The notes beneath the pieces were generated by a model that saw only the letters and a list, made by a program, of their open reading frames with translations, ran no database searches and had not been told where the DNA came from. A program made the translations under genes and the position numbers. Shown here in pieces: positions 1-40,171 of a DNA stretch of 40,171 nucleotides. Numbering within the stretch: position 1 is the first letter of the stretch; each line of letters begins with the position of its first letter. The stretch spans positions 1-40,171 of the forward strand of contig NZ_PRLH01000011.1 of the NCBI RefSeq assembly GCF_003013815.1. Reading direction: 5' to 3'. Origin of the DNA: Cyanothece sp. BG0011. GTDB taxonomy: Bacteria; Cyanobacteriota; Cyanobacteriia; Cyanobacteriales; Microcystaceae.

Positions 1-1710
1 ATTAGTAGTCAAAATAAACCTGCTGCTACTAACATCAATGATCTGAAATTTTGGCTACCCACTTCACTCCAAGCATTCTGGGGACCGGCTGAAACGAAAC
101 CCCCTCATCCTTGGCTCCCTAAAATCGAAATTGGCATTAAGAATCAACAAACCGTGATTTATGCTCCTGAGCAATTTGAATTAGGAACTTCTTCTTTATT
201 AATTGTAACAGTGACTGAGAACGATGCGATCGCTAATAACACAACCGTTGAAGAATTAGCCAAAATATGGCAACAAAACATTATAAATTCTTTTAATAAT
301 GCACTGTGGGGACATGAGTTTGATCAAAAATATTTTGCTGGAAGATGGATTATTAGTGCAATTTCTATTATTATAGCACTGATCTTAATACGGTTAGTTG
401 AATTTCTCCGAAGCTTTTTACGAAAACGGAGTAATTATCTCAAGCACAAACTTAATAAACTAACGGAAACCTTAGCAAGAAACGGGAAAGCTATTGGCTC
501 CCGTAAGACTTATTCTGGGGATTCTAATCATAATTCAAAAGTGGTTGATAATGAAACATATAAGGAAAACAAATCTCGAAAGAATCGATTGAATTTTCAG
601 TTTTTAATAACAAAAATTTTAAATATAATCAAAACAATAATAACAAAAAATACCTGGTTATCTTCTAAATTATCCCGCTCTAAACAAAAACTTTTTTTAC
701 AACGACAAAACTGGTTTAAACAAAGGATAAATTTTTATCAACTATTGCTTAGACTTTCTTTAATTTTAGACGTATTTATTTTAGGTTGTTGTTTGATTGT
801 TATTTCTTTAGTTTTCCGAGACATTCGTTTCTTATCTGTCTATATTCTCAAACGAACAATACTTTTAATCATAGTTTGGATGGGATTAACAATTTTAGAT
901 AAAGTTGGAGACTTTTTGATTGATTATTCTCTTAATAATTGGGCGACTGAAGCGCAAGAAAGTAACCCGGAATCTAATCGTTATACCCTGAGAATTAATA
1001 CATATTCTACTACGCTTAAACAAGCAACCACTTTTATAACTGTTGTATTAGGTATTTATTTAACCATTTGGTTAGTGGGAATTGATACGACTGTGTTAGC
1101 TGGAGCCGGCATTGTAGCAGTTGCTGTTGCTTTTTTGTCTCGAAACTTATTAGAAGATATGCTTAATGGTGTCTTAATTTTATGGAGCGATCGCTATGCC
1201 ATTGGTGATGTGATTGATGTTAATGGTATGGGGGGATTTGTTGAAAATATAAATCTATTTGTGACTTATTTACGAAATTTAGATGGACAACTTATTGCCA
1301 TTCCCAATAGTCAAATTTCCACAGTTATTAATCATACAAAAGACTGGTCAAGGGTTAATTTTACTATTAAAATTGCTTGGTATGAAGACATTAAAAAAGC
1401 AATCGATATTATGATTAATGTTGCTAAAGAAATGCAAAAGGAACCCCAATGGAGTGATAAATTTCTTGAACCGTTAGAAGTTTTAGGAGTCGATGAAGTT
1501 TCCCACGAAGGGATATTAATTCGTGTTTTAATTAGAACAAAACCCCTTGAACATTGGCCCCTTGGTCGAGAATTTCGCTTACGAGTCAAACAAAAATTTG
1601 ATGAGGCGAATATTTCTCTAGGCATTCCTCATCATAATATTTCTGTTGTTAATGATACTCATAATGATGAGCAAGTATTATCTTATGATATCCCTCAAAA
1701 AGACAGTTAA
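1..1710 (+). CDS. MscS-family mechanosensitive channel, 5' end outside window
   Basis: The reading frame is open from the first base, so the true start lies upstream; a GTG at 154 is not needed as a start. The protein should sit in the inner membrane and release solutes when turgor rises. A periplasmic N-terminal stretch ends in a segment rich in AKIWQQ-type residues, typical of cyanobacterial MscS proteins. Several membrane helices follow (around 350-420, 740-830, 850-930 and 1020-1080). A glycine/alanine-rich pore helix (GAGIVAVAVAFLSRNLLED, about 1105-1160) then leads into the beta domain (IGDVIDVNGMGGFVENI) and the alpha/beta C-terminal domain. The long basic, asparagine-rich linker between the first two helices (about 420-720) is unusual. 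The stop codon overlaps the stop of the convergent ABC gene. Confidence 0.85.
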   Translation: MSSQNKPAATNINDLKFWLPTSLQAFWGPAETKPPHPWLPKIEIGIKNQQTVIYAPEQFELGTSSLLIVTVTENDAIANNTTVEELAKIWQQNIINSFNNALWGHEFDQKYFAGRWIISAISIIIALILIRLVEFLRSFLRKRSNYLKHKLNKLTETLARNGKAIGSRKTYSGDSNHNSKVVDNETYKENKSRKNRLNFQFLITKILNIIKTIITKNTWLSSKLSRSKQKLFLQRQNWFKQRINFYQLLLRLSLILDVFILGCCLIVISLVFRDIRFLSVYILKRTILLIIVWMGLTILDKVGDFLIDYSLNNWATEAQESNPESNRYTLRINTYSTTLKQATTFITVVLGIYLTIWLVGIDTTVLAGAGIVAVAVAFLSRNLLEDMLNGVLILWSDRYAIGDVIDVNGMGGFVENINLFVTYLRNLDGQLIAIPNSQISTVINHTKDWSRVNFTIKIAWYEDIKKAIDIMINVAKEMQKEPQWSDKFLEPLEVLGVDEVSHEGILIRVLIRTKPLEHWPLGREFRLRVKQKFDEANISLGIPHHNISVVNDTHNDEQVLSYDIPQKDS

Positions 1711-3350
1711 ATGGCCAGTAAAGGCGCAGCATTAAGTAACTTTTGAGTATAAGGATGTTTGGGTTCTCTGAAAATACTTTCAGTTTCTCCAATTTCTACA
1801 ATTTTACCTTGATTCATCACCGCAATACGATGACAGAAAAAACGGGCAACCCAAAGATCATGAGTAATAAATAAATAGGTTAAATCAAAATCATTTTTTA
1901 ACTCAGACATCAAGTCTAACACTCTCGCTTGAACACTAGCATCCAACATACTAACCGGTTCATCACAAATCACTAATTTCGGTTTAGTAATTAATGCCCT
2001 CGCAATGGCCACTCGTTGCTGTTGTCCCCCCGATAATTCTTTAGGATAACGATGATAATAGTCTTCAACAGGGGTTAATTTAACCCGTTCTAACATTTTA
2101 TATACTTGTTTTTTAGCTTCATTTACAGTAGCTAATTGATGGATTAATAGGGGATCAGCAATACTTTGTCCTACTGTCATTAAAGGATTTAAACAAGCGT
2201 TAGGATCTTGAAAAATCATTTGAATTTGACGACGTTTAAGACGCATTTCTCTTTCAGACAGTTGGGTTAACTCTTCCCCTAAAAAGTGAATGCTTCCCGA
2301 TGTGGCTTTTAATAACTGTAAAAGGGTGCGAGATAGGGTACTTTTTCCACAACCTGACTCACCCACTAACCCTAAAATTTCCCCCGAATACAATTCAAAA
2401 CTAACATCATCTACCGCCTTAATAACGTCTGGTTCTTTAGAGAAAAATTGCTGAATGAAATTCCCTTCTAAAGTAAAATATTGTTTTAAATGATTAACGG
2501 TTAATAACGGTTTCTTGTCTGGTTTATCCTCTTCCCAAGAATCGCTATTCATGGATTCATCCTCTTCTACTTGAACGTGCAAAGCTGCTTTTAATAATGA
2601 CTTGGTATAATCGTGTTGAGGATGATGGAGAATATCAGCCATTTTACCCATTTCTACAATTTTACCGGCATTCATGACAGCCAGGCGATCGCAATATTCC
2701 CCGACCATCGCTAAATCATGGGAAATTAATAATAACCCCATTTCTTCTTCTTCACACAAACGGGTTAATTCTTGTAAAATTTCGGCTGCTACGGTTACAT
2801 CTAAAGCGGTGGTGGGTTCGTCAGCAATAATCATTTTAGGGTTCAATAATAACGCTAACGCCATAGCTACCCGTTGTCGCATTCCACCACTAAACTCATG
2901 GGGATATTGTCCCCAACGGTTGGGAGGAATATTGACTTTCTCTAAAGTTTTAATAGCGATGGTTTTGGCTTCTTTGCGAGATAATTGGGGACGATGGGCC
3001 TGTAAGGTTTCTATGCAATGTTCGCCAATGGTCATCAAGGGGTCCAGACGAGTCATAGGGTCTTGAAACACTAACCCCACTACCTCACCCCGAAACTTTC
3101 TTAACCCTTCGGCGTTTAACCCAAAAATAGATTCACCCTGAAACTCGATTTTTCCCTCAATTTGTGTTAATTTAGGGAGCAAACCCATGGCTGCCTTTCC
3201 CATCGTAGATTTACCACAGCCAGACTCTCCGACTAAGCCCAATTTCTCCCCTTTTTGTAGCGTAAAAGAAACCCTATCAACGGCCCACGTCTCACTGAAT
3301 GGGTACTGAATACGCAACTCATCAACACAAAATAAGGGTTGTCCGTTCAT
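1707..3350 (-). CDS. Fused oligopeptide/dipeptide ABC transporter ATPase (DppD-DppF-like)
   Basis: A 547-residue protein carrying two ABC ATPase domains in tandem, the layout of YejF/GsiA-type fusions. It should power uptake of peptides or similar substrates together with two permeases and a binding protein that are not in this window. Each half has a Walker A (GESGCGKST), an ABC signature (SGGMRQRVAMA in the first, SGGQQQRVAIA in the second), a Walker B (MIIADEP, LVICDEP) and an H-loop histidine (ISHDLAM, ITHDLW). Both halves end with the oligopeptide-family tail (HPQHDYTKSLL, HPYTQKLL), which supports the substrate class. The start ATG at 3350 has no clear Shine-Dalgarno sequence and lies 25 bp downstream of the inferred 3' end of a group II intron. 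Confidence 0.9.
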   Translation of the reverse strand: MNGQPLFCVDELRIQYPFSETWAVDRVSFTLQKGEKLGLVGESGCGKSTMGKAAMGLLPKLTQIEGKIEFQGESIFGLNAEGLRKFRGEVVGLVFQDPMTRLDPLMTIGEHCIETLQAHRPQLSRKEAKTIAIKTLEKVNIPPNRWGQYPHEFSGGMRQRVAMALALLLNPKMIIADEPTTALDVTVAAEILQELTRLCEEEEMGLLLISHDLAMVGEYCDRLAVMNAGKIVEMGKMADILHHPQHDYTKSLLKAALHVQVEEDESMNSDSWEEDKPDKKPLLTVNHLKQYFTLEGNFIQQFFSKEPDVIKAVDDVSFELYSGEILGLVGESGCGKSTLSRTLLQLLKATSGSIHFLGEELTQLSEREMRLKRRQIQMIFQDPNACLNPLMTVGQSIADPLLIHQLATVNEAKKQVYKMLERVKLTPVEDYYHRYPKELSGGQQQRVAIARALITKPKLVICDEPVSMLDASVQARVLDLMSELKNDFDLTYLFITHDLWVARFFCHRIAVMNQGKIVEIGETESIFREPKHPYTQKLLNAAPLLAI

Positions 3351-3375
3351 TGGTTAAGTTTTTTATAAAGTATTT

Positions 3376-3453
3376 ATTAGGGGTCGAGAAGGTAATCGCT
3401 TACCTCCCCTCCCATTCCAAACCGTACGTGAGCCTTTCAACTCATACGGCTTT
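3376..3453 (-). ncRNA. Domains V and VI of the outer group II intron
   Basis: On the minus strand, 3453 to 3419 forms the catalytic domain V hairpin: AAGCCGTATGAG and CTCACGTACGGTTT flank a GAAA-type loop and include the AGC catalytic triad. It is followed by a GGGGAGGTAA/TTACCTTCTCGACCCC stem (domain VI). The A in TCGACCCC is the likely branch point, eight bases from the proposed end. Domain V starts six bases after the RT stop codon. Confidence 0.8.
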
Positions 3454-3459
3454 CGGCAA

Positions 3460-4556
3460 TTAGTCCATTGTCATTGGTACAGTTAATACATCATCTTTCC
3501 ATTTATAGTCATTTTCAGACCAATCATAGGAATTGTCATTTCTGCTTTTGACATCATGACAGTGACGATGTAGAGCTTGATAGTTTTTATATTCATCCTT
3601 ACCGCCTTTCGATTTCGGGATGATGTGGTCAACTTCTATCAAGTCATCAGGAGTGAAGTATTGACCGCATAACGGGCATTTACCTTTCTGTTTCTTTAAG
3701 AGTTTTGCAACTCTGTTGGGTGTTTCTGGGTAGTTACCACGTCTTTTGCTCCAATATGTCCAGTTTCCATCATAAGTTGAGGCTTCAGGTTTGACCACCG
3801 TGTGTCTCTTTATTTCCGTTTCGGCGTGATAATACAGTTGCATTTCTTTAGTGCGAAATGTCCATATTCCATGTTTTCCGTATGAAAAGTATTTATTGAG
3901 TTTGTTGATGGTCTTGCCTTTCTTGACCCTTGATACTGCCCATGCTCGGAGCATATTCCACATTATATGGTCTTCAGATGAGAACGTTTCCTTGCTTGCT
4001 ACAGCTTGGTAGTAGTTACACCATCCTTTGATTACAGGGATTAAATTCCTGATTAATGCTTTTTGAGGGGATTTTTTGTGGTTTTTTATGACCTTTTTAA
4101 TCGCCTCATGGTGAGCTTTTATGGTCTTTTTACTAGGTTTGATTAGGGTCTTGTGTCCAATAGGTTTGGATATGTCTATGCCGTTAATTGTCCCTCCTGT
4201 TTTACCAGAGTGGTATTTACCAACGGGGTAAGACCGAATATTGAACCCTAGAAAGTCAAACCCAGGTTCAATGATTTTTCCATCGATTTCGATACTCCTA
4301 AGAGTATGTCTAATGGAGGTCTTTTCGGGTTTTAGTTCTAGCCCTACTTGTTCTAACCATTGAGATATTAAGGCCTTACATTGTAGAATGACGTTGTAGT
4401 CTTCATGGAGGACTACGAAATCATCAGCGTATCGGATGACCTTGGGTTTGTAGCCTGAATTCATAGAACCGTCTTCTCTCCGCTTATTGCGAGGGAAGTG
4501 GTTTTCTATGTGATTAATCATTCCGTGTAGTGCAATATTAGCTAATAGTGGGCTAA
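3460..4556 (-). CDS. ltrA: Group II intron RT/maturase-HNH protein, C-terminal exon
   Basis: This is the second part of the outer intron's protein, beginning at SPLLANIALHGM, directly after the RT PQGG motif. It contains the YADD active site (residues 278-281 of the restored protein) and the maturase X domain (IRNLIPVIKGWCNYYQ). It ends with an HNH endonuclease domain with paired CxxC and HxxxxCH-like residues (CPLCGQYF, EVDHIIPKSKGG, LHRHCH). The frame stays open back to 4662, but those 34 extra codons are inner-intron RNA (domains V and VI read as protein), so a start there is artificial. Joined to 5522-6227 it gives a continuous 600-residue protein with no missing motif, which argues that it is functional after splicing. 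Confidence 0.85.
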
Positions 4557-4655
4557 ATGGAGTAGGCACAAAGCGCACCTTCCAATCTTTCGGTTGGCGT
4601 GTTTCTTCATACCTCTCCCCAAACCGTACGTGACAATTTCTCGTCATACGGCTTT
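4557..4655 (-). ncRNA. Domains V and VI of the inner group II intron
   Basis: The minus strand from 4655 to 4621 is a domain V hairpin: AAGCCGTATGACGA and GTCACGTACGGTTT flank a GAAA loop with an AGC triad. It is closely similar to the outer intron's domain V but differs in the loop and upper stem. It is followed by a long domain VI hairpin of about 63 nt, in which GGAG pairs with CTCC near the ends and CCAA with TTGG at the tip, ending in AT. Confidence 0.8.
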
Positions 4656-4664
4656 CCATCATTG

Positions 4665-4907
4665 TTACCGTAGTTCCGCTTCTAGCTCATTGACAAACTC
4701 AGCTTTTGCTGTGTCTGATTGAAGAGTTTTCTTTGTTACCCCGTCAATTCCTGCTGTCTTCGACCCCTTGTTTGAGAGTATTGTATCCAGGGCATCTTTA
4801 ATCCAATCTTGACGACAGATGAGCCGATAGAGATGGTCAAATTGATGTTCCTTTTGATACTTAGCTTTTATGGCGAGACTACGTTGGGTTTTGATGATAT
4901 CGGACAT
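4665..4907 (-). pseudogene. Truncated N-terminal fragment of a group II intron RT (inner intron)
   Basis: Eighty residues remain of an intron-encoded protein. They include the N-terminal region (FDHLYRLICRQDWIKDAL) and the RT0 block (NKGSKTAGIDGVTKKTL), then stop nine bases before domain V. All catalytic RT motifs, the X domain and the endonuclease are missing, so it cannot act as a maturase. Its sequence differs clearly from the outer intron's protein, so the inner intron comes from another lineage. The rest of the gene was probably lost by an internal deletion; translation of the fragment is possible but without known use. Confidence 0.75.
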
Positions 4908-5521
4908 ACTTTTTAGTCCTCTCTACTTCCGTTTGTTCGTATCTCTAACAATGACTGCCATCCTTCGCCATGTGCCAGACTATTTTCTGGCTCGGACTAC
5001 TACGATGGCTCTGCCACGCAATAGCTACTTCAGTTGCAGTTAACCCAGTCTGTGACCAGACCAGCTATTACGCTTCCTACGTTCATACTTTGGTACGTAA
5101 TTACATTTAACCGTAGGCTTCTTCTTTACTCCGTTAGGATATAGACCTAATATCCCCGACATCAGTTGATAGTTTGTACCCTTGTAACTAGAGCAATTCA
5201 GACTGAGTAAAAAGTCCTTTTCAGTCAGACGAGTGGATGTTGACTTACCTGATGTCTCACGCCATCTCTGTCGTTTAACAGCGTGTCCAAGGTGTAGGAG
5301 CGTCGGACGAAGATTTCTTTCGTAGCCATAGTTAAATTCAGGCTCGAAGCCTCATACTGTAACAGAGTGCCAGTATTTTGCCCCTTGTTTCCCAGGCTTC
5401 AAACAGGTTCTTACTCATTGTCCCCTGCTTGCTGGGTCAGCCTTAGTACATTAGGGAATGTACTATCTCTTGGTAGTTTTCACTCTCCTTGAGCATTACC
5501 AAAGTACGCTTCGCAGCGCAC

Positions 5522-6227
5522 TTACACCACCTTGAGGAGTTCCAGAATTGGTGTCCTCAAATACGCCGTTATCTATAACGCCACATTTCAACCATCGTTT
5601 AATTAGATGTTTCATGCAGGTAGGACAATCTACTTTGGACAGTAGGTAATCATGGTTAATCTTATCGAAGCATTTTGAGATGTCAGCGTCAAGGACATAT
5701 TTGGCTTTCTTGTTGATTGCTGAGTATATCCTACCGATGGCATCATGTGCGCTTCTGCCTGGTCTAAAACCGTATGATGTCCCTTCAAATTGGGCTTCCC
5801 AATACGGCTCTAAGGCTGATTTAACCAAGGCTTGCATTGCTCTATCTTTAATGGTAGGAATCCCTAGAGGTCGCTTTTCATCACGTCCTGGTTTAGGTAT
5901 CCATATCCGTCTGAGTGCCTTTGCTTTGTAACCTTTGACGTTGAGTTCGTAGGCAAGATTTACTCTCTGGTTAGGGCGTAAAGCCTTTGTCCCATCGATA
6001 CCTGCTGTCTTCCGACCTTGATTATCTTGGGTCACTTTGCGAACGGCTAGGAGCTTAGCATAGTGTGACTTTAACAGGAGTTTTTGAAGCTTTTTGGCTT
6101 TGACTTTGTTTCCTGATTTAACCGCTTGAAATATCTTCTTTTGAAGCTTGAATACTTTTCTTTGGACTTTTGCCCAGTTGATAGTATTCCATTCTTGCGT
6201 AGTCTTGATTATCCTCGCTTTCGACAT
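5522..6227 (-). CDS. ltrA: Group II intron RT/maturase, N-terminal exon
   Basis: The ATG at 6227 opens a frame with the N-terminal region of chloroplast-like group II proteins (EWNTINWAKVQRKVFKLQ), RT0 (NQGRKTAGIDGTKAL), the RIWIPKPG and RPLGIPTIKDR blocks, SYGFRPGRSAHDA, the first catalytic aspartate region (LDADISKCFDKINH, D182) and the PQGG motif at 231-234. The DNA frame runs on to 5496, but the last eight residues (SALRSVLW) are encoded by the first bases of the inner intron. After removal of 4557-5521 the frame continues as ISPLLAN into the 3460-4556 exon, for a 600-residue total. Confidence 0.85.
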
Positions 6228-6875
6228 ATTTACTTCTACTTGTTGCTATTTCGTACTAATAAACCAGTTGTACGTCAGCTTATCCATACTCATTACAAGT
6301 AGGCATTTGCTTCTTACAACTTCTTACCCCCGTGACCCTTGCGCTTAAGTTTGTCACTTCTCAACTACACGACCAGTGGTGAGAGCAATCACGGGGTTAC
6401 TTCGTTCCGTTAATTTGGGATTATTGGTTGTAGGTTTTTTAAGGGTGTCAATTACTCTCTACCCCATCTATCCCCCAGGTTAGTTTTAGGAGTCGGTGTG
6501 AAAAATAATGTGAGCTTTCCACTTTTAACCTTGTTCTTTTGAACGCAGCTTATCAAACAGTTAAGCTACTTACTATTATTGAGGGTTCAAGTCGATGATT
6601 CAACGTAATGTTTAACCTTGACCAATTGACTCAAGGAACGACTTATCGTGCTGTTTCACAACGGGTTCCCCTTTTAACCCTGCTTCCATCCTGGGTTTAC
6701 TAAGTCCAAAACGGAGGGTTATGTCGTCATTCTCAGGATTTGCTCCTTTTGACTCCGAATGTGGCTCCTTTAGCCAACAAATCAACAGTTATCTGAAACT
6801 GAACATATTAATTTGTCAAGGTTCAGACGAGCTAAACACTTGTTAGTACAAGCTTTCTAGCCCAACGAATCGCAC
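6228..6875 (-). ncRNA. Domains I-III of the outer group II intron
   Basis: These 648 bases hold no convincing gene. They start with the intron 5' consensus at 6875 and run to the RT start at 6227, the usual length for domains I to III plus the beginning of domain IV in this intron class. A stem with AGCTTA/TAAGCT arms enclosing a nine-base loop near 6550 may carry one exon-binding site, but I could not confirm the pairing with the exon. A plus-strand frame crossing the 5' end (6902-7096) is not a gene. Confidence 0.6.
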
Positions 6876-7014
6876 CAATAGTTGATAGTTTAACACTGGA
6901 CTTGAACTTAGTTAACTTTGATTACTATAAATATTTTTCAATAAACTGTATTGGAGTTAAATATTCAAAATTTGCGATCGCTTTTATTAATTCTCTATTA
7001 AATAAAATTAAACA

Positions 7015-7251
7015 TTATTTACTTCTTCCTTTTTCTGCTAACATTTCTAATTTTACTTTTTGGATTAATTCTAGTTTTTGTTCTGTAGAGTCATAGCCAT
7101 TTTTTTTAGCCCGTTGACGCATTTCTTCAAATTCATCGGGTTCATTCTTAGCAATAATAACCACATCAACCTCTTCATCGCTGAAGTTTTGATCTAGTTT
7201 GATTTTTAATACCCCGTCACTGATTTTACCTTTGGTTTGTACTATTTTCAT
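7015..7251 (-). CDS. Antitoxin-like small protein
   Basis: A 78-residue protein with a beta-rich N-terminus (MKIVQTKGKISDGVLKIKL) and an acidic-to-basic helical C-terminus (ending EMLAEKGRSK). Small cyanobacterial proteins of this shape are often annotated as type II antitoxins. No toxin gene follows it: 139 bp downstream lies the group II intron and then the ABC gene. An AAAGG-like Shine-Dalgarno sequence precedes the ATG. Antitoxin identity is inferred from size and composition only. If correct it is an orphan, or its toxin has been lost. Confidence 0.5.
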   Translation of the reverse strand: MKIVQTKGKISDGVLKIKLDQNFSDEEVDVVIIAKNEPDEFEEMRQRAKKNGYDSTEQKLELIQKVKLEMLAEKGRSK

Positions 7252-7382
7252 AAGTGTACCTTTAAATAATAAATTACTCTTGACTCCTATAATAAACTAA
7301 AATTTTGTTATTCATCAATAGTAAGACCAGATTCTTCAAGTAGCAATATTTCCTCAAAAAGTTTCTTTGAACTAAGAAAAAG

Positions 7383-8369
7383 TTAATCTAGCGTATATTT
7401 TTTAAAAATCTCTCCTCTTACTACTCTAGCTTTTCTATTATTGGTTCCAGCACACATAAAATTATAATATTGACTAAATTCATTATCTTTATGTTTATTT
7501 TTCAGAATACTTTGTTCTAAATTTTCTAAATTTTTAGTAAAATCCTCAGAAACATTTGCTCCAACTTTAGCTATTTCTACTACCATTGTAAAAAAGCTTG
7601 ATTTGCGATACCAAATCGAATCATTAGGAAGGTCTAAATCTTTAATCAATGCAAAGGTTTTAATGAGTAAAGCTTTCATGTGGTTTTTGTTAGGATACTC
7701 ATCATTAAATTGAACAATATAGTTTTCTATTTCTTTATCTTTAGAAAAATATCCTCCTTCTTCTAAGGTTGACATAATTGATAAAATAAAGTGTAAATCT
7801 GCCATCCGAGTAAATTCTGATTCTCGAAATACTGGAAAATCACTTAAATCAATATTATTTAAAATATCTTTACCTGTTTGAATAAATTCGCCATCATAAA
7901 CAGCATTATGAATTTCTATATCTTCTAGTTTGAATTTAGTTAAATTAATTCTTCTAAATACTTCCTTGATATCACTTTCATCTACTTTACCAATATCTCT
8001 AACAACAATTTGGTATGACAAAAAGTCTCCTCTTTCCTCATCAGTTAACTCCTCAAATTTTTTGATTTTTTTCAAAGGTTTATCATGTTTTCCGTCAATA
8101 TACTTTTTAATCGTTGTCAATCTTTGTTGTCCATCTATTACCCATTCTGTTGTTCGCATTTTTTTAGTGTCAACTTCCCCTTTACAAACATAAATTTCTG
8201 GGAAAGGATAGCCTCTTAAAATAGTATCAATAAATTCTTCCTGATGGTCATGAGTCCAGACAAACTTACGCTGAAAATCGGGTCTAAGAATTAATTTACC
8301 ACTTTCTATATTTTGATAAATATCGGCTATAGTTGGGTTAGTTACTGAGGATTTAATTTGTGTTTGCAT
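7383..8369 (-). CDS. DUF262 domain protein (GmrS/ParB-like fold)
   Basis: A 328-residue protein. The N-terminal DUF262 domain has PDFQRKFVW near residues 30-38 and the diagnostic DGQQRLTT at 79-86, followed by FRRINLTKFKLEDIE, where the helical part begins. DUF262 forms the N-terminal nucleotide-binding/nuclease module of GmrSD-type IV restriction enzymes and occurs in many defence gene sets. Here no C-terminal DUF1524 (HNH) nuclease is present, so it would be an S-type subunit. Its start codon follows the stop of the upstream nucleotidyltransferase gene after one base (TAA G ATG), implying coupled translation and a joint role. Substrate is unknown. After its stop the frame stays open for 24 more codons (to about 7311). 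Confidence 0.8.
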   Translation of the reverse strand: MQTQIKSSVTNPTIADIYQNIESGKLILRPDFQRKFVWTHDHQEEFIDTILRGYPFPEIYVCKGEVDTKKMRTTEWVIDGQQRLTTIKKYIDGKHDKPLKKIKKFEELTDEERGDFLSYQIVVRDIGKVDESDIKEVFRRINLTKFKLEDIEIHNAVYDGEFIQTGKDILNNIDLSDFPVFRESEFTRMADLHFILSIMSTLEEGGYFSKDKEIENYIVQFNDEYPNKNHMKALLIKTFALIKDLDLPNDSIWYRKSSFFTMVVEIAKVGANVSEDFTKNLENLEQSILKNKHKDNEFSQYYNFMCAGTNNRKARVVRGEIFKKYTLD

Positions 8370-8370
8370 C

Positions 8371-8982
8371 TTATCTTATTCTTGTTTGTGAGTTAATAAT
8401 TTGTTTTAATGTACTGATTGTATATCGTTCAAAATAAGAATAACTTTTGAACACTCCAGCAGAAACCTTATAATTTCCTACTTCTGATTTACCATAAGAA
8501 ATAGATTTAAAAAAATCAAACCATGATTGTTTTAATATTCCTACATCAAAAGATAAAGGAAGTTTATCAGGTCGAATCCAACCAATTGCTGTATACTCCA
8601 GAAAAGAATGATATTGGTCTAATTCTCTGACAGTTATGCTTTTTCTCGCTTTTCTCAGTTCCATTTGATAGTCATAAATAGGTTCTAACATCTTTTCGTA
8701 TAATTGAGGTGAAATAATAGCTACATCAATATCTGAATTATAATCAAACTTTTTTTGTTTAAAAGGACTAAATCCTAACTTCGCTGAACCTGTAATATAA
8801 ATTTCGTAAAAGTTAATATTAAAATGCTGAGAAATTCTTTTTCTAAATTCATAATATTCATCTTGATTATCAGTAAATATATAAGGAATTCCATGTATTA
8901 AGTATTTACGGCAAAAATCAATTATTTCCTCTTCATCTTGGAGTTTTTTGACTTGAGCGAAAAATTTTTCTAACGCTTCCAT
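8371..8982 (-). CDS. Minimal nucleotidyltransferase-like protein paired with DUF262
   Basis: A 203-residue protein from the ATG at 8982; a TTG three codons upstream is a less likely start. The nucleotidyltransferase fold signature is visible: ITGSAKLGFS (GS at 65-66), NSDIDVAII with aspartates 84 and 86, and a third aspartate in LPLSFDVGIL (D146). The catalytic triad is therefore intact. Related minimal nucleotidyltransferases (MNT) modify toxins or RNA in toxin-antitoxin and defence systems. It is the first gene of a two-gene unit with the DUF262 protein. It is not a cGAS-like CD-NTase by any motif I can see, and the substrate is not predictable. Confidence 0.75.
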   Translation of the reverse strand: MEALEKFFAQVKKLQDEEEIIDFCRKYLIHGIPYIFTDNQDEYYEFRKRISQHFNINFYEIYITGSAKLGFSPFKQKKFDYNSDIDVAIISPQLYEKMLEPIYDYQMELRKARKSITVRELDQYHSFLEYTAIGWIRPDKLPLSFDVGILKQSWFDFFKSISYGKSEVGNYKVSAGVFKSYSYFERYTISTLKQIINSQTRIR

Positions 8983-9090
8983 TACAGACAATTATATAAT
9001 TTATAGAAGATGATAGGATTAACTTAAGTTAACCCAAGATAATCCCAGACGAATTCTTCTTTTATTCATCACTAATGTATATATTTTTAT

Positions 9091-9648
9091 TTAGTTTCTT
9101 GGTCTTCTATTGCGTTTTGTAAAGTTATGTTGCGAAGACATCAAAGAAACCCCAAGTTTTTCAGAGATCCAAACTTCAAAATTATGGATAGGATAAGAAC
9201 GGACTGCGATCGCAGGATCAACCATCGGTTTAACCAAAATCGTAAACATCCCCAAACGGTTTCCGGCTAAGACATCGGTAAATAAGCGATCGCCGACCAT
9301 TGCTACTTGAGGAATGGGTAATTCCATAGCGCGAATGGCTTTTTTTAGTTTCCGTCGAGAGGGTTTAACAGCCCCTAATAAATAAGGTAACTCCAAAGAA
9401 TTCGCAATACTACCAATACGATTTTCACTAATATTATTACTCACTAACCAAATGGGGGTTTTTCGCCGAATTTGGTTGATCCATAGTCTCAATTCCTCAG
9501 AAACATGGGGTTTTTTCAGAGGGACTAGGGTTTCATCCACATCCAAGATTAATCCCTTAATGTGATAATGATCTAAAACGTCTTGGCTTAAACCAAGAAT
9601 CGTATCTCCTAAAATTAAATCAGGCTGTAACAGTTTGGCCTTAGACAT
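9091..9648 (-). CDS. YqeG family HAD phosphatase
   Basis: A 185-residue HAD subclass IIIA hydrolase. Motif I is LDVDETL (D36, D38), motif II is VSNN (S70), the motif III lysine is in AVKPSRRK (K95), and motif IV is GDRLFTDV (D120, D125). All catalytic positions are present. The YqeG/Gep4 family includes phosphatidylglycerophosphate phosphatases of mitochondria and plant plastids, so a role in phosphatidylglycerol synthesis for thylakoids is a reasonable inference, but the cyanobacterial member's substrate is not shown by the sequence. The gene is divergent from psbA. Confidence 0.88.
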   Translation of the reverse strand: MSKAKLLQPDLILGDTILGLSQDVLDHYHIKGLILDVDETLVPLKKPHVSEELRLWINQIRRKTPIWLVSNNISENRIGSIANSLELPYLLGAVKPSRRKLKKAIRAMELPIPQVAMVGDRLFTDVLAGNRLGMFTILVKPMVDPAIAVRSYPIHNFEVWISEKLGVSLMSSQHNFTKRNRRPRN

Positions 9649-10033
9649 ACATTGTTAATTAATATAAAGATAATTGGCTCGATCAGTGTCCTTCACTCTA
9701 ATGATGAGAGGTCAACTTGATATAATGAAGGTCAATCTCTCCATTGAGATAAGAACTTGCTCTTATAGGTACTTCCCTATTTTACTGGATTTTTATCCCT
9801 TAAAATGGGTGAGCCTCAATCTCTTCTCAGACTGTTGATTTTTTTACACTTATTTAATAAGTCGTTATTTATATTTACAAAAAATCATAAAACTTCATTT
9901 TCATTTCATAAAAATATACAAAAAAAAGTGGATCATTATCAATGAATGTAAATATACTTATACATAACAAGGTCAGGTAATCATTGATACAATCTGCCCT
10001 TAATTATTGTTGTGATTTCGTTATAATTTAGCC
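9649..10033. promoter_or_regulatory. Intergenic region between yqeG and psbA with candidate psbA promoter elements
   Basis: No gene is seen in these 385 bases. Two plus-strand -10 candidates stand out: TGATATAAT (extended -10) at 9718-9726, about 300 bases before psbA, and TATAAT at 10022-10027, ending only six bases before the psbA ATG. Neither has a good -35 hexamer. The first lies among GGTCAA direct repeats and short ATCTC/GAGAT arms (9710-9755). The stretch 9840-9960 is very AT-rich, as is common for psbA leaders. No ribosome binding site is seen before psbA. Confidence 0.45.
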
Positions 10034-11095
10034 ATGACAACCACCATACAAAGTCAAAATCTTTCTTTGTGGGAGCGGTTTTGTCAGTGGATAACTAGCA
10101 CTAATAACCGTCTATATATCGGTTGGTTTGGTGTTATTCTTATCCCTACATTACTAACCGCCACCATTTGTTTTATCATTGCTTTCATTGCCGCTCCTCC
10201 TGTGGATATTGACGGGATTCGTGAGCCGGTCGCAGGATCATTGCTCTATGGAAATAATATTATTTCTGGAGCAGTGGTTCCCTCTTCTAATGCGATCGGA
10301 TTACACTTTTATCCCATCTGGGAAGCAGCATCTCTCGATGAATGGCTGTATAACGGCGGTCCTTATCAATTAGTCATTTTCCATTTTCTCATTGGTATTT
10401 TCTGCTGGATGGGAAGACAATGGGAACTGTCTTATCGGTTAGGGATGCGTCCTTGGATTTGTGTTGCTTATAGCGCACCTGTCTCTGCAGCCACTGCTGT
10501 CTTCTTAATCTATCCCATTGGTCAGGGTTCTTTCTCCGATGGTATGCCGTTAGGAATCAGTGGAACCTTTAACTTTATGTTCGTTTTCCAAGCTGAACAT
10601 AATATCTTAATGCACCCCTTCCATATGTTGGGGGTTGCGGGTGTATTCGGCGGTGCTTTATTCTCTGCGATGCACGGAAGTTTAGTTACCTCTAGCTTAG
10701 TGCGTGAGACAACCGAAACCGAATCCCAAAACTACGGTTATAAGTTTGGACAAGAAGAAGAAACCTATAACATTGTGGCCGCTCATGGTTACTTTGGTCG
10801 TTTAATCTTCCAATATGCGTCCTTCAACAATAGCCGTGCGTTACACTTTTTCTTAGGTGCTTGGCCAGTGATTGGTATTTGGTTCACTGCGATGGGTGTT
10901 AGTACCATGGCCTTTAATCTGAATGGATTTAACTTTAACCAATCTGTGTTAGATTCTCAAGGTCGTGTAATTGGTACTTGGGCCGATGTTCTTAACCGTG
11001 CTGGGATTGGCATGGAAGTGATGCACGAGCGCAATGCTCACAACTTCCCCTTAGACTTAGCCAGTGGCGAACAAACCTTAATTGCTCTTAAATAA
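10034..11095 (+). CDS. psbA: Photosystem II D1 protein, divergent paralogue
   Basis: A 353-residue D1 reaction-centre protein of the thylakoid membrane. Numbering is one less than the standard because of an N-terminal gap. In standard numbering it keeps the manganese-cluster ligands D170, E189, H332, E333, H337, D342 and A344, the redox tyrosine Y161, H190, the chlorophyll ligand H198, the iron ligands H215 and H272, and S264 at the QB site. It is therefore neither a rogue nor a chlorophyll-f type D1. It carries Q130 (low-light type), G80, F158 and T286, so it is not the low-oxygen D1' form. Unusual points are Trp instead of Tyr at 126, next to the pheophytin, and a short C-terminal extension of 10 residues after A344 ([10 protein letters not shown]). 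A strong terminator follows. Confidence 0.97.
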
Positions 11096-11134
11096 GACGT
11101 TGATTCAATCTTAAAACCCTTTTCTCATTTAGCC

Positions 11135-11172
11135 CCATCTAAAATGCTTAGATGGGATTTCTTTTTTTTCTC
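11135..11172 (+). terminator. Rho-independent terminator of psbA
   Basis: CCCATCTAA (11135-11143) and TTAGATGGG (11149-11157) form a perfect nine-base-pair stem with a five-base loop, followed by a run of T interrupted by one C. It lies 40 bp after the psbA stop. Confidence 0.9.
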
Positions 11173-11240
11173 ATGTCAGCAGAATATACCACCAAACGAG
11201 GTTAATATAGAATAAATAACAACATCAACATAAAACAAAA

Positions 11241-11471
11241 ATGACCAGTGTAAATGGATCTATTCCCTTTGAAACATTAGTCGAAACCATTAAATCCCTG
11301 GATTTGCGACAACAGCAAGAGTTGTTAGAAATTTTAGAAGAGCAAATGTTTGAAGCAGAGGAAGACTGGGAAAATAGTGAAGAAATTATAGCTGAGGTTG
11401 AAGAAGCGAAAAAAGCTTATCAAGCAGGAGATTACTTAACCCTTGAAGACTTTATATCCAGTCAATCTTAG
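11241..11471 (+). CDS. Type II antitoxin, partner of RelE-like toxin
   Basis: A 76-residue acidic protein. An N-terminal segment (FETLVETIKSLDLRQQQELLEILEEQ) is followed by an acidic helix (WENSEEIIAEVEEAKKAYQAGDYLTLEDF). The end resembles the toxin-binding tail of RelB-type cyanobacterial antitoxins (EVEEAKKAYQAGDYLTLEDFI). It is immediately followed by a RelE/ParE-type toxin gene, eight bases away from the toxin ATG. It should neutralise the toxin and repress the operon. Confidence 0.8.
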   Translation: MTSVNGSIPFETLVETIKSLDLRQQQELLEILEEQMFEAEEDWENSEEIIAEVEEAKKAYQAGDYLTLEDFISSQS

Positions 11472-11479
11472 ACAATTTG

Positions 11480-11740
11480 ATGTATTATACTGTCATTGTT
11501 CCTAAGCCTGTACAAAAGCAATTAAAACAATTACCATCTGAAATCTATCAAAGAGTATTAGCAAAAATATCGCAACTAGCCCATGAACCTCGTCCTATGG
11601 GTGTTAAAAAACTTAAAGGATTTGACAATGAATATCGTATTAGAATCGGTAATTATAGAATCCGATATGAAATTAATGATAAAGAATTAATCATTATCCT
11701 AGTAAGTTGTCGTCATCGTAGAGATGTTTATCGAGATTAA
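11480..11740 (+). CDS. RelE/ParE superfamily toxin
   Basis: An 86-residue basic protein from the ATG at 11480; a TTG directly before it is not needed. The RelE fold pattern is clear: VPKPVQKQLKQLPSEIYQRV (helical pair), then the core GVKKLKGFDNEYRIRIGNYR and IRYEINDKELIIILVSCRHR, ending RDVYRD. RelE-type toxins cleave mRNA at the ribosome and ParE types act on gyrase. The conserved arginines and the CRHRRDVY tail favour the RelE type. It forms an operon with the upstream antitoxin. Confidence 0.85.
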   Translation: MYYTVIVPKPVQKQLKQLPSEIYQRVLAKISQLAHEPRPMGVKKLKGFDNEYRIRIGNYRIRYEINDKELIIILVSCRHRRDVYRD

Positions 11741-11778
11741 CGACAAAAAAATTGAATAATTATCAGTAATAAATTCAA

Positions 11779-12477
11779 TTAAATCCAATTTTCTTCATTT
11801 TCTCCATCTTCATCATTAGACTCTTGAGACGGTTGATAAGGAGGGGTAATAATACGATATTGAGCATCATAAACATCACCCCTGTTTTGAGGAGAAGGGG
11901 GCTTATTTTCAGCCTTAGGGGGGGTTACAGGGGGTTCAGACGAAACGCGATCGCTGCGATCGCTTAATTCTCGATAGGTATAAGAATAAACCGTTCCTTC
12001 TTGAGATACGGTTTTAGGAGGTTGCTGTTTTTCAAACTCTGACCGAGTGTCTTCGACAGTAGTCGGGTTACGGGGAATGGTATTTTCTTCGGGGGGTTCT
12101 TCAATATCCCATTCATCCTCCTCTTGTTCTGCGTTTGAACTATTGTCCCATTCTGGGGGTGGAGGGGTTCCCCAATCAGATTTTTTCGGCGAAGGTCGTT
12201 GATAAGGGGTTTCAGGGGGATCTTGAGGTCGAGGGCGACGGTTAGGGGGTTTGTTAAAGGACAGTATTCGAGACGATCGCGTTAATAATTGAATCAAAAA
12301 ACTGCTAATAATTCCTGCTAAAGTAAAAATAAGCATCCAGACAGCTACAGGAAGTCTCAGGGAAAATAAAGCCGTTTCGGCATCAGTTCCCAGAAAATAA
12401 AGGGTGATCGGCTGTTGATTTTGCAATAAAATAATTCCTGAGCCGATGGCCATCAATACTAATATCATTAACCGCAT
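11779..12477 (-). CDS. LapA/DUF1049-domain membrane protein with acidic, proline-rich tail
   Basis: A 232-residue protein. Two membrane helices lie near residues 2-20 and 41-65, with the LapA-type pattern between them (LLQNQQPITLYFLG, LRLPVAVWMLIFTLAGI). The remainder, from about residue 75, is a low-complexity proline- and acid-rich region (GTPPPPEWDNS, EDEWDIEEPPEENT) that should be disordered and probably cytoplasmic. LapA-domain proteins act in envelope assembly in proteobacteria; the cyanobacterial role is not known. It is the last gene of a cluster with aroQ, 75 bp downstream of it. Two GCGATCGC octamers lie inside the gene at 11947-11963. Confidence 0.75.
   Translation of the reverse strand: MRLMILVLMAIGSGIILLQNQQPITLYFLGTDAETALFSLRLPVAVWMLIFTLAGIISSFLIQLLTRSSRILSFNKPPNRRPRPQDPPETPYQRPSPKKSDWGTPPPPEWDNSSNAEQEEDEWDIEEPPEENTIPRNPTTVEDTRSEFEKQQPPKTVSQEGTVYSYTYRELSDRSDRVSSEPPVTPPKAENKPPSPQNRGDVYDAQYRIITPPYQPSQESNDEDGENEENWI
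11947..11963. repeat. Tandem HIP1 octamers
   Basis: Two GCGATCGC palindromes separated by one base. HIP1 is hugely over-represented in many cyanobacterial genomes, and single copies are scattered through this window (for example at 226-233). The pair encodes the repeated SDR-type residues in the LapA-like protein. Confidence 0.9.
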
Positions 12478-12552
12478 ACTAATTCCTACTGCCTTCTCTA
12501 AGCCTCATAAGAGAAATATTGTTCATTATCGATTATCTGTGGTTCAAGGGTG

Positions 12553-13014
12553 TTAGTCTTGGCTCAGATAATGATGTAATGCTTCTAATCCTAAGATATA
12601 ACTATTCGCTCCAAAACCGCTAATCTGTCCCACTGCAATGTCAGCAATGTAGGAATGATGACGAAACCTCTCTCGTTTATAAATATTACTTAAATGAACC
12701 TCTACAACGGGGATTTTAACCGCAGATAAGGCATCTCGAATGGCAATGCTGGTATGGGTGTAAGCACCCGCATTGATTAATATGCCTTGATACTTGCCTA
12801 AACTGTCTTGAATACAATCAACGATCACCCCTTCATGGTTCGATTGAATAATCGATAGGGTGACAGGCAAAGACCCCGCCCTCTCGTTGAGAAGACGGTT
12901 GATCCCTTCTAAAGTTACAGAACCATAGATTCCAGGCTCACGAATGCCTAACATATTAAGATTAGGTCCATGAATAACAAGGATGCTTAATTTTTCAGAA
13001 GATTCAGTGAACAC
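12553..13014 (-). CDS. aroQ: Type II 3-dehydroquinate dehydratase
   Basis: A 153-residue enzyme of the shikimate pathway that converts 3-dehydroquinate to 3-dehydroshikimate. The family motifs are intact: [16 protein letters not shown] with the catalytic tyrosine Y30, SNHEG around residue 60, [16 protein letters not shown], and [11 protein letters not shown] with the catalytic histidine H107. Length is typical; the active form in this family is a dodecamer. The start at 13014 lies 11 bases after the stop of a 47-residue gene on the same strand, so the two are probably cotranscribed. Confidence 0.95.
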
Positions 13015-13025
13015 ACCAGACCTGC

Positions 13026-13169
13026 TTATCTATGACGGCGACGCTTTGGGTCGTTGACTGGAATGGGTATCAGTTCTGGTTCTGGTTCGGCTTGAGGGCC
13101 TAAGAGGGTTTCGATTAGCTTTTGCGCCAATTCTCTAAGCTTTTCTAGAACTTTTTCTAAATAGTCCAT
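13026..13169 (-). CDS. Small conserved-looking protein upstream of aroQ (47 aa)
   Basis: An ATG at 13169 opens 47 codons: an amphipathic helix ([20 protein letters not shown]), then [18 protein letters not shown] and a basic tail (NDPKRRRHR). An AGGAG sequence lies 11 bases before the start, and the gene ends 11 bases before aroQ. Helix amphipathicity, the proline/glutamate repeat and the ribosome binding site make it likely to be real. I believe similar short proteins occur upstream of aroQ in related cyanobacteria, but I cannot check that here. Its function is unknown. The remaining 13170-13398 contains only a repeat. Confidence 0.65.
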
Positions 13170-13355
13170 CAGGCAGACGGCTCCTGTGATATAGTTGCTT
13201 CCCTTTGATTGTTTGCCAACTTATTAACAGACCGTTAAGTTTTTAGTTTATTTTAGAGTTTATCGGCGCTGTTGATGACAAACTTAGGTTATAAACGAGT
13301 TTATAGTTATATTAAATATAACATAATATTTTCAAAGATGGGGCATTATAGAAAA

Positions 13356-13390
13356 ATATAGTGCTACGCACCCTTGGAATAGGCAATGGG
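13356..13390 (+). repeat. Intergenic inverted repeat, copy 1 (3' side of antiporter gene)
   Basis: The stretch TATAGTGCTACGCAC followed by a GGAATAGG..AATGGG block is repeated in inverted orientation at 14738-14770 with only a few differences. It contains a small internal palindrome (GTGC TAC GCAC). The two copies bracket the cation/proton antiporter gene. Confidence 0.75.
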
Positions 13391-13398
13391 TTTAAAAA

Positions 13399-14610
13399 TT
13401 AATAGGTGGGTTGAAGTAGCGATCGCAATAGAAACGGAGTCCCCACACTGGTAACACCACAGACAAACACCATGGCAGAAAAGACGTGAGGAGAAACAGC
13501 CCATTCCCCTAAATGTAATCCATGTTGCATGACCACCATCATAATTTCTGCCCTCGGCACCATACTTAAGCCGATGACCATTGAACTATGCCATCCGGTC
13601 ATCACTAAAGCAGGGATACCAGCACCGATTACTTTTCCGAAGACGGCTCCGGTGAGTAGAATAGTTCCCCAAACGACGGCATTTCCCAAAGTCGTCACAT
13701 CAATGGTTAAACCAATGCTAATAAAAAAGAAAGGGACAAACAGATCGTATAGCATATCGAAAGAAGCATCAATTTTAACGGCTTCGGGATCACGACTAAA
13801 GACTAAACCCGCAAAAAAGGCTCCCACTGCTTCAGAAAATCCTAATAATCCTGCGATCGCAGCGATTAAAAACCCAAACCCCACAATGGTTAAGGTAAAA
13901 TCAGCCGGGGGATCAAATTTTCGGAAAAAATTTGTAATCGATGGTTCTAAATAACGAGAAAAAAAGAAACAAAATCCCGCAAAAAAGACAGCTTTAAAGA
14001 GAAACAATATAACGGTTTTTAAAATTAATAAGTTTAAATTAGTTTGATTTCCATTATGAACAACAGGTACAATATTAAATAATAAAGCCATCAAAAAAAT
14101 TGCCGAAATATCATCCATTTCCGCTACATCTAACATTAATTCTCCATTGGGAGTATTTAAGGCTTGAGCTTCTTGCCAAATACTCACCGATATTCCCACA
14201 CTGGTTGCTGTCATGGCGGTAGCCACAAATAAGCTAGAAATTATATCTAATTGAAGCAAGCGAGAAGCAATGATAAAACCGACAAACCCACTAATAACTA
14301 CATCACCTAACCAGACTAAACTTGCTCTGCGTAACTGTTGAATGAGTTTACCTAAATCACTTTCTAAACCCACCCGAAATAATAAACAAATTAAGCCCAC
14401 ATCTCCTAAAAATTTGATAATTTCTAAGCCAATATCTGCTAATAAGTTAAGGTTGTCTTCCATTATTCTTAATAATAATCCTAAACAAAGATAACCGACT
14501 AAAATCGGTATATTATAATGTTTAAGTCCAAATTTTATGAGAATAGATAAGATTATGATTAACCCAATTAATAAAATAATCAGGGAAAGATTAGGTTCTA
14601 AATTAGTCAT
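13399..14610 (-). CDS. Cation/proton antiporter (CPA2/KefB-like, membrane domain only)
   Basis: A 403-residue inner-membrane protein of about 12 hydrophobic helices. It carries the antiporter active-site region LDVAEMDDISAIFLMALL with an Asp-Asp pair, and SEAVGAFFAGLVFS, a family hallmark. It should exchange Na+ or K+ for H+. It lacks the C-terminal RCK/TrkA regulatory domains of full-length KefB/KefC proteins, so it is a short form. The ATG at 14610 fits the usual N-terminal helix. It stands alone on the minus strand between two copies of an inverted repeat (13356-13390 and 14738-14770). Confidence 0.88.
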   Translation of the reverse strand: MTNLEPNLSLIILLIGLIIILSILIKFGLKHYNIPILVGYLCLGLLLRIMEDNLNLLADIGLEIIKFLGDVGLICLLFRVGLESDLGKLIQQLRRASLVWLGDVVISGFVGFIIASRLLQLDIISSLFVATAMTATSVGISVSIWQEAQALNTPNGELMLDVAEMDDISAIFLMALLFNIVPVVHNGNQTNLNLLILKTVILFLFKAVFFAGFCFFFSRYLEPSITNFFRKFDPPADFTLTIVGFGFLIAAIAGLLGFSEAVGAFFAGLVFSRDPEAVKIDASFDMLYDLFVPFFFISIGLTIDVTTLGNAVVWGTILLTGAVFGKVIGAGIPALVMTGWHSSMVIGLSMVPRAEIMMVVMQHGLHLGEWAVSPHVFSAMVFVCGVTSVGTPFLLRSLLQPTY

Positions 14611-14737
14611 GATTTTAGAATTTATAATTTATAGAAGTACAAAAAATAGTTAGGACACTGGTTAACCTTGAAACTGTTGTCTAATCAACCATTGCCACCC
14701 CCTCTAACTCCCCCTTTTGCGAGGGGAAGAACCCTTG

Positions 14738-14770
14738 CCCATTCCCTATTCCCCAGTGCGTAGCACTATA
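14738..14770 (-). repeat. Intergenic inverted repeat, copy 2 (5' side of antiporter gene)
   Basis: The reverse complement of this stretch closely matches 13356-13390, including AGTGCTACGCAC. Just before it, 14701-14730 has a C-rich/G-rich hairpin (CCCCCTTTTGCGAGGGG) of a kind often scattered through cyanobacterial intergenic DNA. Confidence 0.75.
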
Positions 14771-14810
14771 GAATTCAATATTCTTGATTATCTTTTAGAT
14801 ACACTATCAT

Positions 14811-16421
14811 TTATTTTTTAAACTTACCTTTAATTCGAGATAATAATAAATTGACTTCTGGTAATTTTAATTGAATAGATAAAATAAGGAAAATTGCAAA
14901 AGCAACCATCACAGACAAGAGTAATTGTAACAATTGTAAAATTAAATTATTTCCCGTATAAAATTGTTGCCAACCCCAACTAACCCCCCAACTAGCCACA
15001 CCAGCAATAAAACTAATACCGGTTAATCCTAATAAAGCCTTACCCCATTCTATTAAAGGTAAACCTCCTAACCGTCTATTAAGAATGGCTATAAAAATAA
15101 TCAAAGAAACCAGATTAACGCCAATGGTTGCCAAAACTAAGCCCGGTGTTTTAAAGGGTTTATACAAAAGAAAATCCAAAAAACCATTGAGAAAAATATT
15201 AAAAATACTAATACGAAACGGGGTTTCGCCATCTCCCAAAGCATAAAACACCCTAACTAAAACATCCCTGGCTAAATAGAAAAACATTCCAATGCCATAA
15301 GCCATTAAAACAGGGATTACCATATCAGCATCAGCCGATTTAAACGCCCCTCGCTGATAAATAACCCGAATAATAACATCCGCCAAAGCGATAAAAATAG
15401 CCGTTAACGGTAACATAGTTAAAGCCGTCAATAATAACCCTTGACGAATTCTTACTTTTAATTCCGGCCAATTTTCAGGAGCGGTTAAACGAGAAAAAAC
15501 CGGCATAAACGGCACTAAAATCATATTAGAAATAATGCCCAAAGGCGTTAACACAATAAAATTGGCATAACGCATGGCCGCCGCCGCATTTTCAATAAAC
15601 GAGGCAAAAAACAGGTCAGTATAAACATTAATATGTAACATTCCCGAGGAAAGGGTCGCCGGTGCCATCACCTTCATGACATCCATCACCCCTGGGAGTC
15701 GCCAATTAAAGCGTAGACGTAATTGTCCCATTCCCGCTTGCCATTGCGCCCAGAGTTGAGCTAACCATTGTAAGAAACCCCCTGCTAGGGTTCCGCCGGC
15801 TAACACCATACCCCCTAAATACCAATTTTCAGGGTTATTGAGATTGCTGCCAAACTGCCACATTAACGTCCAAACGCCGATCACAATGGCTACACTGGAA
15901 AATAAGGGGCTAATACTGGGTAATAGATATTGATCCGCAGCATTGAGGGTTCCGAAACCGATGCCGATTAGGCCTGCTAATAAAGCCAAAGGGGCCATAA
16001 TCTGTAATTGTTGAATGGCGATCGCTTTGACCTCTCCTTCTAACCCAGGGGCTAATAGTGAGATAAAAGTATCGGCAAAAACAATTAAAACCACCGTCAC
16101 CAGCAACAACACCCCACTGACGAGGGTGGTTACGGTTTCCACTAACGGGGCGGCCTCGGACTTATCTCGTTTGGCTAAAACGCTAATTAAGGCACTGTGA
16201 AACGGTCCGTTGATGCCCCCCAGTAAAATTAATAAGAAACCGGGGATCACATAGGCATAGGCGTAAGCATTGACCACTGGACCCACCCCAAAAGCAGCTG
16301 CGATCGCTTGTTCGCGCACTAAGCCAAAGATTTTACTAATGAGGGTAGCCACGGCCACCAGGCCAGCGATGCTTACTAAGGAACGGGACTTTTTCGGGTT
16401 AATAGACACGGCACTCCCCAT
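14811..16421 (-). CDS. murJ: Lipid II flippase MurJ
   Basis: A 536-residue polytopic membrane protein with about 14 hydrophobic helices. The N-terminal MviN/MurJ signature is clear: TLISKIFGLVREQAIAAAFG, then a GPFHSALISVLAKR-type segment. A later block, FYALGDGETPFRISI, is also typical. It flips lipid-linked peptidoglycan precursors across the inner membrane. The ATG at 16421 gives a short basic leader before helix 1. Next on the same strand upstream is a polysaccharide co-polymerase gene, 57 bp away, so envelope-related genes are grouped here. Confidence 0.95.
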   Translation of the reverse strand: MGSAVSINPKKSRSLVSIAGLVAVATLISKIFGLVREQAIAAAFGVGPVVNAYAYAYVIPGFLLILLGGINGPFHSALISVLAKRDKSEAAPLVETVTTLVSGVLLLVTVVLIVFADTFISLLAPGLEGEVKAIAIQQLQIMAPLALLAGLIGIGFGTLNAADQYLLPSISPLFSSVAIVIGVWTLMWQFGSNLNNPENWYLGGMVLAGGTLAGGFLQWLAQLWAQWQAGMGQLRLRFNWRLPGVMDVMKVMAPATLSSGMLHINVYTDLFFASFIENAAAAMRYANFIVLTPLGIISNMILVPFMPVFSRLTAPENWPELKVRIRQGLLLTALTMLPLTAIFIALADVIIRVIYQRGAFKSADADMVIPVLMAYGIGMFFYLARDVLVRVFYALGDGETPFRISIFNIFLNGFLDFLLYKPFKTPGLVLATIGVNLVSLIIFIAILNRRLGGLPLIEWGKALLGLTGISFIAGVASWGVSWGWQQFYTGNNLILQLLQLLLSVMVAFAIFLILSIQLKLPEVNLLLSRIKGKFKK

Positions 16422-16478
16422 GACAAATTGTCATTTATTATTCAAGATTCCGTGACGTGAAACAAGAGGGTATTGGCT

Positions 16479-18689
16479 TTAAACAGGATTTTCTCTAAAC
16501 ACAGGAATTTCTGTGCCATGGCCATTCCCATTGCCGTTACCATTGTTATTGCTCTCTGGTATGTCGGTGGTGGGTGCGACTAAATCTTCTACGCCGTTGA
16601 CCACAGCCCCTAATACAGGAACCTCTGCATCAGATAATTGATCGAGGGCTTCGTTTAACAAACTCGAACGGGTGAGACCGGGTCGAGTGACTAACACTAA
16701 GCCATCGGTTAAGGATTCTAAGAGGAGGGCATCGTTACAGCGAGATAGGGACGGGGTGTCAATAATCACCATGTCATAGCGTCCTCTGGCATCTTTTAAG
16801 AGCAGTCGTAACTCGCTCGATTCAATAATGGCTGCTGCTTGCCGTTGGGGGCCAGGACTCGGTAAAACGTATAAATTAGCGATCCCAGGCACTAAGGTGA
16901 CGGCATCGGTGCGATTCTGGTAGAACCGTAAGGGTTCGAGGTTGCTGTCGGGGTCAGGGGTTATCTCTAACCATTCAGCTTTAGACGGCGATCGCAAATC
17001 TCCTTCTACTAATAAAGTGCGTTTTCCTGCTTGGGCCGAGGCAATGGCTAAGTTATAGGCCGTTGCGCTTTTTCCTTCTTCGTTACTGACACTGGTGATC
17101 ATCACCACTTTCGACATATCCGATCCTAGGCGACGGAGGTTACTGCGTACCCGTTCATAAAAACTTAAATCCGCTGCATCGCCTTCTAATAAAACGGGGC
17201 TGAGATCCTCGCGGTAGAGGGAACTATAGATAAAGGGTAACTGTCCGAGCAGGGGAATTTCGCGATCAGCCAGGGAGTCTCTGAGTTCTTGAGGGGTATG
17301 TAAGCGATCGTCGAGTAACGCCAAGAGAAGGATTAAGCCTAACCCGGCCACTAAACCGATACCGCCACCGGCTGCAATAATGAGCAGTTTATTGGTTTCT
17401 TGGGGTGTTTGGGGCCGAGTGGGTCGATAGGTGGCCGGAACCGCTTCGGATAAACTCCCTACGGTTTCGGCTTCTGCTGCTTGAGCATCCACTAAGGCCG
17501 TTAAGATGTTTTGATAAACAATCCGTTGAAATTCGACTTCTTGAACCAGTTTGGCTTGTTGCAGTTGTTTATCTGGGAACCTTTCGTACTGTTCCCGTAA
17601 TTTTCGTTCTGTGTCAATCACTGAATTTAATTGCTTGACTAATCCGGCCCGTCTGGTTTCTAAGGCGATTAGTTCATTGGCTAACTGTTGTCGACTGGGG
17701 TCAAGACTACTATCTTGACGAATCTGACTGATGGGGATGGGGGCTAACTCTCTGGCCCCGATTAATTCCTGGGCCCTTTGTTGAAAGAGGGTTTCGTTAA
17801 CTTGTTTTTCTTTGAGCAGTTTTTCGATGGTAGGGTGTTCGGGCCGTAAATCTATTTTTAACCTTTCTAGTTGTTGCTCAATCTGTAAAATTTGCGCCCG
17901 TAAGTTAGCCAAAATGGGATCAGCACTTAAGGCTACAGAAGCATAGGCTTGTTTGGGCGTTAATCCTAATTGATTGATTAAACTATTAATACGACCATCT
18001 ATTTCTTGAAGGGCTAACCCTAATTCTCGTTGTCTCTGTTGAGAACTGGTAATCCCACTAAATAGACTCCCATCTTGAATGGCCAGTAAATCTGACCCTT
18101 GTTGAGACACATAGCGATAAAATCGATTTTCCGCTGCGGTTAGGTCTTGTTTAACTTGCTCGAGTCGTTTACTTAATGCTTCAATTCGACTTCTCAATTC
18201 GGAGGTATTGAGCCAGCGACTATGGTCGATCATCTCTTCCATGAAAGCATCTAGAATCAATGTAGCCCGGGTAGGTGATTCTTTATCGGTATATTGTAGT
18301 CTAATGACTGAAGAAGCAACTTCCCCTTGTTTATCCCGTTCGGGTAGTTCTATGGCTAAGGTTTTTTCTTGTATTTGCCGAATTTCTTGGGCCGAGAGTT
18401 CTAGTTTATCCATGACATTCTGAAGAACCCGCCCCGATAAGAGGGTATTTTTACTCAGAGATAAACCTCTTCCTTGTGCCTGTAGTTCGTTTCCTGTGGT
18501 GGTAAAAGCGGGGGGGGGTTCCGTAAAGGTCAATTGTCCAAACGCGGTATAGGTGGGAGCCGGTGGGGGTGGTGGGGGTTGTAGGGCGACCAATCCTGAG
18601 ACTCCAAAACCAGCTATCATGGTTAAGAATCCTAACCAGTAGTTTTGTTGAAATGAAATAGCAAATCGTTTAACAATTGGGGGCGCCAT
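16479..18689 (-). CDS. Wzz/BY-kinase-like polysaccharide co-polymerase
   Basis: A 736-residue PCP-2a-type protein that should control export and chain length of exopolysaccharide. The first membrane helix is at about 17-36, followed by a proline run. A long periplasmic coiled-coil region (about 155-400) comes next, with a second helix at about 434-459. A cytoplasmic CpsD/BY-kinase-like ATPase domain follows: Walker A variant VSNEEGKSAT (K540), Walker A' LLVEGDLRSP (561-567) and Walker B VIIDTPS. The usual LLIDADLRRP has become VEGD, and no tyrosine cluster is present: the tail is a GNGNGNGHG stretch ending FRENPV. Autophosphorylation on a C-terminal tyrosine cluster therefore seems absent. 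Confidence 0.88.
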   Translation of the reverse strand: MAPPIVKRFAISFQQNYWLGFLTMIAGFGVSGLVALQPPPPPPAPTYTAFGQLTFTEPPPAFTTTGNELQAQGRGLSLSKNTLLSGRVLQNVMDKLELSAQEIRQIQEKTLAIELPERDKQGEVASSVIRLQYTDKESPTRATLILDAFMEEMIDHSRWLNTSELRSRIEALSKRLEQVKQDLTAAENRFYRYVSQQGSDLLAIQDGSLFSGITSSQQRQRELGLALQEIDGRINSLINQLGLTPKQAYASVALSADPILANLRAQILQIEQQLERLKIDLRPEHPTIEKLLKEKQVNETLFQQRAQELIGARELAPIPISQIRQDSSLDPSRQQLANELIALETRRAGLVKQLNSVIDTERKLREQYERFPDKQLQQAKLVQEVEFQRIVYQNILTALVDAQAAEAETVGSLSEAVPATYRPTRPQTPQETNKLLIIAAGGGIGLVAGLGLILLLALLDDRLHTPQELRDSLADREIPLLGQLPFIYSSLYREDLSPVLLEGDAADLSFYERVRSNLRRLGSDMSKVVMITSVSNEEGKSATAYNLAIASAQAGKRTLLVEGDLRSPSKAEWLEITPDPDSNLEPLRFYQNRTDAVTLVPGIANLYVLPSPGPQRQAAAIIESSELRLLLKDARGRYDMVIIDTPSLSRCNDALLLESLTDGLVLVTRPGLTRSSLLNEALDQLSDAEVPVLGAVVNGVEDLVAPTTDIPESNNNGNGNGNGHGTEIPVFRENPV

Positions 18690-19044
18690 AATAATTTAGA
18701 AACATTAATAATGATACTATTGTAAAGATTTTTAGTTCCTTATGATAATGACTCTTCTATAATACCAAAGTCAATCTCATGGTTAGATTAGGAACAACAA
18801 GGGGAAAAGGGTGATGAGATGAGGTTTTTTTGTTTGTTAAGATTTTTTTATGGCCAAGTTTCACCATGATTCAGTGACTAAAGAGCTATTTTTTCGGTGA
18901 ACCGTACCTGGTGGGCAAAAACTAATAACCGAGACGTTATGATTGCCCTTTCTTAACTTTTGTGGCTCATACTGTCATCCCTAACAAGGGTCACGGTTTA
19001 ATGATAGTGAACAATCTTGCTCTGTAAACTATTCGAGTAAAAAT
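18690..19044. other. Intergenic region between divergent genes
   Basis: These 355 bases separate the co-polymerase (minus) from the DUF2330 gene (plus) and must hold both promoters. No gene, RNA or strong repeat is seen. Long T runs (18826-18850) are present. No convincing -35/-10 pair was found on either strand. Confidence 0.4.
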
Positions 19045-20364
19045 ATGATGCAATTAAGTCGCAGTTTGAAGCTTTTAGGCTTAGTTTTTCTGTTCTTATT
19101 GATTTCTGTGAATTCTGCTGTTGCTTTTTGTGGTTTTTATGTCGCTAAAGCTGATAGTAATCTGTATAACCAAGCGTCTCAAGTTATCATCGCTCGGGAT
19201 GGAAAACGCACTGTTTTAACCATGGCCAATGACTATCAAGGGGCGGTTAATGATTTCGCGATGGTGGTTCCAGTTCCTGTTATTTTAACTGAAGAACAAG
19301 TTAAAGTAGGAGAACCATTAATTATCGAAAGATTGGACGCTTTTAGCGCGCCGAGATTAGTGGAATATTTTGATGAAGATCCTTGTCATCGTTCTTATTT
19401 TGAAGATGAAGTTTTTAGGACTCCGGCTGCTCCTCAAGCCGCTTCAGAAATGAAAGAAAGTCGTAATAATGCTTTAGGGGTAACGGTTGAAGAAGCCTTT
19501 ACGGTAGGGGAATATGATATCGTTATTCTTAGTGCAAAAGAGTCCGATGGGTTAGAGGTTTGGTTAAAAGAAAATGGCTATAGAATACCCAATGGAACCA
19601 GCGATCTTTTACGACCTTATATTCAACAAAATCTTAAATTTTTTGTCGCTAAAGTTAATTTAACGGAATACGAAAATACGGGTTTTAAATCCCTTCGTCC
19701 GTTGATGATGGCCTATGAATCTCCTAAGTTTATGTTACCCATTCGCTTAGGAATGTTAAATGCTCAAGGAGAGCAAGATTTAATTGTTTACTTATTATCC
19801 CCTAAAGGACAAGTTGAATTAACCAATTATCGCACTGTTAAAGTTCCTTCTAATCTAGAAATTCCTGAGTTTATTCAACAAGAATTTGCTCCTTTTTATA
19901 AGGCGATGTTTACTAAAAGTTATGAAAGAAACGGCAAGAAAGTCGCTTTTATTGAATACGCTTGGAATATGGCTAATTGTGATCCTTGTTCAGCGCAACC
20001 ATTAAACCGTGAAGAGTTAGAAAAAGCAGGGGTATTTTGGTTAGATAATAGTCGGTTTAATAATGTGTTTATTACTCGTCTTCATCTGCGTTATCAACGA
20101 GATAATTTTCCTGAAGATTTGAAGTTTCAAGAAACCGCTAATAATCAATTATTTCAAGGAAGATATATTATCCGTCATCCCTTTCGAGAAAAAAGAGATT
20201 GCGAGGCAGCAAAAACTTATTATCAATCAGTGAGAGAAAGACAAGATCAAGAAGCAATGACTTTATCTCGTTTAACCGGATGGAATCTTTATGATATTCG
20301 TAAAAAAATTAATTTTATTGAGTTTGAGAATGTTCCTTGGTGGCGACGAATTTTCGGGTCTTAA
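19045..20364 (+). CDS. DUF2330 domain secreted or membrane-anchored protein
   Basis: A 439-residue protein with a signal peptide (KLLGLVFLFLLISVNSAVA, cleavage near residue 27) followed by FCGFYVAKADSNLYNQASQV, the start of DUF2330. Conserved-looking blocks include NDYQGAVNDFAMVVPVPV and paired cysteines (NCDPCS). It ends with an amphipathic stretch, VPWWRRIFGS. DUF2330 proteins are exported and of unknown function. An ATG at 19048 is equally possible as a start. A Uma2-type gene follows 44 bp downstream on the same strand. Confidence 0.85.
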   Translation: MMQLSRSLKLLGLVFLFLLISVNSAVAFCGFYVAKADSNLYNQASQVIIARDGKRTVLTMANDYQGAVNDFAMVVPVPVILTEEQVKVGEPLIIERLDAFSAPRLVEYFDEDPCHRSYFEDEVFRTPAAPQAASEMKESRNNALGVTVEEAFTVGEYDIVILSAKESDGLEVWLKENGYRIPNGTSDLLRPYIQQNLKFFVAKVNLTEYENTGFKSLRPLMMAYESPKFMLPIRLGMLNAQGEQDLIVYLLSPKGQVELTNYRTVKVPSNLEIPEFIQQEFAPFYKAMFTKSYERNGKKVAFIEYAWNMANCDPCSAQPLNREELEKAGVFWLDNSRFNNVFITRLHLRYQRDNFPEDLKFQETANNQLFQGRYIIRHPFREKRDCEAAKTYYQSVRERQDQEAMTLSRLTGWNLYDIRKKINFIEFENVPWWRRIFGS

Positions 20365-20408
20365 AAGTAATCAATTTAGTTAAATTAATTAAAAAATCGA
20401 GGTCAACT

Positions 20409-20990
20409 ATGGTAATTGATGTACAGAAAAAAACAAAATTCTATACTCCTGAAGAATATTTAAAGTTAGAAGCTGATGCTCAACAACGACATCATTATAT
20501 TAAAGGAAAAATCATTGAAATGGCTGGCGGTACACCCAATCATAATAAGATAGCATTAAACTTAAGTAGTGCTTTAAACTTTGCCTTGAAAGGTAAACCA
20601 TTAGATATTTTTATGACAGATCAAAGGTTATGGATTCCTTCAGAAAAAATCTACACTTATCCTGATATAATGGTAGTTGAGCAACCTTTAAACTATGCTC
20701 AAAATCGCCACGATACTTTAATTAATCCTTTGCTTATTGTTGAAGTGTTATCTACGTCAACAAGGAATTATGATAAAGACGAAAAATTTGCAGCTTATCG
20801 GACTATTTCTAGTTTTCAAGAATATATTTTAATTGATCAACATTGTATCCATATTGAACAATATAGTCGTCAAGAATCCAATAAATGGACATTTATCGAA
20901 TACAATAACCTGACAGATACGTTAACCTTATCTTCGGTTAATTTTGAAATCGAACTTGTTGATATTTACGATAAAGTCAATTTTACCTAA
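20409..20990 (+). CDS. Uma2 family (DUF820) PD-(D/E)XK nuclease-like protein
   Basis: A 193-residue protein from the ATG at 20409, which is preceded by a GAGGT ribosome binding site; the frame extends upstream into the DUF2330 gene but without a start that fits the family. Uma2 features are visible: FYTPEEYLKLEADAQQRHHY at the N-terminus, then YPDIMVV (catalytic Asp), LLIVEVLSTSTRNYDKDEKF (Glu, with a lysine near the end of the block) and YRTISSFQEYILIDQ. This fold resembles restriction endonucleases and is massively expanded in cyanobacteria. Its function remains unknown, possibly linked to mobile elements. Confidence 0.9.
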   Translation: MVIDVQKKTKFYTPEEYLKLEADAQQRHHYIKGKIIEMAGGTPNHNKIALNLSSALNFALKGKPLDIFMTDQRLWIPSEKIYTYPDIMVVEQPLNYAQNRHDTLINPLLIVEVLSTSTRNYDKDEKFAAYRTISSFQEYILIDQHCIHIEQYSRQESNKWTFIEYNNLTDTLTLSSVNFEIELVDIYDKVNFT

Positions 20991-21006
20991 GTTTTAAAAC
21001 CCAATT

Positions 21007-21798
21007 TTAAACAACAGATTCTAACCGTTTTAACATGGCTTCTCTGGCTTTTTGAGCTAAACTATCATCAAGGGGCATTAAATTGATTTCCGTTTGATAT
21101 TTTTCTTGTAATGCGGTTTTAATCAACCAGTCAGCTACAAAAGGATTTTTCGGTAAGAGAGGACCGTGGGAATAAGTAGCGATCGCATGACGATAAAACG
21201 CCCCTTCATAACCATCTTCTCCATTATTACCATACCCAGACTGAACCTTTCCCAAGGGTTGCACATTCCCTAAATAAGTGCGTCCCCCGTGATTTTCAAA
21301 GCCAATAATAATGGGGGGTTGGCCTAACATGGCTTTCAAATCTTCGGCCAAAGGAGAAGCGGTAACTTCAAACACCACATTCCCAATACAACGGGACACA
21401 TTAGGTCCGGGATGTTTGGTGACTAAATCGAGTAACCCTAACCCTTCAATTCTTTGCCCTAAGGCCGGTTCATAATAATGACCGAGAAGTTGGGGAGATC
21501 CACAGGTAAACACCCCTGGGGTTCCCCCGTCTAACTTCTGACGTAGGGTATCCGCTTTCGCCCCTTGTAAGTCGCGCATCACGATTTCTTGTTGACGATC
21601 TTGGGCCCCACCCCCGACGATAACATCGACTTTTGAAAAGTGATCCGCTTCGGTTTGTTGATCGAGGGGAAGAATCGTCACGGGAATCTCTCGCCATTGA
21701 CAACGGCGTTGGAGACAGATGACGTTACCGCGATCGCCGTAGGTACTCATTAAGTTGGGATAAAGCCAACCGATGGTTAAGGAACGGGGTTCAGACAT
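21007..21798 (-). CDS. gatD: GatD-like glutamine amidotransferase (lipid II isoglutaminyl synthase subunit)
   Basis: A 263-residue class I glutaminase of the CobB/CobQ-like type. The cysteine nucleophile is in FTCGSPQLLG (C99), and histidines lie in GFENHGG (H170) and TYSHGPLLPKNP (H211). It resembles GatD, which together with MurT amidates the D-glutamate of lipid II; the N-terminal YPNLMSTYGDRGNVICL is typical. MurT is not in the window. The start is three bases after the LptF/G-like stop, so it is the last gene of the lpt operon. The alternative, a cobyric acid synthase-like enzyme, is less likely given the short length and NHGGRTYLG block. Confidence 0.88.
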   Translation of the reverse strand: MSEPRSLTIGWLYPNLMSTYGDRGNVICLQRRCQWREIPVTILPLDQQTEADHFSKVDVIVGGGAQDRQQEIVMRDLQGAKADTLRQKLDGGTPGVFTCGSPQLLGHYYEPALGQRIEGLGLLDLVTKHPGPNVSRCIGNVVFEVTASPLAEDLKAMLGQPPIIIGFENHGGRTYLGNVQPLGKVQSGYGNNGEDGYEGAFYRHAIATYSHGPLLPKNPFVADWLIKTALQEKYQTEINLMPLDDSLAQKAREAMLKRLESVV

Positions 21799-21801
21799 AG
21801 A

Positions 21802-22986
21802 TTATCGTAAACGTGCTGATTGAACTAATAATAAACTACCGGCACCCAATCCGAGAATATTAGGTAACCACGCCCCCAGAAATGGGGTTAAAATGCCCCA
21901 AATACCCAGAGAGGTACTCATAAAGGCTAGGAGATAATAACCAAAAATTAAGCCCACACAGACACCGAAACTGGTGGCCTTATTGGTATTTTGCGGTCTC
22001 ACCCCAATGGCTGCCCCCACTAACCCAAAGATTAAACACACAAAAGGCATGGCATACTTTTCTTGTAAACGAACCTGAACCTTTCTGACGCGCTTCTCAT
22101 TGCCGCTTAATTGCATGGCTTTGAGATATTCTCTAGTTTGGGCAATGGTCATTTCGGTGAAATTTTGACGACGGTTGGCTAAATCTAACGGGGCCCGAGG
22201 TAAAGCCAATTGTTGATGTTGAAAGCGCACAATATTACGATAGGACCCATCCGGGGCAATGAGATAAACGGTGCCATTAAAAAAGTCCCAGGTATTGCTC
22301 GAAATATTCCAGGTAGCTGACTCAGAGGTAACAATTTGGTTAACCCCTTCTTGGGTTCGGTCTAAAATGGTTAACCCCTTCATCTTGTCTCCGTTGTATT
22401 CTTCAGCGTAGAATAAACGGCTTAACACCGTAACTTGTTGACCATCTTCTTCTTGAACGGTTTTGTATTCAGGATAAACAATATTGCGTTCTTTAAAATC
22501 GGGCCGTTCTTGATTCACTGCCCGTTGTAAAGTTACGGCGGCTTCGTGGGTGGCTGCCGGGGCGATCCAATCATTAACGACAAAAGCGCATCCAGTGACC
22601 ACCAAACCAAATAAAACCACAGGAATAATTAAACGATAAACACTGACCCCTAAACTGCGTAGGGCAATAATTTCGCTATCACTGGATAAACGACTATAAG
22701 CCATCAAAGCGGCCAGTAACATAGCCATGGGAAAGGCTAAACTCACAAATCCTGGCATTTTTAAGACTAAAATTCGCATGGCCACTGACAACATGAGTCC
22801 TGACTCGGTTACCCGACGCACTAAATCGAATAAAGTACCAATGGATAAGCCTAAAGAGGTAAAAATCCCCATGCCAAAGAGAAACGGCAATAGGAGTTCA
22901 ATAAACAGATAACGATCCATGATTGATAAACCAGGGATGCGGGGCTTTAGTTTAATTTTAACGGGGTTGACTTGACCAATATCCAT
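21802..22986 (-). CDS. LptF/LptG family permease
   Basis: A 394-residue YjgP/YjgQ-type inner-membrane protein. It has helices near the N-terminus (LFIELLLPFLFGMGIFTSLG), a large periplasmic beta-rich part (about 150-270), and three C-terminal helices (YAMPFVCLIFGLVGAAIGV and on). The block DSEIIALRSLGVS is the coupling motif that contacts LptB. Such proteins extract LPS from the membrane and pass it to LptC/LptA. Cyanobacteria often have a single LptF/G-like protein, possibly working as a homodimer, so I give no F or G symbol. It is cotranscribed with lptB and lptA. Confidence 0.88.
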   Translation of the reverse strand: MDIGQVNPVKIKLKPRIPGLSIMDRYLFIELLLPFLFGMGIFTSLGLSIGTLFDLVRRVTESGLMLSVAMRILVLKMPGFVSLAFPMAMLLAALMAYSRLSSDSEIIALRSLGVSVYRLIIPVVLFGLVVTGCAFVVNDWIAPAATHEAAVTLQRAVNQERPDFKERNIVYPEYKTVQEEDGQQVTVLSRLFYAEEYNGDKMKGLTILDRTQEGVNQIVTSESATWNISSNTWDFFNGTVYLIAPDGSYRNIVRFQHQQLALPRAPLDLANRRQNFTEMTIAQTREYLKAMQLSGNEKRVRKVQVRLQEKYAMPFVCLIFGLVGAAIGVRPQNTNKATSFGVCVGLIFGYYLLAFMSTSLGIWGILTPFLGAWLPNILGLGAGSLLLVQSARLR

Positions 22987-23021
22987 AATTTGTGTGTGAT
23001 CTTGGGGTTAGAACGTTGTCT

Positions 23022-23738
23022 TTAGTTGCCTAAATAATACTGTCGAACTAGGGGATTGTTATAAATTTCTTCGGCACTGCCGGCGGCTAAAATTTGACCA
23101 TCTCGCATAATATAGGCGCGGTTGGTAATGGCCAGGGTGGCTTGAACATTGTGATCGGTGATCAAAATCCCCATCTGGCGATCGCGTAATTGGGCGATCA
23201 TGGTTTGAATTTCTGAGACAGCGATGGGGTCAACTCCGGCAAAGGGTTCGTCTAATAATAAAAAGTCTGGCCCTTGTTGGCCCACGGCTAAGGAACGGGC
23301 TAATTCGGTTCTGCGTCTTTCTCCCCCGGAGACTTGAGACCCTTTGGTATGGGCAATTTTTTCGAGGCGAAACTCTTTGAGCAAAGTATGAAGACGTTGA
23401 GGCCGTTGTCGAAAGGGAACGTTAGTTTGTTCTAGGGCCACTTGAATATTTTCGGCCACACTCAGATGACGAAAAATACTCGGTTGTTGGGTCATATAAC
23501 CAATCCCCAAGCGGGCCCGCTTATTTAAGGGTAAGCGAGTCACTTCTTGTTGATTTAACCAGACTCTTCCTTTATTGGGTTTAATTAAACCGGTGGCAAT
23601 GTAAAAAGTGGTTGTTTTCCCCGCGCCGTTGGGGCCTAGCAGGCCGACAATTTCCCCAGGGGCAACTTTAAGATTGACACGGTTAACAATGTCTCTTTTT
23701 CCGTATTTTTTATGGATATTTTCTAAAATGAGGGTCAT
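23022..23738 (-). CDS. lptB: LPS export ABC transporter ATPase LptB
   Basis: A 238-residue ABC ATPase. Walker A is GPNGAGKTT (about 34-42), the Q-loop region includes GYMTQQPSIFRHLSV, the signature is SGGERRRTELAR, Walker B is FLLLDEPFAGVDP and the H-loop is ITDHNVQ. The GERRR signature and the FAGVDPIAV block are diagnostic for LptB rather than other small ATPases. It drives LPS transport through the LptF/G-like permease encoded next, with a gap of 35 bp. Upstream, the lptA-like gene ends 10 bp before its ATG. Confidence 0.95.
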   Translation of the reverse strand: MTLILENIHKKYGKRDIVNRVNLKVAPGEIVGLLGPNGAGKTTTFYIATGLIKPNKGRVWLNQQEVTRLPLNKRARLGIGYMTQQPSIFRHLSVAENIQVALEQTNVPFRQRPQRLHTLLKEFRLEKIAHTKGSQVSGGERRRTELARSLAVGQQGPDFLLLDEPFAGVDPIAVSEIQTMIAQLRDRQMGILITDHNVQATLAITNRAYIMRDGQILAAGSAEEIYNNPLVRQYYLGN

Positions 23739-23748
23739 GGATGAGGAT

Positions 23749-24252
23749 TTAAAAGTCAGGGGTGGGTAAGGTAGTGTCTAGAGGAGGGGCCGGGGAGACG
23801 GGAACGGGTTGAGGGGGACTGTTTTCATTTTCTGTCACCAGGTAGATTGATTCGACTTGTTGTGCCGATTCTGGGGTGGCAATAAATCGTCCTTCATCGA
23901 TTAAATAGGTCATGGTTTCGGCCCGCATACTGTTGCCTTCTTGTAGCACATATACGTCTCCTGTGAGAACTAAACGCCGTTCTCGACTAAAATATTGTGC
24001 TTGTGCCGATGTGCCTTGAATTTGCCTGGCCGGGTAGAAAAACTGCACGTTTCCCCTAGCGGTTACGACACCGGTTTCTGAGTTGGCTTCCTGGATATCA
24101 GACCGAACCGTCAGGGGACTATTAGGGGGTGGGTTTTGAGCCTGTACATTGGTGGGAACGGTTTCAAGGGTTAGGATACCCATGAGGACAGCTAAGGTAC
24201 AGCTTAGGGTTCCTAGGGCGTTCTTACGATGGGACATAGGAATAGAAAACAT
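23749..24252 (-). CDS. lptA: LptA/OstA-like periplasmic LPS-transport protein
   Basis: A 167-residue protein. A signal peptide (GTLSCTLAVLMGILTLETVP, cleavage near VQAQ) is followed by an OstA-like beta-jellyroll core: SDIQEANSETGVVTARGNVQF, RQIQGTSAQAQYFSRERRLVL, TGDVYVLQEGNSMRAETMTYL. The repeating pattern of G-N/D-V turns fits LptA, which bridges inner and outer membrane. The C-terminus is proline-rich and probably flexible. It is first in the operon with lptB. The start may instead be the second Met (MSHRKNAL), which gives a more normal signal peptide. Confidence 0.85.
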   Translation of the reverse strand: MFSIPMSHRKNALGTLSCTLAVLMGILTLETVPTNVQAQNPPPNSPLTVRSDIQEANSETGVVTARGNVQFFYPARQIQGTSAQAQYFSRERRLVLTGDVYVLQEGNSMRAETMTYLIDEGRFIATPESAQQVESIYLVTENENSPPQPVPVSPAPPLDTTLPTPDF

Positions 24253-24546
24253 AGTCTAGGATCGCTTTTAAGTGTATTCTATTGTCTTAGTGTACTCAAT
24301 CTTTTCTATGGCAATGTTAAAACTGTCTAATAATTGTTTCTTGTCGGTTAGGAGGACGAAGGAAAGAGGCAGTTTGTTGCTGAGGCTGTTGTCAAGGGTT
24401 GGCCACAACAGTTTAAAATCTCTGGTTTGTTTATCATTGAGTTGACTAGACAGGATTCAATCTTTTAAAGTATTTTCAGTTTATATAAAGGCCTATTACA
24501 GTTTTTTAAAAGCAATTATTTAAACCGATTTATTATGAAAAATTTT

Positions 24547-27537
24547 TTAGGGGAAATCGAAACCGTTCCACATGGGAGAGTTTTTGAGGAGGTTTTCAAC
24601 TTCTTCTGGAGGCAAAGGTTTAGCAAAAAAGTAACCTTGTCCCTGTTCACATCCTAACCGTCGTAATTGATCTAATTGTAATTGGGTTTCGACTCCTTCT
24701 GCAATAATATCTAAGCCTAGAATATGGGCTAAACTAACAATCGCCCTTACAATTTCCGAATTTTCATTATTGGGTTCCATCAGCATGACAAAAGAGCGGT
24801 CTATTTTTAAAGTATTAACAGGAAAACGATGTAAATAACTCAAAGAAGAATATCCGGTGCCAAAATCATCTAAACAAATTTCGATATCTCGTTCTTGTAT
24901 CTTTAATAAAATCTCGGTTGCTGCTTGTAAATTTTCCATTAACAAGGTTTCTGTAATTTCTACTTTTAGATGTTTACTATCTAATTGACTTTCTTTTAAA
25001 ATTTGATCAATGGTATCAATTAAGTTAGTATATTTCAACTGTTTACTAGATAAATTTACCCCAACTTTTAGATGGGAATAGTTAGGAAATTGCTTGTGCC
25101 ATTTTTTCAGTTGTTGACACGCTTCTTTTAAAATCCACTCTCCTATGGGTATAATTAAACCGGTTTCTTCAGCAATAGGAATAAACTGACCTGGAGAAAT
25201 TAAATTTTTGTAGGGATGATGCCAACGAATTAATGCTTCAAATCCCATTAAGTCACCGTTTTCTAAAGAGATTATAGGCTGATAATAGAGACTAAACTCT
25301 TGTTTATTAATGCCTATTCTTAAATCTGTTTCTAACTGTAAGCGCCTAACGGCGCGTTCGTGCATTTTGCGATCAAAAATGGCATAACAGGCTTTGCCAT
25401 CGGCTTTGGCTCGATACATAGCTGTGTCGGCATCCCGTAAAATTTCTGAAGCTTTTTCATAGCCTGAGCTACTTAAAGCAATACCAATGCTAGTATTAAT
25501 AAAGATACTTTGTTCTTCTAAAATAAAAGGTTTTGTCAGGTCTAAATGGATACGTTTAGCAATTTTAATGGCATCTTTTATGTCTTCAATATCTTCTAGT
25601 AAGATGGTAAATTCATCCCCTCCTAACCTGGCTAAGGTATCGTTACCCCGTAACCCATCTTGAAGTCGACGAGCAATTTCTTGTAATAATTGATCCCCAA
25701 TAGCATGACCTAAACTATCGTTAATGACTTTAAATTCGTCTAGGTCTAAAAAGAGAACGGCAAAGGTAAACTTAGGATATCGTTTTTGTCTTTCTATGGC
25801 GTGTTCTAAGCGATCCATAAATAAAATTCGGTTGGGTAAATTGGTTAATGGATCGTGAGTAGCATTATATTGTAGTTGTTCTTCTGCTCGCTTTTGTTCG
25901 GTGATATCACTATCGATCCCATCGATACGAATTAAGTCCCCTTTCTCATCATAAACGCAACGCATTCGACTGGATAACCAACGAATTTGACCATCATTTC
26001 TAACCAAACGGTATTTATATTCTGTGTGACCTATTTCTTTGACAATTTGTCGATGATATTGAACGATTTCTTGATCGTCAGTATGGATTAAGTTTAACCA
26101 AAGATGAGAATTTTCAGATAATTTTTCTAGGGAAAAACCAAAGGTAATTTGAGCGGCCGGGTTAAGATAAATTAATCGAGAGAAATTAGCATCGAAAGAC
26201 CAAACCACATCTTGAATAGAGGTTAAAATCCCTTCTAATCTTTGCTCACTTTCAGATAACGCTTGCTCCATTTTTTTTCGTTGGCTAATATCTGTAATCA
26301 TGCCCAATGATCCCAGATAATTGCCTTGAGAATCAAATAAGGGATTAGTCGATACAATGGTCCACAATTCTTTTCCGTCACGACAACGAAACTTAAAATC
26401 ATGGGTTTCAGCAATGCCTTGACGACGTTCTTGAATCTTTTGTTGGACTCTTATATTATCCTTAAAATCAACAAAATCAAATAAGTTTTTATCCATCATT
26501 TCTTCTATTTCATAACCTAACATTTGTGCCATTTGTTGATTGACAAATGTGGTTTTATTATCTTGATCAATAATCCAGATTCCTTCTGTGGCTGTCTCGA
26601 CAATTTGACGATATTTTTCTTCACTTTCTGATAGTGCCTGTTGGGCTTCGTAATGTTCTGTAATGTCTCTTAAGGAGACTAAATAAGCAGATTCTCCTTG
26701 CCAAGTAATATCCGCTACACGCATTTGAGCAATAATTAATTTCCCTTGAGGTTGTTGAATAAAAATTTCTGTGGGTTGATCATTTCCCAAAGGTAACCCT
26801 AAAGGATGATTCATTAATTGAGGGGTAGAACGTCCAAATAAGTTAATTCCTGCCTCATTAATAAAACGAACCTTTCCCTGTGTATTGATCACTAATAAAC
26901 CATCGGAAATGGTGCTAATAATTCGTCCTAATCTTTCTTCGCTTTCTTGTAGGGCAAGGGTTTGATTGATTTGTTGAGTAATATCAATGGTTTGACCTAA
27001 TAAATGTAGGGGGTGTCCTTCAATATCTCGAATTAATGTGGCTTGATGTAGACCATAAATAATTTGCTGACTTTTAGTGATGTAGCGTTTTTCTAGACGA
27101 AAACTATTAATTTCTCCTGAGAGTAATTGGTTAAATAGTTGCTTTTCTCTTGCTAAATCGTCGGGATGGGTAATATCAGCACAACCTTTTGTTAATAATT
27201 CTTCTGGGGTATAACCCACTAATTGACATAAGGCTTGGTTAACATTAATCAGTTTCCCTTCCATATTAGCTAAGCCCATAGCGGTGGGAGACTTATCAAA
27301 TAGAAGACGAAACTTTTCTTCACTTTTTCTTAAGGCTGCTTCGATCTTTTTCCATTCGGTGACATCACGGGCAACGGCATAAATGGTTTTTTCTTCCACA
27401 TTAGCCACCGATGTCCAAGTTAACCAACGATAAGACCCATCTTGACAACGATAGCGATTTTCAAAATAATGGACTTTTTTCCCTTGGGTAAGGTTTTCGA
27501 GTTGTTGTCGGGTTGCTGTTTCATCGTCAGGATGCAA
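24547..27537 (-). CDS. PAS-GGDEF-EAL cyclic-di-GMP signalling protein, C-terminal part of a frameshifted gene
   Basis: This 996-residue frame begins with TTG inside a PAS domain (WLHPDDE), so the start is artificial; it is open back to the shift near 27609. It contains the rest of PAS 1, then PAS 2 (about 70-190), PAS 3 (about 200-300), PAS 4 (about 305-420) and PAS 5 (about 430-550). The diguanylate cyclase domain has GGDEF at 639-643 and an inhibitory RxxD (RGND) five residues before it. The phosphodiesterase domain has EAL at 767-769, DDFGTGYSS at 890-898 and AEGVET near 946. Both catalytic sites look intact, so the protein could both make and break c-di-GMP. The missing N-terminal part is at 27570-28241. 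Confidence 0.85.
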   Translation of the reverse strand: MHPDDETATRQQLENLTQGKKVHYFENRYRCQDGSYRWLTWTSVANVEEKTIYAVARDVTEWKKIEAALRKSEEKFRLLFDKSPTAMGLANMEGKLINVNQALCQLVGYTPEELLTKGCADITHPDDLAREKQLFNQLLSGEINSFRLEKRYITKSQQIIYGLHQATLIRDIEGHPLHLLGQTIDITQQINQTLALQESEERLGRIISTISDGLLVINTQGKVRFINEAGINLFGRSTPQLMNHPLGLPLGNDQPTEIFIQQPQGKLIIAQMRVADITWQGESAYLVSLRDITEHYEAQQALSESEEKYRQIVETATEGIWIIDQDNKTTFVNQQMAQMLGYEIEEMMDKNLFDFVDFKDNIRVQQKIQERRQGIAETHDFKFRCRDGKELWTIVSTNPLFDSQGNYLGSLGMITDISQRKKMEQALSESEQRLEGILTSIQDVVWSFDANFSRLIYLNPAAQITFGFSLEKLSENSHLWLNLIHTDDQEIVQYHRQIVKEIGHTEYKYRLVRNDGQIRWLSSRMRCVYDEKGDLIRIDGIDSDITEQKRAEEQLQYNATHDPLTNLPNRILFMDRLEHAIERQKRYPKFTFAVLFLDLDEFKVINDSLGHAIGDQLLQEIARRLQDGLRGNDTLARLGGDEFTILLEDIEDIKDAIKIAKRIHLDLTKPFILEEQSIFINTSIGIALSSSGYEKASEILRDADTAMYRAKADGKACYAIFDRKMHERAVRRLQLETDLRIGINKQEFSLYYQPIISLENGDLMGFEALIRWHHPYKNLISPGQFIPIAEETGLIIPIGEWILKEACQQLKKWHKQFPNYSHLKVGVNLSSKQLKYTNLIDTIDQILKESQLDSKHLKVEITETLLMENLQAATEILLKIQERDIEICLDDFGTGYSSLSYLHRFPVNTLKIDRSFVMLMEPNNENSEIVRAIVSLAHILGLDIIAEGVETQLQLDQLRRLGCEQGQGYFFAKPLPPEEVENLLKNSPMWNGFDFP

Positions 27538-27569
27538 CCATTCTCGGAAAGGTTTCGAGGTTAATTCGG

Positions 27570-28241
27570 CTACCGAATAACCCAGGGTACGGGCAAAAAA
27601 TGGATTAATTTTTTGAAATAACCATCAAACCCTACAATACAGCACATTTCTAGGTTGAGGTTAAAAAAGCGATCGCTGTCAATGTCACTTATATTTGGTG
27701 TTTGCGGTTGATGGGGGCTGAGGGTTTTTCCAATTAATTGGGCCGCAATTTCTAAAAAAGTAGATTCTGTTGGGTTATAGTTGCGTTTTTCTTGACTGTA
27801 AACACTTAAAATGCCGTAAGGTTGATCGGATGTGGGAATAACCACACTCATGCCACTGATGAGATGATGATTGACTAAGAAGGGGTGAGCCGATAACAGG
27901 TTTTCGGTGGTAAAATCTTCAACAATTAGGGTTTGAGTGAGTTGACACAGATGAGTTAGGGGAATGGTGAGGTTTCCTATTTCTTCGTCGTTCCAGCCCA
28001 CGCCCCCCACTAAATGTAACACGGGTTGATCAATTCCTCGTTTTAAAATAGCACAGTAGGGAACCTTGAGGGTATCAGCAATAATCCGAGTGATTTCTTG
28101 GCTAAACTGATTAATGTCTTGACATTGTAGAATCATTTGAGCCATCCTACTGATGGCTTGCTGTTGGGAAATTTGTGCTTCAACAGTAGGTTCCCATAGT
28201 TTTTTAGATGTTTTACCTTTATATCGAAGCTTGTCTTTCAC
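27570..28241 (-). CDS. GAF-PAS N-terminal part of the frameshifted GGDEF/EAL gene
   Basis: A 223-residue frame from the ATG at 28241. A GAF-like domain spans about residues 25-170 (ISRMAQMILQCQDINQFSQE, then SGMSVVIPTSDQPYGILSVY). It is followed by the first strands of a PAS domain (MCCIVGFDGYFKK). From there the frame goes astray: LIHFLPVPWVIR and stop. In the next frame the same DNA reads NPFFARTLGYSVAELTSKPF, the expected PAS sequence. This is therefore the 5' part of one gene whose full product would be about 1,231 residues. Confidence 0.8.
   Translation of the reverse strand: MKDKLRYKGKTSKKLWEPTVEAQISQQQAISRMAQMILQCQDINQFSQEITRIIADTLKVPYCAILKRGIDQPVLHLVGGVGWNDEEIGNLTIPLTHLCQLTQTLIVEDFTTENLLSAHPFLVNHHLISGMSVVIPTSDQPYGILSVYSQEKRNYNPTESTFLEIAAQLIGKTLSPHQPQTPNISDIDSDRFFNLNLEMCCIVGFDGYFKKLIHFLPVPWVIR
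27609..27614 (-). other. A6 tract at the frameshift point of the GAF-PAS-GGDEF-EAL gene
   Basis: On the minus strand TTC AAAAAA TTAATCC breaks the PAS domain. One more A would give F K K I N P F F A, the normal PAS continuation. The total length 24547-28241 is 3,695 bases, exactly one short of a whole number of codons. Confidence 0.8.
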
Positions 28242-28709
28242 TCGGATTAAGTCCCCATTCTAGTGCTTCAAACTTGGGTTCTCTATTTTAGACAACTTTT
28301 TCAAGTCTTGTTTAATTTTAATCAAATTTGGTGAAGTTTTAAAGAGAATGTAAATGGTTAGTAATAATAACTTGAATTTTCGCTGATTTAATGCTCGCTT
28401 GATCATTAACTGCCCAATGAAATTCAGGTTAATCCCCTACATAAAAGTGAGAAGTTAGGGAATGACCAGTGGATTAACTTTGATATTTTTATTTCTTTTT
28501 ATTATCCTTAGCATAGTATAACTTGAATTTTTGAGTTTTTACTATTTTGTTAATAAAGATCACATTGATTATCGCCTTTATTGGTGTCATCATATCCGAT
28601 CTAACGAGATTACTATTGATACTTCTTTATGGACATTTTATAAATATTTAATCATTTTCTCATCAAGATCAGAGCCGTTTTTTGGGTTAAATCAAGTTAA
28701 GGTTTTAAT
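28242..28709. other. Gene-free intergenic region
   Basis: These 468 AT-rich bases separate the divergent signalling gene and the PMT-type gene. A plus-strand frame at 28531-28713 has a TTG start, no ribosome binding site and no family features, and I do not regard it as a gene. No clear hairpin or repeat was noticed. Confidence 0.5.
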
Positions 28710-30044
28710 ATGATTAGATTTTGGGCAATAATATTAATACTTTTTTTACTGTCTTTAGGGTTACGTTTTTGGAGTTTAGGGCAATTTAACACCTTGGTAT
28801 TTGATGAAATTTATTATGCTAAATTTGCCAACAATTATTTAACGCAAACTCCTTTCTTTAATTCACATCCTCCCTTGACAGAGTATTTAATTGCCCTAGG
28901 AATTTGGCTAGGATCTTGGTTTCCTGTGTCTCCTGAAATAATGAATGATTTAACAGGTTCGTGGCGTTCAACCATTAGTTATCGTTGGTTAAATGCCTTG
29001 ACGGGATCTTTTTTTCCTCTTATTTTAGGTGCGATCGCTTATCAACTGACTCGCCGTTTTTCTTATACGATAGTCGTTATATTTATTGCCAGTTTAGACG
29101 GATTATTTTTAGTGGAATCTCGTTATGCTTTAAATAATATTTATTTAGTCACTTTTGGTTTATTAGGTCATTTATTATTCTTGCTTTTTGTTAATCATCA
29201 AAGAAAAATATATTTAACATTAAGTGGGATTTTTTTAGGGGCATCAGCAGCTATTAAATGGAATGGTTTAGGGTTTTTATTAGGAATTTATTTGATAATT
29301 TTTATTGTTTACTTATCACCAAGATTAAATCATTTATTTAATCCTAAAAATTTAGGGGTATTTGAAAAGATAAAATTAATTCAACCTTCTTTGTTAATTT
29401 TTAACTTATTGGTCATTCCTATTTTTACTTATAGCATTCTTTGGTTACCCTATTTATTACTAAACCCTGAATATAGTTGGTGGGAAATTCATCAAAAAAT
29501 TTGGTCATTTCATCAAAGTATTGGGGATAGTTCTGATGTTCATCCCTATTGCTCTAAATGGTATAGTTGGTTAATTATGGCGAGGCCAATTGCATATTTT
29601 TATGAAACACAAAATACACCATCAGGAACTATTGTTTATGATGTCCATGCTATGGGAAACCCTATTTTGTGGTGGTTAGCAACGGGTTCAATTTTAATTT
29701 TTAGTCTTTTTATTATTGTCATTTTGTATCAACGAAAGTATAATGTTTATTTCTCACTTCTTTTCTTTATTCTTATTAATTATTTAGCGAACCTATTACC
29801 TTGGATATTAGTCACTCGTTGTACTTTTTTGTATCATTATATGTCTGCTTATAGCTTTTCTTTATTGGGTATTGGTTTAATAATTGAACAATGTTTAATG
29901 AGTGAATTAATTTTTAATCGTCGTCTAGGAATTATCTTCTTGTTATTAATTACTTTTGCTTTTATTTATTGGTTACCCATTTATTTAGGACTTCCTTTAT
30001 CTCCGAGAGAATTTGATCTGAGAATGTTACCTAACTGGATTTAA
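28710..30044 (+). CDS. PMT-family (GT39-like) membrane glycosyltransferase
   Basis: A 444-residue polytopic protein with about ten hydrophobic helices. Near the N-terminus LVFDEIYYAKFANNYL carries the catalytic acidic pair of the dolichyl-phosphate-mannose protein mannosyltransferase family. FNSHPPLTEYLIALGIWLG is the second hallmark, and LVESRYALNNIYLV and AAIKWNGLGFLLG follow as in bacterial members. It probably transfers a sugar from a polyprenyl phosphate to an extracytoplasmic protein or glycan; the acceptor cannot be told. It ends convergent with the next minus-strand gene, with a hairpin in between. Confidence 0.88.
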   Translation: MIRFWAIILILFLLSLGLRFWSLGQFNTLVFDEIYYAKFANNYLTQTPFFNSHPPLTEYLIALGIWLGSWFPVSPEIMNDLTGSWRSTISYRWLNALTGSFFPLILGAIAYQLTRRFSYTIVVIFIASLDGLFLVESRYALNNIYLVTFGLLGHLLFLLFVNHQRKIYLTLSGIFLGASAAIKWNGLGFLLGIYLIIFIVYLSPRLNHLFNPKNLGVFEKIKLIQPSLLIFNLLVIPIFTYSILWLPYLLLNPEYSWWEIHQKIWSFHQSIGDSSDVHPYCSKWYSWLIMARPIAYFYETQNTPSGTIVYDVHAMGNPILWWLATGSILIFSLFIIVILYQRKYNVYFSLLFFILINYLANLLPWILVTRCTFLYHYMSAYSFSLLGIGLIIEQCLMSELIFNRRLGIIFLLLITFAFIYWLPIYLGLPLSPREFDLRMLPNWI

Positions 30045-30073
30045 TGACATCATTAAACAAGACAAATTGAGGG

Positions 30074-30120
30074 GGGCAATGTTCACAAAGCAATATTTAA
30101 CTTTTTAGGGAATATTGCCC
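30074..30120. terminator. Hairpin between convergent genes, TGCCCACC-type
   Basis: GGGCAATGTTC (30074-30084) pairs with GAATATTGCCC (30110-30120), with one G-T wobble. It lies between the PMT stop and the stop of the 225-residue protein, so it could serve as a bidirectional terminator. Its GCCCACC flank recurs at 35151-35157 and 39132-39139. Confidence 0.5.
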
Positions 30121-30128
30121 ACCCTAGC

Positions 30129-30806
30129 TTATAATTCTAGTCCACTATCTTCAAATAGTTTGACTAATTTTTCTCCCATTAATTGTTCTTCTCTTAGCAT
30201 GACTAAACACTTTTTAGCAAACCAATCATCCTTTTTGATTTTATCCCTCAAAAAGTCTTTAACATCGTCCTCAGTTAGTTCTTTTTCTGAATAGAGTTTT
30301 TGAATTTCTTCCAAGGAACGATAAAGAATGGTATTTTTACCAAAAATTTCGTCTTCGTAGATAATTTCTTTACTCATCCATTCCCAATCAACCCGTTGTA
30401 TCCAGAGTTTTTCCCCTGAGAAAATAGAGTTAATATTCAGGGTTAAATCATCGGTTACCCACCAATAAGTTTGAGGATCATCGTACATCGCACCTGTTAA
30501 ACTGTTAGGTAAGGTAACATGATTCCCTGAAAAGTTACGAAGGTTAACGTTAGCATTTTCTGTGGTTCGATAGGCAATTTTTAAGCGTAAATACAGCCCT
30601 TCTTTTTCATATTTATCTTTGCGAGGCAAGAGGTTAAAAAAGCTAATGGCTGCCCCTGCGTCGTAAATTTCAATTAAACCTTGTTCTTTATCTAAATACC
30701 AGTTTGAACCATAAATAGCTGCATCAACGGCTGCAGCACTTCCTGTGTGTCCCAAAACATCCTTTTCTGTGGCAAAATAAGGACGAGGCATTACCGTCTT
30801 TTTCAC
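30129..30806 (-). CDS. Unrecognised 225-residue protein
   Basis: I do not recognise this family. No signal peptide or membrane helix is seen. The N-terminal half is mixed beta/alpha with a glycine/alanine stretch (GHTGSAAAVDAAIYGSNWYL), then aromatic-rich parts (DDPQTYWWVTDDLTLNI, WIQRVDWEWMSKE). The C-terminal third is charged and helical. The composition suggests a soluble cytoplasmic protein. The start could be Met6 (MPRPYFATEK). Upstream 30807-31091 is AT-rich without other genes. Confidence 0.6.
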   Translation of the reverse strand: MKKTVMPRPYFATEKDVLGHTGSAAAVDAAIYGSNWYLDKEQGLIEIYDAGAAISFFNLLPRKDKYEKEGLYLRLKIAYRTTENANVNLRNFSGNHVTLPNSLTGAMYDDPQTYWWVTDDLTLNINSIFSGEKLWIQRVDWEWMSKEIIYEDEIFGKNTILYRSLEEIQKLYSEKELTEDDVKDFLRDKIKKDDWFAKKCLVMLREEQLMGEKLVKLFEDSGLEL

Positions 30807-31091
30807 CTTGGGAAAAAAATTCGCGTTTCGGTTCCATAATTTATCCTTGAAATCCCTAATTTATTCACAAGTTTTACCTGTGTAATTTTTTATTATATCA
30901 TTTCGTGGTTAACACCCTATTATATATTTAGCCATAGTAAAAACAATATTACTATAATTTAACTTAAAGATTTAATTCTCAATTATGACTAATGAGTAGC
31001 TAAGTTTTAAACTTTGAATTACAATTTAAGAGATTTACGAAAATTAATTTATAGTGTTATTATAACAAGAGACAGGAGTATCATTTTAAGA

Positions 31092-31367
31092 GTGATATTA
31101 GAATTTGAGTGGGATGAGTTTAAAAACAAACAAAATGAACGTAAACACGGTATTAGCTTTGAGGAAGCAAAAACTATCTTTAATGATCCCTACTCGATTA
31201 CAATTAATGATCCTAATCACTCTATGGATGAAGCACGATTTATTGATATTGGATTATCGATAAATTATCGTATTCTTGTTGTTGTTTATACCGAACGTCA
31301 AAACAAAATTAGAATTATTAGTTGTCGTAAAGCAACTGTATCAGAAAGGAGAATCTATGAACAATAA
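31092..31367 (+). CDS. brnT: BrnT family toxin
   Basis: A 91-residue protein from a GTG at 31092; an AGGAG sequence ends 13 bases before it, and no ATG fits the family's N-terminus. The core matches BrnT: FEWDEFKNKQNERKHGISFEEAKTIF, DPNHSMDEARFIDIGLS, then ILVVVYTERQNKIRIISCRKAT and ERRIYEQ. BrnT is a RelE-like ribonuclease in type II modules where toxin precedes antitoxin, as here. The longer frame to 31014 is not needed. Confidence 0.88.
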   Translation: MILEFEWDEFKNKQNERKHGISFEEAKTIFNDPYSITINDPNHSMDEARFIDIGLSINYRILVVVYTERQNKIRIISCRKATVSERRIYEQ

Positions 31368-31641
31368 TGAGCCAAACTTAAACAATAATATTGAGGATGA
31401 TATGCTACCTGAATATGATTTTAGTCAGGGAGTCAGAGGGAAACATTATCACGCTTATCGACAAGGACATCAGGTAACTATTAATAAAGAAGATGGGACA
31501 AAAGTTGTTCAAAATTTTGTCTTAGAAGAAGGTTCAATTATCTTAGATCCTGATGTTAAGGAATATTTTCCTGATTCTGAATCCGTTAATAATGCACTGC
31601 GAACTTTAATTAATTTAATTCCTAAATCAAAGAAAAAATAA
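31357..31641 (+). CDS. brnA: BrnA-like antitoxin
   Basis: A 94-residue protein from the ATG at 31357, with AAAGGAG a few bases upstream; it overlaps the end of brnT by 11 bases. After an asparagine-rich leader it reads LPEYDFSQGVRGKHYHAYRQ, the YDFS-RGK block of this antitoxin family. A basic beta part and a C-terminal segment (YFPDSESVNNALRTLINLIP) follow. That segment could be the DNA-binding ribbon-helix-helix part, though it is divergent. The antitoxin should bind BrnT and repress the operon. Confidence 0.8.
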   Translation: MNNNEPNLNNNIEDDMLPEYDFSQGVRGKHYHAYRQGHQVTINKEDGTKVVQNFVLEEGSIILDPDVKEYFPDSESVNNALRTLINLIPKSKKK

Positions 31642-31822
31642 ACTAATTATGATACACTAACTTAACTTTTAAAATATATAAATTTACAACATTTGAATTC
31701 AAAAATTACACATTAACTTACAAAATTGAGAAATTTTTGCTTAACTATTTTTCTGTTATACCTATAAACTTCTAACTACCCCAAAACCATTAAACCTAAA
31801 TAAAGGATTAGAATGCAGCAAG

Positions 31823-31857
31823 AAACCGAAAGACAGACTATACAATAAGTTCGGTTT
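31823..31857 (+). promoter_or_regulatory. Inverted repeat in the carB leader
   Basis: AAACCGAA (31823-31830) and TTCGGTTT (31850-31857) are perfect complements around a 19-base spacer, ending 27 bases before the carB ATG. It could be an RNA hairpin or an operator; no T run follows it, so it does not look like a terminator. Confidence 0.4.
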
Positions 31858-31884
31858 ATTCTATCTAACTCTACAAAAACGCTT

Positions 31885-34800
31885 ATGCCACGCCGCGACG
31901 ACTTAAAGAAAATCTTAATTTTGGGTGCAGGTCCCATTGTGATTGGCCAAGCTTGCGAATTCGACTATTCTGGTACTCAAGCCTGTAAAGCACTACGAGA
32001 AGAAGGCTATGAGGTAGTCTTAGTCAACTCTAACCCTGCCTCTATTATGACCGATCCCGAAATGGCCAATCGCACCTATATCGAACCCCTCACCCCCGAT
32101 ATGGTAGCAAAGGTCATTGCCAAAGAACGTCCTGATGCGTTATTACCAACCATGGGAGGACAAACGGCCCTGAATGTTGCGGTGGCCTTGGCTAAAAATG
32201 GCACCCTCGATAAGTACAATGTAGAATTAATTGGGGCGAAATTACCTGCTATTGAAATGGCAGAAGATCGAGAACTGTTTAAGGATGCAATGGCTAAAAT
32301 AGGGGTTCCCGTCTGTCCTTCCGGTATTGCCAGTACCCTCGAAGAAGCACAGGCGATCGGTAAAGAAATCGGCTCTTATCCTTTGATTATACGCCCTGCG
32401 TTCACGTTAGGAGGGACAGGGGGAGGGATCGCCTATAACCAAGAAGAATTTGAGGAAATGGCCCAGTTTGGGATCGATGCGTCCCCTGTATCGCAAATTT
32501 TAGTGGAAAAATCCTTATTAGGATGGAAAGAATACGAATTAGAGGTAATGCGCGACTTAGCAGATAATGTAGTTATTATCTGTTCGATCGAAAACTTTGA
32601 CCCGATGGGAGTCCATACCGGGGACTCCATTACCGTTGCACCGGCGCAAACCTTGACGGATAAGGAATATCAACGGTTACGGGACTATTCCCAAGCTATT
32701 ATAAGAGAGATTGGGGTCGAAACCGGTGGATCTAACATTCAGTTTTCCGTTAACCCCACCAACGGCGAAGTGATCGTCATTGAAATGAACCCTCGTGTTT
32801 CTCGATCTTCTGCTTTAGCATCGAAAGCAACCGGGTTCCCTATTGCTAAGTTTGCAGCTAAACTGGCCGTGGGTTACACCCTCAATGAAATATCTAACGA
32901 CATCACCAAGCAAACCCCTGCATCCTTTGAACCCACCATTGACTATGTGGTAACAAAAATACCCCGGTTTGCCTTTGAAAAATTTCCCGGATCTCAAGCT
33001 ATTTTAACCACTCAGATGAAGTCTGTGGGGGAAGCAATGGCCATCGGACGGACGTTTCAAGAATCCTTTCAAAAAGCCTTAAGATCCCTCGAAACCGGAC
33101 GGTATGGGTTCGGATGTGATAAACAAGAAACCTTACCCTCTTTATCCCAAGTTCGATCCAGTCTGCGAACTCCTAACCCCGATCGCGTCTATAGTATCTA
33201 TCATGCCATGAGACTAGGCATGACAGCAGAAGAAGTCCACGAGTTAACGGCCATCGATATCTGGTTTTTGGATAAGTTAGAGGATCTCATCGACACCGAA
33301 AAAGTCCTCAAACAAACCAAGTTAAAGGATATTGATGCGTCTGATATGCGCGTCATTAAACAAAAAGGGTTCAGCGATCGCCAGATAGCATTTGCCACAA
33401 AAACCACAGAAGATGAGGTAAGAAACTACCGTAAAAGCTTAGGGATCATTCCTGTGTATAAGGTAGTGGATACTTGCGCGGCGGAGTTTGAAGCCTATAC
33501 CCCTTATTATTATTCCACCTACGAACCCTCAGAAACAGAAGTTACCGTCACCGATAAAAAGAAGGTGATGATCTTAGGAGGAGGTCCTAACCGCATTGGC
33601 CAAGGGATCGAGTTTGACTATTGTTGTTGTCATGCGGCCTTTTCTTTGAGTGAGGCAGGGTATGAAACCATCATGGTTAACTCCAACCCGGAAACCGTTT
33701 CTACTGATTACGATACCAGCGATCGCTTGTATTTTGAACCCTTAACCAAAGAAGATGTCTTAAACATCATTGAAACGGAGAACCCTGTGGGGGTTATTAT
33801 TCAGTTTGGTGGACAAACACCATTGAAACTTGCCGTCCCATTGCAGACATACCTCGACAGTCCGGAATGTCCCGTACAAACCAAGATATGGGGAACTTCA
33901 CCGGACTCTATCGACACCGCAGAGGACCGAGAACGGTTTGAGAAGATTCTACACGATCTCGATATTAAACAGCCACCAAACGGCATTTCTCGCAGCTATG
34001 AGGAGTCTTTAAGGGTGTCTTCCCGTATTGGTTATCCCGTGGTGGTTCGTCCCTCCTATGTACTGGGAGGACGCGCTATGGAGATCGTTTATTCCGATGA
34101 AGAGTTAGAACGATACATGACGTATGCAGTCCAAGTGGAACCGGATCATCCTATTTTAATCGATAAGTTCTTAGAAAATGCCATCGAAGTGGATGTTGAC
34201 GCATTGTGTGACACCACCGGAAAAGTGGTTATTGGTGGCATTATGGAACATATTGAACAAGCCGGGGTACATTCTGGAGACTCTGCTTGTTCGGTTCCTT
34301 ATACGACGCTTTCTCCTGCGGTTATTGAAACCATTCGGACTTGGACGACTGCCTTAGCCAATAGTTTAAAAGTGGTGGGGTTAATGAACATTCAATATGC
34401 CGTTCAAGGGGAACAGGTTTACATTTTAGAAGCGAACCCCCGCGCCTCTCGAACGGTTCCTTATGTGTCTAAAGCAACCGGTCGTCCCTTAGCAAAAATT
34501 GCCTCTTTAGTGATGTCAGGAAAAACTTTAGAAGAGTTGGGAATAACTGAGGAATTTGTTCCCCGTCATATTGCGGTTAAAGAGGCGGTTTTACCCTTCC
34601 AAAAATTCCCCGGTGCAGACACTTTATTAGGGCCAGAAATGCGGTCAACCGGTGAAGTAATGGGTATTGATGAGGACTTTGGCAAGGCATTTGCTAAAGC
34701 AGAAATTGCTGCCGGTGTTGATTTAGCTACCAGTGGAACGGTGTTTGTTTCGATGAGCGATCGGGATAAAGTTTTAACGGTTCCTGTGGTTAAAGATTTA

Positions 34801-35130
34801 CTTGATTTAGGGTTTAAAGTGGTGGCAACTTCTGGAACACAAAAAGTTTTAGAAGAAAACGGAATTGAGGGAATAGAGGTTGTTTTGAAACTTCATGAAG
34901 GTCGTCCCCATGTGATAGATTGGATCAAAAATAAACAGATTCAATTTATTATTAATACCCCCAGTGGAGAAGATTCTCAAATTGATGGTCGGAAGATTCG
35001 ACGCACTGCATTAGACTATAAATTGCCCATTATTACGACAATAGCAGGGGCAAAAGCAACCGTCGCAGCCATTCGTTCTTTACAGACTGAACCTTTGGAA
35101 GTTAAAGCATTGCAAGACTATATTTCCTAA
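31885..35130 (+). CDS. carB: Carbamoyl-phosphate synthase large subunit
   Basis: A 1,081-residue enzyme that makes carbamoyl phosphate from bicarbonate, ATP and ammonia delivered by the CarA glutaminase, feeding arginine and pyrimidine synthesis. Two homologous ATP-grasp halves are seen, each opening with a nucleotide-binding loop ([38 protein letters not shown]). Each has an ATP-grasp core ([23 protein letters not shown]) and metal-binding residues ([24 protein letters not shown]). An MGS-like allosteric domain ends the protein (about 930-1081). carA is not adjacent. Length is normal. A palindrome follows the stop. Confidence 0.98.
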
Positions 35131-35140
35131 CATTTCGTCG

Positions 35141-35157
35141 GGTGGGCATTGCCCACC
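35141..35157. repeat. GGTGGGC-ATT-GCCCACC palindrome after carB
   Basis: Perfect seven-base arms around ATT, 10 bases after the carB stop and followed by TTTATA. It may help terminate transcription. Related arms occur at 39079-39139 and, in part, at 30110-30125. Confidence 0.7.
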
Positions 35158-35202
35158 TTTATACATTATAATTAACTATTGTTGAAAAAAGGAAAATACA
35201 CG

Positions 35203-36363
35203 ATGACATTAACACAAACTGAAATAAAAATGTGGGAAAAGTCTAAGAAAAAAGACCCCACAAAAATGTCAGATGATGAAATTAATAGAAAGTATGAAAA
35301 AGGAGAAAAAAGAATTTTAGCTGAAATAGGTAGAGAAAAGTTACCTAGTTTTGCAGCATCTTTAAAAGAATCTCAATATATGGAAATGAACACTCGTCCC
35401 TTTTTCCAAAGAAGAGAACGTTGGGATGAAACAAAAAAATCTCTACTTATTGAATCATTTTTAATGAATATTCCAATCCCTCCAATTATTCTTTATGAGA
35501 AAGATTATAATTCTTATGAGGTAATGGATGGACAACAAAGAATTACGGCAATTCAAGATTTTTATGATAATACACTAATCCTACAAAATTTAGAAGTTTG
35601 GCCAGAACTCAATGGAAAAACTTATAATAATCTACCTAAAAAAATAAAAGCAGGAATTGATAGAAGATCAATTTCAACTATTACATTAATAACAGAATCA
35701 ACTGATGATCCAGAAGAAGCATTTTTCTTAAAACAATTAGCATTTGAAAGAATTAATACAGGAGGAGTTAACCTAAGTCGTCAAGAAGTTCGTAACTGCT
35801 TATTTTATAATAAATTTAATGAACTTTTGTTAGAATTATCTGCTAATCCAATTTTTGCAAAAGCATGGGGTATTCCGATAGATAATGAGAAAGAAAGGAA
35901 TACAAATACTTTATATAAAAAAATGGAAGATGCTGAGTTAGTGTTGCGCTTTTTTGCTTTACGAAATATTGATAACTTTAGAGGACAATTAGAAAACTTT
36001 TTAGACTTATATATGCAAAAAAGTGCTAATTTTTCAGAAGAAGATATTGATTTATTGAGAACAATTTTTTTAGAAACTATAAACTTAGCTTCTGATATTT
36101 ATAATGACAATTTATTTCAACCTTATGGAGCTAAAAGAGATCGAGCTTATAAAGCTTATTATGACGCTGTTATGGTTGGTTTTAGTAACTATTTAGATCA
36201 ATCTGATCTATTAAGACAGAAAAAAGAACAAGTAATAGAAGAAACTAAGCAACTGTTAAAAAATAATCCAGGTTTATTTACTGGACAAGGTAAAAATAAA
36301 GGTGATCTTGAAAAAAGAATTAGCTTATTTCAAGAAATGCTCAAAAAAATCATTGAAGAATAA
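35203..36363 (+). CDS. DUF262 domain protein paired with a HEPN gene
   Basis: A 386-residue protein from the ATG at 35203, preceded by AAAAAGGA; an upstream TTG frame start is less likely. The DUF262 core is FFQRRERWDETKKSLLIESFL, then the diagnostic YEVMDGQQRITAIQDF with D109-R113, and FERINTGGVNLSRQEVRNC, which is a second conserved block. The C-terminal half is helical and charged. No DUF1524 nuclease is fused. The HEPN gene starts six bases after its stop, so the two form one operon. It is only distantly similar to the DUF262 protein at 7383-8369. It is probably part of a toxin-antitoxin or anti-phage system. Confidence 0.82.
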   Translation: MTLTQTEIKMWEKSKKKDPTKMSDDEINRKYEKGEKRILAEIGREKLPSFAASLKESQYMEMNTRPFFQRRERWDETKKSLLIESFLMNIPIPPIILYEKDYNSYEVMDGQQRITAIQDFYDNTLILQNLEVWPELNGKTYNNLPKKIKAGIDRRSISTITLITESTDDPEEAFFLKQLAFERINTGGVNLSRQEVRNCLFYNKFNELLLELSANPIFAKAWGIPIDNEKERNTNTLYKKMEDAELVLRFFALRNIDNFRGQLENFLDLYMQKSANFSEEDIDLLRTIFLETINLASDIYNDNLFQPYGAKRDRAYKAYYDAVMVGFSNYLDQSDLLRQKKEQVIEETKQLLKNNPGLFTGQGKNKGDLEKRISLFQEMLKKIIEE

Positions 36364-36369
36364 ATCTAA

Positions 36370-37431
36370 ATGTTTGAGTCTATTTTAGAAACGGTTCAAG
36401 AAAATGTAGAAACTGTTCGTTCTATCATTCGCACTAATGAAGAATTAAGAAAACTGCTTTTTTCAAAAGACTTCATTATAGATGAAGATAATCAGTATTA
36501 TCAACAATTGTCACTGATAAAACAATTAGTTCCCAATACAGTAAATTGGCGATTGTATGATCATTATTCAGTTGTAATGAGACTTTATGCTATTTATGAG
36601 CAATTTGTTAAAGAATTAATTACAGATTGGAGCAATTATTTGCCTGAAATTTTTTCAAATTATTCTGAATTACCTGAAAAAGTTAGAAAAACTCATCAAA
36701 TAGGTGTCAGTAAATTACTTATGGAATTACAAAAAGATAAAACTCGTTTTGAACATCTTTCTGTTGACAAAGTAATTCGTGGACTTTATTTAGGACTTAG
36801 TGAAAATGAAGATGATTTTGAATTACTTGCTGATGCCTTTATTTTACATGAACAAAATTTAAGAAAAGAAATTCTAGAAACCTTATTATCTAAAGCAGGA
36901 ATTTCTGACTCTTGGAAATGGGTAGAAAAACATCGAAAGATAAAAGATTTTTTAGGTAATGAAAATACAGCAGAAGGTCAATTAAAAGAAATCATTGATT
37001 ATCGTAATGATGCTGCTCACGGAGGACTTATTGAAATTGATAATGTCTTATCAGAAAATCAATTAGTAGACTTGTGTACATTTATTGAAGCTTTATGTCA
37101 AGCATTAGCTGAGTTAGTAACTTATAAAATTATAGAAAAACAAAAATTAATAGGACAAATAAAAGAAATTGGTAAAATTAGTAGATGGTTTGATAAACTT
37201 CAAGCGTGTCAAGCAAAAATTCAAAATACTCAGTTATCAGTCGGAGAAGAACTATTTTTAGTGAGTGAGGATACAGCTTATTGTAAATCAGTTAAAATTG
37301 AAAGTATTATGGATAAACATGACAACCAACAGCAAAAAATCAATCTAATGAGTGAACAAGTGTTAGGATTAAAATTTAATAGTAGTGCGAAAAAAGGATT
37401 AATTATTTTTCAATATGTACCAAAGAATTAA
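36370..37431 (+). CDS. HEPN-domain protein (MAE_28990/MAE_18760-like), probable ribonuclease
   Basis: A 353-residue, mostly helical protein. A first helical block (YSVVMRLYAIYEQFVKELIT, about 65-85) resembles the family's N-terminus. The catalytic HEPN motif is DYRNDAAHGG, with R212 and H217 as Rx4H. HEPN proteins with this motif commonly cut RNA and serve as toxins. The last 100 residues look beta-rich (LSVGEELFLVSEDTAYCKSV) and may be a sensing or binding domain. It is translated directly after the DUF262 protein, which could control it. A broken small gene follows, with a strong ribosome binding site overlapping this gene's stop. Confidence 0.8.
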   Translation: MFESILETVQENVETVRSIIRTNEELRKLLFSKDFIIDEDNQYYQQLSLIKQLVPNTVNWRLYDHYSVVMRLYAIYEQFVKELITDWSNYLPEIFSNYSELPEKVRKTHQIGVSKLLMELQKDKTRFEHLSVDKVIRGLYLGLSENEDDFELLADAFILHEQNLRKEILETLLSKAGISDSWKWVEKHRKIKDFLGNENTAEGQLKEIIDYRNDAAHGGLIEIDNVLSENQLVDLCTFIEALCQALAELVTYKIIEKQKLIGQIKEIGKISRWFDKLQACQAKIQNTQLSVGEELFLVSEDTAYCKSVKIESIMDKHDNQQQKINLMSEQVLGLKFNSSAKKGLIIFQYVPKN

Positions 37432-37445
37432 AGGAGACAAACACT

Positions 37446-37630
37446 ATGACTATTGTTATTCGTAAATTATCAGATCCCTATCAACTTTCTAATAAGAAAT
37501 AAACGCCATTAGAAGCGAAATTAAAGGATATCAAGACGCAAATAAACAGCAGTTAAATGTTTCATTAGGAGTCTTAGTTACTGCTGCAGTTGCGATTTTA
37601 GTTAGTGTTATTTTAAGTATCAATAATTAG
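37446..37630 (+). pseudogene. Frameshifted small membrane-protein gene
   Basis: An ideal AAAGGAG overlaps the HEPN stop, nine bases before this ATG. The frame gives MTIVIRKLSDPYQLSNKK and stops after 18 codons. One frame over, the DNA continues as EINAIRSEIKGYQDANKQQ followed by a membrane helix (NVSLGVLVTAAVAILVSVIL) and a stop at 37630. One extra base near 37496 would restore a protein of about 61 residues with a C-terminal transmembrane helix. It looks like a third gene of the DUF262-HEPN operon that has been inactivated, or that uses frameshifting. Confidence 0.6.
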
Positions 37631-37633
37631 GAA

Positions 37634-39064
37634 TTAACTTTTAATCTGTTTATATCGTTCTTTAAACTCCCGTTGCTGTTGTTTATGATCGACAATAGGC
37701 TGAGGATAACCACAACTATGCGCTTCTAAAGGTGGGATTTTTCCAGTTACTAAATATTCCGTATCAAGAGAACTTATTTCAGGAACCCATAGGCGAATAT
37801 ATTCCCCATCGGGGTCATATTTTTGTGCTTGACTAGCAGGGTTAAAAATGCGTAACGGTTTCGGGTCCATACCACTGGATGCACTCCATTGCCACCCTCC
37901 ATTATTAGCGGATAAGTCTCCATCAATCAATTTTTGCATAAAATATTTTTCTCCCCACTGCCAATTTATCATTAAATCTTTGGTCAAAAAACTAGCAACA
38001 ATCATCCGACATCGGTTATGCATCCATCCCGTTTCATTTAACTGTCTCATGGCAGCATCAACAATAGGATAACCGGTTTTTCCGTCACACCAAGCTTGAA
38101 AATGGTCTTCATTATTATTCCAAGGAAAGTCCTGAAATTCTTCTCGATAAGGACCCTCTGCTAACTCAGGAAAAAAGTATAAACAGTGTTGATAAAATTC
38201 TCGCCAAGCGATTTCTTGCTGCCAAGTTTGTATATTCTCCCTTGCTTCGTCACTGCGGGTATTTTCATAAGCTTCTACAGTTGCTTGCCAAACCTCACGA
38301 ATACCGATAACACCGAATTTGAACGCCGGACTAAGTTTAGACGTTCCGTCTATTGCAGGTAAGTTTCTTTGTTCTTGATAACTATAAATGGCATTATCAC
38401 AAAAGTAATTAAGTTGTTCTTTAGCTGCAGTTTCTCCGGGTTCTAAAAGTAAGGGGGCATCCCAATCATAACCTAAATCTTTAGCAGTGGGTAAGTCAAT
38501 CAATCCTAAGTTTTTAACGGTTTTTATTTCTTCATCAGTTAAACTTTCTAATTTGTCTATAGACTCAGCAATGTTTGCTTTTTTTTCTTTAACCCAACTG
38601 CGCCAAAAAGGGGTATAAACTTTGTAAGGATCATTATTACTTTTAGTGAGAATTTCTCCGGGTGCGTGTAATAATTGATCCCAGTAAGTTTCTGATGTAA
38701 TACCTTTGTCTTGTAAGGCTTCTTTTACTTGTTTATCCCGTTCTTTACTATAGGGTTCAACGTCATTATTCCAAACTACACAATTAACCTTTAAAGCGTC
38801 TGCAACTTTAGGAATAATTTTGGTGGGTTCTCCTTGAAAAATTAATAATTGACCCCCTAACTTTCGGTAGCTTTCTTGTAAGTCTCGTAAACACCCTAAC
38901 ATATAATTTACTCTAGCGGGTGCAATGTCATCTCGGTTTAAAAGATTCGAGTCTAAACAAAATAAACCCACTACTTTAGAACTTTTTTGATACCCTTGGG
39001 AAAGTCCGATATTGTCAGATATTCTTAAGTCACGACGATGCCAAAAAATTACACTATTTGTCAT
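37634..39064 (-). CDS. phrA: Deoxyribodipyrimidine photolyase (class I CPD, cyanobacterial type)
   Basis: A 476-residue flavoprotein that splits UV-induced cyclobutane pyrimidine dimers using blue light. The N-terminal Rossmann domain starts VIFWHRRDLRISDN and binds the antenna chromophore, probably 8-HDF as in Synechococcus. The FAD-binding domain has TWQQEIAWREFYQHCL, GYPIVDAAMRQLNETGWMHN and RCRMIVASFLTKDLMINWQ. It also has GDLSANNGGWQWSASSGMD, in which the asparagine faces the flavin and the tryptophans form the electron chain. No feature of a cryptochrome-only protein is seen. Its neighbours are unrelated. Confidence 0.95.
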   Translation of the reverse strand: MTNSVIFWHRRDLRISDNIGLSQGYQKSSKVVGLFCLDSNLLNRDDIAPARVNYMLGCLRDLQESYRKLGGQLLIFQGEPTKIIPKVADALKVNCVVWNNDVEPYSKERDKQVKEALQDKGITSETYWDQLLHAPGEILTKSNNDPYKVYTPFWRSWVKEKKANIAESIDKLESLTDEEIKTVKNLGLIDLPTAKDLGYDWDAPLLLEPGETAAKEQLNYFCDNAIYSYQEQRNLPAIDGTSKLSPAFKFGVIGIREVWQATVEAYENTRSDEARENIQTWQQEIAWREFYQHCLYFFPELAEGPYREEFQDFPWNNNEDHFQAWCDGKTGYPIVDAAMRQLNETGWMHNRCRMIVASFLTKDLMINWQWGEKYFMQKLIDGDLSANNGGWQWSASSGMDPKPLRIFNPASQAQKYDPDGEYIRLWVPEISSLDTEYLVTGKIPPLEAHSCGYPQPIVDHKQQQREFKERYKQIKS

Positions 39065-39078
39065 GGATAAATATATAA

Positions 39079-39139
39079 GGTGGGCAAACTATCAATCCTA
39101 ATCTTAACTATTGTAAGGTTTTCTGAGACGTTGCCCACC
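39079..39139. repeat. Inverted repeat GGTGGGCAA ... TTGCCCACC
   Basis: Perfect nine-base arms (39079-39087 and 39131-39139) enclose 43 bases between the TerB-domain gene and the photolyase gene. The arms are those of the palindrome after carB, so it is another copy of an interspersed element, here with an extended middle. Confidence 0.7.
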
Positions 39140-39148
39140 CTACAACAT

Positions 39149-39847
39149 CTAGGTAAACTCAGAAATATCTTCCTTGCATTCATCGGCTAAATAACATAAG
39201 GCCCGGAATCTTAACCCGACTAACTGTTCATACAAAGGATTAAGCTTACATAAAGGGGGAATGTGAACCACTTTGTGACCAAATAGCTTGATATCTCTTT
39301 CAAACGGACATTGAGGGGGAACCATCTTACAAATAAATCGGGCTAAACTGGGATCTTGGATGTCCATGCCATCTAACCAGTCTTTAAGGGGATGTAGTAA
39401 ATCGGGGTGAGGATGGGGAGGACTCACCAAGGGGGCTGCATTGCCGATTTCTTGAGCTTCAGGATGGTCTCCGTCGGGTTCGCATAGGGTATGTTCTAAG
39501 GATTCTAACGCCTCTATTTTTAGCCCTAACGCTTCGCTATAGCGATGTAAAAGTTCTGCTTCAGAAGCGGAGTAAATCCCATCGGCGATGGCCACTAAAA
39601 CCGCCGTCCTTAAGAAGTTTTCACCGGTATTGGGATCATGGCCTAATATATCGGCCAACTCTTCGGGTTCGATGGACTTATAGAGAACGGCCTCTTCGTC
39701 GTCGATGGCTAAATCTTTTGTTAAATCTGCGATTAACTTCTGTTCTTGGGGGTCATAGTTACCGTCACACCAAGCAAGGGTAAGTAACCCTCTCAACCAA
39801 GCAGAAATTTGCTCTTTCGTATATGGAGATTTTGCTACACTTGCCAT
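39149..39847 (-). CDS. TerB-like protein with C-terminal Mo-dependent nitrogenase (Mo-nitro_C) domain
   Basis: A 232-residue protein. Residues about 10-125 form a TerB-like helical domain with two acidic repeats (LAWCDGNYDPQEQKLIADL and VAIADGIYSASEAELL) that resemble metal-binding loops. Residues about 148-231 match the cyanobacterial Mo-nitro_C domain: LKDWLDGMDIQDPSLARFI, KMVPPQCPFERDIKLFG, then HIPPLCKLNPLYEQLVGLRF. The name of that domain comes from an annotation and does not establish a nitrogenase role. The two halves are joined by a proline/histidine linker (PPHPHPDLLH). Probably cytoplasmic; function unknown. Confidence 0.8.
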   Translation of the reverse strand: MASVAKSPYTKEQISAWLRGLLTLAWCDGNYDPQEQKLIADLTKDLAIDDEEAVLYKSIEPEELADILGHDPNTGENFLRTAVLVAIADGIYSASEAELLHRYSEALGLKIEALESLEHTLCEPDGDHPEAQEIGNAAPLVSPPHPHPDLLHPLKDWLDGMDIQDPSLARFICKMVPPQCPFERDIKLFGHKVVHIPPLCKLNPLYEQLVGLRFRALCYLADECKEDISEFT

Positions 39848-40020
39848 AAGAATTTATAGTTAGCTTTTTTAGGTTAGTCGTGAGGAACATAGGGTTTTCG
39901 GTGGGGCAAACAGCAAAGGATGACCCTTATTATTAAGATCCATTTCTTCTGCTTTAACTGCCAGAAAGTTATGTTCCCCTTCTTTAATTTTAACTTTTTC
40001 TTTGGACTAACCTTAGTAAC

Positions 40021-40171
40021 TTATTGAACAATCACGGGAATTCCTGTTTGCACTAATTCATATAAGGCTTTAACGTCTTGGTTTCGCATTCTAACGCAAC
40101 CATGAAAACCGCTTGTCCCATGACGTGTTCCCCTGGGTTCCATGAAATCCGATGTATTTACCCCCTTCTCT
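40021..40171 (-). CDS. L,D-transpeptidase (YkuD), 3' end only
   Basis: The frame runs off the right edge and ends at TAA (40021-40023). The visible 49 residues contain the catalytic motif GTSGFHGCVRMRNQDV, with the active-site cysteine after HG and the arginine two residues later, then LYELVQTGIPVIVQ, the usual C-terminus. Such enzymes form 3-3 crosslinks in peptidoglycan or attach proteins to it. The motif's common serine before HG is replaced by phenylalanine. The 173 bases before it, to 39848, hold no gene. Confidence 0.85.
   Translation of the reverse strand, partial: EKGVNTSDFMEPRGTRHGTSGFHGCVRMRNQDVKALYELVQTGIPVIVQ

Follow-up and report, generated by a model that had tools for sequence, protein, structure and literature searches.

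Background

In Methanosarcina acetivorans, nested group II introns reportedly arose by homing into the ORFs of other introns, an account attributed to Dai and Zimmerly in 2003. Among cyanobacteria, homing into intron ORFs is known from Thermosynechococcus, as the relevant part of PMC2882425 describes, and a twintron of Trichodesmium erythraeum was found, in the portion of PMC4649490 devoted to it, to splice sequentially in vivo and to be conserved within its genus, with no occurrence found beyond it. Survey pipelines, as outlined in sections of PMC8919778 and PMC4028801, miss the outer intron of nested introns or exclude nested introns, so that a lineage of such elements could have been overlooked; in the literature searched, one library, we found no description of a lineage that occupies many hosts at a specific motif.

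The locus presented here lies in a stretch of 40,171 nucleotides of Cyanothece sp. BG0011, called the window in what follows. It contains one group II intron within the reverse transcriptase (RT) gene of another, with a defined anatomy, sharp boundaries, a restorable reading frame, empty sites in other genomes, and relatives that share its codon phase across a range of hosts. A first-pass annotation of the window had already proposed a twintron at these coordinates: we confirm both the structure and the coordinates, with all elements on the minus strand. It had also taken the case to be in an organism different from the known ones; the host is nevertheless a cyanobacterium, and thus not outside the group already known for nested introns. 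Two observations go beyond that annotation, namely that the inner intron lost its own RT gene, and that its lineage inserted repeatedly at one codon position.

Results

The features on which the analysis is built are collected in Table 1.

Table 1. Position and basis of the elements of the twintron, in window coordinates.
Feature	Position	Strand	Basis
Outer group II intron, inner one included	3376..6875	-	RF00029 at 3' end, GTGCG start, exact empty site in genome G393
Domain V/VI, outer intron	3376..3454	-	RF00029 match and folding test
5' part of outer RT gene, ending PQGG-V and the first base of the following codon	5522..6227	-	ORF list, joined frame, RVT_N and RVT_1 1-125
3' part of outer RT gene (remaining RT with YADD, maturase domain, HNH)	3460..4556	-	Joined frame; RVT_1 126-205, GIIM, HNH
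Target in the RT5 motif: Pro-Gln-Gly-Gly-Val codons and one further base, immediately upstream of inner intron	5522..5537	-	Phase common to relatives
Inner group II intron, 965 nt, GTGCGC...CCTACTCCAT, without full RT gene	4557..5521	-	RF00029 at 3' end; boundaries common to ORF-bearing relatives
Domain V/VI, inner intron, bulged A 7 nt from 3' end	4557..4656	-	RF00029 and folding test
Remnant of inner intron's own RT, 80 residues, N-terminal end only	4665..4907	-	ORF list; comparison with L120
Proposed EBS2 ACCTTG, inner intron	5288..5293	-	Complements CAAGGT of target (5529-5534)
Tentative EBS1 TTACTC, inner intron	5205..5210	-	Top covarying window; 5/6 pairs with exon -6..-1

Boundaries and restored frame

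On the minus strand, the outer intron starts with GTGCGAT at 6875 and the inner one with GTGCGCT at 5521, both in agreement with the GUGYG consensus. Domain V/VI structures, of which the annotation had noted one, are recognised in both introns: RF00029, the Rfam model of these domains, scores 57.9 bits at 3454-3376 and 65.6 bits at 4656-4557, at the 3' ends of the outer and inner introns, both above the gathering score of 40. Compared with 200 shuffles, the two regions fold with z-scores of -4.4 (outer) and -6.4 (inner), and both beat all 200. The genome G393, of the same genus, has at its locus L185 an exact empty site for the outer intron, CAACTATTG/AAATACTT, from which it follows that the boundaries of this intron are exact and its insertion precise. 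Its 3' end falls 25 nt upstream of the ATG, at 3350, of what we take, by eye, to be an ABC-transporter ATPase gene, and a presumed psbA, also recognised by eye, is at 10034. Candidates for the EBS1 of the outer intron were sought in its domain I as exact complements of the last exon bases; the only one, AATAGT, occurs at a single place.

In the unspliced sequence, the outer RT runs as far as PQGGV and continues with eight foreign residues (SALRSVLW) before it meets a stop. Removal of 5521-4557 gives PQGGVISPLLAN: the V-I-S sequence is restored, the frame is open over 606 codons, 600 counted from the ATG, and the joined product is a 600-residue reverse transcriptase-maturase-HNH protein, as the annotation had claimed when it described an in-frame rebuilding of the maturase. 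The domains RVT_N, RVT_1, GIIM and HNH are spread over the two halves, and the full set appears only after the flanks are joined, with the RT halves meeting at profile positions 125/126 of Pfam RVT_1 and 185/187 of TIGR04416. Intact relatives, a test named in the annotation, speak in favour of this claim: the uninterrupted motif PQGG-(V/T)-(I/M)-SPLLAN is present at 17 sites in 16 of the 19 loci scanned, including paralogues of the same genome, on contigs C157 and C57, which read through the insertion point.

The branch of the outer RT carries mainly silent changes, with an N/S of 14/48 compared with 18/47 and 20/49 in the uninterrupted paralogues; its dN/dS against C157 is 0.115, in a set that leaves out five G394 loci from which no ORF was extracted. 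If the inner intron arrived recently, these values tell little about splicing.

An inner intron deprived of its RT gene

The inner element is an ORF-less group II intron that lost its own RT gene. Aligned with the ORF-bearing intron L120, found in a Xenococcaceae MAG, it is 92-96% identical and differs by a single internal deletion of 1.4 kb; its RT remnant is 83% identical to the L120 inner protein over residues 1-87. The earlier description of an intact, boundary-verified case is thus right about the boundaries, but not about intactness: as a retroelement, the inner intron is incomplete. The search for a cognate RT in the assembly found none: once the intron's own remnant is set aside, the match with the top score has 36% identity, and the others 30-47%. 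The intron is single-copy in this genome, which elsewhere has just three 38-nt domain V matches, and eight other genomes of the genus contain nothing beyond matches of that size, these in two of the eight.

The deleted RT and the lack of a cognate one in the assembly would fit a dead end, in which the intron inserted at RT5, can no longer splice without an RT, and has turned the outer RT into a recent pseudogene. The absence of the outer intron from its site in G393 helps this explanation further, since everything at the locus may then be recent. However, the inner domain V/VI, with its bulged A, is intact, the boundaries are sharp, the 600-codon frame remains open, and the N/S of the outer RT is not relaxed; moreover, splicing of RT-less group II introns is documented in the parts of PMC4649490 and PMC2882425 that treat Trichodesmium and T. 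elongatus. We consider the dead end rather unlikely, though the most serious of the rivals.

One codon position in many hosts

Relatives were sought with a 23-base pattern taken from the 3' end of the inner intron alone, which gave 42 matches in 41 stretches; 3' junctions were counted at the 41 places whose flank measures 60 nt or more, leaving out L128, whose flank is 3 nt. At 31 of the 41, the sequence continues in frame into the RT motif SP[LTVI]L[AS]N, followed further on by a YADD-like motif in 29 of these 31. Seven places are outside the RT motif, five of them in one Mastigocoleus MAG, and another three have damaged or unclear junctions. On the 5' side, 17 of the 19 distinct recognised junctions, window included, are exactly PQGG-x in phase; the exceptions, both damaged, are L153 (PQGR, in phase) and L149 (PQGD, out of phase). 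Besides these 19, the row of L152 has no recognised 5' end. That most relatives of the inner intron sit at the same spot in the enzyme genes of other introns suggests a small mobile element specialised on mobile elements.

One copy, L114, comes from a record of Bacteroidota, Flavobacterium sp. SUN052, with flanks near 50% G+C and an assembly of 8.1 Mb, and may therefore be contaminant cyanobacterial DNA. Viral contigs gave no match to the 3' end of the inner intron. Two plasmid records, both of Leptolyngbya boryana, are more than 60% identical to the L120 inner protein; plasmid 1 of strain NIES-2135, a complete sequence, has an ORF-bearing copy, which there forms part of a nest of three introns.

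The shared codon phase (17/19 and 31/41 junctions) could also reflect common descent: a single ancient twintron, co-inherited, with no repeated homing. This is very improbable in light of the tree, in which the inner proteins form one short-branched clade, with a support of 100/100, and the 31 host proteins are widely scattered; hosts L113 and L126, too short, were left out of it. L115 and L120, whose inner introns closely resemble each other, have distant hosts, and the host in L126 is itself an RT of the inner family: it agrees at 36-41 of 46 residues, where four other hosts agree at 10-13. Many sites are empty, furthermore, in hosts of the window's genus. A gene that we take, by eye, to be carB is 74-76% identical between the window genome and the genome of L120, while their inner introns are 92-96% identical, which points to horizontal spread.

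As a comparison, 291 genomes from the order were searched for a different intron family, keeping the 14 loci outside this genome where the intron begins as expected and is preceded by 60 nt of sequence: none of the 14 has a PQGG-like site, and none is inside a domain V hairpin, with L210 directly behind such a hairpin. A chance landing in a neighbour's RT gene, with no special targeting, draws on the frequency with which other mobile elements house group II introns (part of PMC8919778), but faced with these dispersed sites and with the single codon phase of 31 of 41 relatives, it is the least credible explanation of all.

Pairing with the target

The proposed EBS2 is the best-scoring window of domain I against exon positions -13..-8, and its sequence is identical in 12 of 12 aligned introns; the complementarity of ACCTTG to the Gln-Gly codons of the target makes a convincing case for this predicted pairing. 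The assignment of EBS1 is tentative: the putative pairing is imperfect, with 5 of 6 pairs here and at most 3 in some relatives. Its covariation, scanned with right-anchored words, has borderline p-values of 0.24, 0.058 and 0.030 for 5, 6 and 7 positions, weakened further by the fact that right-anchoring was picked after the first EBS1 result; with left-anchored words the scan falls short of significance (p = 0.14 and 0.17), to which gaps in the alignment contribute.

Discussion

We thus favour, with good confidence, a group II twintron whose RT-less inner intron comes from a lineage that homes, by pairing of RNA with DNA, into the RT5 codons (PQGG-x) of other introns. Base-pairing of the intron RNA with DNA would direct homing into these conserved codons, with retrohoming as the probable route of insertion. 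The inner intron would most likely be the first to splice, which would reunite V-I-S and return the outer RT to a single frame; its protein could then be made, and would aid the splicing and movement of the outer intron. The inner intron itself may splice unaided or with a foreign maturase.

A broader conjecture, towards which we lean with less assurance, is that this lineage, almost confined to cyanobacteria, is a specialised hyperparasite: by reading the nucleotides of Pro-Gln-Gly-Gly it could target nearly any group II RT gene, and would make the mobility of its victim depend on whether it splices itself out, with RT-less members persisting on a borrowed maturase or on none. An element aimed at the codons of a conserved motif would have targets wherever group II introns occur, which would explain its spread among distant cyanobacteria. 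It would also show, in nature, how one selfish element can control another, since a whole outer RT requires the exit of the inner intron from the RNA. The ORF-bearing copy in a named strain, Leptolyngbya boryana NIES-2135, opens splicing and homing to direct test.

Nesting in Methanosarcina acetivorans is said to resemble the present case, but in an archaeon. The TeI4/TeI3 twintrons of T. elongatus, described in PMC2882425, are also cyanobacterial, and their RT-less inner introns, derived by deletion, proliferate by homing to a single conserved position within the RT genes of other group II introns. However, that position is flanked by two start codons, so that an RT is possible without splicing, whereas here the RT core is split; and the ORF-less introns of T. 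elongatus stem from an intron of their own genome that does contain an ORF, whereas the present family has ORF-bearing members and diverse hosts. The twintron of Trichodesmium erythraeum likewise combines two distantly related group II introns of a cyanobacterium, but its inner intron is in the RNA of domain I, outside the RT gene, according to the corresponding part of PMC4649490. In the plastid of Porphyridium, as far as the relevant section of PMC4476101 goes, the mat1f twintrons have one inner intron that occupies, as here, the IEP region, in their case of two different outer introns; in contrast to the restorable enzyme of the window, the outer IEPs are remnants, and the two hosts are closely related.

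Two nested introns and their empty sites

The minus strand of the window carries two group II introns, one nested in the other, as listed in the table below.

Group II introns of the window and their domain V/VI matches
Feature	Position	Strand	3' end (RF00029, domains V/VI)	Sequence
Outer group II intron	6875-3376	-	3454-3376	
Inner group II intron	5521-4557	-	4656-4557	GTGCGC...CCTACTCCAT

Both RF00029 matches exceed the Rfam gathering score, both stretches fold far better than shuffled sequences, and an A is bulged out seven bases before the 3' end of the inner one. Left unspliced, the outer RT frame reaches PQGGV, continues with eight foreign residues and stops. With the inner intron removed in silico, the gene joins as GTPQGGVISPLLAN in a frame of 606 codons, 600 counted from the ATG. 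RVT_N precedes RVT_1, with GIIM and HNH after it; the two halves abut in Pfam RVT_1 (1-125 and 126-205), and in TIGR04416 the first runs to 185 and the second starts at 187.

Two paralogues of the outer RT in the same genome, L015 on contig C157 and L038 on contig C57, are uninterrupted at the same point. Among 19 loci scanned, 16 hold a total of 17 uninterrupted PQGG-(V/T)-(I/M)-SPLLAN sites; PQGG is absent from two (L104 and L022), and in L014 its sole match lacks the RT continuation. This search for relatives with an uninterrupted RT, which could have contradicted the first-pass annotation, turned out in its favour. That annotation had proposed a nested inner intron whose removal rebuilds the maturase frame of the outer one, and this part is borne out by the two RF00029 matches, the 606-codon frame and the empty sites; it had overlooked that the inner intron lacks its own RT. 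We consider the nesting real, with splicing predicted from the sequence.

Locus L185 of G393, a genome of the same genus, has undisturbed sequence, CAACTATTG/AAATACTT, that agrees at the junction with the outer flanks in the window once these are joined. Since this site is empty, the outer intron either arrived after the split from G393 or was precisely lost there.

Compared pair by pair with four uninterrupted relatives, those with an extractable ORF (five G394 loci were dropped), the outer RT gives dN/dS values of 0.115-0.175. Summed over both parts of the gene, the window branch has 14 replacement and 48 silent changes; the uninterrupted paralogues have 18/47 and 20/49. The outer RT shows no sign of decay, a picture that a recent insertion would also give. 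As a separate observation, contig C128 of the same genome (L017, 5122-6369) holds an outer-type intron with an RT gene that is internally deleted; the 5' region of this intron does not match the outer intron of the window.

An inner intron without its RT gene

Only an 80-residue N-terminal remnant of an RT is found in the inner intron. It was compared with an ORF-bearing relative, the inner intron of L120 in the Xenococcaceae MAG MO_188.B19: identity is 91.7% over positions 1-853 and 96.5% over 853-965, and the 1,418 bases of L120 between the two matching parts are absent from the inner intron of the window. A single deletion has removed most of the RT gene. In a gene identified by eye, which we take to be carB, the two genomes share 74-76% identity; given the much higher identity of the introns, the natural reading is that the inner intron moved horizontally. 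When the genome of the window is searched with the L120 protein, the top-scoring match, remnant aside, is 36% identical, and the others 30-47%. With matches so distant, the inner intron would splice either unaided or with a foreign maturase.

One insertion address

A DNA search for the inner intron in 388 genomes of the class gave matches in 12: in seven these are pieces of less than 50 bases, and the other five are its own genome, G034, G127, G197 and G270. In the last four, the intron ends present adjoin an RT gene in the same codon phase. We then scanned 84,980 species genomes (the stated database size) with a 23-base pattern from the intron 3' end that contains no exon base; the counts cover members whose 3' end fits this pattern. 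It has 42 matches in 41 stretches, from 20 genomes by title; one match was left out, its flank being too short. In 31 of the 41 assessed, SP[LTVI]L[AS]N follows the intron in frame; three (L132, L140, L142) begin with SP and are then damaged or unclear; seven show no SP continuation (L118, L123, L125, L134, L138, L143, L145), five of them from one Mastigocoleus MAG.

In that MAG, L123, L125, L132, L134, L138 and L145 are inner-family 3' ends with no intact RT motif behind them, L132 reading SPLL and then a stop: they are either dispersed copies or decayed hosts. Another locus, L114 (Flavobacterium sp. SUN052 contig13), is an RT5 twintron with flanks of about 50% G+C in an assembly of 8.1 Mb, and reflects either transfer or contamination.

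For the 5' ends, a single 560-base query against the 20 genomes gave 18 rows in 13 genomes. PQGG-x stands in phase ahead of GTGYG in 15; two junctions are damaged, PQGR in phase (L153) and PQGD out of phase (L149), and L152 has no recognisable 5' intron end. Adding the window and the further family locus L085 yields 19 distinct recognised 5' junctions, 17 of them exact PQGG-x.

For comparison, we looked in 291 genomes of the order for a second intron family of the same genome, and counted the 14 loci outside that genome in which the intron begins where expected and is preceded by 60 nt of sequence. None of the 14 lies at a PQGG-like site, and a single fixed address is thus unusual for such introns. 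None lies inside a domain V hairpin either. At one of them, L210, around 1499 of the reverse strand, the intron starts immediately after another group II intron's domain V hairpin, possibly a further nesting site. On contig C143 of the window's genome (L020, 4703-9099), two head-to-tail copies of the second family, about 2.2 kb each with zero spacer, sit within domain V of an outer-type intron, and removing both restores a perfect hairpin fold; L038, L019 and L021 carry pieces of this arrangement, whereas the 14 relatives elsewhere, all with a clear 5' end, include none inside domain V.

Independent insertions and proposed target recognition

The tree has 44 rows: 12 rows of inner proteins (11 introns, L110 and L154 being one locus), 31 hosts including that of the window, and one uninterrupted paralogue. 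The inner proteins form a single clade at 100/100 with short internal branches; the hosts are scattered on long branches. According to a warning of the program, joins of long branches at the base may be false, which affects the attachment of the inner clade, not its tightness. The inner introns of L115 and L120 are closely similar, and their hosts distant. Insertions into the hosts thus appear to be independent. The L126 host shares 36-41 of 46 residues with inner-family RTs and 10-13 of 46 with four other hosts; the lineage has therefore inserted into its own kind.

The names RT5, EBS, IBS, psbA and carB are our own assignments. Domain I of 12 introns was scanned for complements to exon positions -13 to -8: the top window, ACCTTG, identical in all 12, is complementary to CAAGGN, which spans the Gln-Gly codons. 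This candidate EBS2 lies upstream of the EBS1 candidate, the order expected for EBS2. The EBS1 candidate (TTACTC in the window) covaries best with exon positions -6 to -1, and significance tested over the whole family is borderline (p 0.24, 0.058 and 0.030 at word lengths 5, 6 and 7); an initial scan with left anchoring gave no significant result (p 0.14 and 0.17). It pairs 6/6 in L119, 6/6 with wobble in L120, 5/6 in the window, and poorly in some others.

Comparison with known nesting

Plasmid 1 of Leptolyngbya boryana NIES-2135 (AP018204.1, 2588-9288; L226) carries a triple nest of group II introns, with three domain V/VI matches and an annotation of five "reverse transcriptase" pieces. The outermost RT is interrupted after YGFRPG by the middle intron (3074-7965), whose own RT is interrupted at PQGG by the inner intron (4393-6780), which bears an ORF. 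The joined middle frame is open for 617 codons; the outermost, open for just 338, looks damaged.

What gives the finding its value is the broader pattern of an intron lineage that has its home in other introns' RT5 codons. Among the titles and abstract openings listed in one open-licence library, no RT5-specific lineage was found. T. elongatus introns home to the RT gene between two start codons (PMC2882425), and Trichodesmium has a twintron with the insertion in domain I (PMC4649490). RT-gene homing in Methanosarcina is known by citation. The comparison also drew on PMC4424553, PMC8919778, PMC4028801, PMC4476101 and PMC8742464.
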